From Anaerobacillus sp. CMMVII (lineage in GTDB: Bacteria; Bacillota; Bacilli; Bacillales; Anaerobacillaceae): a DNA stretch of 64,000 nt. The DNA is taken from assembly GCF_025377685.1 (NCBI RefSeq), contig NZ_JACEHK010000009.1:1-64000 (forward strand), in the 5' to 3' direction. Under the pieces are notes generated by a model. The model made no database searches and had not been told where the DNA came from. It saw only the letters and a program-made list of their open reading frames with translations. The translations under genes and the position numbers were made by a program. Shown here piece after piece: positions 1 through 64,000 of this stretch; positions within the stretch are counted from its first letter, which is position 1, and every line of letters starts with the position of its first letter.

Positions 1-202
1 AAAGATATGTTATTTTACTTCATAGGTTGTCAGGGTGATTTTTTAATAAGTTCCTATCTAAGTGATGGGGTTCTGTGGTTTTTTTTCGTGGTGTTGATGT
101 GGTTTTTTGAGTCCTTTAATTATAACATATATTCAGAATATACGTTACTTATAACTATGTTATACTAATGTTAAGTAACATAATAAGTAGGTGATTGATA
201 AA

Positions 203-759
203 ATGGAATTTGTTGAAGCTATTAAAAACCGTCAAAAAATTAATGAAATTAAAGAGATTTTATATCACCGTTCAAAACGAGATTACCTTTTATTACGTTA
301 GGTATTAACACAGGGCTGAAAATAAGCGATATATTAAAACTTAAAACTTCTGAAATTTTGGATCCGGATTCTTCTATTCATGAGTTTTTACTATTAGGTA
401 AAAATGAGACAAGTTTGTTTTATTTAAATGACCAAGTCAAAAAAGCAATTCAGGTGTATATGGAGACCGTTCCTTCCCTGTCTCAGGAAGATTATTTATT
501 TAAATCAAAAAAAGGTGAAAATCCTATTACACGACAACAAGCGTATCGGATCATTAATTCCGTGGCAAAAGAAGTTGGGATTGAAACAAAAATCGGGACA
601 CATACTTTACGTAAAACGTTTGGGTATCATGCCTACCGTGGAGGGGTTGCCGTTTCCTTACTGCAAAAAATCTTTCATCACTCCTCCAAAGGTGAGACGA
701 TGAAATACATAGGGATCGAAAAAGATACTGAGCCTGCAAGAATAGATGTGAATTTATAA
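203..759 (+). pseudogene. Tyrosine recombinase/integrase, frameshifted
   Basis: A small site-specific recombinase of the phage-integrase fold. The ATG at 203 follows a GGTGATTG-type ribosome site. The first frame stops at about 299. Reading resumes one base shifted with TLGINTGLKISDIL and continues to the stop at 757-759. The C-terminal part shows the family landmarks HTLRKTF, IFHHSS and a Tyr in MKYIGI. The position that is usually the first catalytic Arg (TGLRIS) is Lys here. The break is consistent with loss of one T in TTT. About 185 residues is shorter than a full XerC/D, so an N-terminal SAM-like domain is reduced or absent. Its target is unknown. Confidence 0.7.
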
Positions 760-773
760 ATGGTGGTGTACAT

Positions 774-1611
774 ATGAGGATATTACTTAATTACTGCCCT
801 ACTTACAATCGGATCAATTATCGTAGCGATTGGACTAGAATTAATTCTTTCTCCTAACGGTTTAGTTGATGGTGGTGTCACTGCTCTGGCAATTATGGCA
901 AAATCAATATTCAATGTTCCAATTTGGGTTGTATTTATCCTACTAAATATCCCATCGTTACTAATTTCGGGTAAGTTTATGGGAGAAAGTTTGTTGTTAG
1001 GACTTTATATGCCAATGTTGTTACGACCATAACGTTAATTTACTTAACTCCATTTCCTGCGATTACATCATCAGAAGTTTTAATTGTTCTGTACGGTGGG
1101 CTATTGCTCGGATTAGGGATTGGATTAGTTGTAAAAGCTGGCGGAGCAATTGACGGGTCTGAAATGATTGCTACCTGGATAAACAAAAATATGGGATCCC
1201 GATTAGTAATTTTTATTAGGGATTAATGCAATCATATTATCTATGGCAGCAGTCGTTTTTTCTTTAGAAAAGCGATGTTTTCAGTCGCCATCTTTTTTAT
1301 TGTTACGAAGGTGATTGATTTATATTGGACGGTATTAATCAAGGGAAATCAGTGGTGATCATTTCTAGTAAACCTGAGGAAATCGGGCAAAACCTCATTG
1401 AAGAACTAGGCATATCGATTACATACCTAAATGGAACCGGTGGTTATACAGGCGAACCTGTGCAACTGATTTATTGTATAACTGATCGGATGATGTACCC
1501 AAAGCTTAAGAAATTGTTTTAACGCTTGACCCTTCGGCTATTTTAGAAGCATCCTACGTGACAGAAACGACTGGTGTTGAAAAAAACTCATTACTCTGTT
1601 CAAACAAATAA
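774..1611 (+). pseudogene. YitT-family membrane protein, multiply frameshifted
   Basis: Reading across frames recovers a YitT/DUF161 membrane protein. The N-terminal part contains LILSPNGLVDGGVTALAI, the middle VLYGGLLLGLGIG and KAGGAIDGSEMIA, and the C-terminus is a DUF2179 domain (GKSVVIISSKPEEIGQNL, GTGGYTGEP) near 1330-1520. The last conserved segment runs to a TAA at 1609-1611. At least five one-base lesions are needed, several in short G, A or T runs. The family's transport function is not established. It follows the broken integrase directly. A transcript hairpin lies just downstream. Confidence 0.75.
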
Positions 1612-1616
1612 ATAGT

Positions 1617-1660
1617 GAAAAGTCACTTTGAACTTCACATGAAGCTATCAAGTGACTTTT
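1617..1660. terminator. Convergent-gene terminator
   Basis: Inverted repeat AAAAGTCACTT ... AAGTGACTTTT between the yitT remnant (+) and the end of thiY (-). It has A/T runs on both sides, so it could act in both directions. Confidence 0.7.
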
Positions 1661-1676
1661 CTTTTCGATTCTTATA

Positions 1677-2670
1677 TTATTCTACGATATTAACAAAAAT
1701 CTCCTCTAAAGCAGGCTCTTTGTAATTAAGTTAAAATTGAGCATCCACTCAATGGTTTCTTCCCAAGAAGAGGCTTCTTGACTACCGAAACCAGCTGCCG
1801 ACTCCATTTTAGGTAAAAGGATTTCAAGGCTTTGCTTTTCTACTTCTTCCACTAGTGGGAAGTTAGCTTTATCTTGGTGGCTTAATAAAATCGATAGGGC
1901 TTCATCTGGGTTTGCTTTCATGAATTCATAGCCTTTTGTAGCTGCACGCCAGAAGGCTTTAATATCCTTTTGGCGCTCATTCCATGTCTTATCGTTTGTT
2001 ACTACTACTAGCTCATAGAAACTAGGAACGCCGTAATCAACAGGGTTAAAGTATCGTGTCTCATAGCCCTTATGCTTTAAAACAGGAACTTCATGGTTGA
2101 TATAAGCTCCAATCACCCCGTCAACGCGACCAGTTGTCAGTGATGTACCTAATTCAAAACCAACATCAATCATTGTGACGTTGTCAGGGTTTCCACCATC
2201 GGTTTTAATCATTGTCTTTAATAACGCTTCATTTAAGGAATTCCAGGAAAGCCAATTGTTTTTCCTTCAAGATCCTTTGGTGTTTGAACGGTACTTTCTT
2301 CAAGAAAAACTACATGGTTTAAAGGTGAGCGAACAATCGCTCCCACAGCTTTCACTGGGACATCTTGGTTTGCACGGGCGATGACAACATCTGGCTGATA
2401 AGAAATTCCTAATGTAATTTGACCTGCTGCTGCAAGATTAATAGGATCCGTTGGGTTTGCTGGAAATTGAATATTTAGCTTTATTCCCTCTTCTTCAAAA
2501 TAGCCTTTTTCCATTGCTACATACAAATAGCTATGTACTGCATTTGGATACCAATCTAACATTAAATCAACCTCAGCTAATTGATCTTTTCCAGTTGTTG
2601 CTTTCTGACCACATGCCATAAGTACAAACGTTAATAATAAAGCCATGAATAACAAAGAATATTTTTTCAC
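1677..2670 (-). pseudogene. thiY: ThiY, substrate-binding lipoprotein for thiamine pyrimidine, frameshifted
   Basis: NMT1/THI5-type periplasmic-binding lipoprotein. The start at 2670 gives a signal peptide with lipobox LMACGQ, then the family signature MLDWYPNAVHSYLYVA. The frame breaks near 2240 after GKTIGFPGIP, where one T is missing, and resumes with MIKTDGGNPDNVTMIDVGFE. A second shift near 1725 would restore the C-terminal tail KEPALEEIFVNIVE, ending at 1677. It is the last gene of the riboswitch-controlled thiamine operon. In related bacilli ThiY binds formylaminopyrimidine for import by ThiX/ThiZ. Without the two indels the protein would be of normal length. Confidence 0.85.
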
Positions 2671-2692
2671 CCTGTTTTCCTCCAGTGTAAGG

Positions 2693-3419
2693 TCATTTTT
2701 CTAGTAAAACGACGGCTAAAAATAGGCCGATTCCAATAGCTGATAATAAGACAATTGGTGCAAATACACCTGCGCCATCAAATTGAGTCATCATTCGTCG
2801 ACTAAAATAGCCAAGACCACTTTGAGCGCCTAACCATTCGCCAATGGCTGAGCCTATCACGCTTAAGGTAACGGCGACTTTTAATCCGGAATAAAAGAAC
2901 GGTAAAGCAGTAGGAACATTTAACTTAAAAAAGATATCTTTTTTACTAGCTCCCATCGTAAGCATTAAATCTCTCAGTTCTTTGTTACTTGAGCGAAGTC
3001 CATCGAACGTACTAACGGTAATCGGAAAAAAACGTGATAATTAGTGTTACCGCCACTTTACTCCATATTGAATATCCAAACCAAAGAACAAAAATTGGTG
3101 CTAAGGCAATAATCGGAATCGTTTGTGAAGCGACAATAATAGGATAAAATGCTTTCTCTGCTGTTTTATTTACGTTCATCCAGACGGCAATTCCTATACC
3201 TAATAGGATCGATAAGGCGAGACCAACAATAATAATCGAGAGTGTTGCAGGTAAATGAACTAAAAATAATACGCCTCTGAGTTCCCACAGCTTAACGATC
3301 ACCTGGATTGGTGTTGGTAATATAAACGCCAAATCAACAATAATCCCCACTACCTGCCAAATGATCAAGAAGAAAAAACTAATAGGAATGGGTGCAACTG
3401 TTTGATTAACATGCTTCAT
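2693..3419 (-). pseudogene. thiX: ThiX, ABC transporter permease, frameshifted
   Basis: Inner-membrane permease of the BPD_transp_1 family. It has about six hydrophobic segments and the EAA-like loop LRDLMLTMGASKKDIFFKLN. The first frame (3419 to about 3012) ends after ALAPIFVLWFGYSIWSKVAV. One extra T in a seven-T run near 3030 moves the rest into another frame, which reaches 2693. The start overlaps the end of thiZ by 4 bases, so the genes are translationally coupled. It is expected to form the channel of the ThiXYZ importer. Confidence 0.85.
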
Positions 3420-4180
3420 AGTGTCACCTTTGCTCGCAGTTGTTCAATGAGTCTTTCTTTCACTTCAATAACAGCAGGAGCATGAATATCACGAATTGTC
3501 CGTGGACGACCGAGAGGGACGCTCACTTCCACAAAATTTGTTACTGGTTGTTCAGTAAAGATAAAAATACGATCTGATAAAAACAATGCTTCGTCAACAT
3601 CATGAGTAATAAATAAAATTGATAGCTTCCACGTTTCCCATTGAGTCAGTAACCATTCTTGCATCGATAGTCTTGTAATCGCATCTAAGGCACTAAATGG
3701 TTCATCTAACAGTAAAACGTTAGATCCGCTTAAGACAGTTCGTAAGAAGGATATTCTTTGTTTCATCCCTCCGGATAACTCACTTGGATACAAGTGTTCA
3801 ACTCCATTTAAACCGAACTGTTCTAACAGGGTTACTACCCTTTGACTAGCTTCTTGTTTTTTTACCCCTTGGATTTCTAGAGGTAACGAGGCATTTTCAA
3901 GGACCGTTCGCCAAGGCATCAGTAAATCTTGTTGTGGCATATATCCAACCTGGCCTAAGCGACTTTTGTGTGTTTGGCCATTAATAAAAATGTCTCCCTG
4001 TTTTGCTTCTTCAAGACCAGTAATTAATTTGAAGATCGTACTTTTTCCAGAGCCACTAGGACCGATAATGCTAACAAATTCGCCTTCGTCGATATGAAAG
4101 TTTAATTTACTCAAAAGCGTTTTTTGGCCATTTTCATAGGCAAATGATACATCTTCAAACTTTAACGAACACTTAGTCAT
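3416..4180 (-). CDS. thiZ: ThiZ, ABC transporter ATP-binding protein
   Basis: ATPase subunit of the thiamine-pyrimidine importer, about 254 residues. Motifs in order: Walker A GPSGSGKST, Q-loop YMPQQDLLMPW, signature LSGGMKQR, Walker B VLLLDEPFSALD, H-loop FITHD. I chose the ATG at 4180 (MTKCSLKFEDV) because it overlaps the tenA stop by 8 bases; the longer reading frame upstream only shadows tenA. It resembles the SsuB/TauB/ThiZ class. Unlike its neighbours it reads without a break. Confidence 0.88.
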   Translation of the reverse strand: MTKCSLKFEDVSFAYENGQKTLLSKLNFHIDEGEFVSIIGPSGSGKSTIFKLITGLEEAKQGDIFINGQTHKSRLGQVGYMPQQDLLMPWRTVLENASLPLEIQGVKKQEASQRVVTLLEQFGLNGVEHLYPSELSGGMKQRISFLRTVLSGSNVLLLDEPFSALDAITRLSMQEWLLTQWETWKLSILFITHDVDEALFLSDRIFIFTEQPVTNFVEVSVPLGRPRTIRDIHAPAVIEVKERLIEQLRAKVTL

Positions 4181-4844
4181 TTGTTGGCCACATCGCTTGA
4201 TGATAAGCCATATCCCAAAACATATATTCAAATCTTGTAGTGTTCAGGAAGACTTCCTCTAATCTCTTTAAGTCTTTTTCTGGAAGGCCAGTTGTGAGAT
4301 CATCGAGGAGTTCGATACACCAAATCGCAAGTTGACCAAATTCGTCAGAACTATACATTTTAATCCACTCACCATATAACTCGTGTTCGCTAGCGCCAGG
4401 AATTTATTAAGTTCCTTTCCTATCTCCCAGTAGCTCCACATACAAGGTAGTAAGGCTGCAACAAGAGCTGCTAAAGTCCCATTTGCCCTACCTGCAACAT
4501 ATAATGGCTGTAGGCCAGAGTTGTTGGGGAAGGATCCGCATTTTCAAGCTCGGTTCAGTTACTCCGAATTTTTCTGCATATTGGCGGTGTAAGGACATTT
4601 CCTCATTTAATGTGGAATCTAACAAACTAGCAAAGCGCCCCATCGTCCGAACGTCGCTCGCTTTGACTGCCCCAAGAGCAAATAATTTGGCGTAATCGAT
4701 TAAGTATAAATAGTCTTGAATCATGTAGAACCGGAACTTCTCTTTTGGTAGTGTCCCAGCACCCATCTCTTGTACAAATGGGTGAGTGTGATTTGCTTGC
4801 CAGATTGGTTGTAGCTCTTGATATAATCGTTCACTAAACTTCAT
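4173..4844 (-). pseudogene. tenA: TenA, aminopyrimidine aminohydrolase, frameshifted
   Basis: TenA/THI-4 family enzyme. It hydrolyses aminopyrimidine (and thiamine) to hydroxymethylpyrimidine. The N-terminal frame (4844 to about 4550) gives QANHTHPFVQEMGAGTLP and FRFYMIQDYLYL, the C-terminal frame MYSSDEFGQLA to the stop at 4173. Three one-base losses bring the intervening conserved sequence into frame: near 4540 (GG), 4490 (AAAA) and 4403 (AAAA). All lie in short runs. It follows the deformylase gene by 2 bases. Confidence 0.85.
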
Positions 4845-4846
4845 GG

Positions 4847-6133
4847 TTACACAGCTCCTTCTTTTTTCGTATTGGTCCAGCTATAAATGAATTTCGCTAA
4901 TACTTTTGTAAATTCGAGCAATTGATCGATTGACACTTGTTCATTCACTGAGTGAGCGTACTGAAGTGTTCCGGGTCCATAAATGACGGTTGGAATTCCC
5001 GCATCTCCTAACCAGCCTCCATCAGTTACCGTTGGTGAAACATCAATTTCCGCTTTTTTCCCAGAGACATTTGCGTGAGAGGTAGCTAATAATTGAACAG
5101 CTTGATGAGATGGATCAACTTCTAAGGAAGGGAATACCTCACCACGCTCTTCTATCATTGATGTGCCTCCCCAAGTAAAAAAAGGTGCATTTTCCTTTAA
5201 CCACGGATCACTTTCGGCAACACGTAAAACATGATCTTCAATTTCTTTTGCTACTTGTTCGTAGGTTTCATTTGGATAAAAATGTACGGTAATCCAAAGG
5301 CGACATTCATCAGCGATAAACGCTGCATGTCTTCCACCTTCAATGACAGCTGGATTGATAGTGTTTGTTCCAGGTTGGAATCCTGGATAACTTTTGGTGA
5401 CAGCCCAGTGTCGTTCAAGATCTTGCAAGCCTGAAATGATTTTCATCATTTTTTCAATTGCACTTGCACCGAAAAGGCCACCACCTGCATGAATCATGTT
5501 TCGTCTTGTTGCATCATGAAACGTTTGATTACTTTTGATCGTAATCCACCCAGTAATCACACCACCTTGACCTTGAATGTGCAAATCGCTTGTGTCAACA
5601 ACAACCGCAAAATCAGCTTTGTAACCCTTTTGACAACACTGTAATGTCCCTGCTTCCCCTACCTCTTCACCAATGACAGACTGAAAAATGAGATCACCTG
5701 GGAAGGAAATACCAGCTTCTCGTAATAGTTTTACGGCAAATAATGCACCAGCCAAGCCTGCCTTCATATCTGCTGCACCACGACCAATGATAGCACCATC
5801 TTTTACATAAGGACTAAAAGGGCTTTTATTCCATGCTTCATCTTCACTTACTTCTGCGACATCAATATGACCATTAATAATTAAGCTGTTATGTGTAGCA
5901 GAATTCGTACCTTTTAATGTCCCTACTACATTTGGGTCATTAGGATAGACATCCCACATATCGATGTCAAAGTCGATCTCTTTTAAAAAGTCGGCAATGA
6001 ATTCCTGAGCCTCCTTCGTATTTCGTGCTGGTGGTGCCGGCGTTTTAAATGAAATTAGTGTTTTTGTTAACTCAATTAGTTCGTGTTTGCGTACATCAAT
6101 CTGCTCTAATACAAGATTAAGCTTTTCTGGCAT
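4847..6133 (-). CDS. ylmB: YlmB-type N-formyl-aminopyrimidine deformylase (M20/ArgE family)
   Basis: M20-family metallohydrolase of about 428 residues. Visible motifs are NGHIDVAEV (metal His and Asp), GRGAADMKAG, GEEVGEAG (catalytic Glu pair) and a C-terminal YGPGTLQYAHSVNE with the metal His. The ATG at 6133 (MPEKLNLVLEQ) has an AAAGGA ribosome site; the longer frame would begin inside the riboswitch leader. In Bacillus, YlmB removes the formyl group from imported formylaminopyrimidine before TenA acts, and the gene order here matches that pathway. ArgE-type annotation is the alternative, but the TPP control argues for YlmB. Confidence 0.82.
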   Translation of the reverse strand: MPEKLNLVLEQIDVRKHELIELTKTLISFKTPAPPARNTKEAQEFIADFLKEIDFDIDMWDVYPNDPNVVGTLKGTNSATHNSLIINGHIDVAEVSEDEAWNKSPFSPYVKDGAIIGRGAADMKAGLAGALFAVKLLREAGISFPGDLIFQSVIGEEVGEAGTLQCCQKGYKADFAVVVDTSDLHIQGQGGVITGWITIKSNQTFHDATRRNMIHAGGGLFGASAIEKMMKIISGLQDLERHWAVTKSYPGFQPGTNTINPAVIEGGRHAAFIADECRLWITVHFYPNETYEQVAKEIEDHVLRVAESDPWLKENAPFFTWGGTSMIEERGEVFPSLEVDPSHQAVQLLATSHANVSGKKAEIDVSPTVTDGGWLGDAGIPTVIYGPGTLQYAHSVNEQVSIDQLLEFTKVLAKFIYSWTNTKKEGAV

Positions 6134-6184
6134 TTCATCAGTCCTTTCGGAAATCATGTAAAACAAAAAGAAAATAGCCAACAA

Positions 6185-6211
6185 AAACCACTTCCAATAA
6201 AGAAGTGGTTT
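6185..6211 (-). terminator. Riboswitch expression-platform terminator
   Basis: On the minus strand, AAACCACTTC and GAAGTGGTTT form a hairpin followed by TTTTGTTGG. It sits between the TPP aptamer and ylmB, as expected for transcription attenuation. Confidence 0.75.
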
Positions 6212-6257
6212 AGATAGACAATCATAATTAGGCAAAAATAAGCTCGCCAACTATATG

Positions 6258-6353
6258 TATCCGCACTTCTTCCCTCCGCTAGTATGACCTAGATCAGGTT
6301 TTAAGGGTTAAGACATCAGTCTCTCTCAGCTATAAAAGCACCCCTAGAGTGGT
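6258..6353 (-). promoter_or_regulatory. TPP riboswitch (THI element)
   Basis: The minus strand reads in order GGGGTGC, CTGAGAGAGACTG, ACCCTT, ACCTGATCTAGGTCATAC and GCGGAGGGAAG, which are the conserved blocks of the TPP aptamer. It heads the ylmB-tenA-thiZXY operon and should switch it off when thiamine pyrophosphate is abundant. Confidence 0.93.
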
Positions 6354-6438
6354 AATTATGTAGTTTTGAAGAATTAGTAACTATTACTATTTATTTCTAT
6401 CATACTTGAGATCTTTTTTCAATAAAGTTTTTCAACTG

Positions 6439-6486
6439 CATTACCTTAACCGAGTGATATCAATCTATATGTAGTGCGAAAATAAT
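6439..6486 (-). repeat. Dispersed intergenic repeat, copy 1
   Basis: One of three copies of a roughly 47-base sequence. The shared parts are TTATTTTCGC, ACTACATATAGATTGATA and CTCGGTTAAG. The others are at 16991-17037 and 25150-25197 on the plus strand. It lies just upstream of the TPP riboswitch. Confidence 0.7.
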
Positions 6487-6511
6487 ATATTAGGAAGTTC
6501 ATTAATCAAAA

Positions 6512-6539
6512 TATGTGACTAGAATTTCCTAGTCACATA
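6512..6539 (-). terminator. Terminator after the small membrane protein gene
   Basis: Perfect 11-bp stem TATGTGACTAG / CTAGTCACATA. On the minus strand it is followed by TTTTGATT. Confidence 0.75.
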
Positions 6540-6550
6540 CCCCGATTCCC

Positions 6551-6916
6551 CTATTCTTTTGTACTACTATTACGATTTAAACGACGTTGAAAGTAGATGA
6601 AAATTGGAAGTGGAATGATAATCCAGCCAAAGCTTTTTACTAAATTATTTTTTGCGCGTTCAATTTCATTTTCTTTCTGTGAGTTCACCATCATATCATA
6701 ACTGATTCGTAATTCTTCTTCGGTTAACTTTTCAGCTGGTTGCTCTGGAGACTTTTCAAACCCAGGTCCTCCAAACCGCTTGTATTCTTCAAATGATTGA
6801 TAATAAGGTGTTGGGGCAACGATATCAGCCACTGCCATAAAAGCGGCAACACTTCCACCTATAGTCATCATTAAGGTAGCAAATAACACTAGATAAATAT
6901 AAACATTTTTAATCAT
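6551..6916 (-). CDS. Two-TM membrane protein, DUF5671-like
   Basis: About 121 residues if started at the ATG at 6916, which has a strong GAGGGGGAG ribosome site. The frame is open to a TTG at 7015, adding a further hydrophobic N-terminal helix. There is one membrane segment near residues 1-28 (IKNVYIYLVLFATLMMTIGG), a polar middle rich in Pro and Glu, and a second membrane segment near the C-terminus ending in basic residues (RRLNRNSS). The N-terminal helix resembles DUF5671 proteins. Function is unknown. It is probably monocistronic, with a terminator 12 bases after its end. Confidence 0.6.
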   Translation of the reverse strand: MIKNVYIYLVLFATLMMTIGGSVAAFMAVADIVAPTPYYQSFEEYKRFGGPGFEKSPEQPAEKLTEEELRISYDMMVNSQKENEIERAKNNLVKSFGWIIIPLPIFIYFQRRLNRNSSTKE

Positions 6917-7041
6917 GTCTTCTCCCCCTCTTTCTGAGTTTCCTTTCATCCCTGCCGCAGTAAGTAAAAAAATGAATGCAATAATAAAAATAGGTAGTAA
7001 CAAAATAGAAAACAAACTCCCTCACTCCTTCTACCGTTTGA

Positions 7042-7170
7042 TTTTCTGAAATTGGCTACGTAAATCGGCATCCCCCCGATCTTGCAGTTGGTGACATTTA
7101 CTCCTATGACGGAAAAAAGAAAACCTATAGAATAAATGCATGTGAAATTGTCGTGAGAGACATCAGATAA
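7042..7170 (+). pseudogene. Possible C-terminal gene remnant
   Basis: An open stretch without a usable start codon encodes a charged tail (RHPPDLAVGDIYSYDGKKK, then TYRINACEIVVRDIR) with coding-like composition, ending at TAA 7168-7170. I do not recognise the family. It may be the end of a lost gene or chance. Confidence 0.2.
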
Positions 7171-7311
7171 TTACATATTATACTTCTATTTTAAAATATA
7201 GTCGTCTTTATCCGAGTTTAGTTACAAAAAACACACTAAATTTTAGTGTGTTTAAAATCTTTCTTTAAGGCATTAGCTCGCCACGAGACGCGACATAAAG
7301 GGAGTACCACT

Positions 7312-8242
7312 CTATCTTGTCATGAGTTCTGCTTGCATTGCTGCATCTTTACATTTTTTAATCCGATCTTCGTTTGAGGTGCCGATAACTGGCTGAACCA
7401 TTGCAGGATGTCGCATGAGCCAACCAAGGACGATGGCTTCTTTTGTTGTTTCTTTTTGAATGGCGAGTTCCTCAACTATCTGTTTTGTTTTTAAGTAAGC
7501 TTCTGTCGGATTCTCCTTTTCGCGTCCTGTATAAATTCCTTTGGCTAATGCTCCCCAAGCTTGGACTTGAATATTTTCTAAGCAGCAATGTTCAATTATC
7601 CCCTCAGAAAAGTTAAATTGTGTGCCGGATTTTTGATTCACTAATACCCCTGACTCAAGCCAATCAAGTTTATGTAAGTTCATTTCAAGCTGATTGACGA
7701 CAAGTGGACTTGTACAATAACTTTGTAATAGCTTCATTTGGGCAACGTTCATGTTGGAGACACCGAAATGGGTCACTTTCCCTGAATTTTTTAATTGCTC
7801 AAACGTTTCGGCAACCTCTTCGGGCTCAATTAACGGATCAGGTCGGTGTAATAATAGGATATCAATCTACTCAAGGCCTAATCTGTCTAAAATTCCTTCT
7901 ACGGAATTGATAATATGGTCTTTAGAAAAATCGTACCGATTTGGAATTTCCCCTTCTGGAAACCGAATACCACATTTTGATTGAATAACCATTTTTTGCT
8001 TTAGTTTTGGATTGCGTCTCAACACTTCACCAAACACTTTTTCTGCTTTGCCGAACGTGTAAATGTCGGCATGATCAAACATGGTAATCCCAATCGAAAG
8101 TGCTGCATCAATGGCACGTTCAGCATGTAAAATATCGTTTTCTGATATCGGATTTTGGTTCCAGCCGCCACCTAACCCCATGCAGCCAAAGACAAGTCTG
8201 CTAGATGTAATTTGTCGCCTGCTGTAATGGTATAACTTTCAT
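7312..8242 (-). pseudogene. Aldo/keto reductase, with in-frame nonsense and frameshifts
   Basis: NADPH-dependent aldo/keto reductase of the YdhF/YcsN type. It contains GCMGLGGGWN, the catalytic region MFDHADIY (Asp and Tyr), IDILLLHRPDPL, VTHFGVSNM and a cofactor-site segment AIVLGWLMRHPAMVQPVIG. The body stays in one frame but is interrupted by TAG at 7867-7869, exactly where homologues have Tyr or another residue before IDILLLHRPD. The first about 20 codons from the ATG at 8242 need two one-base corrections. The nonsense codon is not a homopolymer error, unlike most breaks in this window. Confidence 0.8.
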
Positions 8243-8400
8243 TCACTCATCTCCTATGTTGCTAACCTTAGGACATCATTATACACATTTCTATGATAGA
8301 TTTCTATTATTAGGAAAACGATAAAGATTTTTCAATTTACATAAAAATTCATGAAAAGCTCTCTTCCTACCCATACTAAAACTAGGAGGAGTTTCTGAAT

Positions 8401-9289
8401 ATGAAATATGCTTGTATTGCACTTATTTTGCTTTTGTTCAAACACTCAATGTATCTGACAATGTCTTGATTTCTTTGAAGGGCAAACGATTGCTAGTGTC
8501 AATCGTTCTGAATTTCACTCCATACTTGGTAATTCAGTCATAGATGTTGAAAAAGTTGATCAATTTTTAGATAAACTTGATCAGCAAATAAAAAAAGACC
8601 CAATTAATGCTTGGATTGATGATTACGGCGGTGTTGTTGATGAGCAACTAGGTCATAAACTTGATCGCCAAACATTCTTAAATGACTTTTACACCTACTT
8701 TTATAGCAAAGGATCAACAAAAATTTCTGTTCCGACCATTCCTATTTATCCTAAGGTTGATAGTGAATTACTTGCAAATATTCGTGTGAAACAAATTGGT
8801 CAGTACATAACCTATTTTAATCAGCGAAGGAAAGGAAGGGTTCAAAATATCAAACTGGCTTCTGAAGCTATTAACAATCATGTTGTTTTTCCAGGAGAGG
8901 TCTTTTCTTTTAATCAGGTTGTAGGGCAAAGAACGTTTGAGAAAGGCTATTTACCTGCTCCGGTTATTATTAAGGGGAGAGTTTATCGAGACTTTGGTGG
9001 TGGAATTTGCCAAGTATCCTCTACTTTGTTCAATGCTGTTGACCGTGCAGGAGTACAAATCGTACAACGTTATTCCCACAGTAAACGTGTTCCTTATGTA
9101 CCGCCAGGACGGGATGCACAAGTAAGTTGGTACGGTGCTGATTTTTCTTTTAAAAATATCCATAATCAACCACTCTTAATTCGAGCAAAAGTTTATGGGG
9201 GCTCACTCCTCATTACAATTCATTCCTCAGACGTAATCAATTTCAAATCTAGGAATGTACCCAATGCACCAATCGAAAGTCCTTTATAA
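8401..9289 (+). pseudogene. VanW-family (YoaR-like) protein, frameshifted N-terminus
   Basis: From about 8480 the frame is open to 9289 and encodes a VanW domain with FPGEVFSFNQVVGQR, KGRVYRDFGGGICQVSSTL and PPGRDAQVSWYGADFSFKN. The start is ATG 8401 after an AGGAGG site. Near 8437 and 8478 single Ts are missing, breaking the signal or anchor region. VanW domains occur in envelope and peptidoglycan-linked proteins; the reaction is unknown. A strong terminator follows. Confidence 0.78.
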
Positions 9290-9308
9290 TATCTCTAAAA
9301 GTAAGTAA

Positions 9309-9339
9309 GGTAGCCACAAGAGTGGCTACCGCTTTTTTT
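9309..9339 (+). terminator. Terminator after the VanW-family gene
   Basis: GGTAGCCAC / GTGGCTACC stem followed by GCTTTTTTTG. Confidence 0.85.
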
Positions 9340-9341
9340 GC

Positions 9342-10103
9342 TTATTCATTTAGGGTAACCTTGAATGCAATTGCTTGTAACGTTACTTGATTAAGGAAAT
9401 CTTTTCCGTTTAAACGATAAATGTCGCCTTTTCCCGATGCTTCTTGGAAATTATATACTCGAACGATTTCTGCTTCTTCTTTATATACTTCGATAAATGC
9501 CTTTTCATTTTCAGATAGGTAAAATGGCGTATTCTTTGGTCCTGTCGTTGTTTTGACTTCAAGAAACTTCGGGTTACCATTTGCATCATAAGAAAGAATG
9601 TCGTAGCCAGCGCCGTCCCCTTCTTCGAGAGATACATGAATAACCTTTTCAGCCAATTCAGTATTCAAACTATCTTTTTCATGTTGAAGAACAAACACTT
9701 CACCTTTTAAGCCAATGCTTTTATTTCTAGCATTAATCTCGTCAAAATTTAGTTTTCGGGCTCGAAACTTCCTCTTCTTTTCTTTTCGTTTTTGAATTTC
9801 TTGTTGTTGTTTTTCTTCATAAGGGAAATTCATGACAGTTTTAGATCGTAAAAATCCATTTTTTCCTTTTCGCTCATACTCACAATATTTTAGTAGGTCA
9901 TTATGATCCCGGTGGGAAACCATATTCCGCACCTTTTGTTCAAATTTTGTATCGTTTCTATTTTGATTTATTTCTAAATCATTTCCACTTGGGTTCATTT
10001 CCTCCATTAGTGCTTCTTTCAGCTCAGTAGTCGACATCTCTCCTACTTCCTCTAACATTTTAATGGCCACTGAAAGGATTTCTTTTTCACTGAAGTTACT
10101 CAA
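9342..10103 (-). CDS. DUF3883 nuclease-like protein, probable restriction endonuclease
   Basis: About 253 residues. I prefer the TTG at 10103 (reads LSNFSEKEILSVAIKMLEEV) because GGGGG lies 6 bases upstream; a GTG at 10133 is the alternative. The N-terminal 80 residues look like an Mrr-N-type winged helix. The middle is a very basic linker (KRKEKKRKFRARK). The C-terminal half has the DUF3883/PD-(D/E)XK pattern: GAGYDILSY, then FLEVKTTTG, giving Asp and Glu-x-Lys. It sits 51 bases downstream of an adenine methyltransferase on the same strand, so a type II restriction partner is the natural reading. Specificity cannot be read. Confidence 0.72.
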   Translation of the reverse strand: MSNFSEKEILSVAIKMLEEVGEMSTTELKEALMEEMNPSGNDLEINQNRNDTKFEQKVRNMVSHRDHNDLLKYCEYERKGKNGFLRSKTVMNFPYEEKQQQEIQKRKEKKRKFRARKLNFDEINARNKSIGLKGEVFVLQHEKDSLNTELAEKVIHVSLEEGDGAGYDILSYDANGNPKFLEVKTTTGPKNTPFYLSENEKAFIEVYKEEAEIVRVYNFQEASGKGDIYRLNGKDFLNQVTLQAIAFKVTLNE

Positions 10104-10144
10104 TTCAATTCCCCCTTCGTAAAAAAACTTCACGCAACAATGAC

Positions 10145-10171
10145 TAATTAGTAATTAGTAATTAGTAATTA
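10145..10171. repeat. 7-bp tandem repeat at the methyltransferase 3' end
   Basis: Almost four units of TAATTAG. The repeat encodes the last residues and stop of the methyltransferase (ILITNY), so slippage would change the C-terminus and the spacing to the endonuclease gene. Confidence 0.85.
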
Positions 10172-11282
10172 AAATATGTTCGACCTTTTTATCATTTCGA
10201 TCCATGAAGCTTACACTATATGCCTTGTCAAAGCCGATAATATTAATTCCTGGTTTGTTATAGAGCTGATAGATAAAATCAGTATTTTTTATGATCAGCA
10301 TAAAACGACAGTTGCATTTCGTAAGTAAGTAATTCGCTAGGCGCTCTTGGTCATTACTTGCGAAAGCATTTCCTGCATACGTTGAGAAATCGCTATCGTA
10401 TGGTGGATCTAAAAAGATGAAATCATGTTCATCGATACTAATATTCTCAAAGAACTGTTCAAAATCTAAATTAAATAGGCTTGTCCGATCTAAAATCTCT
10501 TGTAGGCCAGAATTCCAAAGGTATTCGATTTTATTTATGAAGGCTTTGCTATTATAGGATGCACCACCATAGGGAACATTAAAGCCTCCACTTTTGTTAT
10601 AACGAAACATGGATGAGTAACAAAATTCCCTTAGGTAGAAAAATAAAGCGATGTGCAATTCATGGCTAATCTGATATGTCGCTCTTTCATTATATAAATG
10701 ACGATAATACGTATAAACGCTAGCACGAATACTCGCTTCTAGGTTTTTTTGATAATCCTCTTCAGGCAAATCACCTTTCTTTTGTTCGTTATTCCTTGTA
10801 TTGTTGAATTTAGAAAGTATTGATTTTTTCAGCTCTGTGATTAAGACTTCTCGATCAATCCCTAATGTAGCGGGAATGGCAAGCTCAATTTCTGTTCGGG
10901 TTCGGTCCACCAATTGATCGAGTTCTATTTTTAAGTCTTCTTTTGTGATTTCATCGCTTTTGTAACGTCGATATAGTTCTCTTAATTCGTTGTAATGATG
11001 GTCTGAATAGGTTCCGATATAGCACCATAAATCCCAAATGTCTAATAAATATTGTTTAAAATTCTGATTATGCTCTTTAATTAATTTATATAAGGAGATT
11101 AATTCAGTTGAGAAGTCATTCGCAAATGCTTTTTTATATTGTTCTTTTTTTAATGATAAGAGGCAAGCGCCTCCTCCTAAAAAAGGTTCGATATAATTAT
11201 TGATGGTTAGAGGCATGTACTTATGAATGATTTCTAGCTCAGTTGTTTTCCCTCCTGGCCACTTAACAAACGGTTTTACCAA
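10155..11282 (-). CDS. D12-class adenine-N6 DNA methyltransferase (Dam/DpnM-like)
   Basis: Methylates adenine in double-stranded DNA. 375 residues. It begins at TTG 11282 with GGAGGAAAAC upstream. Motif X FVKWPGGK and motif I EPFLGGGACL are near the start, and the catalytic motif IV LDPPYDSDF is near residue 295, the order of the alpha/D12 family. The insert between motifs I and IV is longer than in E. coli Dam and probably contains the target recognition domain. Paired with the DUF3883 gene downstream it would protect host DNA; a GATC-like site is possible but not shown. Confidence 0.9.
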   Translation of the reverse strand: MVKPFVKWPGGKTTELEIIHKYMPLTINNYIEPFLGGGACLLSLKKEQYKKAFANDFSTELISLYKLIKEHNQNFKQYLLDIWDLWCYIGTYSDHHYNELRELYRRYKSDEITKEDLKIELDQLVDRTRTEIELAIPATLGIDREVLITELKKSILSKFNNTRNNEQKKGDLPEEDYQKNLEASIRASVYTYYRHLYNERATYQISHELHIALFFYLREFCYSSMFRYNKSGGFNVPYGGASYNSKAFINKIEYLWNSGLQEILDRTSLFNLDFEQFFENISIDEHDFIFLDPPYDSDFSTYAGNAFASNDQERLANYLLTKCNCRFMLIIKNTDFIYQLYNKPGINIIGFDKAYSVSFMDRNDKKVEHILITNY

Positions 11283-11378
11283 AATAGTTTTCCTCCTGCT
11301 ACTACTAAACTTTGTTCCTATTATAGCATTTTACTATAAAAGATCGGTAGTTGTATCTATTTTTGCTAAAGCGAAAAA

Positions 11379-11419
11379 GGATGAGCTTCCCATCGAAATG
11401 GGAAAACTCATCCTTTTAC
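11379..11419. terminator. Terminator after the subtilisin gene
   Basis: Long hairpin AAGGATGAG ... CTCATCCTT with T-rich flanks on both strands. It separates the divergent-to-convergent methyltransferase and protease regions. Confidence 0.8.
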
Positions 11420-11421
11420 AT

Positions 11422-12558
11422 TTAATATTGTATAGCAGTTGCTGCTTGCACTAAGCCATAGCCGTATTGACTAGACAGTCCAAGGTTCTTTGATGTCTGT
11501 TGTAGAAGTTGTCGTAATTGTACATTTGTTAAGTTTGGTTTCGCCTCCCAAATAAGCGCTGCAACCCCAGCAACATGTGGTGATGCCATTGATGTTCCAT
11601 TGTAAGAAGCGTAGCTATTGTTTGGAGTAGTACTTAGGATGCTTACACCTGGTGCCGATAGTTCAACAGCTGGACCAGTACTAGAGAAACTAGCGCGTCT
11701 TTCGTTTTGATCAATAGCAGCTACTGCTATAACCGAATTATATTTTGCAGGATAGCCAACGCTATCGTTACGTCCACCGCTGTTACCGCTATTACCAGCT
11801 GCTGCAACTACTAGAATACCTTCCGCGTAAGCAAGATTACAAAATTGTTCTAAAATTGAAGAGCTTGACGATCCGCCTAAACTCATATTAATAATATCCA
11901 TGCCATTTTGGATTGACCATTCAATCCCTTTGGCAATTCCTTCATATGAGCCACTTCCACTATTATTTAATACTTTCACGGCATATAAATCTGCATTCTT
12001 GGCAACACCAACGACACCAAAATCATTGTCAACAGCGGCTACTGTTCCAGCGACATGTGTTCCATGGCCACTACCGTCATAATATGGATCGCTGTTGGCT
12101 GAGTCCGTAAATACAGAAAAACCGCCTTTTACATTGGCATTTAAATCTGGATGACTTCTGTCGATACCTGTATCTAGAATGGCAACCTTCAGTCCATTTC
12201 CAGTATATCCAAGATTATTTGCTTCTGGGGTTTGAACCTTTGGAACACCCCAAGGAATGGTTTGCCCAAGTGCTTGAACTGCTGCATTTTTTTCTACACC
12301 TTTGATCTTGGGATGATTTGCTAACCCTTTTGCTTGTTGCTCAGTTAGTTTTAATGAGACGACTGAAAGAAGTGTAAAAGTGTGTAAAACTTCATTATTA
12401 CTTACGCCAAATGCTTTAAGTATACCTCTTTCAACATTCCCATCAAATTGAACTAAGTATTCGTCTGTAGTTGCATCGTTTGCAAAAATCGTTGCTGAAG
12501 GGAACATCATTCCAAACAACAAAACCATCGCAAACAATACGGACAATAACTTTTTCAT
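11422..12558 (-). CDS. Secreted subtilisin-like serine protease
   Basis: S8 family alkaline-type protease of 378 residues. Start ATG 12558 (MKKLLSVLFAM) has AGGAGG 7 bases upstream. A Sec signal peptide ends near ATIFA. The inhibitor propeptide carries EYLVQFDG and IKGVEKNAAVQA, and the mature enzyme begins near QTIPWGVPKVQ. The catalytic triad is complete: Asp in AILDTGIDRSH, His in GHGTHVAGT, Ser in NGTSMASPHVAG, plus the oxyanion Asn in AAAGNSG. It is monocistronic. A 14-bp palindrome lies 150 bases upstream, and a TACAAT -10 box (12598-12603) without a good -35 suggests activator dependence. It is the likely output of the adjacent PlcR-like regulator. Confidence 0.93.
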   Translation of the reverse strand: MKKLLSVLFAMVLLFGMMFPSATIFANDATTDEYLVQFDGNVERGILKAFGVSNNEVLHTFTLLSVVSLKLTEQQAKGLANHPKIKGVEKNAAVQALGQTIPWGVPKVQTPEANNLGYTGNGLKVAILDTGIDRSHPDLNANVKGGFSVFTDSANSDPYYDGSGHGTHVAGTVAAVDNDFGVVGVAKNADLYAVKVLNNSGSGSYEGIAKGIEWSIQNGMDIINMSLGGSSSSSILEQFCNLAYAEGILVVAAAGNSGNSGGRNDSVGYPAKYNSVIAVAAIDQNERRASFSSTGPAVELSAPGVSILSTTPNNSYASYNGTSMASPHVAGVAALIWEAKPNLTNVQLRQLLQQTSKNLGLSSQYGYGLVQAATAIQY

Positions 12559-12708
12559 CTTATGACCTCCTGTGTTATGTTTTGGTGTTACAACCTTATT
12601 GTAATTCGAATATTTCAAAAATTAAAAATTCGTTTCGCCTGTTAATAGGAGCTATTTTGCTAAATTAAGAGGATTAAACAATAAATAAAAGTAATATCGT
12701 ACAAAACG

Positions 12709-12722
12709 ATAACTATAGTTAT
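12709..12722. promoter_or_regulatory. Palindromic operator upstream of the subtilisin gene
   Basis: Perfect palindrome ATAACTATAGTTAT, identical to the one at 13050-13063. It is 150 bases from the protease ATG and about 105 bases upstream of its -10 box. PlcR boxes in the B. cereus group are also palindromic and lie at variable distance upstream. I infer it is the binding site of the neighbouring regulator. Confidence 0.65.
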
Positions 12723-12738
12723 TACAGGACAAAAATGA

Positions 12739-12767
12739 AAAAAGCAAAGTAGCATTAGCTACCTTGC
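12739..12767 (-). terminator. Terminator of the signal-peptide gene
   Basis: Stem AAGCAAAGTAGC / GCTACCTTGCTT (one mismatch) followed on the minus strand by TTTTTTC. It ends the short transcript of the papR-like gene before the protease promoter region. Confidence 0.8.
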
Positions 12768-12788
12768 TTTTCTTGAAACGTTAAGTAT

Positions 12789-12902
12789 TTATACTTCATG
12801 AGGCAAGTCTGTTGGTGTAACATCATTTGCTGCAAAAGTCGTAAGTGCTGCTCCTGTAAATAACAAATTTAAAGCAAAAAAACAAAATAGGACTTTTTTC
12901 AT
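12789..12902 (-). CDS. PapR-like secreted signalling pre-peptide (37 aa)
   Basis: ATG 12902 has AGGTGATC upstream. The peptide has a Lys-rich start (MKKVLFCFF), a hydrophobic core and a Sec cleavage site near TTFAA, leaving NDVTPTDLPHEV. The last seven residues TDLPHEV resemble the PapR pheromones that activate PlcR, which are of the form xDLPFEx. The architecture (export, C-terminal trimming, re-import as a heptapeptide) is that of RRNPP pheromones. The gene is divergent from the PlcR-like regulator at 13075, whereas papR lies downstream of plcR in B. cereus. A TATAAT -10 box (complement at 12941-12946) is 40 bases upstream, with a poor -35. Confidence 0.78.
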   Translation of the reverse strand: MKKVLFCFFALNLLFTGAALTTFAANDVTPTDLPHEV

Positions 12903-13049
12903 AGGGATCACCTGCCTGTTTAAGTATTGGTTTTTCTGTTATTATACTATCAACCGCAAGTTTTTAAATTTTAAAAATATTCATTTAAGTTAATATTGCC
13001 CATAATAAACCGAGGAATCTTCTATTATCATGACAGGATGAAACTAAAA

Positions 13050-13063
13050 ATAACTATAGTTAT
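13050..13063. promoter_or_regulatory. Palindromic operator between the peptide and regulator genes
   Basis: Second perfect copy of ATAACTATAGTTAT. It is 147 bases from the papR-like ATG, nearly the spacing seen at the protease. On the other side it abuts the regulator's ribosome site (CGGAGGT at 13064-13070), so it could also give autoregulation. Confidence 0.65.
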
Positions 13064-13074
13064 CGGAGGTCAAA

Positions 13075-13958
13075 ATGAACTTAAAAGAATTTAGTAACGA
13101 ACTCGCTTGGTTAAGAACGAAAAAAGGCTTATCTCAAAAGAGTTAGCCAAAGGAATTTGTACTCAACCTGCCATTAGTAAAATTGAAAAAGGTGAAGTTT
13201 GTCCGCAACTAGATACCTTATATATGCTCGCTTTAAAATTGAAGGTGCCTCTTTCGTATTTTATTAATATTTTACTTTTTGAAAATAAGGATTACATTGA
13301 TCAAACTGTTACTTACATTGAGGAACTAACTTCACGCCACCAATACCAAGAAGCGTATCACTTAGTGAAGGCGGAACTAAAAACGAAAAACCAAGATCCT
13401 TGGTTTCACTCTTACTTGACTTGGCAACAATACTATAATGGCTATCAATTAAACTATTATCATGCCGATGAATGTTTAGATGATTTAAAGAAATTGTTAA
13501 AAAATCAAACGATTATTATGGAACGATTTCTAGATTTGAAGATCATTAATACGATTGGAACCATCTATTCTAATCTAGGAAAATATAAAGAGAGTTTGTT
13601 TTATTATGAAAAAATACTCAGTAATTATAATGGCAAGTATATAAATCCTATTTTAGAAAGTAAGAACATTTATATATTAAGAGTCATTTACAATAAAGCT
13701 AAAACACTATATGATGCTGGTGATTATCAGGTAGCGGTTGAAACGGTTAAAGAGGGAATTCGATTATCAATTAAAAATCATAATATGTCTTTATTAGGCC
13801 AGCTTTACTATTATCAAGGACAATGTTATGAAAAAATGACCTACAATCGAGATGAAATTAAACATTCCTACCAGCAATCGCTTTATTTCTTTGAATTACT
13901 TGAGAATTATACGTATGTAGAAATTATTAAGAAGCTTAAAAAGGAATTTCTTGAGTAG
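13075..13958 (+). pseudogene. PlcR-like RRNPP quorum-sensing regulator, one-base frameshift
   Basis: HTH plus TPR transcription factor of about 294 residues after correction. It opens with MNLKEFSNELAWLRTKKGLS, then QKELAKGICTQPAISKIEKG completes an Xre-type HTH. The remainder is a PlcR-type TPR domain with NTIGTIYSNLGKYKESLFYY, YNKAKTLYDAGDYQVAVE and MSLLGQLYYYQGQCYEKM. The last block closely resembles the end of B. cereus PlcR. The frame breaks at 13136-13139, where AAAA replaces the AAAAA needed for CAA AAA GAG. The break falls in the HTH, so if real the regulator is dead; a sequencing error is more likely. It should bind the TDLPHEV-type peptide and the palindromes nearby. Confidence 0.82.
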
Positions 13959-13999
13959 GTGCATTCGTAGTAAACTAAACCATCTAAGAGGGTTAGTTA

Positions 14000-15121
14000 C
14001 TACGCTTCATGAGCATTTTGTAAAACTACTGTTTCTTCAGTTTGAGCTTGTACATTTGGTGTAGTGGCAATGGCTAAAATAATGGCGCTAAAACCACCTA
14101 CAAATTTACCAATTATCATAGCAAAGACAATGTCTGGTTGTACTCCTGCGACAAAACCTAAGTGACTACCGAAAACGAACGCACCACTAACGGCGAACGC
14201 AACATTTATTACTTTCCCTCTTGGTTCCATGTCTTTTAAAATGGTAAACATTGGAATACTGTGGGCTAAAGACGCAACTAGTCCTGTCGTAGACGTTTCG
14301 CTTATCCCTACTAAAGAACCCAGTTTTATCAGTGGCTTCTTAAATAATTTCGAAATGAGTGCGACCATCGGGAACGCTCCTGCTAGAAAAATGGCTATCA
14401 TAGCGACAATTTTCATTCCTTCATCTAAAGGTGTCAGATTTGGAATAATGGTTATGTTGGTGAACGTTTCCACAACAATGGCAATTAATCCGATAAGTGC
14501 TAAGATTTCTACCCCTTTTGCAAAAACGGAAAATCCGGATATCATTTTTTCTGGCTTAATCCATAAACCTACGGAAATAAGAATCGAAAAAAGAATTGTT
14601 GGAATTAGGTTCAAAAGAATCATCATAATTGGAAGGTTTGCTACAATTCCTCCAACAAAACAACCGAGGGGAACAGTAATCAATCCTAATAGAATGCCTT
14701 TAGCAAAATATTTGTGGTCTTCTTTTTCAATAATACCTAAGGCTACCGGAATCGTAAAAACAATTGTTGGCCCCATCATCGTTCCTAAAAACACCCATGC
14801 AAACAAAGCCGCCTCAGGAGTATTAGCCATTTCCTCGGCTAAGGCGTAGCCACCCATATCAATCGCCAAAATGGTATTTGCAAATACTGCAGGGTCAGCA
14901 CCAACTAACCCGTAAACTGGAGCGATCACCGGTGTTAGTATACTTGCGAGCACTGGAGATAAGGAAATAATTCCAACCATTGCTAACGTTAAAGAGCCCA
15001 TCGTCATAAATCCATCTGTAAATCGGCCAGCAAGACCTAGTTTATTTCCTATGATTTTGTCGATAGCGCCAAGACAAAAACAACCAATCACGATAAAGAC
15101 GATTACTTCATTAATACTCAT
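14000..15121 (-). CDS. eutH: EutH-family ethanolamine transporter
   Basis: 373 residues, about ten to eleven membrane helices. Family signatures include AIDMGGYALAEEMA near residue 87, GTMMGPTIVFTIPVALG and a C-terminal GSHLGFVAGVQPDIV. EutH moves ethanolamine into the cell. No other eut genes are present, so it stands alone. The start ATG 15121 has only a weak ribosome site. Its 3' end converges with the PlcR-like gene across an imperfect hairpin near 13967-14003. Confidence 0.9.
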   Translation of the reverse strand: MSINEVIVFIVIGCFCLGAIDKIIGNKLGLAGRFTDGFMTMGSLTLAMVGIISLSPVLASILTPVIAPVYGLVGADPAVFANTILAIDMGGYALAEEMANTPEAALFAWVFLGTMMGPTIVFTIPVALGIIEKEDHKYFAKGILLGLITVPLGCFVGGIVANLPIMMILLNLIPTILFSILISVGLWIKPEKMISGFSVFAKGVEILALIGLIAIVVETFTNITIIPNLTPLDEGMKIVAMIAIFLAGAFPMVALISKLFKKPLIKLGSLVGISETSTTGLVASLAHSIPMFTILKDMEPRGKVINVAFAVSGAFVFGSHLGFVAGVQPDIVFAMIIGKFVGGFSAIILAIATTPNVQAQTEETVVLQNAHEA

Positions 15122-15199
15122 TCTTTTTCCCCATTCTAAAAAACTAATTAATCTTCTTTTTACTTTATCATATCAGAAGATAATTTCAGTCAGTTTTCT

Positions 15200-15245
15200 A
15201 TAAAAAAACACAAGGAAATTTCGCTACGAAATATCCTTGTGTTTT
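15200..15245 (-). terminator. Terminator after osmC
   Basis: AACACAAGG ... CCTTGTGTT with an inner ATTTCG / CGAAAT stem. T-run on the minus strand. Confidence 0.8.
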
Positions 15246-15248
15246 AGA

Positions 15249-15674
15249 CTAATGAATTGCCTTTCCTTGGGTTCCGTTAATCGAATAACTAACTTCAATC
15301 TTGCTATTTAAAGAATGAGATACAGAACAATATTTGTCTTTTGAGAGTTCAATGGCTCGAACGACCTTATCTTCCGGGAGATCTCCTTCAAATGAATAAT
15401 GAATATGTACAGTCGTGAACTTTTTTGGGTGATCTTCGGCCCTTGTACCTTCGACATCCATATGAAATGCCGTAGGGCTTAGGCGCATTTTTGTTAAGAT
15501 TGAGATAATGTCAATTCCTGTGCAGCCAGCAACCGCATTCAAAAGTAGTTCCGTTGGTCTTGGTCCTTTATTTTCACCACCAACATCTCCGGATGCATCC
15601 ATAGTTAGTGAATGACCTGATGGAGTTGTGCTTGAAAAAGCCATGTTTCCTGCCCAAGAAATCGTCGTTTTCAA
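15249..15674 (-). CDS. OsmC/Ohr-like peroxide-handling protein
   Basis: 141 residues, the normal size of the OsmC family. It carries the two conserved thiols in AVAGCTGIDI and DKYCSVSHSL, plus PTELLLNAVAG. OsmC-like proteins reduce organic hydroperoxides in the cytoplasm; the YhfA-type subgroup is also possible. It is monocistronic, with GGGAGGGAACATC at the start. Confidence 0.88.
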   Translation of the reverse strand: MKTTISWAGNMAFSSTTPSGHSLTMDASGDVGGENKGPRPTELLLNAVAGCTGIDIISILTKMRLSPTAFHMDVEGTRAEDHPKKFTTVHIHYSFEGDLPEDKVVRAIELSKDKYCSVSHSLNSKIEVSYSINGTQGKAIH

Positions 15675-15752
15675 TGATGTTCCCTCCCTTTAATTTCCTT
15701 TTAAGTTTTTACTAATATATAGAGTATATGCAACAGCTTGTATATTATAAGT

Positions 15753-15838
15753 CTTCACGCTTTGCGTGAAGCTTTTGAGAATAAATAAGCCATTGGGACA
15801 AATAAATTTGTCCCAAAAAGATTATTTATTCTCAAAAG
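15753..15838. repeat. Tandem and nested perfect inverted repeats
   Basis: An 8-bp hairpin (15753-15760 / 15764-15771) is followed directly by a 17-bp perfect stem (15772-15788 / 15822-15838). The latter encloses an 11-bp perfect stem (15793-15803 / 15806-15816) with a 2-base loop. The whole can fold into a long two-tier cruciform. It lies in the osmC-speD spacer and has no T-run typical of a terminator. Confidence 0.85.
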
Positions 15839-15918
15839 ACGACCTAGTAACAAAGTTTACGAGGACAGCCTCTAAAAAAACGATGGCTCTTTTGCACCAC
15901 GAGTTGATCAAGAACGAA

Positions 15919-15964
15919 AAAAACGAGCACACTTTCCATTCTCCAGGGAAAATATGCTCGTTTT
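15919..15964. terminator. Terminator after speD
   Basis: AAACGAGCA / TGCTCGTTT stem with a 25-base loop and T-runs in both directions. Confidence 0.7.
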
Positions 15965-15965
15965 C

Positions 15966-16807
15966 TTATTTTAAGATTGATTCTTTCGACTCAACTAATT
16001 CACGATTAATATTCTTACCATAATATAATTCATCCATTTCTAGCTTCAAACGTGCGGTAATCTCTTCCTGCTCTTCAATACTAAGTGTATCTTTTTTATA
16101 ACCAAAAAGATAATTATTTAGATCAAAGTTCTTTAGTTTACATTTTGTATGGAAGATGTTTTCTTGATAGATGTTCACATCAATCATATCGAACTGATCT
16201 TTTACTTCACTAGGAATGTAGTTTGAATTGAGTTGATATCATGATCAATGAATAGCTTGTGCCCATTAATATCTCTCGTGAAACCGCGGACGCGGTAGTC
16301 CATCGTCATAATGTCTGTATCAAATGAGTGGATTAGATAGTTTAGTGCTTTTAAAGGTGAGATTTCCCCACATGTTGATACGTCGATATCAGCTCGAAAC
16401 GTACTGATCCCTTCATCTGGATGGTATTCAGGATAGGTATGAACAGTTATATGACTTTTATCTAAATGAGCAAGAACCGTTTCTGGAAGCGGCCCTGGAG
16501 ATTCTTTAAAAAAGCCTTGTGGAGCGTTATTTACGGGACCTTCTGAAACTAATATCGTTACACTCGCGCCCTGAGGATCATAATCTTGTTTAGCGATATT
16601 CAATACGTGTGCACCAATAATACTCGTAACATCTGTTAGGATCTTTGTTAAACGATCAGCATTATATTGTTCATCTATATATTCTATATAAGCTTCTCGC
16701 TCTTCTTTTGTTTTTGTATAACAAATGTCGTACATATTAAAACTTAATGACTTCGTTAGATTATTAAACCCATGTAATTGAATACGCTGTTCTGGCGTTA
16801 GTTTCAT
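15966..16807 (-). pseudogene. speD: S-adenosylmethionine decarboxylase proenzyme, frameshifted
   Basis: Class 1A (E. coli-type, long) SpeD. It makes decarboxylated SAM for spermidine synthesis. Start 16807 ([20 protein letters not shown]). The self-cleavage and pyruvoyl site is in [13 protein letters not shown]. One base is missing near 16218, after DHDINSIQT; the other frame continues [19 protein letters not shown] to 15966. B. subtilis has the short SpeD, but many bacilli carry this longer form. No spermidine synthase is adjacent. Confidence 0.88.
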
Positions 16808-16990
16808 TTCAAACTCCCCTTTTCTCCGCCTTCAATGTATGATGATGATAGTAACAAGCCATCAATTGCGACAAAGAAGAACCATTTTTATATAAAACAT
16901 AATTAATTCACCACGCTATTATAACAAAACCACATAAAAAGTGATAATAAAATCTTATAATATACCAATTATATTTTCAAATTAAGTTTA

Positions 16991-17037
16991 TTATCTTCGC
17001 AACTACATATAGATTGATAAAGCTCGGTTAAGTGATT
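16991..17037 (+). repeat. Dispersed intergenic repeat, copy 2
   Basis: Carries TTATCTTCGC, ACTACATATAGATTGATA and GCTCGGTTAAG, matching the copies at 6439-6486 and 25150-25197. It lies upstream of speD, with no gene overlapping. Confidence 0.7.
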
Positions 17038-17130
17038 AAAAAATTGACTCTAGTATCTACCAATTAAAGTTTATTGTGATGACAACTTTAAAAACCATTT
17101 TCCCTAACTCGTCAAGAACCAAACAAATAA

Positions 17131-17158
17131 GGGTACAACAGTTATCATTGTTGTACCC
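17131..17158 (-). terminator. Terminator after the DUF6509 gene
   Basis: Perfect 10-bp stem GGGTACAACA / TGTTGTACCC. The minus strand continues TTATTTGTTT. Confidence 0.7.
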
Positions 17159-17167
17159 TCGTGAATG

Positions 17168-17449
17168 TTACTTAATATGTTGTTGGCAATATTCTTGTAG
17201 CAATTGTTCTTCCTCTTCTTCTAAGGCAAGATCAATGTATTTATCGCTTGTTTTTTCATAAATATCATAATGCATCATTCTTGTAGTATTCTCATCAACT
17301 GCAACAATTGCTTTTATGTATAATCCATGCTCAGTATATAATTCATCTTCTTCATCAACCTCTACGTGAATAAAAAATTCATAACGCTCTCCGCTAAGGA
17401 TACCTGTTATATCTTCGACTTTTTCTACTGTATGTTTAATAATGTTCAT
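17168..17449 (-). CDS. DUF6509-family acidic protein
   Basis: 93 residues, strongly acidic, ending LALEEEEEQLLQEYCQQHIK. The N-terminal pattern ITGILSGERYEFFIHVEVDEEDE with LYIKAIVAVDE is that of a short conserved Bacillaceae protein (DUF6509). No membrane segment or known active site. Function unknown. The start ATG 17449 is preceded by an AAAGGAAA-type site. Single gene with its own terminator. Confidence 0.7.
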   Translation of the reverse strand: MNIIKHTVEKVEDITGILSGERYEFFIHVEVDEEDELYTEHGLYIKAIVAVDENTTRMMHYDIYEKTSDKYIDLALEEEEEQLLQEYCQQHIK

Positions 17450-17590
17450 TTAATTTTCCTTTCTGACTTCATATTTTTCTTATTATGTCTAAGAGCCTAA
17501 AGAGTTATTTCTTTAGGCCCTAAATAAGTTTAACGTTATTCAGTATCCCTGCATATAGTTAAATAACTAGATGTTGCAGGAGGTACGGCG

Positions 17591-17695
17591 ATGACGAGAA
17601 CCTTAAAGATAAAAGCTCTTATCGGTATTTCTATTGCTGTTTATGGTTTTTATAAATTATTACACTTTTTTAAGCAAAATCAACGTGTTCATTGA
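17591..17695 (+). CDS. Small 34-aa membrane peptide
   Basis: ATG 17591 with a strong GCAGGAGG site 7 bases upstream. Sequence: basic MTRTLKIK, one hydrophobic segment ALIGISIAVYGFYKLLHFF, basic polar tail. It abuts the 3' end of the terC-like gene tail to tail. No family recognised; the ribosome site and clean helix support a real gene. Confidence 0.6.
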   Translation: MTRTLKIKALIGISIAVYGFYKLLHFFKQNQRVH

Positions 17696-18493
17696 TTAGA
17701 CTGCACTTGACTGAGCTAATTCCTCTTTTTCCTTTTCTTCTTCACTAACTTCCTTAGATAGGAACCAACCAAGGACTGCAATTAAGACAAGCACTACATA
17801 AAACGTAATCTTCCAGGCTTTCATCTCTGCTACGTGCTCAGGTAAAAACGCAACTTCTGGATGTGATAGCGTGTAAACCGCTAACTTTACCCCTACCCAA
17901 CCAACGATAAGAAAGGCAGCTGTTTCTAATCCAGGCTTACGAGTAAGGAGACCCACAAAATAAGTGGCTGCAAATCGCATGATGACAAGGCCGATAAAAC
18001 CACCTAGGAAAATAATTAAGAATTTACCGCCATCAAGACCACCAACCATTGGTAAACCGGTATTAGGTAACGTTACTGCGATCGCTACAGCAGCTAAAAT
18101 AGAATCTACAGCAAAGGCGATATCAGCTAATTCCACCTTAATTACAGTAACCCAAAATCCTGATTTCTTTTTGGCTTCCTTCATTTCCTCAGTTTCGGCT
18201 TTATGTCGTACATATTTTCTGATAATAAAGTTTAATGCGATAAAGATTAAGTATGCTGCTCCAATGGCCTGAACTTGCCATACATGGACGAGAAATGAAA
18301 TAGCAAATAATGATCCGAATCGAAAGACGAAAGCACCTGCTAAGCCATAAAACAATGCTCTTTTTCGCTCTTTTTCAGGGAGATGTTTTACTAAAATCGC
18401 TAATACAAGCGCATTATCTGCTGCAAGTATCCCTTCTAAAACAATAAGTACTAATAATACCCAACCATACTCTAATAAAATTGAAACGTCCAA
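17696..18493 (-). CDS. TerC/YkoY-family membrane protein
   Basis: About 265 residues and eight or so helices. It contains LEGILAADNALVLAILVKHLP, ALFYGLAGAFVFR and VELADIAFAVDSILAAVA, including the acidic membrane residues typical of TerC/Alx metal exporters. I start it at TTG 18493 (DVSILLEYGWVLL) with GAGGAGACT upstream; the longer frame would run into the riboswitch leader. The yybP-ykoY riboswitch upstream and the family's role point to manganese efflux or metallation of exported proteins. Confidence 0.87.
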   Translation of the reverse strand: MDVSILLEYGWVLLVLIVLEGILAADNALVLAILVKHLPEKERKRALFYGLAGAFVFRFGSLFAISFLVHVWQVQAIGAAYLIFIALNFIIRKYVRHKAETEEMKEAKKKSGFWVTVIKVELADIAFAVDSILAAVAIAVTLPNTGLPMVGGLDGGKFLIIFLGGFIGLVIMRFAATYFVGLLTRKPGLETAAFLIVGWVGVKLAVYTLSHPEVAFLPEHVAEMKAWKITFYVVLVLIAVLGWFLSKEVSEEEKEKEELAQSSAV

Positions 18494-18599
18494 AATAAGT
18501 CTCCTCTTCTGCATTGATGTAATGTAAATAAAAAATGACCCATACCATAAAAGTAAGGTCATTAAATAACATCCAATTATGCAAAAGGACAGACCAATA

Positions 18600-18700
18600 C
18601 CGTTATGGTAAAGGTCTCGCTAACAACAATTGTTGCCAATAAACCCGGAGGAATTTCCTCGTGATGACGAATTTATTGTACCAGCTACTCCCCTTTAAGG
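18600..18700 (-). promoter_or_regulatory. yybP-ykoY (Mn2+) riboswitch
   Basis: The minus strand has the conserved AAAGGGGAGTAGC (complement of 18685-18697) and CGAGACCTTTACC (complement of 18606-18618). These are the two core elements of the yybP-ykoY aptamer. It sits about 110 bases upstream of the terC-like start. Confidence 0.88.
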
Positions 18701-18776
18701 ATAACTTTTTATTTGTTCTTATTTTAATAGGAAGTTATTAATCTGTCAATCTACTTGCTAATCTTTTTTTCACTAC

Positions 18777-19373
18777 CTAATAGGTACTTACGTCCTCTTC
18801 AAATAATGGAAGGAGATCCTCCAAAAATAACACAACGAAAAGGACTTGCTGGTTTCGCTCATGTCTTAGATGGTTTCGCAATCGTTTATAGTTGGCCATT
18901 TCCTCAGGCAATCTTTTATTCTGTTCCCAAAGTTTCTTGGAAACTAGTAAAACTTGGACCGCATTTTTTTCATCGGTTTGACTCAGCTGCATAATTGCAG
19001 TCAAATTGTTTTCTACATCACTTTTAAATTGCCAATTTCGATCAGTAATGGCTTCGATAGCAACAATGGTTAACGGAGTAGACATTAATATAACAGCGAT
19101 TTTCCCATCTGCTTCTCGTTTACCATCATATAAATCATATTCGGCACTGGCGATGTCAGAATCTCTCTTTAAGTGTGCAAAGGTCTCTAATGAGTGATTA
19201 CTTACAGGTAAATAGAAGGTCTCGCATGTATTAAGGTAAGCTTTCTTTAATAAGTCAAAAAAACGTGTTCGCAACCAACTGTTGCTTGTCGTCAACTCAT
19301 AAGCTAGATAATCAAAAATCCTCAAATATAAATTAGAGTCATCTAATCCATGATTAAATCTATCAATTACCAT
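18777..19373 (-). CDS. Conserved-looking protein of unknown function
   Basis: 198 residues, soluble, no signal peptide or membrane segment. The middle reads ASAEYDLYDGKREADGKIAV followed by a hydrophobic strand (VILMSTPLTIVAIEAI), reminiscent of a small alpha/beta or nuclease-like core, but I cannot name a family. The C-terminus is acidic (LEDLLPLFEEDVSTY). Not in an obvious operon. Confidence 0.55.
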   Translation of the reverse strand: MVIDRFNHGLDDSNLYLRIFDYLAYELTTSNSWLRTRFFDLLKKAYLNTCETFYLPVSNHSLETFAHLKRDSDIASAEYDLYDGKREADGKIAVILMSTPLTIVAIEAITDRNWQFKSDVENNLTAIMQLSQTDEKNAVQVLLVSKKLWEQNKRLPEEMANYKRLRNHLRHERNQQVLFVVLFLEDLLPLFEEDVSTY

Positions 19374-19551
19374 TTTTTATTACCCCGTTTCAAAGAAATT
19401 TAGACGTAGGCAAAGACTTTTTCTCTATGGTTAATTTTTATGAGGTAAGACAGTGAATAAGTACTGCCTAATTGACTCAAGCAAACAATTGTAGACGTGT
19501 TAGCTACTATGAATTCTGCTTACTTTAGGTTTTCTTTCCTTACGAATGGAG

Positions 19552-19851
19552 CTAGTTGGCGTTCAATGTTTCCAATGAGTGAAATGCGTAAAATTCATGT
19601 GCTTTCAGTCCATTAACAAACACAGCCAAATACGGGACACTTTTTATTTGCCATTTCATAGCAAGGTTTCGATTAACATTAATATTTACGGAATAAATCG
19701 TAGTATTACTGTATTTTTGATTCCAAATTTCTAACATCTGTTTTGCCAATTTGCACGTTCCGCATAACGGTGTATAACAAAAGTAAATTTTGATGGTATC
19801 TTTCTTAGTTAACAAATGCCAATCGATCATTTTTTCTGTCACTTCAACCAT
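19552..19851 (-). CDS. Thioredoxin-like protein
   Basis: About 99 residues. Active-site CGTC in YFCYTPLCGTCKLAKQML, then IYSVNINVN and the cis-Pro region IKSVPYLAVFVNG. This is the YusE-type short thioredoxin-like family. I choose the ATG at 19851 because GAGGAG lies 8 bases upstream; a GTG at 19860 is also possible. Probably a cytoplasmic thiol-disulfide protein with undefined partner. Confidence 0.8.
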   Translation of the reverse strand: MVEVTEKMIDWHLLTKKDTIKIYFCYTPLCGTCKLAKQMLEIWNQKYSNTTIYSVNINVNRNLAMKWQIKSVPYLAVFVNGLKAHEFYAFHSLETLNAN

Positions 19852-19949
19852 TTCTAACACTCCTCTACAAACACATTATAACGAAAGTGGAATAAAGAGA
19901 GAAACGAAGTGAATTGCAAAAGATTATCAAGCTCTTGAACCTTTGCGGA

Positions 19950-20050
19950 CTTGGTTCGGAAAACTTTTCAATTTTACGAGTTGCTCCTGTCCGAACATGG
20001 CTTGGGTTCGGACTACTTTTCTATTTTACAGCCTGCTCCTTTCCGAACTT
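19950..20050 (+). repeat. Two tandem imperfect 50-bp hairpin units in a gene-free stretch
   Basis: Each unit runs CTTGG(G)TTCGGA ... TTTTAC ... TGCTCCT ... TCCGAAC, so it is both a direct repeat and a hairpin (GTTCGGA / TCCGAAC). The rest of the 19861-20228 spacer shows nothing else I can name. Confidence 0.6.
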
Positions 20051-20228
20051 TAACCGATCCGTTTACACCACATAACAGTCGTTAGTATGGTGTTCACTCA
20101 TACAGAATTATAAACGACTTGAAAAGTGTAGATGAGAAATTATGTACATTCTTAAACGGTCAAAAATGTGCACTGTTAGCTTGACATTTACAAAAAAAAT
20201 AACGAGGAGTTCCCCCCTCGCATACCAT

Positions 20229-21143
20229 TTATGATGAGATTAAGTCTTTTAATGCTACTTCTATATCTGTATATTGAAAAGTAAAACCACTGTCTACTAA
20301 TTTTTTAGGGACACAATTTCTCCCTGTTAAAGCCAAACTTGGCTCGGTTTGCATGAATAGGTACGCACCTAACCAAACAAATGGCGTGGGTGCCGGTGGT
20401 GTCCAGCCTTTTCCCATTACGTTCCGCAACGACTTCATGAATTCTTTATTCGTAATTGGTGTAGGTCCAGTAGCGTTGTAAATACCTGAATAGCTTGTAT
20501 TTTCGATGGCTTCTAAAAACATGTTGTTTAAGTCATCGATATGTAGCCAGCTTATATATTGTTTTCCTGAACCTACTGTGCCTCCCAGGTTTAAGGAAAC
20601 CAATTTCTTTAAAGGTTCAAGTGCGCCACCATCCTTGCCTAATGCAAAGCCAATTCGTAATAACACTTGGCGAGGAGTCGTCAATGCTTCTTTAAAGAAC
20701 TCAGTCTCCCACTGTTTACATACATCTACAGAAAAACCAGACCCAAAAGGAGCATTCTCGTCACATCGCTCGGTTGTGTCACCGAATATCGCTAATGAAC
20801 CAGCTTGAACGAAAGCTTGCGGAGGTTGCTTACATTGAAGGATTGCCTCTCTTAAGACTCTGACTGAATCTAACCTAGAAGAGACAATCTCTTCTCTATT
20901 TTTCTTTGTGTAAATGCAATTGACGCTTTTTCCTGTAAAATTTACAACCGCATAACTCCCGTCAATTTCACTAGCCCAGTCACCTAAGGTTTTTCCATCC
21001 CATTGCACATACTTAATTTGACCATCTAATGGAGCTGAATTTCTGGATAAAATGACTACTTGATAACCTTTACCGAGTAAAAAATTTGCCAACGATTTCC
21101 CTAAAAAACCAGACCCGCCCGCTAAAACGATTTTTTTCCCCAT
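20229..21143 (-). CDS. TIGR01777-family NAD-dependent epimerase-like protein
   Basis: 304 residues. Rossmann motif GGSGFLGKSLANFLL at the N-terminus, FTGKSVNC in place of the usual SDR catalytic neighbourhood, VLLRIGFALGKDGGAL and a C-terminal DUF1731 segment (TGRNCVPKKLVDSGF). Homologues include B. subtilis YfhF and E. coli YfcH. The substrate is unknown. ATG 21143 has AGGGAGG upstream. Confidence 0.85.
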   Translation of the reverse strand: MGKKIVLAGGSGFLGKSLANFLLGKGYQVVILSRNSAPLDGQIKYVQWDGKTLGDWASEIDGSYAVVNFTGKSVNCIYTKKNREEIVSSRLDSVRVLREAILQCKQPPQAFVQAGSLAIFGDTTERCDENAPFGSGFSVDVCKQWETEFFKEALTTPRQVLLRIGFALGKDGGALEPLKKLVSLNLGGTVGSGKQYISWLHIDDLNNMFLEAIENTSYSGIYNATGPTPITNKEFMKSLRNVMGKGWTPPAPTPFVWLGAYLFMQTEPSLALTGRNCVPKKLVDSGFTFQYTDIEVALKDLISS

Positions 21144-21486
21144 TACTTCATCCTCCCTTTATTGTTGATAATAGACTTCTTTCGTAAACATGGGTGGTTT
21201 ATTGACAATAATTCAATAAATAACTCAAATTTCTACGTTTAACAGACCTTTAATAAAGGCTCTTTTCTAAAACATTGCTCCTGCGGTTACTCGTCGCACA
21301 AAAAAACTTGTTGCTTTTTAACCTAAAAAAATTGGTAAAATTCCTTAGATGAAGCTATCACCGAATACAATAAGTAAGAAAAGAGCAGTGCTTACTAAAT
21401 AAGTAGTGATATCTTAGGATTTATGTGTAAAAATCCGGCTTTTGGGATTTTTACGAAAGCAACAAACTTCAGGAAACAGCCTTAAT
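21144..21486. other. Intergenic stretch without recognised feature
   Basis: A low-complexity A/T-rich spacer upstream of the epimerase-like gene. Small inverted repeats such as AAAAATCC/GGATTTTT occur near 21430-21455, but no open frame with a ribosome site was seen. Confidence 0.5.
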
Positions 21487-21525
21487 AAAAAAGCAGAACA
21501 TGATAGGTCCATGTTCTGCTTTTTT
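21487..21525 (-). terminator. Terminator after yisL
   Basis: Perfect stem AGCAGAACATG / CATGTTCTGCT flanked by A6 and T6. It can act in both directions. Confidence 0.88.
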
Positions 21526-21526
21526 G

Positions 21527-21882
21527 TTAAAAACTGATAACTCGATATCCGATAAGTAAAACGACTGTTAGTACTGAAATACAGAAAACCCAATAAATTG
21601 GCTTAAGTGTTCCCTTTTTGGTTTTAACAAGGATCATTTCCATGAAGTAAACTAAAGATAGAGCAAGTAGTCCTTTAACTATGTAGGTACCTGGGAATTG
21701 CATTAAAACTAATAAGCCTACCCCTGTCCCAATCATGATTACATAAAAAGCCTTACAACCATGTGGGTAATTTTTGCGCCTTTGGCAACATTTGCTCGAT
21801 AAAGAAAAAATGTAACAAAGAAAAGAAGAACTAAAACCATCCAAAAAAACGAATGTGGATGATATAAAGCTACGTGTGGCAT
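21527..21882 (-). pseudogene. yisL: YisL/DUF1516 membrane protein, one-base frameshift
   Basis: Four-helix membrane protein. ATG 21882 (MPHVALYHPHSFFWMVLVLL) has GGAGG upstream. The frame breaks at 21745-21749 (five Ts on the coding strand where six are needed) after KITHMVVRLF and continues YVIMIGTGVGLLVLMQFPG to the stop at 21527. The segment is 356 bases, exactly one short of the 357 needed for the 118 residues typical of YisL. Function unknown. Confidence 0.85.
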
Positions 21883-22226
21883 AAGTGTAAACCTCCAAAT
21901 TATATTTACTGACTTGTCAATTATAACCTGAAAGGATTGTAACTCCAAAAAATATGCTTAGGGAGATGTGGACCTGTCGTCTAGCAAAAGGAAATATTCA
22001 CTACCTTCACTTCGGTTGGTGAGTGTTTAGTCATTATATTAGTTTACATAATATGATTACGGGAAACGTATTTAGGAGAAAACTGGTAAAATAGTGATTA
22101 TCAGAACTAGTTACTTATAGTAAGCTAATACCTACTAAATCACTCTAAGTAATTTCTGCTTCAGTTCCACTATTCTTCCCTCAAGATGTTACTTCTAATT
22201 TATGAAACGCATTTTATCAAATAGTG

Positions 22227-22265
22227 TAAAAAAGCACACCAGGAGCTATACTCAAATGGTGTGCT
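22227..22265 (-). terminator. Terminator after the tldD/tldE operon
   Basis: AGCACACCA / TGGTGTGCT stem followed by TTTTTT on the minus strand. The remaining spacer 21883-22226 shows no gene. Confidence 0.82.
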
Positions 22266-22288
22266 GATATCTTGTATTATCTTGAAAA

Positions 22289-23641
22289 TTACTCTCCTGC
22301 TACTGCTAAACTCTTCACTTTTAATGAAGGTGAGCCAACATATCCTCCCATTGGGAAGCCGAATTTGAGATCATTCGCAATTGCCTCGATTTGATCGAGC
22401 ATTGTGAAGAAATTTCCAGCAATTGTGATTTGATTTACTGGTCGCTCAATTTTCCCGTTTTTTACAAGGTAGCCGTTGGCAGCTAATGAAAAGTCGCCTG
22501 AAATGGGATTTGCGCCAGAGTGTAACCCTTGTAAATCAGTAATAATTAATGCTTCCGTTTCTTTCTGAATTAGCTCCTCATACGAAGTTTTGCCTGCTTT
22601 AATAAACATGTTTGAAGGTGCAATAGTTATTGTTCCTTTATAAGAAGCCTTTGTCGCATGGCCTGTCGATTGAACCTGGTCTTTAGTGGCCGACTTTAAA
22701 TTATGAAGAAATGTTTTTAGAACTCCATCTTCGACAAGGTTTACCTGCTTGGTAGCAACACCTTCACTATCAAAGGAACGACTCATAAAGCCATCTGTCA
22801 AAAAGGGATCATCGACAATTGTTACTAATGGATTAGCGACATGAGTATCAAGTTTATTTGCTAATCTTGATTTACCTTTTTGAACTTGATCTGCTGAAAA
22901 GGCTTGGCTGAATACTTGCAATAAAGAAGCTGCTGCTGTATTTCGTAAAATAATCGGGTATTCGTTACTAGGGACAGATGAAGCACCTAGGAAACTAACG
23001 GCTTCCTCAACCACCTCACTCGCAATTTGAGCTGGATCAAATCGTGAAAAATCCCGGGCTAGTGTTAATCTACTTGCACTCTTAATATCTTCGCCGTCCT
23101 TTACAACAACTGAAAGATACGTATAAACGACATTACCTTTTTCATGTTTTTCAAGCCCTTTTGTATTGGATATCAGCCTCTCACTGTCATGTGATTCTAA
23201 TAAACAATAATTCACACTAGTTACTTTATCACTTAAAGCGAAGCATTCAGTTTCGATTTGTTTAAGGACTGCAATTTTCTCATCAGCAGAAATACCAGCT
23301 AGATCTTCAGAAAATAGGCTAACTTCTTCATATTGATCAGATCCAGCAAAAATCATTTCAGAGTCTTCACTATCAATAATGCTTAAATTCTCTTTAGCTT
23401 CTGCAAGCATAAAGGGAATAGATTGCTCATCGATTTTTTCAGTATATGCATAACCCATTTTGCCATTGATAATACCGCGAAAAGATACGCCACCTTCAAT
23501 AGCAATGCTATAACTATCAATTTCTCCTTTAAATATTTTCGTACTGAATTTTCCGTTGCTTTGATAATACAATTCCATATCTGTAAAACCGACCTCTTCT
23601 CCTTGTGAAAAAAGGTCATTTTTGAATTTTACAATATCCAT
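22289..23641 (-). CDS. TldE/PmbA-family subunit
   Basis: 450 residues, normal for PmbA. Non-catalytic partner of TldD in a heterodimeric metallopeptidase. It shows the family segments GGVSFRGIINGKMGYAYTEK, the central NTKGLEKHEKGN and the C-terminal GDFSLAANGYLVKNGK and VNQITIAGNFF, and lacks the HExxxH of TldD. It follows tldD by 3 bases, so they are co-translated. TldD/E cleaves unfolded or modified peptides such as microcin precursors; no such precursor is visible here. Confidence 0.87.
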   Translation of the reverse strand: MDIVKFKNDLFSQGEEVGFTDMELYYQSNGKFSTKIFKGEIDSYSIAIEGGVSFRGIINGKMGYAYTEKIDEQSIPFMLAEAKENLSIIDSEDSEMIFAGSDQYEEVSLFSEDLAGISADEKIAVLKQIETECFALSDKVTSVNYCLLESHDSERLISNTKGLEKHEKGNVVYTYLSVVVKDGEDIKSASRLTLARDFSRFDPAQIASEVVEEAVSFLGASSVPSNEYPIILRNTAAASLLQVFSQAFSADQVQKGKSRLANKLDTHVANPLVTIVDDPFLTDGFMSRSFDSEGVATKQVNLVEDGVLKTFLHNLKSATKDQVQSTGHATKASYKGTITIAPSNMFIKAGKTSYEELIQKETEALIITDLQGLHSGANPISGDFSLAANGYLVKNGKIERPVNQITIAGNFFTMLDQIEAIANDLKFGFPMGGYVGSPSLKVKSLAVAGE

Positions 23642-23644
23642 CGT

Positions 23645-25033
23645 TTATTTCCCCTTTCTGCCGCCAACCGTTATTTCACTTACACGAATCATTGGTTGAC
23701 CAACGTTCGCCGGTATTGAACCACTGACAGATCCGCACATTCCTTGACCATGAGCCAAGTTATTTCCGACCATATCTACCTTTTGTAAAGTTTTAGGGCC
23801 ATTTCCGATTAATGTCGCACCGCGGACTGGTTCAGCAATTTTTCCATTACGAACGATATACCCTTCGTTAATTGCAAAGTTATAATCACCCGTTGCTGGA
23901 TTCACGGAGCCACCACCCATATACTTAGCATAAATTCCAAATTCCGTATTGGCGATGATTTCTTCAGGTGAAGACTTTCCAGGGGCAATAAATGTGTTCG
24001 TCATTCTTGAAGTCGGAGCGTATTTATAAGATTCCCGACGACTTGAGCCAGTGGACTCTGTACCCATACGCCGAGCTCCTAACTTATCTATCAAATAACC
24101 TTTTAATATTCCATTTTCAATTAAAACATTTTTTCGTGTTGCTTCCCCTTCGTCATCGACATTTGCGGAACCCCATTCATTCGCTAGTGTCCCGTCGTCA
24201 ATGTAAGAGACGATCTCAGGTGCAACTTGCTCCCCTACCCGATCTGCAAAAATGGAATTGTTCTTTGCTACAGAAGTTGCTTCTAGTCCATGCCCACAAG
24301 CTTCATGGAAGATAACACCGCCAAATTCATTATCAATAATGACAGGGAATTTCCCGCTAGGGCACTCTTGGGCATTCAGCATCGTAACTGCTATTCTAGC
24401 AGCTTCAGAACCATAATGTTTTAAGTCTAGCTGCTCTATAAATTCAAATCCTTTATGGGCCCCTGGTAAGTAAGAACCCGTTTGCATTTCATTACCACGA
24501 GCTGCGACTGCTTGAATTGCTAGACGAGTACGTGTTCTTTCATCCTCAACAAATTTTCCTTCTGAATTAGCAATTAAGACACGTTGCTGTTCATCCTTAT
24601 AAGCAACGGACACTTGAGAAATCAATTCGTGATAATTTTTGGCAATATCATAGACTTCTCTCATCACATTCACTTTTTTTGCTTTAGCAACTTCCCTTGG
24701 GTTATGTAGTATTGGATGTTGATTTGTAAACGTTTGACGGTTAAGATTTAAGGTTAAGTCTATTGGCTGACCTTTAATTGCTTTTGCAGCTTCTAGGGCA
24801 ACGGCAATTAGTTTATCTCGGTTATGCTCGTTCGTATAGGCGTAAACACTGTTTAAACCTTGAAATATACGGATCCCAATGCCATAGTCTCTACCAGAAA
24901 TACTCGTCTCTACTTTCCCACCAACGAGTGCAATATTCGTATTGAATTTATCCTCTACAAATATCTCCGCAAAATCGCCACCAGTACTAAGCGCAGCTGT
25001 TATTAAGTCTTCGATAATTGATTGTTGAAGCAT
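23645..25033 (-). CDS. tldD: TldD-family metallopeptidase
   Basis: About 462 residues from ATG 25033 (MLQQSIIEDLITAAL) with AAGGAGGGG upstream. The zinc site HEACGH is in GGVIFHEACGHGLEATSVA. GSSRRESYKYAPTSRMTNT and NFAINEGYIVRNGKIAEPV are also TldD hallmarks. It forms a tldD-tldE operon ending at the 22227 terminator. Confidence 0.9.
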   Translation of the reverse strand: MLQQSIIEDLITAALSTGGDFAEIFVEDKFNTNIALVGGKVETSISGRDYGIGIRIFQGLNSVYAYTNEHNRDKLIAVALEAAKAIKGQPIDLTLNLNRQTFTNQHPILHNPREVAKAKKVNVMREVYDIAKNYHELISQVSVAYKDEQQRVLIANSEGKFVEDERTRTRLAIQAVAARGNEMQTGSYLPGAHKGFEFIEQLDLKHYGSEAARIAVTMLNAQECPSGKFPVIIDNEFGGVIFHEACGHGLEATSVAKNNSIFADRVGEQVAPEIVSYIDDGTLANEWGSANVDDEGEATRKNVLIENGILKGYLIDKLGARRMGTESTGSSRRESYKYAPTSRMTNTFIAPGKSSPEEIIANTEFGIYAKYMGGGSVNPATGDYNFAINEGYIVRNGKIAEPVRGATLIGNGPKTLQKVDMVGNNLAHGQGMCGSVSGSIPANVGQPMIRVSEITVGGRKGK

Positions 25034-25149
25034 AATTTCCCCTCCTTGTTTAGGTGTATTTTTTACACCATATAATAAGGATAAATGAAAATACAGATTT
25101 ATGAAACTATTTCGATTATAAAAAAATAATTTAATGAGTTTCATAATCT

Positions 25150-25197
25150 TTATTTTCGCTACTAAGTAGATTGATATAGCTCGGTTAGGTAATGATG
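25150..25197 (+). repeat. Dispersed intergenic repeat, copy 3
   Basis: Contains TTATTTTCGCTACTA, AGATTGATATAGCTCGGTTA and GTAATG, matching the copies at 6439 and 16991. It is upstream of both tldD and the AbrB-type gene. Confidence 0.68.
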
Positions 25198-25303
25198 AAA
25201 TTCATTCTATTTAGTTAAATAATCATTTTTTGTTTAAAAATCATGTATAATATTTCGTATCACGAAAAATGATTATCTAGCTTTTTAAAAGGGGTTATTT
25301 CTA

Positions 25304-26365
25304 ATGACATATATTAAATTTCCAAGGTTGATAGAAACCTTATTCATCGGCTATTTAGGTGGGTATCTTTTCACACTTGCCAACTTTCCACTCCCTTGGG
25401 TGCTCGGTGCTTTAACCCTTACTTTACTATGGCAAGGGTTTACGAAACGGAAGGCTTATTGGCCGAATCCATTCAAACAGGGGGGCTTTTTAGTTCTCGG
25501 TATGTATTTTGGTCTTTATTTTACGATCGAGACTTTTTTCACGATTGGTCCCTATTTACTACCTTACCTTTTGATGACAGTTGTTCTTATTTTTGCGAGT
25601 ATTTTCATTAGTACTGCGGTGACAAAGTGGATTGAGGTTGATAAGATTACGAGTGTATTTGGATCAATTCCAGGAGGATTGTCAGAAATGGTTCTTGCAA
25701 GCGAGTCCCTTAACGCTAAAACCACTCTTGTACTTATCTTCCAGACCGTTCGTTTGTTAACGGTATTATTTACTGTCCCAGCGATGATCATCTATTTCTT
25801 TAAGGATCAAAGTCAAACGATACAGGCAATAGCAACTGCTCAAAGCTTCGTTTTTGGTGGCTGGAATTATTTTTGGTATCTTATCCCGATTTTATTTGGG
25901 GTGTATTTCCGTGATCGCATACCAGCTGGGCTCGTAGTTGTTCCACTAGGGATTACCGCTGCTATGAATATTAGTCCCATTGATATGGCTACCATACCTT
26001 CAATTGTGCTACTCTCTGCACAAGTAGCGGTTGGAATTGGATTAGGGAAAAGTATTTCGTTCGATGACTTAAAACTTGGTGGGAAGTATTGTCTCGTCTA
26101 CTTTGTGGTTTCTTTATCTCTTATTCTTGTTGCATTCGGCTTAGGGGCTGCTTTAGCTCACTTTACAACGTTAGATTTAGCAACGGCAATGTTAAGCGTT
26201 GCTCCTGGTGGCTTAATTGAAATGGTATTAACAGCATCCACTGTTGGTGGTGATCCTGCGATCGTTAGTGCTCTCCAATTGACAAGGATCCTCGTCATTG
26301 TTATCTTCGTCCCAGCTTTTTTAAAATGGTACTTTAGAAAAGAAGCTTCCAAACAGGCGGCATAA
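25304..26365 (+). CDS. AbrB-family membrane protein (ammonia monooxygenase-regulator type)
   Basis: 353 residues with two copies of the AbrB duplication domain: LPWVLGALTLTLLW near the start and APGGLIEMVLTASTVGGDPAI near 290. The first repeat carries SIPGGLSEMVLASESLNAK. About ten helices. Despite old names, the family consists of membrane transporters of unknown substrate, not the AbrB DNA-binding protein. ATG 25304 has AAGGGG upstream. Single gene followed by the long hairpin at 26379. Confidence 0.83.
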   Translation: MTYIKFPRLIETLFIGYLGGYLFTLANFPLPWVLGALTLTLLWQGFTKRKAYWPNPFKQGGFLVLGMYFGLYFTIETFFTIGPYLLPYLLMTVVLIFASIFISTAVTKWIEVDKITSVFGSIPGGLSEMVLASESLNAKTTLVLIFQTVRLLTVLFTVPAMIIYFFKDQSQTIQAIATAQSFVFGGWNYFWYLIPILFGVYFRDRIPAGLVVVPLGITAAMNISPIDMATIPSIVLLSAQVAVGIGLGKSISFDDLKLGGKYCLVYFVVSLSLILVAFGLGAALAHFTTLDLATAMLSVAPGGLIEMVLTASTVGGDPAIVSALQLTRILVIVIFVPAFLKWYFRKEASKQAA

Positions 26366-26378
26366 TGTTGGTATAGCA

Positions 26379-26503
26379 GAAGAGGCTGTCCCAAAAGTGT
26401 CTGACACCACGCGGATCCTACTAAATATAGACGTACATATATATCATATGTCTATATTTGGTGCCTAGCGGTGTCTGACACTTTGTTTTGAGACAGCCTC
26501 TTC
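26379..26503. repeat. 125-bp nested inverted repeat between convergent genes
   Basis: Outer arms GAAGAGGCTGTC / GACAGCCTCTTC are perfect. Next come AAAGTGTCTGACACC / GGTGTCTGACACTTT, whose GTGTCTGACAC is itself a palindrome, and then AAATATAGAC / GTCTATATTT. It can serve as a bidirectional terminator, but is much longer than one needs to be. This resembles a MITE- or REP-like intergenic element. Confidence 0.75.
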
Positions 26504-26524
26504 ATGATGTTCAACACGAGTAGT

Positions 26525-26989
26525 TTAATTAAGTATTTTTCTTAACTCCTGGGTAAGTTCAACTGGAATTTGGTATCCAACCCCATTTTCTGAAGGGTCG
26601 ATAAGTAAGCCTTCTAGCTCTGCATGCTCAGTCTCATTCCCTAAGTTTAAGTGATACTGTGAAGAAGTTTTATCATCAAAGTGCAAGCGAACGTCATACT
26701 CGGCAGTATAAAATATCAAATGACTAGGACCCAATGTATCTCCATTTTCAACCGCCTCAATAAACAAACTCATCTCCGCCACTTCATCAATGACGATTTT
26801 TGATTTAAGTGGTGCTGCAAGCTTTACCGAATTAAGCGGTAAAAGGATTTTCGTTTCCCAATTATGGTATACGACTATTTTGGTTAGGTTCTTATCGCCA
26901 AATGGAACCGTTTGTTTGGAGTTTAGTTGAGTGCAGCCAAGTAAAGTTATTGCTAGCAGCGCGATTAGTATAATAAAGCTGTTTTTCAT
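26525..26989 (-). CDS. Putative lipoprotein
   Basis: About 154 residues. Lipoprotein signal MKNSFIILIALLAITLLGC, then a soluble domain of about 130 residues with no recognised family. ATG 26989 is 11 bases from GAAGGGGG. The C-terminus VELTQELRKIL is helical. Exposed on the outer face of the membrane, function unknown. Confidence 0.65.
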   Translation of the reverse strand: MKNSFIILIALLAITLLGCTQLNSKQTVPFGDKNLTKIVVYHNWETKILLPLNSVKLAAPLKSKIVIDEVAEMSLFIEAVENGDTLGPSHLIFYTAEYDVRLHFDDKTSSQYHLNLGNETEHAELEGLLIDPSENGVGYQIPVELTQELRKILN

Positions 26990-27062
26990 ATGCTTTATAT
27001 CCCCCTTCACATACTAGTCGAATTGCCACGGTGATAAGTTTCAACTACACTAGCTAATTCTA

Positions 27063-28034
27063 TCAACCTGTTTGTGCAGCCTTTAGTTCAGTCTCTTTCG
27101 GTGCGAAGCGATGAAGCATATGGCCGAAAAAGGATGCTAACAATTGCTGAATTAACATACATGAAATAACTGGGATTGCTACAGGTGGTGCGAAAAATGT
27201 AATGGCGATGACAGCCCCCGCACTAATATTTCTCATCCCGCTATTAAACGTTAGCGCCACAACATCTTCATAGTTCCAGTGAAACACGTATTTGGCTACC
27301 AAACCACCGATGACGTACCCACAAAAGGCTAGTAAGAAAACTGTTACAATAATCCCAACTAGTTTCCAACTAACATCTGCTAAAAACGGAGCTACTGCTG
27401 CACTATTGATCGCGACAACAACTCCAAGACCAATTTTTGTAAAAGGAGCGAGTTTCGGACTTACTGTCGTTTTTACGCTTCCTTTTGTTACTTGGTTTAG
27501 GATCATACCAGCTAACGAAGGAACAACTATCATCCAAAATAAGCCGCTCATCATACCCCACTGATCAATTTCTACAGCGGAACCAACTAATATTTTTAAA
27601 CTATACGTAATGATTAAAGGTGACAACATTGTATTTAAAAGGATAATAGACAATGTTAAGGCGATATTGCCCTTATAAATCGATACCCAGATTAGACTCA
27701 TAATTCCAGTTGGGATGACAAACGCTAGCACAATACCGGTAATTGTGTAATTATCACCAGGAAAAAATAGATGACCGACGCCAAGAGCGATTAAGGGCAT
27801 GATAATGTGTAGGATTGCCAAACAAATTAAAATACGTTTTGGATGGAAAACAGCTCTCTTTAAATCACTAAAATTTGAGTTTAAACTTCCTGAAAATGTC
27901 ATAAATGCAAAAATCCAAGGCACTAAATACGTAAATCGCGCTAAAAATGCGGTGAGGATAACTCCTAAAACCACACTTGTAGGTGTGATAACTGGCATCA
28001 ATTTTTCTAGTATTCGATTAAAACGAAATAACAT
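27063..28034 (-). CDS. Bile acid:sodium symporter (BASS) family transporter
   Basis: About 323 residues from ATG 28034 (MLFRFNRILEKLMPVITP); the frame is open to 28085. It has nine to ten helices and the signatures FAFMTFSGSLNSNFSD, VIPTGIMSLIWVSIYKGN and FNSGMRNISAGAVIA. This YocS/PanS-like subgroup moves organic anions with sodium; the exact substrate is not readable. Preceded downstream on the strand by the lipoprotein gene with 70 bases between. Confidence 0.82.
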   Translation of the reverse strand: MLFRFNRILEKLMPVITPTSVVLGVILTAFLARFTYLVPWIFAFMTFSGSLNSNFSDLKRAVFHPKRILICLAILHIIMPLIALGVGHLFFPGDNYTITGIVLAFVIPTGIMSLIWVSIYKGNIALTLSIILLNTMLSPLIITYSLKILVGSAVEIDQWGMMSGLFWMIVVPSLAGMILNQVTKGSVKTTVSPKLAPFTKIGLGVVVAINSAAVAPFLADVSWKLVGIIVTVFLLAFCGYVIGGLVAKYVFHWNYEDVVALTFNSGMRNISAGAVIAITFFAPPVAIPVISCMLIQQLLASFFGHMLHRFAPKETELKAAQTG

Positions 28035-28168
28035 AGGCTGACCATACCTTCTTTTCAATGAATTTAGTTTTCCTTTTATAAGCATATAAGATTAATGGAA
28101 AAATGAAAACTATTTCGAGTGTAAAAATAAAAGAAGTAATTACAATGTAATCACTTCTTAGTATATTT

Positions 28169-29404
28169 TTAATTTTTGAGATTAGTAGCAGGACCAAAAA
28201 ATTCAAAGTGAATATTCTCTTGTGGAACTCCCCATTCAGTTAATGCCTGATTGATCGCTCTCATAAACGGAATAGGACCACAGAAATAAAACTCTGCATC
28301 CATACTTTTTAAGATTGATTGTAACCATGGAAGGTTAATATAACCTTCTTTATCGTAGTTAGTTGCAAGGCGATCTTCTTCGGTTGGTTCTTCATAACAT
28401 ACAAATGTATTGATATAGTCACTTTCACTTGCAATCTTTGAAACTTCTTCTTTAAGAGCATGAGTTCGGCCGTTAATAGCGGCATGGATGAATGTCACTT
28501 CTTTTTCTGGATGATATTCAGCTAGCGTTTTTAACATACTCACCATTGGTGTAAGACCGACTCCACCACTTATTAAAACCACTGGAAGGTTACTTTTTGT
28601 GTTTAAGACAAAGTCACCTGCTGGAGATGTAATTTCTAGTACATCACCAACATTAACTTCTTGGTGTAAAAAGGTTGAGACAATCCCATCAGGTGTTTTT
28701 TCACTTGCTTCTTCTCGTTTGACACTAATCCGGTAGTAATCTTTACCGGGAGCATCGGATAAACTATATTGTCTAATATGAGTGTACTTTTCCCCATCTA
28801 TAACAGCTTTTACAGATATGTATTGACCAGGTTGATACGTAGCTAATTTCCCACCATCTTCTGGTTTTAAATAAAAGGAAGTTATGACGTCACTTTCTTG
28901 TACTTTCTTACTAACAACGAAATTTCGATACTCTTTCCAGCCACCAGCTTCTCTTTGTGCCTGTTCATACATCTCTTTTTCCACAGAAATGAATACATCA
29001 GCGATTAACCCGTAAGCTTCTCCCCATGCATTGATAATCTCGTCTGTTGCTGCTTCCCCAAGAACATCTTTAATAGCAAGTAGTAAATGCTCTCCTACGA
29101 TTGGGTAATGCTCTGCCCTTACATTTAGACTTCGATGTTTGTGTGCAATTTGTTTTACGACCGGAATAATCGCTTCAAGATTTTCAATATGCATCGCAGC
29201 AGCATACACCGTATTGGCTAATGCTTTAGGTTGCTTCCCTTGCTTTTGATGAGCATGGTTAAAAATATTTAGCAATTCCGGGTGATTAGAGAACAACATT
29301 TCATAAAAGCGTTTTGTAATTGCTTCCCCATGTTCAGCTAAAACGGGTACAGTTGATTTAATAATTGTAATGGTTTCGCGGCTTAATGTTTTTGTAGTAC
29401 TCAT
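28169..29404 (-). CDS. hmp: Flavohemoglobin, nitric oxide dioxygenase
   Basis: 411 residues. Globin domain about 1-140 with the B10 Tyr in [14 protein letters not shown] and the proximal His in [20 protein letters not shown] domain with [13 protein letters not shown] domain with [14 protein letters not shown] and CGPIPFMRA. It converts NO plus O2 to nitrate. ATG 29404 has AGGAGG. A perfect NsrR-type palindrome lies just upstream, and nsrR is divergent. Confidence 0.95.
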
Positions 29405-29422
29405 TGTAATTCCTCCTATAAT

Positions 29423-29449
29423 AAAACATGTATTTAAAATACATGTTTT
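29423..29449. promoter_or_regulatory. NsrR operator in the hmp promoter
   Basis: 27-base near-perfect palindrome whose core ATGTATTTTAAATACAT (minus strand) matches the Bacillus NsrR site at hmp. It lies 19 bases upstream of the hmp ATG, where binding would block transcription. Confidence 0.85.
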
Positions 29450-29704
29450 ATTTAAACACGAAACACCTTTTAAAGCAATATATAAAATACTTCTTTTAAT
29501 AAATGATTACTTCTTTCTACTGGTTTTATGATACTATTTACTTAATTCTTTTCTTGAAGAAATAAGCCTTGTGTGACAAAAGATCCAAACTGGCTCAATG
29601 TTGCCTACAGAAAAAAACATCAACGATAGAACTATTTAGGTTATCGGTCTGCTTGGATTTTATAAGCTTATACATTTATCGTTTTTTAGATCGGAGTGAG
29701 TATT

Positions 29705-30154
29705 GTGCACCTAACAGCATTTACAGATTATTCTTTGCGTGTCCTTCTATATTTAGGAAATCAACCGGAAAATAAACTTTCAAGTATAAAAGAAATTGCA
29801 GCAATTTATAACCTCTCTACTAATCATCTTAGTAAGATAGTCTTTGAATTGGGAAAGCTTGAACTTATCGAGACAAACAGAGGTAGAAACGGTGGAATCA
29901 AACTAAAGAAGCCTGCAAATGAAATTAATATTGGATGGGTTATTCAACAAACAGAAGAAAACCTAGAACTTGTCGAATGCTTTAATAAAACTAACAATGC
30001 TTGCATTTTAACAGCAGCTTGCCGCCTGAAGCATGTTCTTAATGAGGCTTTAGTAGCCTATTTAGACGTACTGTCTTCATATACGCTGGAGGATTTGTTA
30101 CTAAATAAAGAAGAACTTCAGTCGATCTTTCATTTAGAAGCGAACAAAAACTAG
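29705..30154 (+). CDS. nsrR: NsrR, Rrf2-family NO-sensing repressor
   Basis: 149 residues. Winged HTH with LTAFTDYSLRVLLYLG, IAAIYNLSTNHLSKIV and the wing GRNGGIKL. The three cluster cysteines are in VECFNK, ACILTAACRL. I start at GTG 29705 (VHLTAFTDYS) because GGAGTGAG lies 5 bases upstream; a GTG at 29696 is less well placed. Expected to hold an Fe-S cluster and repress hmp until NO destroys it. Confidence 0.92.
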   Translation: MHLTAFTDYSLRVLLYLGNQPENKLSSIKEIAAIYNLSTNHLSKIVFELGKLELIETNRGRNGGIKLKKPANEINIGWVIQQTEENLELVECFNKTNNACILTAACRLKHVLNEALVAYLDVLSSYTLEDLLLNKEELQSIFHLEANKN

Positions 30155-30177
30155 AGATAAAACTATATGGAAACAAA

Positions 30178-30215
30178 AAAACAGGATCTTGTTAGTAACA
30201 TGTTCCTGTTTTTTT
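30178..30215 (+). terminator. Terminator after nsrR
   Basis: AACAGGA ... TCCTGTT stem followed by TTTTTTT. Confidence 0.78.
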
Positions 30216-30387
30216 ATTTGTTGAAAAAAGGACTGCAGATCCTTTTAGAGAAAACTACACTTTATCAACGACTTTTTTCCGTCTGAAAATATTTTTAAAA
30301 AAATTTTCGCCATTGTGACAATTGTCCTATTGGAACATTAGTTATAGGCTTATACTTAAAATATCTTATAAAAGGAGTTGGTTCTTA

Positions 30388-31086
30388 ATGAACGCAATTT
30401 TTAATAGTGCAACTAAAACTGGTGATATCGTAACAAAACTACCTGCAGCAAGTAAGGTATTTAAAGAATACAAAATTGACTTTTGTTGTGGTGGAGATCG
30501 CCCAATTGGTGAAGTCCTACAAGCTAAGAAATTAAACGAGGTTGAAATTTTAGAAAGATTAAATGAACTTTATGCTACAAGTAACCGAACAGATGATGTG
30601 AATTGGGAAGAAGCACCTTTAGCACAATTAGTAGATCATATTGTTAACAAACATCATGTCTATACTTCAGAGGTTCTTACAGAATTACAGGCATTCGTAA
30701 CGAAGGTCTACCGTGTGCACGGTCAGGATCACCCACATTTACGCGATGTTTATCAAGCGTTTACGACGTTAAAGGCTGAAATGGAGCAACATTTAATTGA
30801 TGAAGAACGCGATGTATTCCCACATATTGTTGCTTTTGAAGAGTCGCAATCTGAAGCTGAACTTTCAAAAGCTAAAGCGGAGATCACAAAATTAGAAAGC
30901 GAACATGAAGCGGTTGGAGATCTTCTGAAAAATTTACGTGAGTTCACTAATGATTATAATCTTCCTCCAGGTGCTTGTAATACGTACCGTCTAACATATT
31001 TAAAGCTTGAGGAACTTGAAACTATGACTCATGAACATGTTCACTTAGAAAATAACATTTTATTCCCACGTTTAATGAAAGCTTAA
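30388..31086 (+). CDS. ric: Iron-sulfur cluster repair di-iron protein (RIC/ScdA/YtfE)
   Basis: 232 residues. An N-terminal ScdA_N domain with DFCCGGDRPIGEVL, then a hemerythrin-like four-helix bundle with metal ligands in VDHIVNKHHVY, MEQHLIDEERDVFPHI, LESEHEAVGDLL and THEHVHLENNILFPR. It repairs Fe-S clusters damaged by NO or oxidants. ATG 30388 has AAAGGAG. An ATACTTAAAATAT stretch near 30352-30364 resembles a degenerate NsrR site, so co-regulation with hmp is plausible. Confidence 0.92.
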   Translation: MNAIFNSATKTGDIVTKLPAASKVFKEYKIDFCCGGDRPIGEVLQAKKLNEVEILERLNELYATSNRTDDVNWEEAPLAQLVDHIVNKHHVYTSEVLTELQAFVTKVYRVHGQDHPHLRDVYQAFTTLKAEMEQHLIDEERDVFPHIVAFEESQSEAELSKAKAEITKLESEHEAVGDLLKNLREFTNDYNLPPGACNTYRLTYLKLEELETMTHEHVHLENNILFPRLMKA

Positions 31087-31094
31087 ATAAAAAT

Positions 31095-31118
31095 AGATCC
31101 CCACTTCTCAGTGGGGAT
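31095..31118. terminator. Bidirectional terminator
   Basis: GATCCCCACT / AGTGGGGATC stem with TTTCG on the plus strand and TATTTTTATTT on the minus, between convergent genes. Confidence 0.82.
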
Positions 31119-31125
31119 CTTTCGC

Positions 31126-31569
31126 CTATTTTAAGCTATTTACAATCGCATTCGCTGTTGCTTGCTTTACTTGAACTTCTTGTTGAGCTTGTTGAACTCT
31201 GCTTTGAATTTGTTTCACCGTTTCTTGTTGCTGGTGTAGTTGGTAAAGTGCTTGTTGTAGTTGCTGATTTTCATTTAATAAGGTTTCATGAGCCTGTTGA
31301 ACTTCTTGTTGAGCTTGTTGTAAGTCTTGTGGCATCCCAGTTGTTTGTGTTTCTAGTGGCATAGCCGTGTATTGTTGCTCCTGAGGCATGCTAGGAGTTG
31401 CCGGTGTTTCATCTTGACTCGTATCAAATAACAATCCTGCCATTTCAACGAGTTGTGATTGACTGAATATCTTATCTTGATTATCATTTATAGTCGTTGC
31501 GTTTGTTTGAACATTTTGAAATGCTTGTTCAAGTTCATTCTGACGTTCTTGATGATTTGATGGTTTCAT
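31126..31569 (-). CDS. Glutamine-rich coiled-coil protein of unknown function
   Basis: 147 residues from ATG 31569 (MKPSNHQERQNELEQ) with TGGAGG upstream. The second half is an almost continuous Gln-rich heptad pattern (LQQAQQEVQQAHETLLNE, QQALYQLHQQQETVKQ). The middle is Pro/Met/Thr-rich. No signal peptide. Possibly a coat- or matrix-type protein, but nothing specific supports this. Confidence 0.6.
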   Translation of the reverse strand: MKPSNHQERQNELEQAFQNVQTNATTINDNQDKIFSQSQLVEMAGLLFDTSQDETPATPSMPQEQQYTAMPLETQTTGMPQDLQQAQQEVQQAHETLLNENQQLQQALYQLHQQQETVKQIQSRVQQAQQEVQVKQATANAIVNSLK

Positions 31570-31674
31570 CAGTATTCCTCCATTAATTATGATTATGGTT
31601 ATCCTACTGATTAGCGTGCGCATTAAATTCGATTCTATGCTCAAAATCCGATTTTACTCGGATAAGTCTTTCCA

Positions 31675-32391
31675 CTATCTTGCTCCATTCACAATAATTC
31701 GTTTCATCATCTCAGCATTAGGGTACCCGGCTTCTTGATAAAGTTCAAGCACACGTTCCTTATTGTAGTCCACTCTTTCAATTGATGTTCTTATCCTTCC
31801 GTCGACTACTTCAACAATCGCATAAGAAGCTTTTGCCAAACCATCAAAAGGTAAGCCAACGCTACCAGTATTAATAATTACTTTTCCTTTTAAATATCTG
31901 ATATAAGGAACGTGAATATGACCATAAACAAATAGTTGAGCATCGTGACTCATCAATGAATCCTCAATCAAGAGATCGTCTGCATCTGGAGAAATAATGT
32001 CAAATAAACTAGTTGGAGTAGCGTGGAATACATGAATATTGACGTTCCCAACGTTTAAATTTAAGTGATGAGGTAAGCTTTTTAAATACTCGATGTCCCG
32101 AGGATCTAACTTATTTAATGCCCATTCCCGCTCAATGTTCATTAACTCTAAAGCACTATCAGGAACTTCCCCTGACCTTACTCCGCGAATGATCCATTCA
32201 TCAGCATTTCCTTTAATCACGTCCGTAGATAATGAACGAACTAATTCTAAAGCTCTTTTTGGTTCAGGACCCCGGTAACTAATATCACCTAATACAATCG
32301 TCTTATCAATTCCTTGGCGTTCAATATCTTGTAAAACCGCCTCTAGAGCAACTGCATTTCCGTGAATATCTGAAATAAATGCAAATTTCAT
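31675..32391 (-). CDS. Metallophosphoesterase (YfcE/MJ0936-like)
   Basis: 238 residues. Calcineurin-like motifs DIHGNAVAL, VLGDISYRGP, GNADEW (in place of GNHD), and GHIHVPYI. The GNAD variant is usual in the YfcE-related group. Hydrolyses phosphodiesters with two metals; substrate unknown. About 30 bases downstream of pip, so possibly co-transcribed. Confidence 0.85.
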   Translation of the reverse strand: MKFAFISDIHGNAVALEAVLQDIERQGIDKTIVLGDISYRGPEPKRALELVRSLSTDVIKGNADEWIIRGVRSGEVPDSALELMNIEREWALNKLDPRDIEYLKSLPHHLNLNVGNVNIHVFHATPTSLFDIISPDADDLLIEDSLMSHDAQLFVYGHIHVPYIRYLKGKVIINTGSVGLPFDGLAKASYAIVEVVDGRIRTSIERVDYNKERVLELYQEAGYPNAEMMKRIIVNGAR

Positions 32392-32420
32392 TACTACGTG
32401 CCTCCAGTTTTGTTTTTAGT

Positions 32421-33281
32421 TTATTCTTTAAGAAAGTTCCTAACAACCTGTAAAAATTCATCTGTCTCTTCTAAGTAAGGCATGTGAGCACTTTCTTCAA
32501 AAACATGCATTTTGGAATTTGGGGTAAGGCTCGAATAATACTTTGTCGCTTCTGGTGTTGCTTCATCAAAACGCCCACATGTAAAAAGAGTCGGGACTGA
32601 TATTTCGTGTAACCTTGAAGTGCAGTCGAAATGTTTTAGATTTCCAGTTACGTGAAATTCTGATGGTCCCCACATCATGTTGTATACCTCGCTATTTTTA
32701 AGGTGAGCTCCTTTTTTCAAAAATTCTGGCCAAGGGTCTAGTCGGCAAACGAAATTTTTATTAAATTCTTGAGTTGCTTCCCTGTATTCCTGTGAGTCCG
32801 TTGTTCCATTTTCCTCACATTTTTTTAACGTTTCTTGAACATCCTTAGGTAATTTCTGGCGATTTCGTTCTTGATCTTCGGCCCATAGTGGTGCACTGAG
32901 ACAGGAACTAGAAAAAATAACACTCTTAACTCCTTTTGGTTTAGTTAGCATATAAGCTGCTGCTAGTGTCGTCCCCCATGAATGTCCTAAAATATGTACT
33001 TCATCTAATGAAAGGGCTTCCCTAAGTTGCCCTAATTCTTCAACAAAACGATCAATTTGCCATAAAGAGGTATCGATTGGTCGGTCTGAGTATCCACACC
33101 CTAATTGATCATAAAATAAGACCGGTCGCTGTTCGGAAAGAACCTTTAGTCCTTGTAATGAATAATGGGAAGAGCCTGGCCCGCCGTGTATCACAATTAC
33201 TGGGGTGTTTTTAGTACCTTGATCATGGAGTTGATACCAAACCTTACCTCCTGTTACTTCTACAAAACCTTCTTTTATCAT
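32421..33281 (-). CDS. pip: Proline iminopeptidase-type alpha/beta hydrolase
   Basis: 286 residues. Oxyanion segment HGGPGSSHYSL, nucleophile Ser in GHSWGTTLAAAY, Asp in CGRFDEATPEA, His in ESAHMPYLEE: a complete triad of the S33 family. Cleaves N-terminal Pro or similar residues from peptides in the cytoplasm. ATG 33281 has AGGAGG. Other S33 amidases cannot be excluded. Confidence 0.87.
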   Translation of the reverse strand: MIKEGFVEVTGGKVWYQLHDQGTKNTPVIVIHGGPGSSHYSLQGLKVLSEQRPVLFYDQLGCGYSDRPIDTSLWQIDRFVEELGQLREALSLDEVHILGHSWGTTLAAAYMLTKPKGVKSVIFSSSCLSAPLWAEDQERNRQKLPKDVQETLKKCEENGTTDSQEYREATQEFNKNFVCRLDPWPEFLKKGAHLKNSEVYNMMWGPSEFHVTGNLKHFDCTSRLHEISVPTLFTCGRFDEATPEATKYYSSLTPNSKMHVFEESAHMPYLEETDEFLQVVRNFLKE

Positions 33282-33445
33282 GTTTTATCCTCCTTAACAT
33301 TCCCTTTGCTATTTAAGAAAAACTTATTTTAGAAATTGTAGCATTTTCTAACTCGTTACGTCGACCAAAAGCGAAGATCTTATTTTAAATCCAAATGTAT
33401 TGGTTTTAATTCATTTTTTTCTAAATACGAAAACATCCCAAAACA

Positions 33446-33474
33446 AAAAGGGTGTGATTAATTCACAACCCTTT
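33446..33474 (-). terminator. Terminator after the 39-aa membrane protein
   Basis: AAAGGGTTGTG / CACACCCTTT-type stem; the minus strand continues TTTTGTTTTGGG. Confidence 0.7.
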
Positions 33475-33499
33475 AACATAGTTATTTATTGTTTAAGGT

Positions 33500-33619
33500 C
33501 TAATCCTTATTTAAATTGTAGATCTTTAGATTTAAATAAATAGCAAAGAGAAATGCGATCACATAAAAACTTGCGCCAGTATAAGAAGTAGCGGAAAAAA
33601 AATCCAAGAATGTCATCAT
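33500..33619 (-). CDS. Small 39-aa membrane protein
   Basis: ATG 33619 (a second ATG follows directly) preceded by AAGGCGGTGGG. Sequence MMTFLDFFSATSYTG, then a hydrophobic helix ASFYVIAFLFAIYLN and a basic tail LKIYNLNKD. It has its own downstream terminator, which supports expression. No family recognised. Confidence 0.6.
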   Translation of the reverse strand: MMTFLDFFSATSYTGASFYVIAFLFAIYLNLKIYNLNKD

Positions 33620-33718
33620 ATCCCACCGCCTTTTATTTATATAATACCACTTCCTCCTTTGTTAAACAACTGAAAATTCATAAAATTGTAACAATTCAAT
33701 TTGACAAATATGCAAAAA

Positions 33719-33744
33719 AGCTAGGATATCCTTATATCCTAGCT
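33719..33744 (-). terminator. Terminator after the PAS-GGDEF-EAL gene
   Basis: Perfect 11-bp stem AGCTAGGATAT / ATATCCTAGCT, loop CCTT, followed on the minus strand by TTTTTTGC. The rest of 33745-33994 shows no gene. Confidence 0.88.
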
Positions 33745-33994
33745 ACAGGTGACTAAACGACGTCTTCCTCCATCCCCTTGTTCGTGTTAAAAGCTCAGGT
33801 TAACGGTATACGTAGTATGTTGATTTAGCAGATATCCTCACACAGTTGAATTTTTCTTTTCGTTTGCTGGTTCTATCTATATAAGTCATTTGGGCAACCA
33901 AAGAGGTTGAATAGTAATAAACTTACCATTAATTAAATTAGCGAAGTCGTGATGATTTATCTAGGCGTCCTCATGTATTCCACTTGTAGCATTG

Positions 33995-36351
33995 TTAAAA
34001 TAGTTTATGATTTATTTGTTGAAGGCTAGTAACTAATACCTCTAATTTTTGTGGACGTCCAAGAAAAAATCCCTGTACAAAATCACATTTTTTTGCTTGA
34101 AGGAACTGTAACTGTTCTTTCGTTTCTACTCCCTCAGCAGTAATGGTTAAATTCATCTTATGTGCCAAGTCGATGAGTCCCTCTACGATGCCATTGTCCT
34201 TTTCGTTTTCTCCAATCCCATTTATAAATGATCGATCAATCTTTATCGTGTCAACAGGAAGTCTTTTTAGATAATTAAATGAAGAAAAGCTTGTCCCGAA
34301 ATCATCAATCGCAATTGTAATTCCAGCATTCTTAAGTGAATTCAAGATATGGATCGCCATGTTTGGATCGCTCATAATGGTTGTCTCTGTGATTTCAAAT
34401 TCGATAAAACTAGGCTCTAATTGATATTTGTCTATCACTGAAAAAATACTAGCTTCAAGTTCCGGGTCTAAAAATTGTTTCGGCGACAAATTAATCGCCA
34501 TTCGTAATTCTGGGTAAGTTTTGTGCAACTTTTGTAAGTCATGACAAACTTGATCAATGACAAACTTACCTAATTCGATAATAAAACCAGAATCTTCAGC
34601 TATTGGGATAAACTCAGCGGGGCTAATCAACCCAAGCGTGGGATGTTCCCAGCGAATCAACGCTTCTAGCTCAAGTGGCTTTCCTTTTAAGTGGACCTTT
34701 GGTTGGTAAGCGATATGAAAATGCTTCTTTCTAAAAGATAGTTTCAGTTCATTTTCTATTAAATATTTTCTAGTAAATGCTTCCTGCATCTCTTCCTGAT
34801 AATAAAGAACTTGTTTTACTCCACGAATTTTTGCGATAGACATAGCCTTCGTAGCACTTAAATAAAGTTGCTCAGCTTGGTCCCCGTGGTCAGGGAATTT
34901 GCTAATCGCTGCAGAAGCAGTTATATGAATTGGTCCTTTAACTGTATCAAACGGTGCACTTAGGTCTTGTTGGATCTTATCTAAGAAGGAATTGATCGGT
35001 TTTTCTTGTGGAAGCAAAATCGCAAATTCGTCCCCGTTTACCCGAGCTAGTGATTGGTCATCAGTAAGATTTTTTAAGCGGAAAGCAAATTGTTTTAGTA
35101 TTTCATCCGCATTGGTAACTCCAATTAAATCATTAACCAACTTGAACTTATCAATATTAAAGAGGACCAGGTGAAAAGCTTGACCAGTCGTCATTTGTAA
35201 CTCGATTAGTTGATCTAGTGATTTTCTATTATAAAGACCGGTGAGTAAATCATAATTTTCCATAAAATCTAGTTCTTTTTCAATTGCAAGCTGATTTGTA
35301 ATATCGGTGATTGAATAAAGGAATATCTTCTCTTTATTTAGGAAAACAACGGTTTTATTCAATGTAACATACAAAGTTTCCCCGTTTGACTTTTTAATTG
35401 TTGCCATGTCGCCCTCTTTAAGGAAAGAACCAATCTCCTCTTTTACAAAGCTAGAGATATCTTTGCCTATCACAGATGATCTTCGTGTCTTTAGTAATTG
35501 TAAACCCACATTATTAATATAAAGAATTGCGCCTCTTTTCACTAAAAATATCATTTGCGGTGATAATTCGAGTAATTTTTTGTATCGCTCAAGTTCTTTA
35601 TTAGTTAAGATCATTTCGCGATTTGAGGTTATATCTTTTAGGATGAAATAAAAACCAATATTTTTTTCTTCAATTATGATGGGTATTCTTTTCACAAGAG
35701 CAATGACTGTGATTGAATGCAATTCTAGTAATACCTCTTCTTCTAAAGGAATTGTTTTTGGACTTTCACCAAAAACACTTAGCGTTGGGAATAATTCAGT
35801 AATCGTTCGATCTATAACTTGATTTTCTGCGATCTGAAATGAGCTAGTAAAGGCCTTATTCACCAGTTGGATCGTACCTTCAACATCTGTAGCAATAATC
35901 GAATCGTTATTATAGGAAAATAATGAATGAAAACGTTCTTTTTGTTCAAACACTTCATATTTTTTGTTTTCGAGTTCAGTCACATCTTTAATAAATGCAA
36001 TTACATAGTTGGCTTTGTTAATGATGACGGGAACGAGAGTTGACTCTGCCATCTTAAATTGAGCGTTATTTTTAAGATTCATGGGCTCTATATAGGTTAC
36101 AGATTGTCCACTCTTTACAGCCTTTGAGTATTTTTCGTGCAGAGGTGTTGCGATTTCCTCACTATAGATATCTTGAAGGCATTGTCCAAGCGCATCTTCT
36201 GGTAAATTAGCAAGGACAATCGCTTGCGCACTTACTTGGACGTATTCAAAACGACCATCGTCCCGTTGTTTCATTAAAAAACGATATCAAAAAGCTTGGA
36301 CATCATTAAGAACATTTCTTTAACTTCAGTTAAATCACGGTTAAATTGCAT
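33995..36351 (-). pseudogene. PAS-GGDEF-EAL cyclic-di-GMP protein, frameshift near start
   Basis: About 785 residues after correction. From ATG 36351 (MQFNRDLTEVKEMFLMMSKLF) the frame breaks at 36276-36281, where six Ts stand for seven, and continues MKQRDDGRFEYVQVSAQA. Two or three PAS domains occupy the first 350 residues. The GGDEF domain reads RVNGDEFAIL, with Asn replacing the first Gly, and may be a poor cyclase. The EAL domain is complete: ALIRWEHP, NLSPKQF, EITETTIM, DDFGTSFSSFNYL, AEGVETKEQL, QGFFLGRP. A net phosphodiesterase is most likely. No membrane segment, so a cytoplasmic sensor. Confidence 0.87.
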
Positions 36352-36426
36352 CTATATTCTCTCCAGTAAAACATCCAGTATTTTTAAATGCAGATCTTAA
36401 TTATATGTTCTTTTCGAAAACATTGT

Positions 36427-36474
36427 GGCTTTTAGGTCGTAACCAAACATTCGCTTGGTTACGACCTAAAAGCC
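36427..36474. repeat. 20-bp perfect inverted repeat
   Basis: GGCTTTTAGGTCGTAACCAA and its exact complement, with an 8-base loop. The T-rich tail of a terminator is absent. It lies in the 500-base gene-free stretch upstream of the PAS-GGDEF-EAL gene (36352-36848), which otherwise holds only the imperfect deacetylase terminator near 36809-36840. Confidence 0.8.
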
Positions 36475-36848
36475 AATAGCAACAATCTCTTTAAAATAGC
36501 CTAATTGAAAAATAGATTTCTTGTTTATTCTACATTTTACTACATAAATTTATTGTCTTCTATGGGAATCTAGTAAAAAGAAAAAATATTTCTTCCAATT
36601 GTCACCTTCTATATTTTATTAATATAGCAATCTGGCGAAACGTTGTCATTATGTTAAACAAATAGGTTTCAGAAAGAGTGAATTTCATAATTAACTTATT
36701 CTATCCAACTGTAGTCACTAAAGTCGTAAGTTCAAAAAGTCTTCCGTGACCGCCATCCTAATCGAAAACAAAAACTCTACTCGCAAAAAGCTAAAATTAG
36801 CAAATAAAAAAAGACGCTCTTCGTAGCAGCGCCCTTTTAATAGTCATT

Positions 36849-37561
36849 CTAGCTTTCATATTCTAGTAGTTCTGAAACTGTGGTGAAAGTATATCCTTGT
36901 TGCTTTAAAGACGTTATGATTTGACAAACAGAATCTAGGGACTCTCTTCGACTCTCATACATGACATGCAGCAAAATGATGGAGCCTGGCTCTACATTTT
37001 GTAAGACATGCTCAACGATTTTTTTGAGTCTGAAGCCACTTCAGGATAGGTCTCAGGTTCAATATTCCATAATATAGTTTTACGTTCTTCCTTAAAAAGA
37101 TAATACGGTAGAACTAGTAATTTTTTCCCGAATGGTGGACGAAAATGAATATCTCCTTCATAGCCAATTTTCCGAATTAGCTCATCTGTTTTTTCAAGTT
37201 CAGCTTTTATAAAGGATGGCGATTTAAACACCATTCGCTGATGTGAGTAAGAGTGGTTACCAATTTCATGTCCTTCCAAGGCGATTTGTACGGCATCATC
37301 ATAATATCTCTCGATTTCATCGCCTGTTTAATAGAACGTTCCCTTTACGTTCTCCTCTCGTAAGATAGTTAATATTTCATTAGTATTCACACCAGGTCCA
37401 TCATCAAACGTTAGGGCAACTACCCTTTCACTAGTCTCCACTTTTCCAACTGGCTTTGTGAAAAATTGAAAATTTCTAGAGCTTGCAAGTTCGTTTGTAA
37501 AATAAACGATCGAAAAAAACAAAACAAAAACAACACTAATACGTATGAATATTTTTTTCAT
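36849..37561 (-). pseudogene. Polysaccharide deacetylase, two frameshifts
   Basis: NodB/CE4 family. ATG 37561 (MKKIFIRISVVFVLFFSIVY) gives a membrane anchor. The catalytic motif ALTFDDGPGVNTNEIL is followed by a break at about 37328 (one T missing). Motif HEIGNHSYSH, motif RPPFGKK and WNIEPETYP follow, then a second break at 37019-37025 (seven Ts on the plus strand for eight). The tail SIILLHVMYESRRESL ends at 36849. It would deacetylate peptidoglycan or another wall polymer outside the membrane. Confidence 0.85.
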
Positions 37562-37766
37562 ATTTCCTCCAAGTCTCACTAACGTTAAGATAAAATTGTT
37601 ATTTAAATAGTTTAGCATGTTTTAAATGGTTTGTGAGATCAAATACAATAAACCCCGACCAATGTTATTAACGGGTTTACTTCATAGGTGCAAAACGGTA
37701 AAACAAAACATCATTACAAAGTAAATCGCACAATTTCCACACTGTTTTTCACAGTATAATTCACAC

Positions 37767-37803
37767 GAAAAAAGGCTTCGAGAATTTTTTTCTAAGCCTT
37801 TTA
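37767..37803. terminator. Hairpin in the intron 3' exon
   Basis: AAAAGGCTT ... AAGCCTTTT with inner GA/TC pairs and T-runs. It lies about 24 bases beyond the 3' end of the group II intron on the minus strand and may be the original terminator of the interrupted intergenic region. Confidence 0.65.
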
Positions 37804-37826
37804 ATTTTAATTGCTTATTGATACGA

Positions 37827-40536
37827 ATAGGTAAGGGTTTGAAGTTATCGCTCCCTTTTCCCCTCGTTCACACCGTACATGAGACTTTCACCTCATACGG
37901 CGTTCCAACTAATCCAATCCATTCAATTCTATGTATTTAATGAAGCAATTTAATTTTTCCAAAGTCTAGATTGATGTATTTCTGCATTGTTTTCTTAATT
38001 CGTTAACCTTTTCTAACTGCTTTCGATTGAGCCGAAGCGCAGTTAATAAAGCTTTTATTTTATCAGTGTCTTTGAGATGTACAAGTCGATGCACACTTTC
38101 ATGTAGCACGATTAAATTTGAATATCCATCATCTTTCGAAAGATGATAAGGATTTTTATGATGACAATGCCAATCGTTTAAGCCCAGTTCAACACCTGAG
38201 ACTGCACATTTTCCGTATTGGGCAATGAACTTACTTATTCGATTGTCGTTATATTCAATTGTTCGATTTGGGATAAAGTTTTTCATTATATGACTGAGTA
38301 TCTTTTTATTGATAGCTTTAAGATTTTCGTGTAGTTTTTCTCTTCCTTCGGCAGTGTAGTTGCACGTACCTTGAGAAAAGCATAGATTTGTTTTATGTCT
38401 TTGAGCGTGAATTGGGACGAAAACCATATTCTGAATTTTGTATAGTTTAGCCTTACATCCTTTATAACGCTTTTGTAAAGTACTAGTCATATCTGAAAAT
38501 TTCGCTTCTGTTCTAATGTCTTTTAAACGATTATAAAGTGTTTTCTGAAGAAAAGAGCTCAACTCACTTAAATTTTTCATAATCCTTGTTGCTACTGAGT
38601 AATAATTTTGGATTCCCATAACGACTGTATTGAAATGCCAAACGGTTTCAGCACAAGGTTTCTTTTGTATAGTTTTAATACAATCTTTAATTTTAATAAG
38701 TGCAGTTGCTTTTGCTTTCTTTGTCATATTCGACTTCGCTACATAACCCATTCTTGTTTTACCTTTCCTAATCGCTCGGAATGTAAAACCAAGAAACTCT
38801 GACGAGTTTTTCTTTAAATTAATAACCTTTGACTTTTCTTCGCTTGTTTCAAGGTGTAATCTTGTTTTGAGGAAATCCTTTATAGCACAATTCATCCTCA
38901 TTGCTTGTGAACGTGTGCGACACAAAACCTTGAAATCATCTGCATATCTTACGATATAGCACTCTTTTAAATTCGATTGTTTAAGTACTTTTACTTTATC
39001 GCCGTTTCGTTTGTAGGGATGATTGGTTACGAATGTCTCCCATTGATTACTAATCCACCAATCTAGTTCGTTGAGAACTATGTTGGATAATAACGGGGAG
39101 AGAATACCGCCTTGTGGTGTTCCTTTAGTTGGTATCCCTTCGCCATCAATCTCAGCTTTCAAAAGCTTTGAAATGACGGCAAGCAGCGCTTTGTCTCTAA
39201 TCCCTAAAGACCATATTTGTTTTAGTAGCTTACTATGACTAACATTATCAAAGAAGCCTTTAATATCAACATCTATACAGTGATAGAGACCCACCATATT
39301 AATGAGGGACTCAAATCTTGCTTTTGCGTGATGTGTGCTTCTATTTGGTCTAAAACCGTAGCTATGTTTATGGAATTTCGCTTCGCAAATTGGCTCTAAA
39401 ACTTGTAAAATACTTTGTTGTAGAATTCTGTCCCATATCGTAGGAATGCCTAAAGGTCGTTTTTTCCCGTTTGATTTTGGTATAAAGACACGTCTGACTT
39501 TTTCTGGGCTATATGATTGAAGCATCTTCTGAACTTTATTTATTACTTTTTCAACAGACAAATATTTTACATCTTCAATTGTTAACTTATCCGTCCCTGC
39601 TGTTTTACTTCCAGTATTTCTTTTTATGTTTCGATAAGCAAGGCGAATATTTTCATTAGAACTAATCAGTTTCATTAATTCATAAAAGTTTTGACCATCA
39701 ACACTCTGAGTGTATAAATTATCATAGCTGTGTTGCATATCATAATACTCGTTGTGTCTCAGTTTCTTCCGTTTTAGCAAGTCGGTGACTCCCTTGGGAG
39801 TTGAACCTCTTTTAGTCTTACAAGAACCTTATTAATCGATAAAGAACTGTCTAACATGGTTGAATGTTCCTTTATTAGTCTAGTGGCTATCCCTCCGTGC
39901 GGATTAGACATTTCATTGGTACTGTGCCACCACTTTCACTGATACTAAAATAAGTTATACAATAGCTAATCTCATTATTGCTTTCCTAATTACCATTTCT
40001 TTAGGAGTAAGCCCTCCATGTTATCAGCTTACAACGTTGAATTATATCTATTATGGAATGAACTTAGGTGCTTCCTCTAAGCCTGTTAGCCGTTCATATG
40101 CCTGTAACATATCATGGACTTTCATAATAGCGAGTCTTACTCATCCACTGCTAACTTCACAATTTGGTGATGTACACATTTCTATGTAGTAAGCGTTTAG
40201 ACCCGTACATTCAGAAGTTCGTCAGCGTAGCCCTTTATTATAGGCTTTTTGCATTCTCACCCTATTCATTCAACTCAAGCATCATGATTTACACCACCCC
40301 CTCGGGTAGGCTTTCGTCAGCTTTATCTGTTACGGTAAATTCTCACGCCTTTTTGCCGAGCTTATAACACTATCAATCTTACTAATTATAGTGCTATTCG
40401 ACTAAGAGAGAGCCCTTCAAGACGTTACTCAATCATTTGACTCTTCGATATAACCCTTCAACTCCCCGAAGGGAATTGTCTACCTTTTACCTGAGTAATG
40501 TGACCATTCTCAATTTGTGGTAGAAACATTTCGCAC
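37827..40536 (-). mobile_element. Group II intron (complete-looking)
   Basis: The 5' end is set by GTGCG (minus strand, from 40536), the group II 5' splice consensus. About 755 bases of RNA (domains I-III) precede the maturase ORF in domain IV. Domain V is at about 37869-37906 on the minus strand, with GCCGTATGAGG, a GAAA loop and CATGTACGG. Domain VI follows and the 3' end is near ACCTAT (about 37827, uncertain by a few bases). It is in an intergenic position between the aspartyl-protease pair and the deacetylase. Its sequence is unbroken, unlike many neighbours. Confidence 0.85.
37966..39780 (-). CDS. ltrA: Group II intron reverse transcriptase/maturase (LtrA)
   Basis: 604 residues. RT domain with RRVFIPKSNGKKRPLGIPT, YGFRPNRSTHHAK, KGTPQGGILSPLLSNIVLNE and the active site YIVRYADDFKVL. 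Maturase X domain follows. The C-terminal HNH endonuclease shows CAVSGVELG, HCHHKNP and ESVHRLVH. All three activities of a mobile LtrA appear present. The start at 39780 lies inside intron domain IV. Confidence 0.95.
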   Translation of the reverse strand: MLKRKKLRHNEYYDMQHSYDNLYTQSVDGQNFYELMKLISSNENIRLAYRNIKRNTGSKTAGTDKLTIEDVKYLSVEKVINKVQKMLQSYSPEKVRRVFIPKSNGKKRPLGIPTIWDRILQQSILQVLEPICEAKFHKHSYGFRPNRSTHHAKARFESLINMVGLYHCIDVDIKGFFDNVSHSKLLKQIWSLGIRDKALLAVISKLLKAEIDGEGIPTKGTPQGGILSPLLSNIVLNELDWWISNQWETFVTNHPYKRNGDKVKVLKQSNLKECYIVRYADDFKVLCRTRSQAMRMNCAIKDFLKTRLHLETSEEKSKVINLKKNSSEFLGFTFRAIRKGKTRMGYVAKSNMTKKAKATALIKIKDCIKTIQKKPCAETVWHFNTVVMGIQNYYSVATRIMKNLSELSSFLQKTLYNRLKDIRTEAKFSDMTSTLQKRYKGCKAKLYKIQNMVFVPIHAQRHKTNLCFSQGTCNYTAEGREKLHENLKAINKKILSHIMKNFIPNRTIEYNDNRISKFIAQYGKCAVSGVELGLNDWHCHHKNPYHLSKDDGYSNLIVLHESVHRLVHLKDTDKIKALLTALRLNRKQLEKVNELRKQCRNTSI

Positions 40537-40645
40537 AACTATTGCACTCGTTACTTTAAGTGTACCATTTCACATAGCCACAATTTTCTATTTTAACTCT
40601 TATGTTTAATAATGCTAAAATAAAAATGCCCCCTTTAAAAGAGGA

Positions 40646-41032
40646 CTACTTTATGGATATATTAAACTGTTTCAAATCAATAATAAGACCTACTTCTTTC
40701 ATGAAGTCAAAGCCGATAATACCATCAATCTCAAGACCATAATCCATTGCCCCTAATTCAACATGGAAGTTTTGAATTGCTATTTCATCGTTAATAGAGA
40801 TTTCATCTATGTTTTTAGTATAAACAAACTCAAGGCCACCGACTCCTTGAATCGTTTGAGTTACATCATTTGCTTCTGGTTTTATCCCTATTTCTTCGAG
40901 TTTGTTAACATTAAAAATTGTTCCAGCAGATCCAGTATTAATTAAAACATTTTCTGATTTTAAGCTTTGCCCTCGAAAAGTAACTGTAGCTTCTATAAAT
41001 GGTAAATCTGACAATTCCCTTATCTTAATCAT
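40646..41032 (-). CDS. Retropepsin-like aspartyl protease fold with Asn at the catalytic position
   Basis: 128 residues, a single retropepsin-like domain. The expected DTG/DSG motif reads VLINTGSAGTIFNV, with AAT (Asn) where the catalytic Asp should be. The flap and second strand regions (GVGGLEFVYT, GIIGFDFMKEVGLIIDL) are conserved. It probably dimerises. With Asn it should be inactive or a binding-only fold. It overlaps the upstream gene by 4 bases. Confidence 0.75.
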   Translation of the reverse strand: MIKIRELSDLPFIEATVTFRGQSLKSENVLINTGSAGTIFNVNKLEEIGIKPEANDVTQTIQGVGGLEFVYTKNIDEISINDEIAIQNFHVELGAMDYGLEIDGIIGFDFMKEVGLIIDLKQFNISIK

Positions 41033-41286
41033 ATTTTTCTAAGTCCAGTCCATTTCTTCTCACGTATTTCAAGATCTTCCCTAGATGTATGAAAGAAGTA
41101 AAGTTCACGGTTAGACTTTTGCTTGTGTAATTCATTATGACGACGGAATGCGTCCATTGAGTCGTCAAAGCAATCTATTACCGCAATCTCATCTACTATA
41201 CGATAATTATTATCTGAGTGAGCTTCAATTGCTTCAAATACAACCCATTTATCTGGATATGCTTTTCGAACATCCTCCCATAACAT
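41029..41286 (-). CDS. Small protein paired with the retropepsin-like gene
   Basis: 85 residues, starting MLWEDVRKAYPDKWVVFEAIEAHSD. Soluble, with aromatic and charged residues and a basic C-terminus (KKWTGLRKI). ATGA overlap with the downstream retropepsin-like gene indicates translational coupling, so they probably work together. No family named. GGGGGAG ribosome site precedes it. Confidence 0.65.
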   Translation of the reverse strand: MLWEDVRKAYPDKWVVFEAIEAHSDNNYRIVDEIAVIDCFDDSMDAFRRHNELHKQKSNRELYFFHTSREDLEIREKKWTGLRKI

Positions 41287-41425
41287 TTATACTCCCCCTT
41301 TGTGAAGTAGTGATTTCTATTTCTATTTTATCAAATTTCTTTAATACACCTCAAATTTTTTTATTCAAGATAAGTTTCCGTTAGTTGAGTAAAGAATTTG
41401 ACCTTTTACTTCAAGTGAAATTAAT

Positions 41426-41734
41426 TTACATATATTGAATGATCAAAATGAAAAATACACCAGTTAACCAAATTAGCAGAATAAAAAACATTCTTTGGTT
41501 ACCGATTCTTTTATCTTTCCAATCTTCTAATGAAGGTAATAACACATAACCTATTAGGATAATTATCAACCCTACAACCAGTACAGTTTGAATAGACATA
41601 ATTATTCCAATAAGAAGAAGAGATGCACCAATAATTAATAAAATAAATTCTCCAAGTTTAAAAGGGTTTTTTAAACTCAATTTAAATTGTTCCATTTCCT
41701 CTTTGGTAAAAAATATAATATTTTCCTTCGGCAA
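41426..41734 (-). CDS. Small membrane protein of unknown function
   Basis: 102 residues with an acidic N-terminus (MPKENIIFFTKEEMEQF) and three hydrophobic helices near residues 28-45, 47-65 and 83-100. Preceded by GGGGGAGAAGG. Orphan-like, within the minus-strand run of small genes. Confidence 0.6.
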   Translation of the reverse strand: MPKENIIFFTKEEMEQFKLSLKNPFKLGEFILLIIGASLLLIGIIMSIQTVLVVGLIIILIGYVLLPSLEDWKDKRIGNQRMFFILLIWLTGVFFILIIQYM

Positions 41735-41850
41735 TCCTTCTCCCCCTTATTTGATACGACCTAGGCTCAGGCGCACTCGTATTCGTTACTTGAATAACCT
41801 TTATTGCATTTTATTTACTAAATCAAGCAGTGTTTGTTTAACTTCACCTA

Positions 41851-41916
41851 ATCGTTAGCACCACAAGCGATAACCCTGTTCATTTATTGCGTTCGTTACT
41901 TCAAAAATGGTAACGC
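41851..41916 (-). repeat. Array spacer, B-type
   Basis: Contains ATCGTTAGCACCAC, shared with the spacer at 42921, and a GTAACG / CGTTAC hairpin. It directly follows the stop of the small membrane gene at 41916. Confidence 0.5.
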
Positions 41917-42118
41917 TATTGCATTTTGGTACTAATAATCTCAGTTTCTTTCTGCGTTTTACCAATAAGTTTTCCAGTTAGAAGTAAAACCGCTCCGATT
42001 ACCAGCATTCCATAAAAAACGATTGAGAGTTCATAAAACCGAGAGGATAAACAATTGAACTTACTATTACACCCAATCCAAAAGAACTAATGCCATTCCC
42101 GACTAACTTTTTTCTCAT
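41916..42118 (-). pseudogene. Small two-TM protein, one-base frameshift
   Basis: ATG 42118 with AAAGGAGATGAG upstream. It encodes MRKKLVGNGISSFGLGVIVS, then breaks at 42035-42038 (four Ts on the coding strand where five are needed) and continues YELSIVFYGMLVIGAVLLLT ending KETEIISTKMQ. About 67 residues with two helices if corrected. Function unknown. Confidence 0.55.
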
Positions 42119-42300
42119 TAATCTCATCTCCTTTTTGTAGTTTCAATACCCGTCAAAACAAAATTCTAATTTTTCTAATATTATTTACGGAAGTATACAA
42201 TATAGTGTTTCAGATTTAAAATCTTGTTCAAGTATTCTGTTCTTGCTTAAGTTAGGAATACCTATCTTAATTCCAGTCTTTTTCCATATGTTATCCTTCT

Positions 42301-42362
42301 CAACAATCCTGCTCCAACACTTAAACAAAAGCGTCACTGCTGCTGTTCCAGTAAATCTTTCT
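42301..42362 (-). repeat. Array spacer, C-type
   Basis: Holds CAATCCTGCTCC and CACTGCTGCTGTTCCAGTAAA, shared almost exactly with the spacer at 57682 and related to 44655. The larger 42119-42705 gene-free stretch also has a 7-bp hairpin (TATCAAC/GTTGATA) near 42634-42658 and otherwise unassigned sequence. Confidence 0.55.
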
Positions 42363-42705
42363 TATCTACAGTATGTTTTTCCACCGTATTCAACGTTAGC
42401 AAAGAGAGAGAAAATGCCCGTTTACTATCTTTGTAGAAGCATTATCTACAGTTAATATTTATAGTTTTCAACGTATTCAACGACAGGACTTTACGTGGAG
42501 GGGTGGGTATGATAGGCTTGGATGCCTTTTGAAACAACGGCTTCAGACTTTCAAGTACAATCATGCCCGCAGAGGCTCCACTTCAAGTCCTTAACCACTT
42601 ATCTTGGCATCCATGTACACAAAGATAAAAGGTGCATTATATCAACGTTTTATTGTTGATACTGGAGATAAGGAAGCGTTACTTCAATAAAAATCTTTAA
42701 AAATG

Positions 42706-42888
42706 TCACTTCAAGTTTTTAGTCCTAGCTAAAATTTCAGAAACACCCATAGCTATACTTGCATTTAGCATTGCGAATATTGAGATAATCATAGATACAC
42801 TATCTGAATCACTAAAAAAGCCCATTACAAAAAATATAAAGGCAAATAAAAATACAAGTGTGCCAAAAATAGATAAAAACCTTCCCAT
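42706..42888 (-). CDS. Small two-TM protein (60 aa)
   Basis: MGRFLSIFGTLVFLFAFIFF followed by a short acidic loop (SDSDSV) and a second helix, ending in LARTKNLK. ATG 42888 has GAGGTGAG upstream. No family recognised. The next spacer upstream is of the repeated kind. Confidence 0.55.
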   Translation of the reverse strand: MGRFLSIFGTLVFLFAFIFFVMGFFSDSDSVSMIISIFAMLNASIAMGVSEILARTKNLK

Positions 42889-42920
42889 TATTTCTCACCT
42901 CATTCAATAAGTGTTTCTTT

Positions 42921-42990
42921 AGCAATCCTGCTTCGTTAGCACCACGACGGAAGCAACAGCGTCTTGCACTAAATGCTCCCAGATAGTTTA
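42921..42990 (-). repeat. Array spacer, A-type
   Basis: Contains AGCAATCCTGCTTCGTTAGC and ACCACGACGGAAGCAACAGC (plus-strand reading). It shares the first block with the spacers at 42301, 45040 and 57682, and the TTAGCACCAC block with 41851. A separate hairpin ACCTTGATTAATCAAGGT lies at 43009-43026. Confidence 0.55.
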
Positions 42991-43078
42991 AGTACACTAC
43001 TTCACAAAACCTTGATTAATCAAGGTTTTTATTGTTGGGCTATAGCACTCGTTCAAAACCATTATGCTATACTTAAAT

Positions 43079-43900
43079 TTATTTCTTCCATTCCTCTAAA
43101 AAAGTACGGATTTGTTCATTTGGCATCGCCATTCCAGATATAAAATGTCGAAAAAGATTATAATTCCCACCTATATGTATACCCACTATCTCCAAGTTTT
43201 CATTAATCAAAGCGCTGCCGCTACTTCCTTCTGATACTAGAGCTGTATGCTCCAACATTGGATGTTGTCTTTTTCCTATTTCGTCACCAAAAGTCCTAAG
43301 TTTCTTACTGCTTATTTTTCCAATTGTAACAACATTTCTTTTACCATATGGATTACTCATAGATGCAACAATGTCCCCATACTTAGGGTTTTCATCTGCA
43401 ACTGGCAGTACATTATAGTGATCATCAGTTATAAAACTAATTATAGCTAAATCATATTCATCATTTACATGCTCGATTAAGACAACAGGAAATTGTTGAT
43501 AATATTTAGCTCCTCCCTGAAACTGCCCGCCTTTACTTAGGTAGTCTACATAGTCTAGATCATCATACCCCATAACAACAAACTGAGTATCATCTATATT
43601 ATCTATTTCTGAAATCACATGGTTGGCAGTCAGTGCAAAGTAACGATTACCTTCTTTTCCGATAATCACTCCACTAGCGCCAGGTGAAATTGATATAGAT
43701 CGCCCGTTTTCATCATCGATATTCTCTAGACGAACAATTTTAATATTCGCTGAAATTGCTTCTTTTTCAATTTTTTCTATTAGTCCACTATACATCGCTT
43801 TGTTAAAGAACAATTTATTATTAATTAAGGGATGAAAAAAGAAAATACTCATTATAAAAAAGACTATTAACAAAAACAGTATTAAATGTTTGATTCTCAT
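43079..43900 (-). CDS. Membrane-anchored trypsin-like serine protease
   Basis: 273 residues. One N-terminal membrane helix (HLILFLLIVFFIMSIFFF), then a chymotrypsin-fold domain: His in FALTANHVIS, Asp in NDEYDLAIISF, Ser in SEGSSGSALINE. No PDZ domain follows, so it is shorter than HtrA/DegP. It should act outside the membrane. Lies in the minus-strand array of accessory genes. Confidence 0.82.
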   Translation of the reverse strand: MRIKHLILFLLIVFFIMSIFFFHPLINNKLFFNKAMYSGLIEKIEKEAISANIKIVRLENIDDENGRSISISPGASGVIIGKEGNRYFALTANHVISEIDNIDDTQFVVMGYDDLDYVDYLSKGGQFQGGAKYYQQFPVVLIEHVNDEYDLAIISFITDDHYNVLPVADENPKYGDIVASMSNPYGKRNVVTIGKISSKKLRTFGDEIGKRQHPMLEHTALVSEGSSGSALINENLEIVGIHIGGNYNLFRHFISGMAMPNEQIRTFLEEWKK

Positions 43901-43999
43901 CTCTCATAACCTTTCTAAGAAGTTTTCTGTTTCTAAGAAAAAGAAACGTTTTTCATACTGAAACAAAAGCGCTAATGCTACTGATGTATTAACCTGTTC

Positions 44000-44062
44000 G
44001 TTTGTAAATAAATTCCACAAAAATAGCGTTAATTCCTTCTTGAATTAACGCCCTGATAGTTG
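44000..44062 (-). repeat. Array spacer, D-type
   Basis: Perfect 10-bp hairpin GCGTTAATTC (44026-44035) / GAATTAACGC (44042-44051), preceded by TTTGTAAATAAATTCCACAA. Near-identical spacers are at 57921 and 58821. Confidence 0.65.
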
Positions 44063-44087
44063 AAGAAGAAAAAGTTAAAAATACTCC

Positions 44088-44594
44088 TTATATTTTCCCA
44101 ACCATAAACAAGTTCAGAAAGTTTTTTTCCTGCAACACTTCAACAGCATCTAAATTTTTTCCACCAAGCGCTTCGTAAAAAAGACGAGATGTATTATCTT
44201 CTAAAACAAGAACAAGCATTGAGTTTAATCCCATTCCACTAATTTCATCTATGATTGGTTTAACAAGCGCTTTTCCATAACCTTGCCCTTGATACTCTTT
44301 TAAAACATAAATAGCATATAACTCCCCATTATAGCCATTATATTTACCACTTCTTTCTTTACCTCCAGAAGAAAAACCAACTATCTCTCCTTCACTGTTT
44401 TCTGCCACATATACACTGCCATTTGGAATGTTATTTACCCATATCTGTTCCCGTCTTTCATATGTTAAATTTATTAGGTATTCATCAGGAACAATATTTG
44501 CATATGTTGTCTTCCAACTGTTGACATGCACTTTACCTATCCCTTAAGCATCGGCAATAACTGCCTTTCTAATTTTGAATAACCTTTTATCCAT
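44088..44594 (-). pseudogene. GNAT acetyltransferase with in-frame nonsense codon
   Basis: From ATG 44594 (MDKRLFKIRKAVIADA) with GAGGGGATGAG upstream, the frame meets TAA at 44544-44546 and then continues in the same frame GIGKVHVNSWKTTYANIVPD to the stop at 44088. The acetyl-CoA site YQGQGYGKALV and YEALGG are present. A substitution to TAA from CAA or AAA would explain it. Translation could restart at GTG or ATG just after the stop, giving a 147-residue truncated form. Confidence 0.75.
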
Positions 44595-44654
44595 TGTCTC
44601 ATCCCCTCTGTATACCAATAACACTAAATACTTTTTTTATTGAACAAACTTCAA

Positions 44655-44695
44655 GAAAAGCTTTACTGTTGCTGTTACAGTAAAGCTTTCGTTAA
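44655..44695 (-). repeat. Array spacer, E-type
   Basis: Perfect 13-bp stem AAAGCTTTACTGT (44657-44669) / ACAGTAAAGCTTT (44677-44689), followed by CGTTAATTAA. Closely related to 57682-57750. Confidence 0.65.
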
Positions 44696-44721
44696 TTAAA
44701 TAAGTACAAATCTAAGAAGTT

Positions 44722-45036
44722 TTATCTTACTCTCTTTTTTATAAAATCAATAATCGTTCCAACTAAAAACCAGTAGGATATGTTAATAAAATAAACTGCA
44801 AAATATAAATCATGAACCGCGTAAAATTTTATTTGTTCAAATAATGCCTGTAATAAATGAAAAAGTGGATTTGTAATACTTATTAAATATAGTAAAATAT
44901 TTTTATCGTCATAACCTAACCAATTAAATAAACATACACCTAAAACTATTATTGTTAGCCAAAATTTAAAAGACTTAATAATTCTGATAATATTACCCCC
45001 TATATAATCAAACCTAAAATTAAACCTTCTCTTCAA
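44722..45036 (-). CDS. Small membrane protein
   Basis: 104 residues if begun at the TTG at 45036, with three hydrophobic stretches and basic ends (MKRRFNFRF and FIKKRVR). The proposed start lies inside an AACCTGCTTCGTTAC-containing spacer (45037-45060), as if the spacer supplies the translation start. A later start after GGGGG near 44998 is possible. Function unknown. Confidence 0.5.
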   Translation of the reverse strand: MKRRFNFRFDYIGGNIIRIIKSFKFWLTIIVLGVCLFNWLGYDDKNILLYLISITNPLFHLLQALFEQIKFYAVHDLYFAVYFINISYWFLVGTIIDFIKKRVR

Positions 45037-45163
45037 TAAACCTGCTTCGTTACTTTAATTACATTCTTTCACAAATTCAATATTTCTTCTATTTTTATTT
45101 TAACATAAATATCCAAACACCTCTTATTTACATGCAAATTCACTTGCTAAATCGCACATAAAT

Positions 45164-45197
45164 CACATGGATGGAAATAAATATTTCCATCCATGTG
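45164..45197. repeat. 16-bp perfect palindrome
   Basis: CACATGGATGGAAATA and its exact complement with a 2-base loop. No gene overlaps it. Confidence 0.8.
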
Positions 45198-45253
45198 GAT
45201 AGGGGGGGATTACATTGTGATTTTAAGGCTATTCGAGAATAAACCTTAATACA

Positions 45254-45308
45254 ACAATAAAGAAACGCATGTGATTCCTGTGTGAAATCGCATGCGTTTC
45301 TTTATTGT
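45254..45308. repeat. 18-bp perfect inverted repeat
   Basis: ACAATAAAGAAACGCATG (45254-45271) and its complement (45291-45308), with a further GATT/AATC pairing in the loop. Adjacent to the right end of the tnpB element. Together with 45164 it fills the 45040-45384 gene-free stretch. Confidence 0.8.
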
Positions 45309-45383
45309 GGATGGCCTGACCGAAATTTTTAAGAAAAGCTCGCCAAAAACCGGAGTATAATGGATTGGCATCTCTAAGAGGAG

Positions 45384-46690
45384 GTGAACTACCCGCCACT
45401 TAAATTCTAACGAATTTTGAAGTAGGAGCTTCTCGAATAATAGGTGCTTTTACTAGCCACCCAAATTGACCGAGCTATCCCCGCTGAACCAGCGGTTCGA
45501 AATTATAATCAACTAGGCTATTTTCGTTTCTGAAAGTAGTCTTTTTCCTTCGTTTTCAATATTATTTGCAGCATTTTCGTCACGGTCAGATTCATGACCA
45601 CAAGAACACTTATATATTCTTTCTGAAAGTGATAGCTGTTCTTTGACTTTGCCACATCTTGAACACGTCTTTGTAGATGGGAACCATTTATCAATCTTGA
45701 TAAATGCCTTCCCTCGGTCCTCAAATTTGTACTTTAAGAATGTAGTGAACATACCCCAACCGTTATCTGACACGCTTTTCCCAAATTTTAGAGCCTTTGA
45801 CATGCCCTTCATATCAAGGTCTTCAACAACAACGGCATCGTAATTATTAGCTAAAGCATAACTCTTTTTATGAAGAAAATCACGACGTTGATTGGCGGTT
45901 TTTTCTTGTAGTTTCGCTACTTTCTTCTTTTGTTTATACCAACGATTGGAGCCCTTTTTACGTCGTGACAAAACACGCTGTTCTTTGGCTAATTTTTCAA
46001 GAGATTGACGATAGAAGGGAGGGTAATTGGCTCTCTCACCATCACTTGTCACGTACAAATCAGTCATTGAAAAATCCAAACCAACAACGTTTTTCGGTTC
46101 GACTTTTTCGACAGTTTTTCAAATTCAGTCAGAACTGATGCATAGACCTTTCCAGAACTAGTCATCGCAATTGTTACAGATTTTAATTGGTGTGTTACTG
46201 GTATTTCTCTGTGTTGTTTAAGTTTGACCCATTTCATTTTAGGTAACTTGATATGACCATTCAAAATTTCAATATTCCCGTTCACAACATTAGTTGTATA
46301 CGTTTGTTTATGTTTTTTGCTTTTGAATTTTGGAAACTTTGCATTTTTTTTGAAGAAAGATTTATAGGCTTTGTCTAAGTTCATTTGAGCGTTTGCCAAA
46401 GAAAGGCTATCCACTTCTTTCAAAAATGGATATTCCTTTTTGTATTTAGCTGGCGTAGGATGTTTATGCTTCAATAATTCATCCTTATTCTCTTTGAACT
46501 GTTCGTAGGTTTCGATTCTATCATTCAGCATTTTGTTGTATGTAAAACTCACACAACCGAACGTTTTTCTCAACAACGTCAATTGGTCTTCTGTTGGATA
46601 TAAGCGAAATTTGAATGCTTTGTTCTTTTTAGCCATATCAAGTCACCACCAAACGTATGTTCTAGGTGATTTTATCAAAACTATGTCTAG
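45384..46690 (-). mobile_element. IS605-type tnpB-only element with putative omega RNA end
   Basis: Contains tnpB and no tnpA. On the minus strand, downstream of tnpB, the sequence has GAAGCTCCTACTTC, then GTGGCGGGTAGTTCAC ending at 45384, typical of the right end and omega-RNA scaffold of IS605/IS1341 elements. The sequence just beyond (45364-45383) would be the guide. The left end, somewhere near 46640-46690, cannot be placed precisely. Confidence 0.7.
45513..46636 (-). pseudogene. tnpB: TnpB RNA-guided nuclease, one-base frameshift
   Basis: About 375 residues after correction. N-terminus MAKKNKAFKFRLYPTEDQ, then FGCVSFTYNKML. The frame breaks at 46115-46119 (five As on the coding strand for six) after SVLTEFEK and resumes VVGLDFSMTDLYV, which holds the first RuvC Asp. 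VVVEDLDMKGM has the Glu, the zinc ribbon reads CSRCGKVKEQ ... YKCSCG, and the last Asp is in DRDENAANN. All RuvC residues are present, so the nuclease would be active if the frame is intact. Confidence 0.9.
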
Positions 46691-46741
46691 TTGTCTTTGT
46701 TTTTGCTTTTTCTTTTCCAAAATAAATAAAAAAAGAGCCAT

Positions 46742-47253
46742 TCATCTCCCACCTACCACTAACGCGCTTGAGGAAGGAGAATTCTGGCTATAAGTTGATA
46801 AATTAGTTAAGACGACGTCGACTCCTGCGGCTCTCAAGGTTTGGAGATGCTCTGGTTCATACGATCCATAAACTGTATTGATCTGATCTGTAATAAATGT
46901 AATCTCAATCTCTGGGTTCTGTTCTTTCTTATTTATTAATGACTCTGTAAGTTTTCTAGTAATCTTAGGATAATTCTGTTCTCCCTGATGCTCGGCATTA
47001 AACAAGAACATATCGAAAACAATAAATTCCTCAGCAAGATCGATCATTTCTAAAAGGCGATCAAAGATCTGCTGTTCAGAAACAACCTTTCCATCCTTCT
47101 CGTAAGTCAGATCATATAAAAATTCAACATCTGGAACTGTGTGATGCTCTCCCTGAAAGGATAAACTTCAGGTATCGGTTTAAATAAACCATATAAGGTG
47201 TATCCACCTACAACACTAAACAATAGTATCAAGACAATAGCTGCCTTTTTCAT
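46742..47253 (-). pseudogene. Phospholipase D-like protein, truncated and frameshifted
   Basis: ATG 47253 (MKKAAIVLILLFSVVGGYTLY) gives a signal or anchor. One base is missing near 47155, after IPEVYPF; the frame then gives GEHHTVPDVEFLYDLTYEKD and FIVFDMFLFNAEHQGEQNYP, LQTLRAAGVDVVLTNL. The match stops there, before both HKD motifs, and a short unrelated tail follows to 46742. The missing 3' part lies where the tnpB element begins, so insertion or deletion removed it. Confidence 0.6.
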
Positions 47254-47409
47254 AGTCTCATTCCTTTACACAAAAATTCTCATTCCTACCATTTAATACT
47301 TGATCACATTAGCCTATCCAGATGCTTTAAAAATTATTTTTATATTAAGTCTTAGAATTTTTCCAGAAAAAAACACAGGAAATTTCATTTTGAAATCTCC
47401 TGCGGCCAA

Positions 47410-48263
47410 TTATGCAAATGCCTTTAGCGATTGCTGTAAAACGATATTAATTTTTGCTCTTTCAAATTCTGAGACAACCGCTCGCTTTGTAAAAACATTG
47501 TAATGATTGTTTCGAATTTCGTTTAAAATTGCACGATAACTGTAGTTTGCCGCTTGTACGGGAATTCTTGAATACAGTGGATAGTCATTGGTAGATTCTA
47601 GTGCTTCTTCGTACAGTGCTTCAGCATACGTGGCTAAGTCTTCTACAAGTGCTTGGAATCGGTGATCAATCGTTTGTGCTTTCAGGTCTTCTAAGGTAAG
47701 CTTATGTTTCCTTAGGTATTCTTCTGGTAAATAGACTCTGTCTCTTTTTAAATCCTCACCTACATCCCGCAAAATGTTCGTTATTTGCATAGCAATTCCT
47801 AATTTTTTGGCACCTTCTTTCATCCGAGCAGTTGGTACAGGTGCGAGAATTGGCAAAAGCATTAAGCCCACGGAACTAGCCACACGATAAGAATAATATT
47901 CTACTTCAGATAAGGAACTGTATCTTGTTTTCTCAAAATCTAGCCTTTGTCCTTCAATCATTAAGTAGAATGGTTCAGGATCGATCGGAAACTTTTCAAA
48001 AACATCATGGAGAGCTAACCAAAGTTTGTTGTTATCATGAAATTCACCTTGTAAAAAGCGATCAAATTTAAGTTTAAATTGTTCTAGTTCTTCTAACGAG
48101 TGGAGCTCATCAACGATATCGTCAATTTGTCGACAGAATGTATAGATGGCCCAAACGGCCTTTTCTCTTGCTCTGGTAAAATAGAAAATGCTTTAACAAA
48201 GGTCTTAGAGTTAGCCTTCATGGTTTCATAACAGTATTGGTAGGCTTCACTTAATCTACTCAT
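47410..48263 (-). pseudogene. crtM: Diapophytoene (dehydrosqualene) synthase, one-base frameshift
   Basis: Squalene/phytoene synthase family, about 284 residues. ATG 48263 (MSRLSEAYQYCYETMKANS) overlaps the end of crtN by 8 bases. A deletion in the run at 48161-48164 breaks the frame after LPEQEK; the other frame gives AVWAIYTFCRQIDDIVDELH, the first Asp-rich motif. The second, ITNILRDVGEDLKRDR, is intact. It would join two farnesyl-PP units to the C30 precursor, given its place beside two CrtN-type genes. Confidence 0.88.
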
Positions 48264-49713
48264 TAGATTCATTCCTTTCTTCCGTAAGGAGATAATTGAC
48301 TAAAAGTTTTGCCCCTTGCATCACAATCGGAACACCACCACCAGGATGAATACTAGCACCAACTACATAGAAGTTTTCATAGTCAAAAGGTTTTATTTGT
48401 GGACGGAAAACACCAGATTGAGTTAATGTTGGTGCAATTCCAAAGCTTCCACCTTGGTATAAGCCATCTGCTAACGAATCCTTTGGCGTTCGAATTTGTT
48501 TCCAAACAATATGCTCTCGTAAATTTGGAAAGCCACGGTTTTCGATTTCAGAAATGATTTTTTCAACATAATCATCGATTTGATCCCACTGTATGTCTGG
48601 ATTGGCTGGGACTGGTACTAAGGCATACAAAACTCCATGTCCTTTTGGTGCTAAACTTTCATCTATAACTGAAGGGTGAAACGTATAAATTGCAGGGTCA
48701 CTTGGTAACTTCTTATCTACAAAAACCTCTTTCATATGCCGTTCTAAATCATCACTCATAAAAAATTGATGTATGACGTCATTTTGATATATTTTTGATA
48801 ATCCAAAGTAGAGTAATAGACAACCTGATGATGGAACAAACGGTTTCTTTTGCTTTAATTTTGGAAGCAACTCCTTGATTTGTGGAAAGTCACCATTGTA
48901 GATAATTCGTTCGAATTCAAAACGCTCACCGTTGCTAATGACACCAACACAGCGTTTATTTTGAAGAAGAATGTCACTGACTTTGCTGTTAAAGTTGATC
49001 TTAACGCCCCTTGTCTTTAGTTCCCTAACCAATAGCGATATTAAGTGAGCGTATCCCCCTTTTAGATACCAGACGCCATGAAAATGTTCACTAAACGGGA
49101 CCAATGAGTAAAGAGCAGGTGATCCGAAAGGTGCCCCGCCTATATATAAGGTTTGAAATGAAAATGCGTCCTGCATCTTTGGATGTGTAAAGTATTGTTT
49201 CGCTTGTTTTTGGACGGATTGGTAGGCTTTAAGCTTCCAAAGAGTTTGGATGTTTGGTACATTCCAAAAATCTCTTTTTCTCACAAAATCGCGATCAAGA
49301 AAGGCCTTTTTCCCTTCTGTAAATCGATATTCCATGTCATCTAGATACTGACGAAAGTTTTCCTCTTCACCAGGAAACTTTGCCTCAATTTCTGCAAGCT
49401 GTTTCCTAATATCGCTCCATTTTGAAAAAGATCGCCCAGTCTTATAGTGAAGTCGGTATAATGGATCACAGCGCACTAAATCTAAACTACTTAGATCAAT
49501 TCCGACTTCCTTTAAAATTTCTTTTAACATGTCTGGTAATAAAATAATCGTTGGGCCCTGGTCAACTTTGTAGGCTCCGTTTTTGACAAAAGTAAGTCGA
49601 CCGCCAGCTTCACTATTCTTCTCGAATATCGTGACCTCATAACCTCTCTTACTTAAGTATAAAGCGGTAATTAACCCACCAATCCCTGAACCAATAATCG
49701 CCGTTTTCATCAA
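48256..49713 (-). CDS. CrtN-family FAD-dependent carotenoid desaturase/oxygenase
   Basis: 485 residues. FAD motif AIIGSGIGGLITALYLSKRG, EKNSEAGGRLT, KVDQGPTIILLPDML, and C-terminal VVGASIHPGGGVPIVMQGAK. It is one of two CrtI/CrtN-type proteins in the operon. I cannot say which is the diapophytoene desaturase and which the later oxidase; this one lies next to crtM. Overlaps the upstream gene by 4 bases. Confidence 0.88.
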   Translation of the reverse strand: MMKTAIIGSGIGGLITALYLSKRGYEVTIFEKNSEAGGRLTFVKNGAYKVDQGPTIILLPDMLKEILKEVGIDLSSLDLVRCDPLYRLHYKTGRSFSKWSDIRKQLAEIEAKFPGEEENFRQYLDDMEYRFTEGKKAFLDRDFVRKRDFWNVPNIQTLWKLKAYQSVQKQAKQYFTHPKMQDAFSFQTLYIGGAPFGSPALYSLVPFSEHFHGVWYLKGGYAHLISLLVRELKTRGVKINFNSKVSDILLQNKRCVGVISNGERFEFERIIYNGDFPQIKELLPKLKQKKPFVPSSGCLLLYFGLSKIYQNDVIHQFFMSDDLERHMKEVFVDKKLPSDPAIYTFHPSVIDESLAPKGHGVLYALVPVPANPDIQWDQIDDYVEKIISEIENRGFPNLREHIVWKQIRTPKDSLADGLYQGGSFGIAPTLTQSGVFRPQIKPFDYENFYVVGASIHPGGGVPIVMQGAKLLVNYLLTEERNESNE

Positions 49714-51209
49714 GCATTCCTCTTTTTCTGATCAAATTCCATAATACTTCTAGCTGTAATTCGCGCCGATTCAAAAATTGTTGGTAAACCACTACCTGGA
49801 TGGGTTCCACCACCGACAAGCCAACAGTGGTTTAATTCTTGAAATTGATTATGTGGACGAAAGTACATCATTTGGCGAAGGTGATGAGCTAAATTAAAGG
49901 TAGCGCCACGGTACACATCAATTTCCTGCTCCCAATCCAGGGGGGTGATCATTCTTTCTACTTCAATATAGTCTTCTAAATTCTTATAGCCAGTCTTTTT
50001 TTCTATTTGGTCTAAGACGACTTTACGAAATTCATCCCTATGTTTCTCCCAATCTATCAAGCTATAATTATTTGGAACCGGAGCTAAAATGTATAATGAT
50101 GATTTTCCTTCGGGAGCTAAGGTTTTATCAATAACAGATGGGTTGTGTATATAGATCGATGGATCTTGTGAAAGTTTCTTTGTTTTAGTAATTTCTTCGA
50201 CGTTCTTCCGATAATCATCAGAAAAAACAATTAAGTGATGCGGTAAATCAAAGGTTTTGTTCACGCCCAAATAAAGCATAAATGTCGAACAAGAATAATC
50301 CTTTTTTTCTAGTTTCTGTTTAGAAAATTTCGTTAACGAGTCTTCTTCTACTAGCGTTGTCATCGCATGTGCAAAATCAGCGTTTATTACAACCTGATCA
50401 AAGCTGAGTAGTTCTCCCGTTTCAAGTTGAATCCCAGTAACATTTTTACGTTTGTCGCTAAGAAGGTTGGCTACACCACAACCTAAGTGAATGGTCCCAC
50501 CTAATTCACAAACTACTTTTGCCATCGCTTTTGTCAGTTGATTTAATCCGCCCATGGTATGGAAAATCCCATATTTATGCTCCATAAAGGAAAGGATACT
50601 AAAGGCACCAGGGCATTCCCATGGTGACATCCCTAAATATTTTGACTGGAATGTGAAAGCAAGCTTTAGTTGTTCGTCATCAAAATACTCACTTAAGACA
50701 TCGTATAATGACCGATTTAGTGAAAGTTGTGGTAATGCACGGATCGTTCTTAAGCGTAAATAATCAAATAATGAGCTATGACGATTTTGTAAAAGTGGCA
50801 TTAATGCAGCCAATTTCTTTTCAGTATCCTTCATAAAATTTTCGTAGCCATTTTCATTCCCGGGGAAGCTATCCTTAATTTCTGCTTTTGTCTTTTCTTG
50901 GTTCCGTGAAGGTGAAAATCGCTTGCCAGGAAATTGTAATTCATACATCGGTTCAATCTCGACAAGTTCCACATAATCTTTAAGTTTACGGCCTGTAGCT
51001 TGGAAAATTTCAGCCAAGATATGTGGCATACTAAAGAAGGTTGGCCCCATATCAAATATAAAATCACCTAATTGGATGCTCGACGTTCTTCCACCGACAT
51101 AAGATTTTTTCTCGAAAACCTCTACTATATACCCGTTAGCTGCTAATAACATTGCCACTGCTAAGCCACCAGGACCAGCACCAATAATCGCAATCTTTTT
51201 TTCATTCAT
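49710..51209 (-). CDS. CrtN/CrtP-type FAD-dependent carotenoid enzyme
   Basis: 499 residues. FAD motif AIIGAGPGGLAVAMLLAANG, EKKSYVGGRTSS, FDMGPTFFSMPHIL, and C-terminal VGGGTHPGSGLPTIFESAR. First gene of the carotenoid operon, with GAGGTGACG upstream. It would introduce double bonds into, or oxidise the ends of, a C30 backbone. The product is likely a yellow-to-red membrane pigment. Confidence 0.87.
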   Translation of the reverse strand: MNEKKIAIIGAGPGGLAVAMLLAANGYIVEVFEKKSYVGGRTSSIQLGDFIFDMGPTFFSMPHILAEIFQATGRKLKDYVELVEIEPMYELQFPGKRFSPSRNQEKTKAEIKDSFPGNENGYENFMKDTEKKLAALMPLLQNRHSSLFDYLRLRTIRALPQLSLNRSLYDVLSEYFDDEQLKLAFTFQSKYLGMSPWECPGAFSILSFMEHKYGIFHTMGGLNQLTKAMAKVVCELGGTIHLGCGVANLLSDKRKNVTGIQLETGELLSFDQVVINADFAHAMTTLVEEDSLTKFSKQKLEKKDYSCSTFMLYLGVNKTFDLPHHLIVFSDDYRKNVEEITKTKKLSQDPSIYIHNPSVIDKTLAPEGKSSLYILAPVPNNYSLIDWEKHRDEFRKVVLDQIEKKTGYKNLEDYIEVERMITPLDWEQEIDVYRGATFNLAHHLRQMMYFRPHNQFQELNHCWLVGGGTHPGSGLPTIFESARITARSIMEFDQKKRNA

Positions 51210-51236
51210 TCACGTCACCTCTTAATTGCTTATTTT

Positions 51237-51284
51237 TGTATAGGTTTTGTATTGTATTTGTGTATGTATTGTATATATTATGTG
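51237..51284 (-). promoter_or_regulatory. TGTAT-repeat cluster in the carotenoid promoter
   Basis: Within 48 bases the plus strand has TGTAT at least five times (TTGTATTGTATTTG, TGTATGTATTGTATAT). It is 28 to 75 bases upstream of the first carotenoid gene. Repeated TGTAT/ATACA half-sites suggest an operator; the light/B12-responsive MerR proteins LitR/CarH of some bacteria use such sites. No regulator gene is in the window. Confidence 0.4.
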
Positions 51285-51469
51285 TAATTCAACCAATAGG
51301 CAACTAAAATGCTCAAATGATTTTTAGAAACAAAAAAAACAAACTAAGTGATTTACGCTCAGTTTGTTGTAACTGTGTACATTTATATTAAGTTTGGTAG
51401 AAAATAAAGGGAAAATGTTATCTAAATCGAACTATTATAGTTATTACAACAGAACGAGGTGACCTGATA

Positions 51470-52207
51470 ATGAAACACAAGACATTAATTTTTGCTCATC
51501 GGGGTTCCGCTGGGACTCATCCGGAAAATACGATGGAGGCTTTTGAGGCTGCACTCCAAGCTGGAGCAGATGGTCTTGAGCTTGATGTACAGCTTACCAA
51601 AGACCTTGTTCCGGTAATTATTCACGATGAAACCGTTGAGCGAACGACAAATGGTGAAGGCTGGGTGAAGGATTTGACCCTTGAAGAACTACAAAAGCTT
51701 GATGCCGGAAGTTGGTTTTCTCCAGCTTTTCGTCATGCAAAAATCCCAACCTTAAAGGAGCTCTTACAATGGATATCTTCCACCCACCTTCTATTGAATA
51801 TTGAGCTTAAGAATGCCGTTATTCGCGACTCAGGCCTTGAAAAAATTGTCTTAGCACTAGTTGAAGAGTTTGGTTTAACGGATCGCGTCATTATTTCTTC
51901 CTTTAATCACTATAGTTTAGTAGATATACGGAAAATGAATGCTGAAATTGAAATAGCTGTATTATTCATGGAAGGGCTTTATGAGCCTTGGAACTATGCA
52001 AAACAAATAGGTGCTCAAGGATTGCATTGCTACTTACCTGTAGCAGTCCCTGAACTTCTCGCTGGCGCCGCCAAAGCAGGTATGCCTGTTCGGCCGTTTA
52101 CAGTCAATGAAGATCACCATATCACCGCTTTACTTAAGGGGGGGTGTTCAGCCATTATTACTGATTGGCCCAAAAGAGCTGTTCAAATTCGTGAACAGTT
52201 ATTCTAA
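51470..52207 (+). CDS. Glycerophosphodiester phosphodiesterase
   Basis: 245 residues, cytoplasmic GDPD/UgpQ type (no signal peptide). Active-site residues in AHRGSAGTHPENTMEAF, GLELDVQLTKD and VIIHDETVERTTNG. It releases glycerol-3-phosphate from deacylated phospholipid headgroups. ATG 51470 has GAGGTGACC upstream. The MFS gene follows 71 bases later. Confidence 0.9.
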   Translation: MKHKTLIFAHRGSAGTHPENTMEAFEAALQAGADGLELDVQLTKDLVPVIIHDETVERTTNGEGWVKDLTLEELQKLDAGSWFSPAFRHAKIPTLKELLQWISSTHLLLNIELKNAVIRDSGLEKIVLALVEEFGLTDRVIISSFNHYSLVDIRKMNAEIEIAVLFMEGLYEPWNYAKQIGAQGLHCYLPVAVPELLAGAAKAGMPVRPFTVNEDHHITALLKGGCSAIITDWPKRAVQIREQLF

Positions 52208-52278
52208 ATTGCTTGATGAACGTACACAATTTAATACACAATAGCGGTACTCTATAACGGTAATGTGGGGGTTGCGAA

Positions 52279-53562
52279 ATGAACGTTGGTAAACCTTTTT
52301 CTTATGGAAAGATTTTTGTTATTGGTAGTGGGTTCTTTGCGTTAATGCTTATTTGGACCTTTTACAATGCTTATATGCCACTCATTCTTGGCGAGTATAT
52401 TGAGAGTCGAGCGATTCGCGGCGCGATTATGGGGTTGGACAATTTGCTTGCTGTTTTACTCATTCCAGTGATCGGCGCCTGGTCTGATCGGATGAATACG
52501 AAGATCGGTAATAGACTTCCGTTTCTTGTCGTGGGCATGCCAGTTGCGGCTCTGTTTTTTATGTTAATTCCTTATGGTGCCGCTGCCACTTTATGGATCC
52601 TACTTGTTGTCGACATTATCTTTTTGCTAGCAATGACAATATACCGAGCACCAGTCATTGCGTTAATGCCAGACCACACTCCTTCAGAGAAACGTTCTAC
52701 TGCAAACGGAGTTATTAACTTTATGGGTGGAGTCGGTGCAATTGTTGCCTTATTCGGTCTCTCTACCCTATATGGGATTGACCGCACGTACCCGTTTTTA
52801 GTCGCAGGTCTATTACTTTTTCTTGCGTTTATCATGCTCTATTTTACTGTCGACCGCCATCCGCCTTATGCTGGCAATACTGAGGATGAGCTAGAAGAAA
52901 CGCAAGCGGCTAAGTCCTTTTTTCATGGCTTGAGTCAGCTGAAAAAACCTGAGTTCAGGGGACACCTTTTCATCTTAATCGCTATTTTTATCTACTTTAT
53001 CGGATATACAGGAATTGAAGCATTGTTTACTGTTTATGCTGTCGAACACTTACGAATGGAAGAAAGTGCAGCTGGCTTTACTCTAGGATTTTTCAGCCTT
53101 GCCTTTGTGCTGTTCGCCATTCCAGCAGGGCTATTAGGGAGTAAACGAGGCAAAGCTCCGATGATGTTGCTCGGTTTGATTTTCTTACCAATTATTTTTG
53201 TTACTATTCCCTTCCTTCCCTATTTACAAGAGTTCGTTCCGAGCTTAAACCAAACTTTATTGCTTCAAATCACCCTGTTTATCGGTGGAATTGCCTGGGC
53301 CTTTATCAACGTCCAAGCTTACCCTTTAGTTGCTGACTTAGGCGGAAAAAGTAAAATAGGCTTTTTCACAGGTTTATACTATCTTTTCTCGATGGCCTCA
53401 GCCATTATTGCGCCTGGTATCTTAGGTCTATTAATGGATTTGTTTACCCACCCTTCATTGTTTTACGGTGCTGCCGTTAGTTTTGTTGTTGCCTTCTATT
53501 TCTTAAGAAAAGGTAGTCGAATGATTTTATGGAAATCGGCCGAGTCAATAAAAGTAAGTTAA
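52279..53562 (+). CDS. MFS transporter, GPH/SLC45-like
   Basis: 427 residues, twelve helices. Loop 2-3 motif GAWSDRMNTKIGNRLPF and repeat-like GSKRGKAPMMLLG resemble the sugar:cation (GPH) and SLC45 transporters. Substrate not readable; the GDPD neighbour could indicate a headgroup or sugar compound. GTGGGGG upstream of ATG 52279. Confidence 0.8.
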   Translation: MNVGKPFSYGKIFVIGSGFFALMLIWTFYNAYMPLILGEYIESRAIRGAIMGLDNLLAVLLIPVIGAWSDRMNTKIGNRLPFLVVGMPVAALFFMLIPYGAAATLWILLVVDIIFLLAMTIYRAPVIALMPDHTPSEKRSTANGVINFMGGVGAIVALFGLSTLYGIDRTYPFLVAGLLLFLAFIMLYFTVDRHPPYAGNTEDELEETQAAKSFFHGLSQLKKPEFRGHLFILIAIFIYFIGYTGIEALFTVYAVEHLRMEESAAGFTLGFFSLAFVLFAIPAGLLGSKRGKAPMMLLGLIFLPIIFVTIPFLPYLQEFVPSLNQTLLLQITLFIGGIAWAFINVQAYPLVADLGGKSKIGFFTGLYYLFSMASAIIAPGILGLLMDLFTHPSLFYGAAVSFVVAFYFLRKGSRMILWKSAESIKVS

Positions 53563-53589
53563 TTACTTTAAGTGCCAGAAACTTTAACG

Positions 53590-53624
53590 AAACTCATAGA
53601 ACATTTTCTATGAGTTTTTTTGTG
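53590..53624 (+). terminator. Terminator after the MFS gene
   Basis: AACTCATAGAA / TTCTATGAGTT stem followed by TTTTTTTG. In the spacer to 53940 there is also a GTCTCGTAGA ... TCTATGAGAC inverted pair, with no gene. Confidence 0.88.
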
Positions 53625-53940
53625 TTAAGTGTTAGGTATTTAAGGATGAATGCTTTTAATTAGAAGGTGCTATTTTACAGTTTCGAGGGGGAATGTCTCG
53701 TAGAGTCCTTTCTAGGTGCCCCTTTTTACATTATTTAGAAAGTCGCGGCTCGTAGAACTATTCTATGAGACAAAATTAGAAACACATGCCGTAATATGAC
53801 TAAACAAGATATTGTACAGCATTTGTTAAGTGGACTCTACCGCTAGTAAAAGCTTCAACCAATGAAAACAAATGTTTCTAGACAAACACACATTTTTTTA
53901 GATAAACATAGATTAATAAAAAAATGTGGGAGGGATTTTT

Positions 53941-55032
53941 ATGAATTTTAGGAAAGGACCAAGCAGCGGCAAAGCTCGGTCGAACTGGAATTTTTACGAA
54001 GTGGTCGGTGTATTGTTAATCGTCTCTTCTCTATTGCTGCTACTGTTTGTTCCAAATTCGCTTTCACAATTGTTTGATACGATTATTAAGGAAGTAAAGC
54101 CCATAGTCGTTGATGTGTTCTTAACCGGTGAGGTTGGAATAGCGATTATTGTTAGTATAATCGTTGGTAGAATTTTGGAGCGCTTAGGGTTTACCGATGG
54201 ATTAATTCGGTTATTTGTTCCAATTATGAAATTATTTAAAATAAATCCAGCTGTTATTATTCCAAGTGCATATAACATTTTAGGTGATATCAATGCCGCA
54301 GGTAAAATTGCCGGACCGATCCTCGTTAAAGCTAATGCTACAAAGGCTGAGCAAAAGATTTCTGTCGCAACGATGATACAATCACCACAGTCATTTGCCA
54401 CCTTTGTATTAGGATTAATTGCACTTGCTGCATTTGGGATTAATGCCTTCCCGCTGGTCATTTTATCCATCTTTGTGCCAATCATAGTTGTTCCATTCAT
54501 CCTCTCTAAAACGATATATAGAGATACAAAAAAGGTGACATTAGAAGATCTCCCACGTTTTACACCAAATACGAAGTTTCTCCAAACAATTTTTTCTTCT
54601 GCTAAAGAGGGTGCAGAATTACTGTTTTTAATTATTATTCCGGCGGTTGCAGTTGTGTTTTTCTTCATAGGGGTATTAAAATTTATAGGTGCTTGGGGCG
54701 TTATTGAGTCAACCTTAGCATCAATGTTGACATTTATTAGTGTCGAGCCTAGTACTGGAATTGTTTCAATTCTTGCAGCACCTACTCTCGCTGTTGCTCA
54801 GCTAGCAGAATTAGCAGGTACCATTGATCCGAGATTAGTCGTTGGTTCCTTTGTCCTAGCAAACTCAGGTTTACCATTATCAGTTATCTTTGGTCAAGTA
54901 CCAGTAACATGGGCTGAATCGTCAAGTTTAAATGAGAAAGAAGTATTAGAAGCTGCGATCATTGGTCTAGTGTTACGATTGATTACCGCTTGTGCTCTCG
55001 CCTATCTTTTAACGCCATTTTTGGTGGTGTAG
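53941..55032 (+). CDS. Gate-domain (nucleoside-recognition/YjiH-like) membrane protein
   Basis: 363 residues from ATG 53941 (MNFRKGPSSGKARSNWNFYE) with GGGAGGG upstream. It has two Gate domains, GEVGIAIIVSIIVGRILERLGF and a second near GAELLFLIIIPAVAVVFFF, with about nine helices. The domain occurs in nucleoside and other small-molecule carriers. The next gene starts 3 bases after its stop and is an amidohydrolase, suggesting uptake then hydrolysis of a cyclic amide or nucleobase-like compound. Confidence 0.75.
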   Translation: MNFRKGPSSGKARSNWNFYEVVGVLLIVSSLLLLLFVPNSLSQLFDTIIKEVKPIVVDVFLTGEVGIAIIVSIIVGRILERLGFTDGLIRLFVPIMKLFKINPAVIIPSAYNILGDINAAGKIAGPILVKANATKAEQKISVATMIQSPQSFATFVLGLIALAAFGINAFPLVILSIFVPIIVVPFILSKTIYRDTKKVTLEDLPRFTPNTKFLQTIFSSAKEGAELLFLIIIPAVAVVFFFIGVLKFIGAWGVIESTLASMLTFISVEPSTGIVSILAAPTLAVAQLAELAGTIDPRLVVGSFVLANSGLPLSVIFGQVPVTWAESSSLNEKEVLEAAIIGLVLRLITACALAYLLTPFLVV

Positions 55033-55035
55033 CTG

Positions 55036-56262
55036 ATGAATGCCTATGTAATTCGAGGAAAGAAGATTGTAACCGTTAGCAAAAAAGGCACAATTTTGGA
55101 TGGTGCCATTGTAGTTCGTTATGGGAAAATTAGAGAGGTTGGCAAATGGGAGATCATCAAGGAACAATTCCCCGATTTAAAGGTTATCGATTGTTCTGAT
55201 CATGTAATTACTCCTTCTCTAGTTGACTGCCATACTCATCTATTGGAATTTGCACCCTCATCATTATATCCAGTTACGGAAGAAACACATTTTCTCGCAG
55301 GAAAAGCGATTCTTTTTCATGCCCTCTCTTCGGGAATTACTGCCTTAGGCGAGCAGGTTTGTGGTCACCCTCTTTGCGACTTTTCAATTGATGAATATCG
55401 TGAGGCTGTTCGAAACTTGCCACTTGATGTGTCTTTCGCAACAACTAGCATAACAATCGGGTTTAAAGAGTTAGCTCATTTTACATCAATGACTAAATCT
55501 AAGCCAGTTGAAAAACGAGATCTAATCAATCAAACGATTATTTTTCAATTAGCAAAAGAAAGCGAATATCCTGGAGAAAATCTTTTTATAAACGCAACGC
55601 CTGCTAATTTTACAGCTGCAGATGTTCCACGGGCAGGCGAACTCATTTACTCCGAGGCAGAGTTAACAAAAATTGTAGAGACCTTTCACTTGTTAAATAA
55701 AGAAATCGGTGTTCACGTCGCTGGTGAAGAAGGTATTCGCTTGGCACTAAATGCAAAAGTAGATGTCCTCCACCATGCCCATGGAATTACAAATGAATTA
55801 ATCGAACTCGCCTTACAGCAAGGAACCAAAATTGTAGCAACACCTCTTGGTGGAACTCACTTAGAACCGAACTCGCCGGAAAATATCGCAAACCTAACTG
55901 AAAAACAAATTCCAGTATCAATAGCGACGGATGCTTATCTCCCACCATATCCTGATGTGCCTTGGTTGCCATATAAAGACCAGCAATTAAGAGGTCCTGA
56001 ATCGTTAATGACCATTGCTGCGCCCGCTATGAAACTGTTAAATGAGCGACACGTAGATGAAAATAAAATTCTGGCTTTACTTACAGCTAATCCTGCCAAA
56101 GTATTAGGCAAAGGTAAACAATTTGGGAGCTTAGCAAAAGGGCTAGAAGCAAACTTTCTAGTTACAGAAGGAATTCCTGGCTTAGAGATTACTGATATCG
56201 AAAAAATAAAAGCTGTTTACTATAAAGGAAAAAAAGTAATTAACCGAGAAAAAAATAGCTAG
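55036..56262 (+). CDS. Amidohydrolase-superfamily enzyme (imidazolonepropionase-like)
   Basis: 408 residues. Metal ligands in SLVDCHTHLLEF, later His in EIGVHVAGEEG and VLHHAHG, and Asp in SIATDAYLPPYPD. The N- and C-terminal beta-sandwich parts (GKIREVGKWEIIK and LAKGLEANFLV) are typical. It hydrolyses a cyclic amide or amine. Substrate unknown; HutI and cytosine or guanine deaminases are relatives. Confidence 0.82.
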   Translation: MNAYVIRGKKIVTVSKKGTILDGAIVVRYGKIREVGKWEIIKEQFPDLKVIDCSDHVITPSLVDCHTHLLEFAPSSLYPVTEETHFLAGKAILFHALSSGITALGEQVCGHPLCDFSIDEYREAVRNLPLDVSFATTSITIGFKELAHFTSMTKSKPVEKRDLINQTIIFQLAKESEYPGENLFINATPANFTAADVPRAGELIYSEAELTKIVETFHLLNKEIGVHVAGEEGIRLALNAKVDVLHHAHGITNELIELALQQGTKIVATPLGGTHLEPNSPENIANLTEKQIPVSIATDAYLPPYPDVPWLPYKDQQLRGPESLMTIAAPAMKLLNERHVDENKILALLTANPAKVLGKGKQFGSLAKGLEANFLVTEGIPGLEITDIEKIKAVYYKGKKVINREKNS

Positions 56263-56375
56263 CAGAGAAACGTATAAATAGTTCCGATAACGTGGAGAAA
56301 ACTTAAATTCTCAGTTCAAATAACATACATTTTCGAAGTATAAATAGTAAGTAAATTAACAATACAATTAGCACA

Positions 56376-56409
56376 CAAAAAAAGCTTGGGTTATTATCCC
56401 AAGCTTTCT
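56376..56409. terminator. Bidirectional terminator
   Basis: AAAGCTTGGG / CCCAAGCTTT stem with A-run and TTCTGTTTT, between convergent genes. Confidence 0.85.
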
Positions 56410-56506
56410 GTTTTGAATATGTTGTTCTTATTCAACTATTGCAACCCTTTACTTCAAAATGGATTAAGATATTAATGATTAAAAACCCAATACAAAAACA
56501 AATTAC

Positions 56507-56980
56507 CTAGTTTTTTAAACGCTCCATAATTAATCCAACATCATCTAGGGTAAGTATCTTTCCATCAGCGTACTCTATTTGAATTGAGTAAATATCTAAT
56601 TTGCTCGGTTCAACATTTGAAATAAGAACAATTAAAATATGGTCGTCTTTTGATAAGTTAATGGGTAAGTTAATTTCATCTAGCTTTTTTAATGAATTAA
56701 ATTCAAATGTATCTGTCATTTGACTAATCTTTATTTCCTGAAACGGACTTTCCATTTGATTAGTATCTACTTCTATTCCAGTTATGTTATTTATATTTTC
56801 TAAACCAGAATGTTTAGAGATGGTTAAACCGAAATAGATAGACCATTTGCTTTTAGTTTGATCTGGGTGTATGCCTGATGGACCTATAATGATGTCTTCT
56901 TCGGTAGGAATTGATGAAGAACAAGCACTTAAACTAATCATTGTTATAAAAATTAATAACGTTTTTGTTATTTTTTGCAT
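56507..56980 (-). CDS. Putative lipoprotein
   Basis: About 157 residues. Lipobox in TLLIFITMISLSACSSS, then a soluble domain with no recognised family. ATG 56980 (MQKITKTLLIF) is 9 bases from GGAGG. First of the second minus-strand run of small genes. Confidence 0.65.
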   Translation of the reverse strand: MQKITKTLLIFITMISLSACSSSIPTEEDIIIGPSGIHPDQTKSKWSIYFGLTISKHSGLENINNITGIEVDTNQMESPFQEIKISQMTDTFEFNSLKKLDEINLPINLSKDDHILIVLISNVEPSKLDIYSIQIEYADGKILTLDDVGLIMERLKN

Positions 56981-57251
56981 TCTGAACCTCCATTGTTTAA
57001 AGTACAATTATTGCAGAATTTAGCCGTAAAGCCCTATAAAGTAATAACTTTCATTAAAACTGAATAATACCCTTGTCTTAATCTAATTATGTCAATTCTT
57101 TTCCCACTATCAGACTATTAGTACAATTGGTCTCTCTACAAACTTAACATAATATTCCGAAATTTTCAGAAGGTATTTAAGATAAAAAAGACGATTAAAA
57201 TTAATGATCGCTTGTTTAACTCTTGCTTTCGTTAACGCAAGAAGCCCTTTT

Positions 57252-57617
57252 TTACTTAATGGTAAACCCTTTCCCAAGAACTGTTTTTTTATCCAAACCA
57301 ACATAAACTACAAGGTTTCCAGTAGTATCTGTCTCAGTGTTATTAAAAGTAACAGAATAAACTTGATCTTTGTCATAATTTATATCAATTGATGCTTTTA
57401 AATCATCATTAACGGGTACTTGTTTTACAATTGAATCCTTTGGGCTTACGGGTATTAAAGCACTTTCTTCATCAGTTAAACTATTGAAAGCTACCATCTC
57501 AATTGGCATTTGGTTCTCGGTCTTGGATGCAGAATAGAAAGAAACTATTCCTATAACCATAAATATTGAAAGTACCCCTAAAATCCCGAAAATGAGAAAT
57601 TTAATTGATTTTTTCAT
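57252..57617 (-). CDS. Membrane-anchored extracellular protein of unknown function
   Basis: 121 residues: one N-terminal helix (FLIFGILGVLSIFMVIGIVS), then a secreted domain (SASKTENQMPIEM ...) ending KTVLGKGFTIK. ATG 57617 has GGGGAGGAG. After its stop lies a CTTGC/GCAAG hairpin with CGTTAACG (57222-57242), resembling the other array spacers. Confidence 0.62.
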   Translation of the reverse strand: MKKSIKFLIFGILGVLSIFMVIGIVSFYSASKTENQMPIEMVAFNSLTDEESALIPVSPKDSIVKQVPVNDDLKASIDINYDKDQVYSVTFNNTETDTTGNLVVYVGLDKKTVLGKGFTIK

Positions 57618-57681
57618 AATTCTCCTCCCCTATACAAATGACTTCCATAAGAATTACTAATAAAAAATTTAATAACCTTGT

Positions 57682-57750
57682 TAAACAATCCTGCTTCAAT
57701 ACTGCAATAAAAGCTTTACTGCTGCTGTTCCAGTAAAGCATTCGTTAATA
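57682..57750 (-). repeat. Array spacer, G-type
   Basis: CAATCCTGCTTC plus the hairpin GCTTTACTG / CAGTAAAGC and CGTTAATAA. It shares the CTGCTGCTGTTCCAGTAAA block with 42301-42362. The 3' end of the 60-aa gene lies inside it. Confidence 0.65.
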
Positions 57751-57878
57751 AAAAATTTAAATAGGTTCTTAATCGTAAAAAAAGCAATAACAGCAACAAT
57801 AAGAATAATCATACATCCTGGCTTTCCAAAGAAACCTCTATCGAATAAGTCTGTATTCTCCTCATTTTTTCTCCTCAT
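57696..57878 (-). CDS. Small membrane protein (60 aa) whose tail is spacer-encoded
   Basis: MRRKNEENTDLFDRGFFGKPG, one helix CMIILIVAVIAFFTIKNLFKF, then INECFTGTAAVKLLLQY read from the repeated spacer. ATG 57878 is preceded by GGGGGAAG. Without the spacer the native stop seems to have been lost. Confidence 0.5.
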   Translation of the reverse strand: MRRKNEENTDLFDRGFFGKPGCMIILIVAVIAFFTIKNLFKFFINECFTGTAAVKLLLQY

Positions 57879-57920
57879 TTTTCTTCCCCCACATAATTAC
57901 TCTCTTGTTTCACTATTTGC

Positions 57921-57995
57921 TTCATTTGTTAATAAGTTTCACAAAAATAGCGTTAATCCCTTCTTGAATTAACGCCTTCGTTAATTCAAGAAGCA
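57921..57995 (-). repeat. Array spacer, H-type
   Basis: GCGTTAAT / ATTAACGC hairpin with TTTGTTAATAAGTTTCACAA, near-identical to 44000-44062 and 58821-58885. Followed by a second CGTTAATTCAAGAAG partial copy. Confidence 0.65.
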
Positions 57996-58799
57996 TCACA
58001 AGAAATATGTGTACTAGACAAAGTAAAATTGACAATGGAAAGTTCCTCCATCGCTTGATAACCCAACCCTTCATATACCTGAACGGCAGGCAAGTTATCT
58101 GCCAATACACCTAGATAGACATCTGGTGAAAGTTTTTTTCCAAGGTGTGTCAATTCACTTGTTATATGTTTAGCTAATCCTCTTCCTCTACAATCTAATC
58201 TAGTAACAATGTTCCCAAGTTCTACAAGTTGAGAGTCATAAAAATGGTAGCCACCAACCGCTATAAAGTCGTTTCCTTCCTTAATTCCAAGAAAAGGACA
58301 ATTCTCTAACTCACTCTTAGTAAAAAACCTCATTCCACCTCTATGTAAAAAATTAAGCACTTCTGAATATTCACTTTCACTAACTTTTGCTACAATATTT
58401 GAATCAAGGAGTTTCGTTTCATCCTGATGCTTCATATTTAAAAAACGTTGAGGATTACCCTGAATGAGACCGAAGGATTTGAAAAGTTCAAGGTCACGTT
58501 GAGAGAGTATCGTACCACAAACAGCATTTTCATTAAGTTTAATAGCTTTCTTGTATAAGAAATTAGTTCTGGAAAAAAGATGTTTTGCTCTTCAACACGG
58601 AAGAAAGAAAAGGCAGGAAAGGAAAGTTCATTAAAAAAGCTAATACAGCAGTAAGTTGGTTATTAACAAATTGACAAATATATTGAGCCTTCTCCTTGCG
58701 TTGAGTTAAATAACTATAAAAAAGCAAATTCTGGTCTGCATTGATGTAGGGTAATAATTCAAAAATTGTATCATGAGTAAGCATTCTATGGGCAAACAT
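57986..58799 (-). pseudogene. GNAT-family acetyltransferase, one-base frameshift
   Basis: ATG 58799 (MFAHRMLTHDTIFELLPYI) with GAGGTGTC upstream. The frame is lost near 58632-58638 (one A missing). The other frame continues to the second half, MKHQDETKLLDSNIVAK and the acetyl-CoA site VTRLDCRGRGLAKHITSEL, YEGLGYQ. About 270 residues in total. The target is unknown. Confidence 0.75.
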
Positions 58800-58820
58800 T
58801 TAGACACCTCACAATCGTTT

Positions 58821-58885
58821 ATTTGTTAATGAATTCCACAATAAGAGCGTTAATCCTTCTCGAATTAACGCTCTTCGATAGTTGA
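58821..58885 (-). repeat. Array spacer, I-type
   Basis: Perfect 12-bp hairpin AAGAGCGTTAAT (58843-58854) / ATTAACGCTCTT (58864-58875), with TTTGTTAATGAATTCCACAA on one side, like 44000 and 57921. Confidence 0.65.
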
Positions 58886-58915
58886 AATACTTTAATCCCT
58901 TCTAGTAATGTTAAT

Positions 58916-59158
58916 TTATAGATTAGCAAACTGAAGAAACGCTCCCATAACAGTAAACACAGTTAAAATAACACCACCAAGAATAAATAATAGTTTTAAC
59001 AACCAATAATTAACAATAGTTGGTAATGGTGTAATGTCTCTAAATATCTCAAATGTGTCCTTTTGGAAAAAGCGATATTGGGTCATATAAAAACCTAAGC
59101 ATATACAAGCTATACCGAAGAAAATTATTAACATCGCGATTATAATTTCGATAGTCAT
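58916..59158 (-). CDS. Small two-TM protein
   Basis: 80 residues from ATG 59158 (MTIEIIIAMLIIFFGIACIC), open to a GTG at 59173. Two long hydrophobic helices separated by a charged loop (YRFFQKDTFEIFRDI). Unknown function. Last gene of the second array. Confidence 0.55.
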   Translation of the reverse strand: MTIEIIIAMLIIFFGIACICLGFYMTQYRFFQKDTFEIFRDITPLPTIVNYWLLKLLFILGGVILTVFTVMGAFLQFANL

Positions 59159-59419
59159 CAAGTTCAAAACCACCTAAGTATTAGTCAAATTTTAATCTTA
59201 AGTGTTACTATACCCAAAACTAAAAATTGGTAATTGATGATTCAGTAATTCAACATTCGCTCACCGTTAGTGCAAGAGGTAAATGTGATAGCTTTTATTT
59301 AGATATCACTAGTTCTACCAATGATTTAGATATAATACTTTATATTTTACGATCTATTTTTATAGAATTTATAAGAAATATTATTAACTTACTTTTAACT
59401 TATTTTTTATTATAAGCTA

Positions 59420-60742
59420 CTATACAACTGCTACCGTGGGTTCTACAATATCTTTTCTTCGATAAACATTTAAAATTAGTCCTAAAAAAGCAGTGTAAAA
59501 AAGCAGCATACTTCCTCCATAACTAATAAATGGAAGGGAGACTCCCATAATAGGAACTAATCCAAAGCCCATCAAGATGTTCCAGATAGTAGGAACGCTA
59601 AATAATGCAGCTCCCGCAATTACTATTAATCTCCCATAAAGATCCTTTGTTTTAAAAGCATTTTTTGAAATTCTTGAAATAAATAGTAATAATATTAAAC
59701 TGAGGGCAATTCCAAATGCCCAACCAAGAGAATAGACTAGATAAGGGAAAACAAAATCTGTATGAGCTTCTGGTAACAATTGAAAATTTAAATCGTTATA
59801 AAGTCCATTTCCAAACCAACCTGCTTGTGAAAGGATATCCCGTACTGTAATATACATATATCCTGCCCCGTTTGGATCAGCATTTGGGTTAATAAAAGCG
59901 GATAGTCTAGTAAAAAAATAACTTTCGCGAGAGGTAATGATTATAGCAAGGAGAAAAATGAGACCAGCTACAGCATTCGTCCCCACTAGCTTAAGTGCTA
60001 ATTTCTTCTGAACTTGAGCAAAAGCAAACATTCCAATTATACAGAAAAAGTAAATAATACAAAACATAAAGTTTGGCACCATCATGTAGAGAAAGATTGG
60101 AGTCCAGAAAAGGAAAAAAAGTAAGCCTTGTTTTTTCCAGCTATTAAACTCATTATTTTTGCTAAATATACCTGCCCATGCAAGAAAAAATAAAAATAAG
60201 CTAATCATGGTTCCATCGACCATAACTCCTGGAAGTGAAATCCACTTGTTTACTCCATTGGTGATGTAGCCAAAGAAATAAAGATATAAATGAATCAATA
60301 AGCCACTAGCATAAAAGTACATCCACAAGTTCTTTAATTTCCGATAATCAAAGAAAAGAAAACCAATAAGTACAAGAACAGCGAGAATGGACCAGATTAC
60401 CTGTCGTCCTATAAAATAAGTACTTGATAATGAAAGCTCAGGGATTCCACCAACTAACGGTAAAAAACCAACACCTGCAAGAATAACAAATAATACAATC
60501 AGAATCCAATCCATTTTAGGTTTATGAATTTGATTTAAATTCTCTCCAATGGCATATGGATTCCCCATTTCTTGTATTGCCTTTTCCTCTGCTTTCTCTT
60601 TAGAAGATTCTCTCTTTTGAAAAGATTGACTTAACTCCTGTAGATGATTGGTAAGTTCTTTTTTTATCCTATTGTGGGCTTCCTTAGATTTCACTTTAGA
60701 AGTTACTTTATTTAAAAATTCTTCAAATTTGGGAGAACTCAT
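59420..60742 (-). CDS. FtsW/RodA/SpoVE-family protein with N-terminal cytoplasmic HAAS-like domain
   Basis: 440 residues. Residues 1-75 are a soluble helical domain (EFLNKVTSKVKSKEAHNRIK and EKAIQEMGNPYAIG) of the DUF1700/HAAS type that associates with PadR-like regulators. The rest is a SEDS glycosyltransferase: about ten helices, NGVNKWISLPG, the catalytic-Asp loop LLPEAHTDFVFPYLVYSLGW and a C-terminal GVSLPFISYGGSMLL. It polymerises peptidoglycan strands from lipid II. ATGA overlap with the PadR-like gene. Confidence 0.88.
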   Translation of the reverse strand: MSSPKFEEFLNKVTSKVKSKEAHNRIKKELTNHLQELSQSFQKRESSKEKAEEKAIQEMGNPYAIGENLNQIHKPKMDWILIVLFVILAGVGFLPLVGGIPELSLSSTYFIGRQVIWSILAVLVLIGFLFFDYRKLKNLWMYFYASGLLIHLYLYFFGYITNGVNKWISLPGVMVDGTMISLFLFFLAWAGIFSKNNEFNSWKKQGLLFFLFWTPIFLYMMVPNFMFCIIYFFCIIGMFAFAQVQKKLALKLVGTNAVAGLIFLLAIIITSRESYFFTRLSAFINPNADPNGAGYMYITVRDILSQAGWFGNGLYNDLNFQLLPEAHTDFVFPYLVYSLGWAFGIALSLILLLFISRISKNAFKTKDLYGRLIVIAGAALFSVPTIWNILMGFGLVPIMGVSLPFISYGGSMLLFYTAFLGLILNVYRRKDIVEPTVAVV

Positions 60743-61173
60743 AAGGACGCCTCCTCTATTAAGTGTTTAAGAGATAACTGTTGTTTTGAATTTTCTTGTT
60801 TATAAGCAGTTAAGTATTTTTTCCCTTTAGTATTTAAGGAATAATATTTCTTTTCATTTAACCAATTTGATGTAATAATTCCCTTGTTTTCTAGTAAGTG
60901 TAATATTGTATAAAGTTGTCCTTCATTATTTTGAAAAAAAAGTTCATTCTTTTGAAAAAGCTGGGTGGAAATATTGTAGCCGTCCTTTGCTTCATTCTGA
61001 ATAGATTCTAATATAGCTGTAATGGTTTCTACCTCCCAAGAGTGAAATTGTGGTTGAGATTGCTTCCCACGAATGGCTTCTTTCACTGCATTTTTTCTTT
61101 CATTGGAAAAAGAAAAATCCTTAAAAATTGATTTTTTCATCGAACTCTTCAGGTTTGTAAATGGATCATTCAT
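60739..61173 (-). CDS. PadR-like transcriptional regulator
   Basis: 144 residues. The winged HTH is in the middle: TITAILESIQNEAKDGYNI, QLYTILHLLENKGIITSNW and the wing KYYSLNTKGKKYL. The N-terminal 45 residues are an extension (MNDPFTNLKSSMKKSIFKD). Two bases separate it from the sigma gene. It may control the operon or act on the HAAS-like domain. Confidence 0.8.
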   Translation of the reverse strand: MNDPFTNLKSSMKKSIFKDFSFSNERKNAVKEAIRGKQSQPQFHSWEVETITAILESIQNEAKDGYNISTQLFQKNELFFQNNEGQLYTILHLLENKGIITSNWLNEKKYYSLNTKGKKYLTAYKQENSKQQLSLKHLIEEASL

Positions 61174-61175
61174 CT

Positions 61176-61727
61176 CTAACCCTCCTCTATCATCTTTTCT
61201 TTTAATAATTCTTTCGCACGCTTTAATCTTGTTTTTAGTGTATTTGAATTAACTGTAGTAATCTTGCTAATTTCTGCTATAGAAAGTTCTTCATAATAAT
61301 GTAGAAATACTACTTCTCTATACTTTAAAGGTAAATTCATGACAGCATTAGTTAAAGTATTTTCTTCATTTTTTGTGATAACCTCATCATCAACATGTGG
61401 TGATTTAGAAGGGATATATTCCAAAATTTTATTACTAAAAGATATTTTGCGATAATGCCAGCTTCTTAAGTAGTCCTTACAATGATTACTAGCAATACGG
61501 TATACCCAAGTTTTTATAGTTGATTGCTGATTAAACTGATTTATTTTTTCATAACACTTTATAAATATCTCTTGCGTTAAATCTTCCGCCGTGGCTCGGT
61601 TTTTTACATATGTATATACGAGATGTAATATACCATCGCTATATTCATGCATTAGTTGATCAATTATTTGTTCTCTCTCATCTAGCATAATTTCATCTGT
61701 CATTGCCAAGTGCATTAATTCATCCAT
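61176..61727 (-). CDS. ECF-type sigma factor
   Basis: 183 residues. Region 2 with LVYTYVKNRATAEDLTQEIFIKCYEKI and WVYRIASNHCKDYLR; region 4 with LPLKYREVVFLHYYEELSIAEISKI and LKTRLKRAKELL. First gene of an operon with the PadR-like and FtsW-like genes. No anti-sigma gene follows. An ECF-like promoter (61753-61782) lies upstream, suggesting autoregulation. ATG 61727 has GGAGG. Confidence 0.9.
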   Translation of the reverse strand: MDELMHLAMTDEIMLDEREQIIDQLMHEYSDGILHLVYTYVKNRATAEDLTQEIFIKCYEKINQFNQQSTIKTWVYRIASNHCKDYLRSWHYRKISFSNKILEYIPSKSPHVDDEVITKNEENTLTNAVMNLPLKYREVVFLHYYEELSIAEISKITTVNSNTLKTRLKRAKELLKEKMIEEG

Positions 61728-61752
61728 CTAGATATCACCTCCTCTATTATTT

Positions 61753-61782
61753 TAGACGAAGCTAGCCCTCTTATGGTTTTAA
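61753..61782 (-). promoter_or_regulatory. Candidate ECF-type promoter for the sigma operon
   Basis: Minus strand: TTAAAACC, then exactly 16 bases, then CGTCTA. This resembles the ECF consensus TGAAACNT-N16-CGTC. Confidence 0.4.
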
Positions 61783-62530
61783 AATATACAAAATTATTTA
61801 TGAGCATTTGTAACCTAAAGATTAAATAGAAAAAGGAACAACCTTTTATTAGATTGTTCCAGAAATTTCAAGGTAGGTTAGATGGCTTACATTACTTATT
61901 CAAGTATACTGCTCCGTTAGTTGAAGAACTGAATTTTCGTAATCTTTTATATTATTTTACCACATAATGTAATAAATCCTTGAGTTTTCTTGAAACAGAT
62001 AAAAATCGCATCTCAAATAACAATTAAAATTGCACCCTATTTCGCACGATGACAATATTCATTGTCAAGATGTTATTTGGGGTGCTATTTGCTATGCTAT
62101 TTTATAGTTATTATCTTATAAACGTTGATAAATCAATGAAAACAGCCCTACGATTTACTGTGGTATAAGGTACGCTAATTCATATGTTATTTACACTGTT
62201 TTTCCACAAAAACGGAACTACTTAAGAAACGTAAGTGTTCTCTGTTTTTTTTGCTTTTATATAAAGCTAGTAAAGCTAAAATATATCAAGGTCTAGGGGG
62301 TATCTTTTCTGCCAATCGAAAGTTGTAAAAATCAAATAATTGCCCTAAAACTACAATGTTCACGAAAAGAGCCTTTGTATAAGTCGTTTTTCAAGGTAAT
62401 AACAGATTTCCTAGAACGCTATTTTAGGTTATAATAACTACTTAAACGAATTTCACATTACCAAGCAAGTTCCTAGTGGTGAAAAATTGAGATTATGTCG
62501 TTTGAAATATTAGAACGAAGGTGATTATTA
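61783..62530. other. Gene-free stretch with inverted repeats
   Basis: Holds a 7-bp hairpin GGAACAA / TTGTTCC (61835-61860) and a 78-base nested repeat: GCATCTCAAATAACA (62008-62022) pairs with TGTTATTTGGGGTGC (62071-62085) at 13 of 15 positions and encloses GACAAT / ATTGTC. A weak terminator-like hairpin lies near 62209-62248. No gene seen. Confidence 0.55.
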
Positions 62531-62938
62531 ATGATAGAAGTAAAAACATCGACACTAAGTGATGGTGAGTTTAATAGAGGCGTTTTTGCGACTCAAGATA
62601 TAAAAAAAGGTGAGTTATTCCATGTAGCACCAGTCGTACCTTATCCTAATGAGGAGCATATTTTAATTGAGCATACTGTTCTTGCTGATTATGTATTCGA
62701 ATACGGGATAAACCACTCTGCTATTGTCCTTGGATATGGAATGTTGTTTAACCATTCGTACGAGCCAAATGCTACGTATGATATAAAATTTTCAAATCAC
62801 ACGTTTGAGTATTATGCTTATAAAGATATAAAAGCTGGTGAAGAGATTTTAATTAATTATAACGGTGATGTTGATGATCGGGAACCTCTATGGTTCATGA
62901 AAGATAAAGATGATCAATCTAAAGATGAAGCAAAATAA
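62531..62938 (+). CDS. Minimal SET-domain protein
   Basis: 135 residues, almost only a SET fold. The cofactor loop GVFATQDIKKGELF is followed by the signature LFNHSYEPNATYD (NHS pattern) and AGEEILINYNG with the catalytic Tyr. SET proteins are protein-lysine methyltransferases; bacterial substrates are mostly unknown. ATG 62531 has GAAGGTGAT. The C-terminus is acidic (DKDDQSKDEAK). Confidence 0.83.
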   Translation: MIEVKTSTLSDGEFNRGVFATQDIKKGELFHVAPVVPYPNEEHILIEHTVLADYVFEYGINHSAIVLGYGMLFNHSYEPNATYDIKFSNHTFEYYAYKDIKAGEEILINYNGDVDDREPLWFMKDKDDQSKDEAK

Positions 62939-63038
62939 TTAATGGGGCGAGATTTCTCGTTCCTTCTTGCTTTAGGGAAAGAGAACACTACACTTTTTCC
63001 TAGGTGCCTTGCTTTTTTCTAAACGAGGAGTGATAATC

Positions 63039-64000
63039 TTGAAAAAACATAAAATCTTGCTAATTGGACATGGTGGCATTAGTACAAAGTATTTAGACGC
63101 TTTTTCTATGATTAACAATACAGAAATCGTTGGTGTTGTTGGCCGCAACGAAGAAAAGGTTCAGGTGTTTGCAAAGGCGCATAACATATCAGTATATGGG
63201 ACCGATATCGAAACGGTTGCGACACTCTCTGGGGCAACTGCAGCTGTTATTTGTACGCCCAATGCTCATCATTATGAAGGTGTTATGGTAGCCTCAAAAT
63301 TAGGACTCCACTGTCTATGTGAGAAACCTTTACATATCTCCCCTAGCAAACAAGAAGAAATGATCGCTAGCTGCAAAACTAACAATGTGAAATTAGCCGT
63401 ATCATATATGCGAAGATTTATTTCTCATTTTCCGTTTATTAAGGAAGTGATCGATTCTGGAAAGCTAGGCAGGATTATGGTCGTTGATGCCTCTATTAAA
63501 AATTATCGTAAGAAAGAATATTACGAGTCTTGGCACGGTACAATGGATTTAGATGGCGGTGGACCTTTCATTCAACAAGGTTCACATCTGATAGATCTCG
63601 CATTGTGGTTATGTGGTGGATACCAACAGGTGTTAGAGGCAAAACGTTTCCAAGTGTATCATGACATTGAAACGGAAGATCATGGATATGCTATCGTTCA
63701 ATATAACAATGGTGCCATCGGGATGATTACTGCTTCCACGGCAACACCTGGGTTGAATAGTGAGTATATCGAAATCTCTGGTACAAAAGGATCAATAAAG
63801 GCGAATTACCAAGGCATCATCGCGTTTGAGGTTGAAAATCTTGTACTACCAGAAAATATATCCGTTGACGCTGAAAAAAGTAACTTTACCAAATTAGCAG
63901 AAGACTTTATACATGCGATAGAAACCGATACTGAGCCATTCATAAACGGTGAAAGCGCAAAAATAGCAACTGAACTGGTTGCTGAAATCTATGCAAAAGC
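63039..64000 (+). CDS. Gfo/Idh/MocA-family oxidoreductase (partial, continues past the window)
   Basis: TTG 63039 (read MKKHKILLIGHGGISTKYLD) with CGAGGAG upstream. Rossmann GHGGIS, VICTPNAHHYEGV, the signature LCEKPL and the active-site Lys region, GGGPFIQQGSHLIDLALWL. It reads open to the window edge, about 320 residues so far. NAD(P)-dependent sugar or inositol dehydrogenase of unknown substrate. Confidence 0.9.
   Translation, partial: MKKHKILLIGHGGISTKYLDAFSMINNTEIVGVVGRNEEKVQVFAKAHNISVYGTDIETVATLSGATAAVICTPNAHHYEGVMVASKLGLHCLCEKPLHISPSKQEEMIASCKTNNVKLAVSYMRRFISHFPFIKEVIDSGKLGRIMVVDASIKNYRKKEYYESWHGTMDLDGGGPFIQQGSHLIDLALWLCGGYQQVLEAKRFQVYHDIETEDHGYAIVQYNNGAIGMITASTATPGLNSEYIEISGTKGSIKANYQGIIAFEVENLVLPENISVDAEKSNFTKLAEDFIHAIETDTEPFINGESAKIATELVAEIYAK

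Follow-up and report, generated by a model that had tools for sequence, protein, structure and literature searches.

A candidate PlcR-type pheromone module with a divergent peptide gene and an adjoining subtilisin in Anaerobacillus

To our knowledge, PlcR and its pheromone PapR have been studied almost only as a virulence switch of Bacillus cereus, in which papR lies downstream of plcR and PlcR is known for its autoinduction. In the accessible parts of the published accounts, the PlcR box is given as TATGNAN4TNCATA and the regulon as 28 boxes and 45 genes (PMC2464732), the glutamate of the pheromone is contacted by Lys89, Gln237 and Tyr275 of the receptor (PMC6568020), and NprB, a protease controlled by PlcR, helps to mature PapR (PMC4701985). 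B. cereus also has PlcRa/PapRa, a PlcR-type receptor with the gene of a small exported precursor upstream; its heptapeptide PapRa7, CSIPYEY, is internal to a 93-aa precursor, and the accessible text describes the PlcRa targets as having no palindrome before them (PMC3519770). As to gene order more generally, the available portion of one account has Bacillales systems encode the pheromone immediately downstream (PMC9765709), and that of another has the pheromone gene downstream or upstream (PMC11343458).

The locus described here lies in a window of 64 kb, by which is meant the whole stretch of DNA that was analysed, and holds three genes within 11422-13958: a subtilisin gene and a gene for a 37-aa peptide, both on the minus strand, and a gene for an HTH-TPR regulator on the plus strand. 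Its features are as follows.

13075..13958, plus strand: PlcR-type regulator gene (HTH + TPR), from Pfam, phmmer, orthologues and a fold search
12789..12902, minus strand: gene of a putative 37-aa PapR-type pheromone precursor with C-terminal TDLPHEV, from the open reading frame, its relatives and selection on the last 10 codons
12792..12812, minus strand: predicted heptapeptide codons (TDLPHEV), the mature form taken by analogy with PapR7, ADLPFEF (accessible text of PMC6568020)
11422..12558, minus strand: secreted subtilisin, Peptidase_S8 with I9 propeptide, from Pfam and from a copy at the same place in two species
13050..13063, no strand: palindrome ATAACTATAGTTAT, candidate operator at the regulator, exact in three species
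12709..12722, no strand: second copy of ATAACTATAGTTAT, 151 bp 5' of the subtilisin start codon, with one change in each of two other species
12738..12773, minus strand: terminator-like hairpin (computed) 3' of the peptide gene, between it and the subtilisin
12941..12968, minus strand: promoter-like site of the peptide gene, TTTAAA-16-TATAAT, its -10 block invariant in three species

We consider it likely that these features form a local PlcR-type peptide quorum-sensing module, with a receptor that would sense TDLPHEV, ATAACTATAGTTAT as its operator and the subtilisin as its output. The three genes had been named in an earlier note on this DNA and all are present, the secreted subtilisin lying outside the stretch which that note had marked except for its first base.

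The regulator combines an N-terminal HTH with a C-terminal TPR region of the RNPP type (Pfam HTH_3, 2.7e-8; RNPP_C, 3e-47). It is the sole RNPP_C match in the genome at E 1e-3, and HTH_3 and RNPP_C were also matched in an intact orthologue. When it was compared with solved structures by phmmer, PlcR of B. thuringiensis (2qfc) was best at E 4.8e-40, with the runner-up at 1.3e-6. A fold search with an AlphaFold2 model built from three sequences (pLDDT 80, pTM 0.73) gave PlcR for all of the top five chains, at E 7e-12 to 9e-10 and with a TM of about 0.7 but an rmsd of 10-12 A, after which generic TPR proteins followed from E 4.5e-4.

The ATG of the regulator is at 13075 and its open frame spans 13107-13958, and in this assembly the frame is disrupted at about 13130-13150, which agrees with the earlier note having spoken of a corrected regulator. 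The break lies near the gene start, in the HTH, as it might if the regulator were a true pseudogene in this strain, its peptide and subtilisin freed from its control. Against this, nine of the 49 protein matches from two related genomes were also two-frame alignments, and these cover six other genes of the window, among them an S-adenosylmethionine decarboxylase, an NMT1-type binding protein and a transporter permease; because these six also match in two frames, the break in the regulator is most likely an assembly error. The frames are intact in the orthologues of two other species, which are 74-75% identical, and the downstream frame of the window gene is without a single internal stop. For that gene, Ka against the two relatives is 0.16-0.18; Ks is 1.68 for one of these comparisons and saturated for the second. 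Of the three branches that of the window gene, at 0.089, is shorter than the others (0.14 and 0.13). Judged from these substitution measures, the regulator is under constraint outside the broken stretch, and loss of the gene in this strain is an unlikely explanation.

The receptor of the proposed module has many relatives: a match at E 1e-3 or better was present in 200 of 397 genomes of the order. The survey of neighbourhoods covers 81 loci, being all 13 of one homologue search, 66 of the 397-genome search, and L007 and L008. At 56 of 80 distinct loci a peptide could be placed in one of the recognised classes, none being recognised at the other 24, and its gene was divergent from the regulator at 46 of the 56, convergent at six, downstream and co-directional at three and mis-picked at one, L097, where a second peptide candidate is divergent. 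When 800 bp on either side of the regulator were scanned, 17 of 79 loci had an open reading frame ending in DLPxE or DLPxEx, against none in each of 20 shuffled sets. The earlier note had treated the divergent order as distinctive; it does differ from that of B. cereus, but it is the majority state among the relatives, and on these counts it is the B. cereus order that is the departure. The survey also differs on this point from the available text of PMC9765709, because the divergent order is common here.

In a tree of 82 rows, made by a quick method with SH-aLRT support only and drawn without rows for NprR, TprA and Rgg, the window regulator falls in a clade of 24 rows (clade A, support 95) next to an 18-row set that holds PlcR (87), the two being joined at 100, and the remaining 40 rows have xLPxxH peptides, other peptides or none recognised. 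On this tree the regulator is of PlcR type and its clade groups as sister to the rows around PlcR; of the earlier description as a PlcR/PapR orthologue only the type is retained, the placement being that of a probable sister lineage. A DLPxE-type peptide, with two of the cases (DSPYEA and DLKHEY) only loose fits, was found at 18 of the 23 distinct clade-A loci, 17 times divergent and once downstream, and no peptide was recognisable at the other five, among which L035 is closely related to the DLPHEF loci. The earlier note had predicted that relatives of the regulator would come with the peptide gene and would keep the C-terminal DLPxE pattern; that gene is indeed at these 18 loci, the pattern is kept among the relatives, and the pairing of peptide and regulator was found in the genus and across other Bacillales.

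The 37-aa peptide ending in TDLPHEV is, as had been described, encoded divergently from the regulator; its gene has a strong ribosome-binding site, and its export is judged by hydropathy only, from a KK-hydrophobic, signal-like N-terminus that TFA, at a likely signal-peptidase site, would close. The region has two terminator-like sites where 0.1 would be expected; promoter-like sites are at chance level in number, and the one assigned to the peptide gene has its -10 block unchanged across three species. In two other species of the genus the peptide is kept at 70-73% identity (E about 1e-10), and it ends in TDLPHEV and ADLPHEV in the two congeneric species keeping all three genes. Its last 10 codons differ, per pair of the three species, by 3-6 synonymous and 0-1 non-synonymous changes, a ratio indicating that they are under purifying selection; a comparison over the first 22 codons was set aside, the copy of the window being out of register there. 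TDLPHEV is the candidate pheromone, its mature form being inferred by analogy with PapR. TDLPHEV differs from the PapR types, but its DLPHE is not unique, being found also at loci of Rossellomorea sp. SC111 and Bacillus sp. CH30_1T.

Within the genus, regulator, DLPHEV peptide and a subtilisin of 80-81% identity occur together and in the same order in three of seven genomes (G000, G002 and G004). G003 has a regulator of 43% identity, a divergent peptide ending in NDLPYEV and, close to where its contig ends, a subtilisin of 66%, and G001, G005 and G006, of which G005 is only 62% complete, gave no regulator match, no peptide match at E <0.1 and at best a subtilisin of 48% or less. Since size and signal sequence of the peptide are generic and its mature form is predicted only, it might be some other secreted small protein and not the pheromone of this receptor. 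Such a peptide would hardly be expected to follow the receptor as closely as this one does: in the genus it is limited (E <0.1) to the three genomes with the orthologous regulator, and across genera the motif at its C-terminus is kept in parallel with the receptor and with the residues that would read its glutamate, which makes the small-protein explanation highly improbable.

Those residues bear on the pairing of TDLPHEV with this receptor. At the positions aligned to PlcR 89, 237 and 275 the window regulator has His, Gln and Tyr, and the His at 89 is that of its clade, where PlcR has Lys. That residue 237 appears to vary with the class of peptide is a new observation here. Among 25 DLPxE rows, a number that counts PlcR and the duplicate L008, it is Q in 16, N in eight and L in one, and among 21 xLPxxH rows it is E in 11, S in six, D in three and H in one, with Q or N in none of the 21; as the rows are related, these are not so many independent events, and the classes of peptide follow patterns defined in this analysis. 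Residue 275 is Tyr in 23 of the 25 DLPxE rows and Phe in 13 of the 21 xLPxxH rows. L046, with Leu, and L087, which has ELPSEH with Glu, are the exceptions to the co-variation at 237. The His at position 5 of the window peptide is found also in L007, L008 and L032, all of them placed in a different branch.

Also new here is the shared palindrome ATAACTATAGTTAT as a candidate operator. This 14-bp sequence has two exact copies in the 4.87-Mb genome (G000), one 5' of the regulator and one 5' of the subtilisin, and one each in G004 and G002, all of them at the module; the two copies of the window compare with a mean of 0.00 in shuffled windows. The single exact copy of G004 and of G002 is the one at the regulator, which is thus exact in three species amid otherwise diverged DNA, and the copy at the subtilisin has one base changed in each. 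At 13050-13063 the palindrome directly abuts the ribosome-binding site of the regulator. It contains TATAGT, and could itself overlap a promoter; the other copy, at its distance of 151 bp from the start codon, may serve the subtilisin promoter or another one.

With an arm of 6 bp on either side of 4 bp, ATAACTATAGTTAT has the layout of the PlcR box but a changed half-site. The candidate operator was rejected as a B. cereus PlcR box, having an ATAAC half-site in place of TATGNA; the box itself occurs nowhere in the 64-kb window or on contig C9, and its counts per genome against controls are 9 vs 5 in G000, 12 vs 7 in G002 and 10 vs 2 in G004. In the PlcR half of the tree, L044 has TATAACTTTTGTTATA, and L042 and L043 have sites fitting the PlcR box consensus, each just before the ribosome site of the regulator. 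Three fixed patterns searched for in the 330 bp upstream of the 81 loci were found at 2, 4 and 2 loci, where shuffled sequences gave 0.06, 0.04 and 0 on average. The window's own genus, which had supplied the pattern, accounts for three of the loci with the second of these and for one of the two with the third. A general excess of perfect palindromes before regulators was rejected, the numbers (1 of 22 in clade A, 2 of 17 in clade B) being within the shuffle range, and reliance is placed on the fixed patterns only.

A wide palindrome regulon in this genome was likewise rejected, the 12-mer being found 5 times vs 6 in the control and looser patterns showing no enrichment. With up to two mismatches, ATAACTATAGTTAT gave 63 sites genome-wide against 107 for the reversed control, and the same search in G006, which is without the regulator, gave 102 against 101. 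ATAACN4GTTAT was not enriched in G000 (11 vs 18) or G002 (3 vs 20); it was above control in G004 (24 vs 9), where ten of the 24 are one repeated 14-mer. Five of the nine other G000 sites are inside open reading frames, and none of the nine precedes an evident secreted protease, as judged on the protein starts of the neighbours. The regulon in this genome seems, on such counts, to be smaller than that of PlcR in B. cereus.

The subtilisin matches Peptidase_S8 (3.6e-74) and the I9 propeptide in Pfam, and a copy 80-81% identical is at the same place in two other species. Linkage of a subtilisin to the regulator loci is a further new observation. A homologue lies within 1.5 kb of the regulator at 17 of the 81 loci, several of which are close relatives, making fewer than 17 independent cases; it is always on the 5' side of the regulator, on the opposite strand in 15 and on the same strand in two (L034 and L087). 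L007 provides an eighteenth, on the 3' side and at a distance of more than 3 kb. The control consisted of 42 loci of the same genus, two of which were the G004 module itself (80% identity) and were set aside, and a subtilisin was near one of the remaining 40, against 17 of 81 at the regulator loci. From the end of the peptide gene to the subtilisin there are only about 23-45 bp in L028, L029, L037 and L039, an operon-like arrangement.

It could still be that pheromone and receptor are a real pair, with the palindromes bound by another transcription factor and the subtilisin merely a neighbour. The palindrome is short and A+T-rich, and such a box is missing in front of the regulator at most of the other clade-A loci, those outside the genus; but the exact 14-mers of three genomes are found only at the module, the 6-4-6 layout stands at the same place before related regulators (two PlcR-box fits and one TATAACN4GTTATA), and the linkage to a subtilisin recurs in distant branches of the tree, so that we give this alternative little weight. 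Control of the protease by the regulator, which the earlier note had put forward, is thus supported by the conserved shared palindrome and by gene linkage, and the subtilisin is most likely its target.

The module that we favour would work as follows. The 37-aa precursor would be exported and trimmed to TDLPHEV or a slightly longer form, and at high cell density the peptide would be re-imported and bind in the TPR groove of the cytosolic receptor, its glutamate being read by the residues aligned to PlcR 89, 237 and 275. The peptide-loaded receptor would bind ATAACTATAGTTAT, most likely switching on the subtilisin and adjusting its own expression. At the regulator, autorepression, or action on the divergent peptide promoter, would be likelier than autoinduction of the B. 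cereus type, because the palindrome abuts the ribosome-binding site and leaves no room for a promoter between, an argument that would hold unless the palindrome, with TATAGT within it, itself overlaps the promoter. The subtilisin may in addition help to mature the pheromone, a role suggested because NprB helps to mature PapR in B. cereus.

Tentatively, and with rather less than even confidence, one may imagine an ancestral Bacillales PlcR-type system that was a small circuit complete in itself, in which a receptor and a divergent DLPxE gene were joined by a subtilisin serving both as output and as maturase, with residue 237 of the receptor determining the residue that is accepted at position 6 of the peptide; the global virulence regulon of B. 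cereus, with papR moved downstream, would then be a later expansion. The locus itself offers a compact relative of PlcR/PapR outside the B. cereus group, with a candidate operator, a candidate pheromone and a single obvious target. The recognition code might be read from the receptor-peptide pairs of the survey, which are natural and number in the dozens. Subtilisins are enzymes of industrial interest, and their recurrent linkage to these regulators suggests that subtilisin production may be under pheromone control in several Bacillales lineages.

DLPHEV did not occur in the literature searched. No title on such a module was among the best-ranked matches on subtilisin, alkaline protease or divergent transcription in connection with PlcR/PapR, nor among the matches listed for PlcR homologues. 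The main texts of two large surveys, PMC10075063 and PMC12700828, as far as they are accessible, do not contain the words 'subtilisin' or 'protease'; divergent PlcR-type pairs may well be counted in them, as their figures give gene orientation.

Set beside PlcR/PapR of the B. cereus group, the locus shares an HTH and TPR receptor, a short precursor with a DLPxE(x) end, the groove residues aligned to N159, N201, K204, Q237 and Y275, a palindromic candidate operator of 6-4-6 layout and a link to a secreted protease, which in B. cereus is NprB (accessible text of PMC4701985). Unlike PlcR, the receptor falls, in the present tree, in a separate sister clade and has His at position 89; its peptide gene lies upstream in divergent orientation, where papR is downstream and co-directional, and the peptide, in contrast to PapR, has His at position 5 and Val as its last residue. 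The half-site is ATAAC and not the TATGNA of the PlcR box, the candidate operator touches the ribosome-binding site, and the palindrome seems confined to the module in this genome. Because gene order and operator sequence differ, the module is, at the level of sequence, set apart from B. cereus PlcR/PapR itself. With PlcRa/PapRa it has in common a PlcR-type receptor and a small precursor gene upstream, but here the predicted heptapeptide, TDLPHEV, is C-terminal and a palindrome precedes the candidate target (compared with the available text of PMC3519770). Closest in peptide are the loci of Rossellomorea sp. SC111 (L008) and Bacillus sp. CH30_1T (L007), which have a clade-A receptor and a divergent DLPHE peptide; unlike the window locus, they have DLPHEF followed by six further residues, and they lie near a bacteriocin-type exporter with a C39 peptidase and have no adjoining subtilisin.

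The genes that flank the subtilisin and the regulator, together with those that are matched in two reading frames by proteins from two related genomes, lie in the window as follows:

9342-11282, two genes adjoining the subtilisin, one for a Dam-type adenine methyltransferase and the other for a NOV_C-domain protein
14000-15121, a EutH-family gene, convergent to the regulator
200-3420, 16223 and 21.5-21.9 kb, genes matched in two frames

The methyltransferase is conserved in both related species of the genus (G002 and G004) and the NOV_C-domain protein in G004, and the pair is possibly a restriction or defence remnant. The EutH-family gene has a 79-81% counterpart in both species. Two-frame matches were found for six window genes besides the regulator, which suggests that this region of the assembly is error-rich.

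Genome-wide, each of the three genomes had somewhat more matches to the canonical PlcR box than to its reversed control (9 versus 5 in that of the window, G000; 12 versus 7 in G002; 10 versus 2 in G004). Despite this excess, a profile search of G000 (E 1e-3) returned no RNPP_C gene besides the window regulator. A genome-wide search with the looser palindromic pattern identified ten copies of the 14-mer ATAACAGAGGTTAT or its complement in G004, on contig G004:C1, and none among the sites of G000 and G002; in G004 it is perhaps a repeat element.

Among the other PlcR-type loci surveyed, those of Bacillus sp. CH30_1T and Rossellomorea sp. SC111 have a bacteriocin-type ABC exporter with a C39 peptidase (about 870-3980 of each locus), adjoining the receptor with a DLPHEF peptide, and a small ORF next to this exporter has, read by eye, an apparent double-glycine leader. 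DLPYED is present twice within each of the precursor peptides of loci L037 and L040. The precursors of L047, L048 and L049 end in DPGIGWRY, a code quite unlike DLPxE, and in their receptors, placed in the PlcR half of the tree, the residues aligned to PlcR 237 and 275, two of the positions that in PlcR contact the pheromone glutamate, are Pro and His, respectively.
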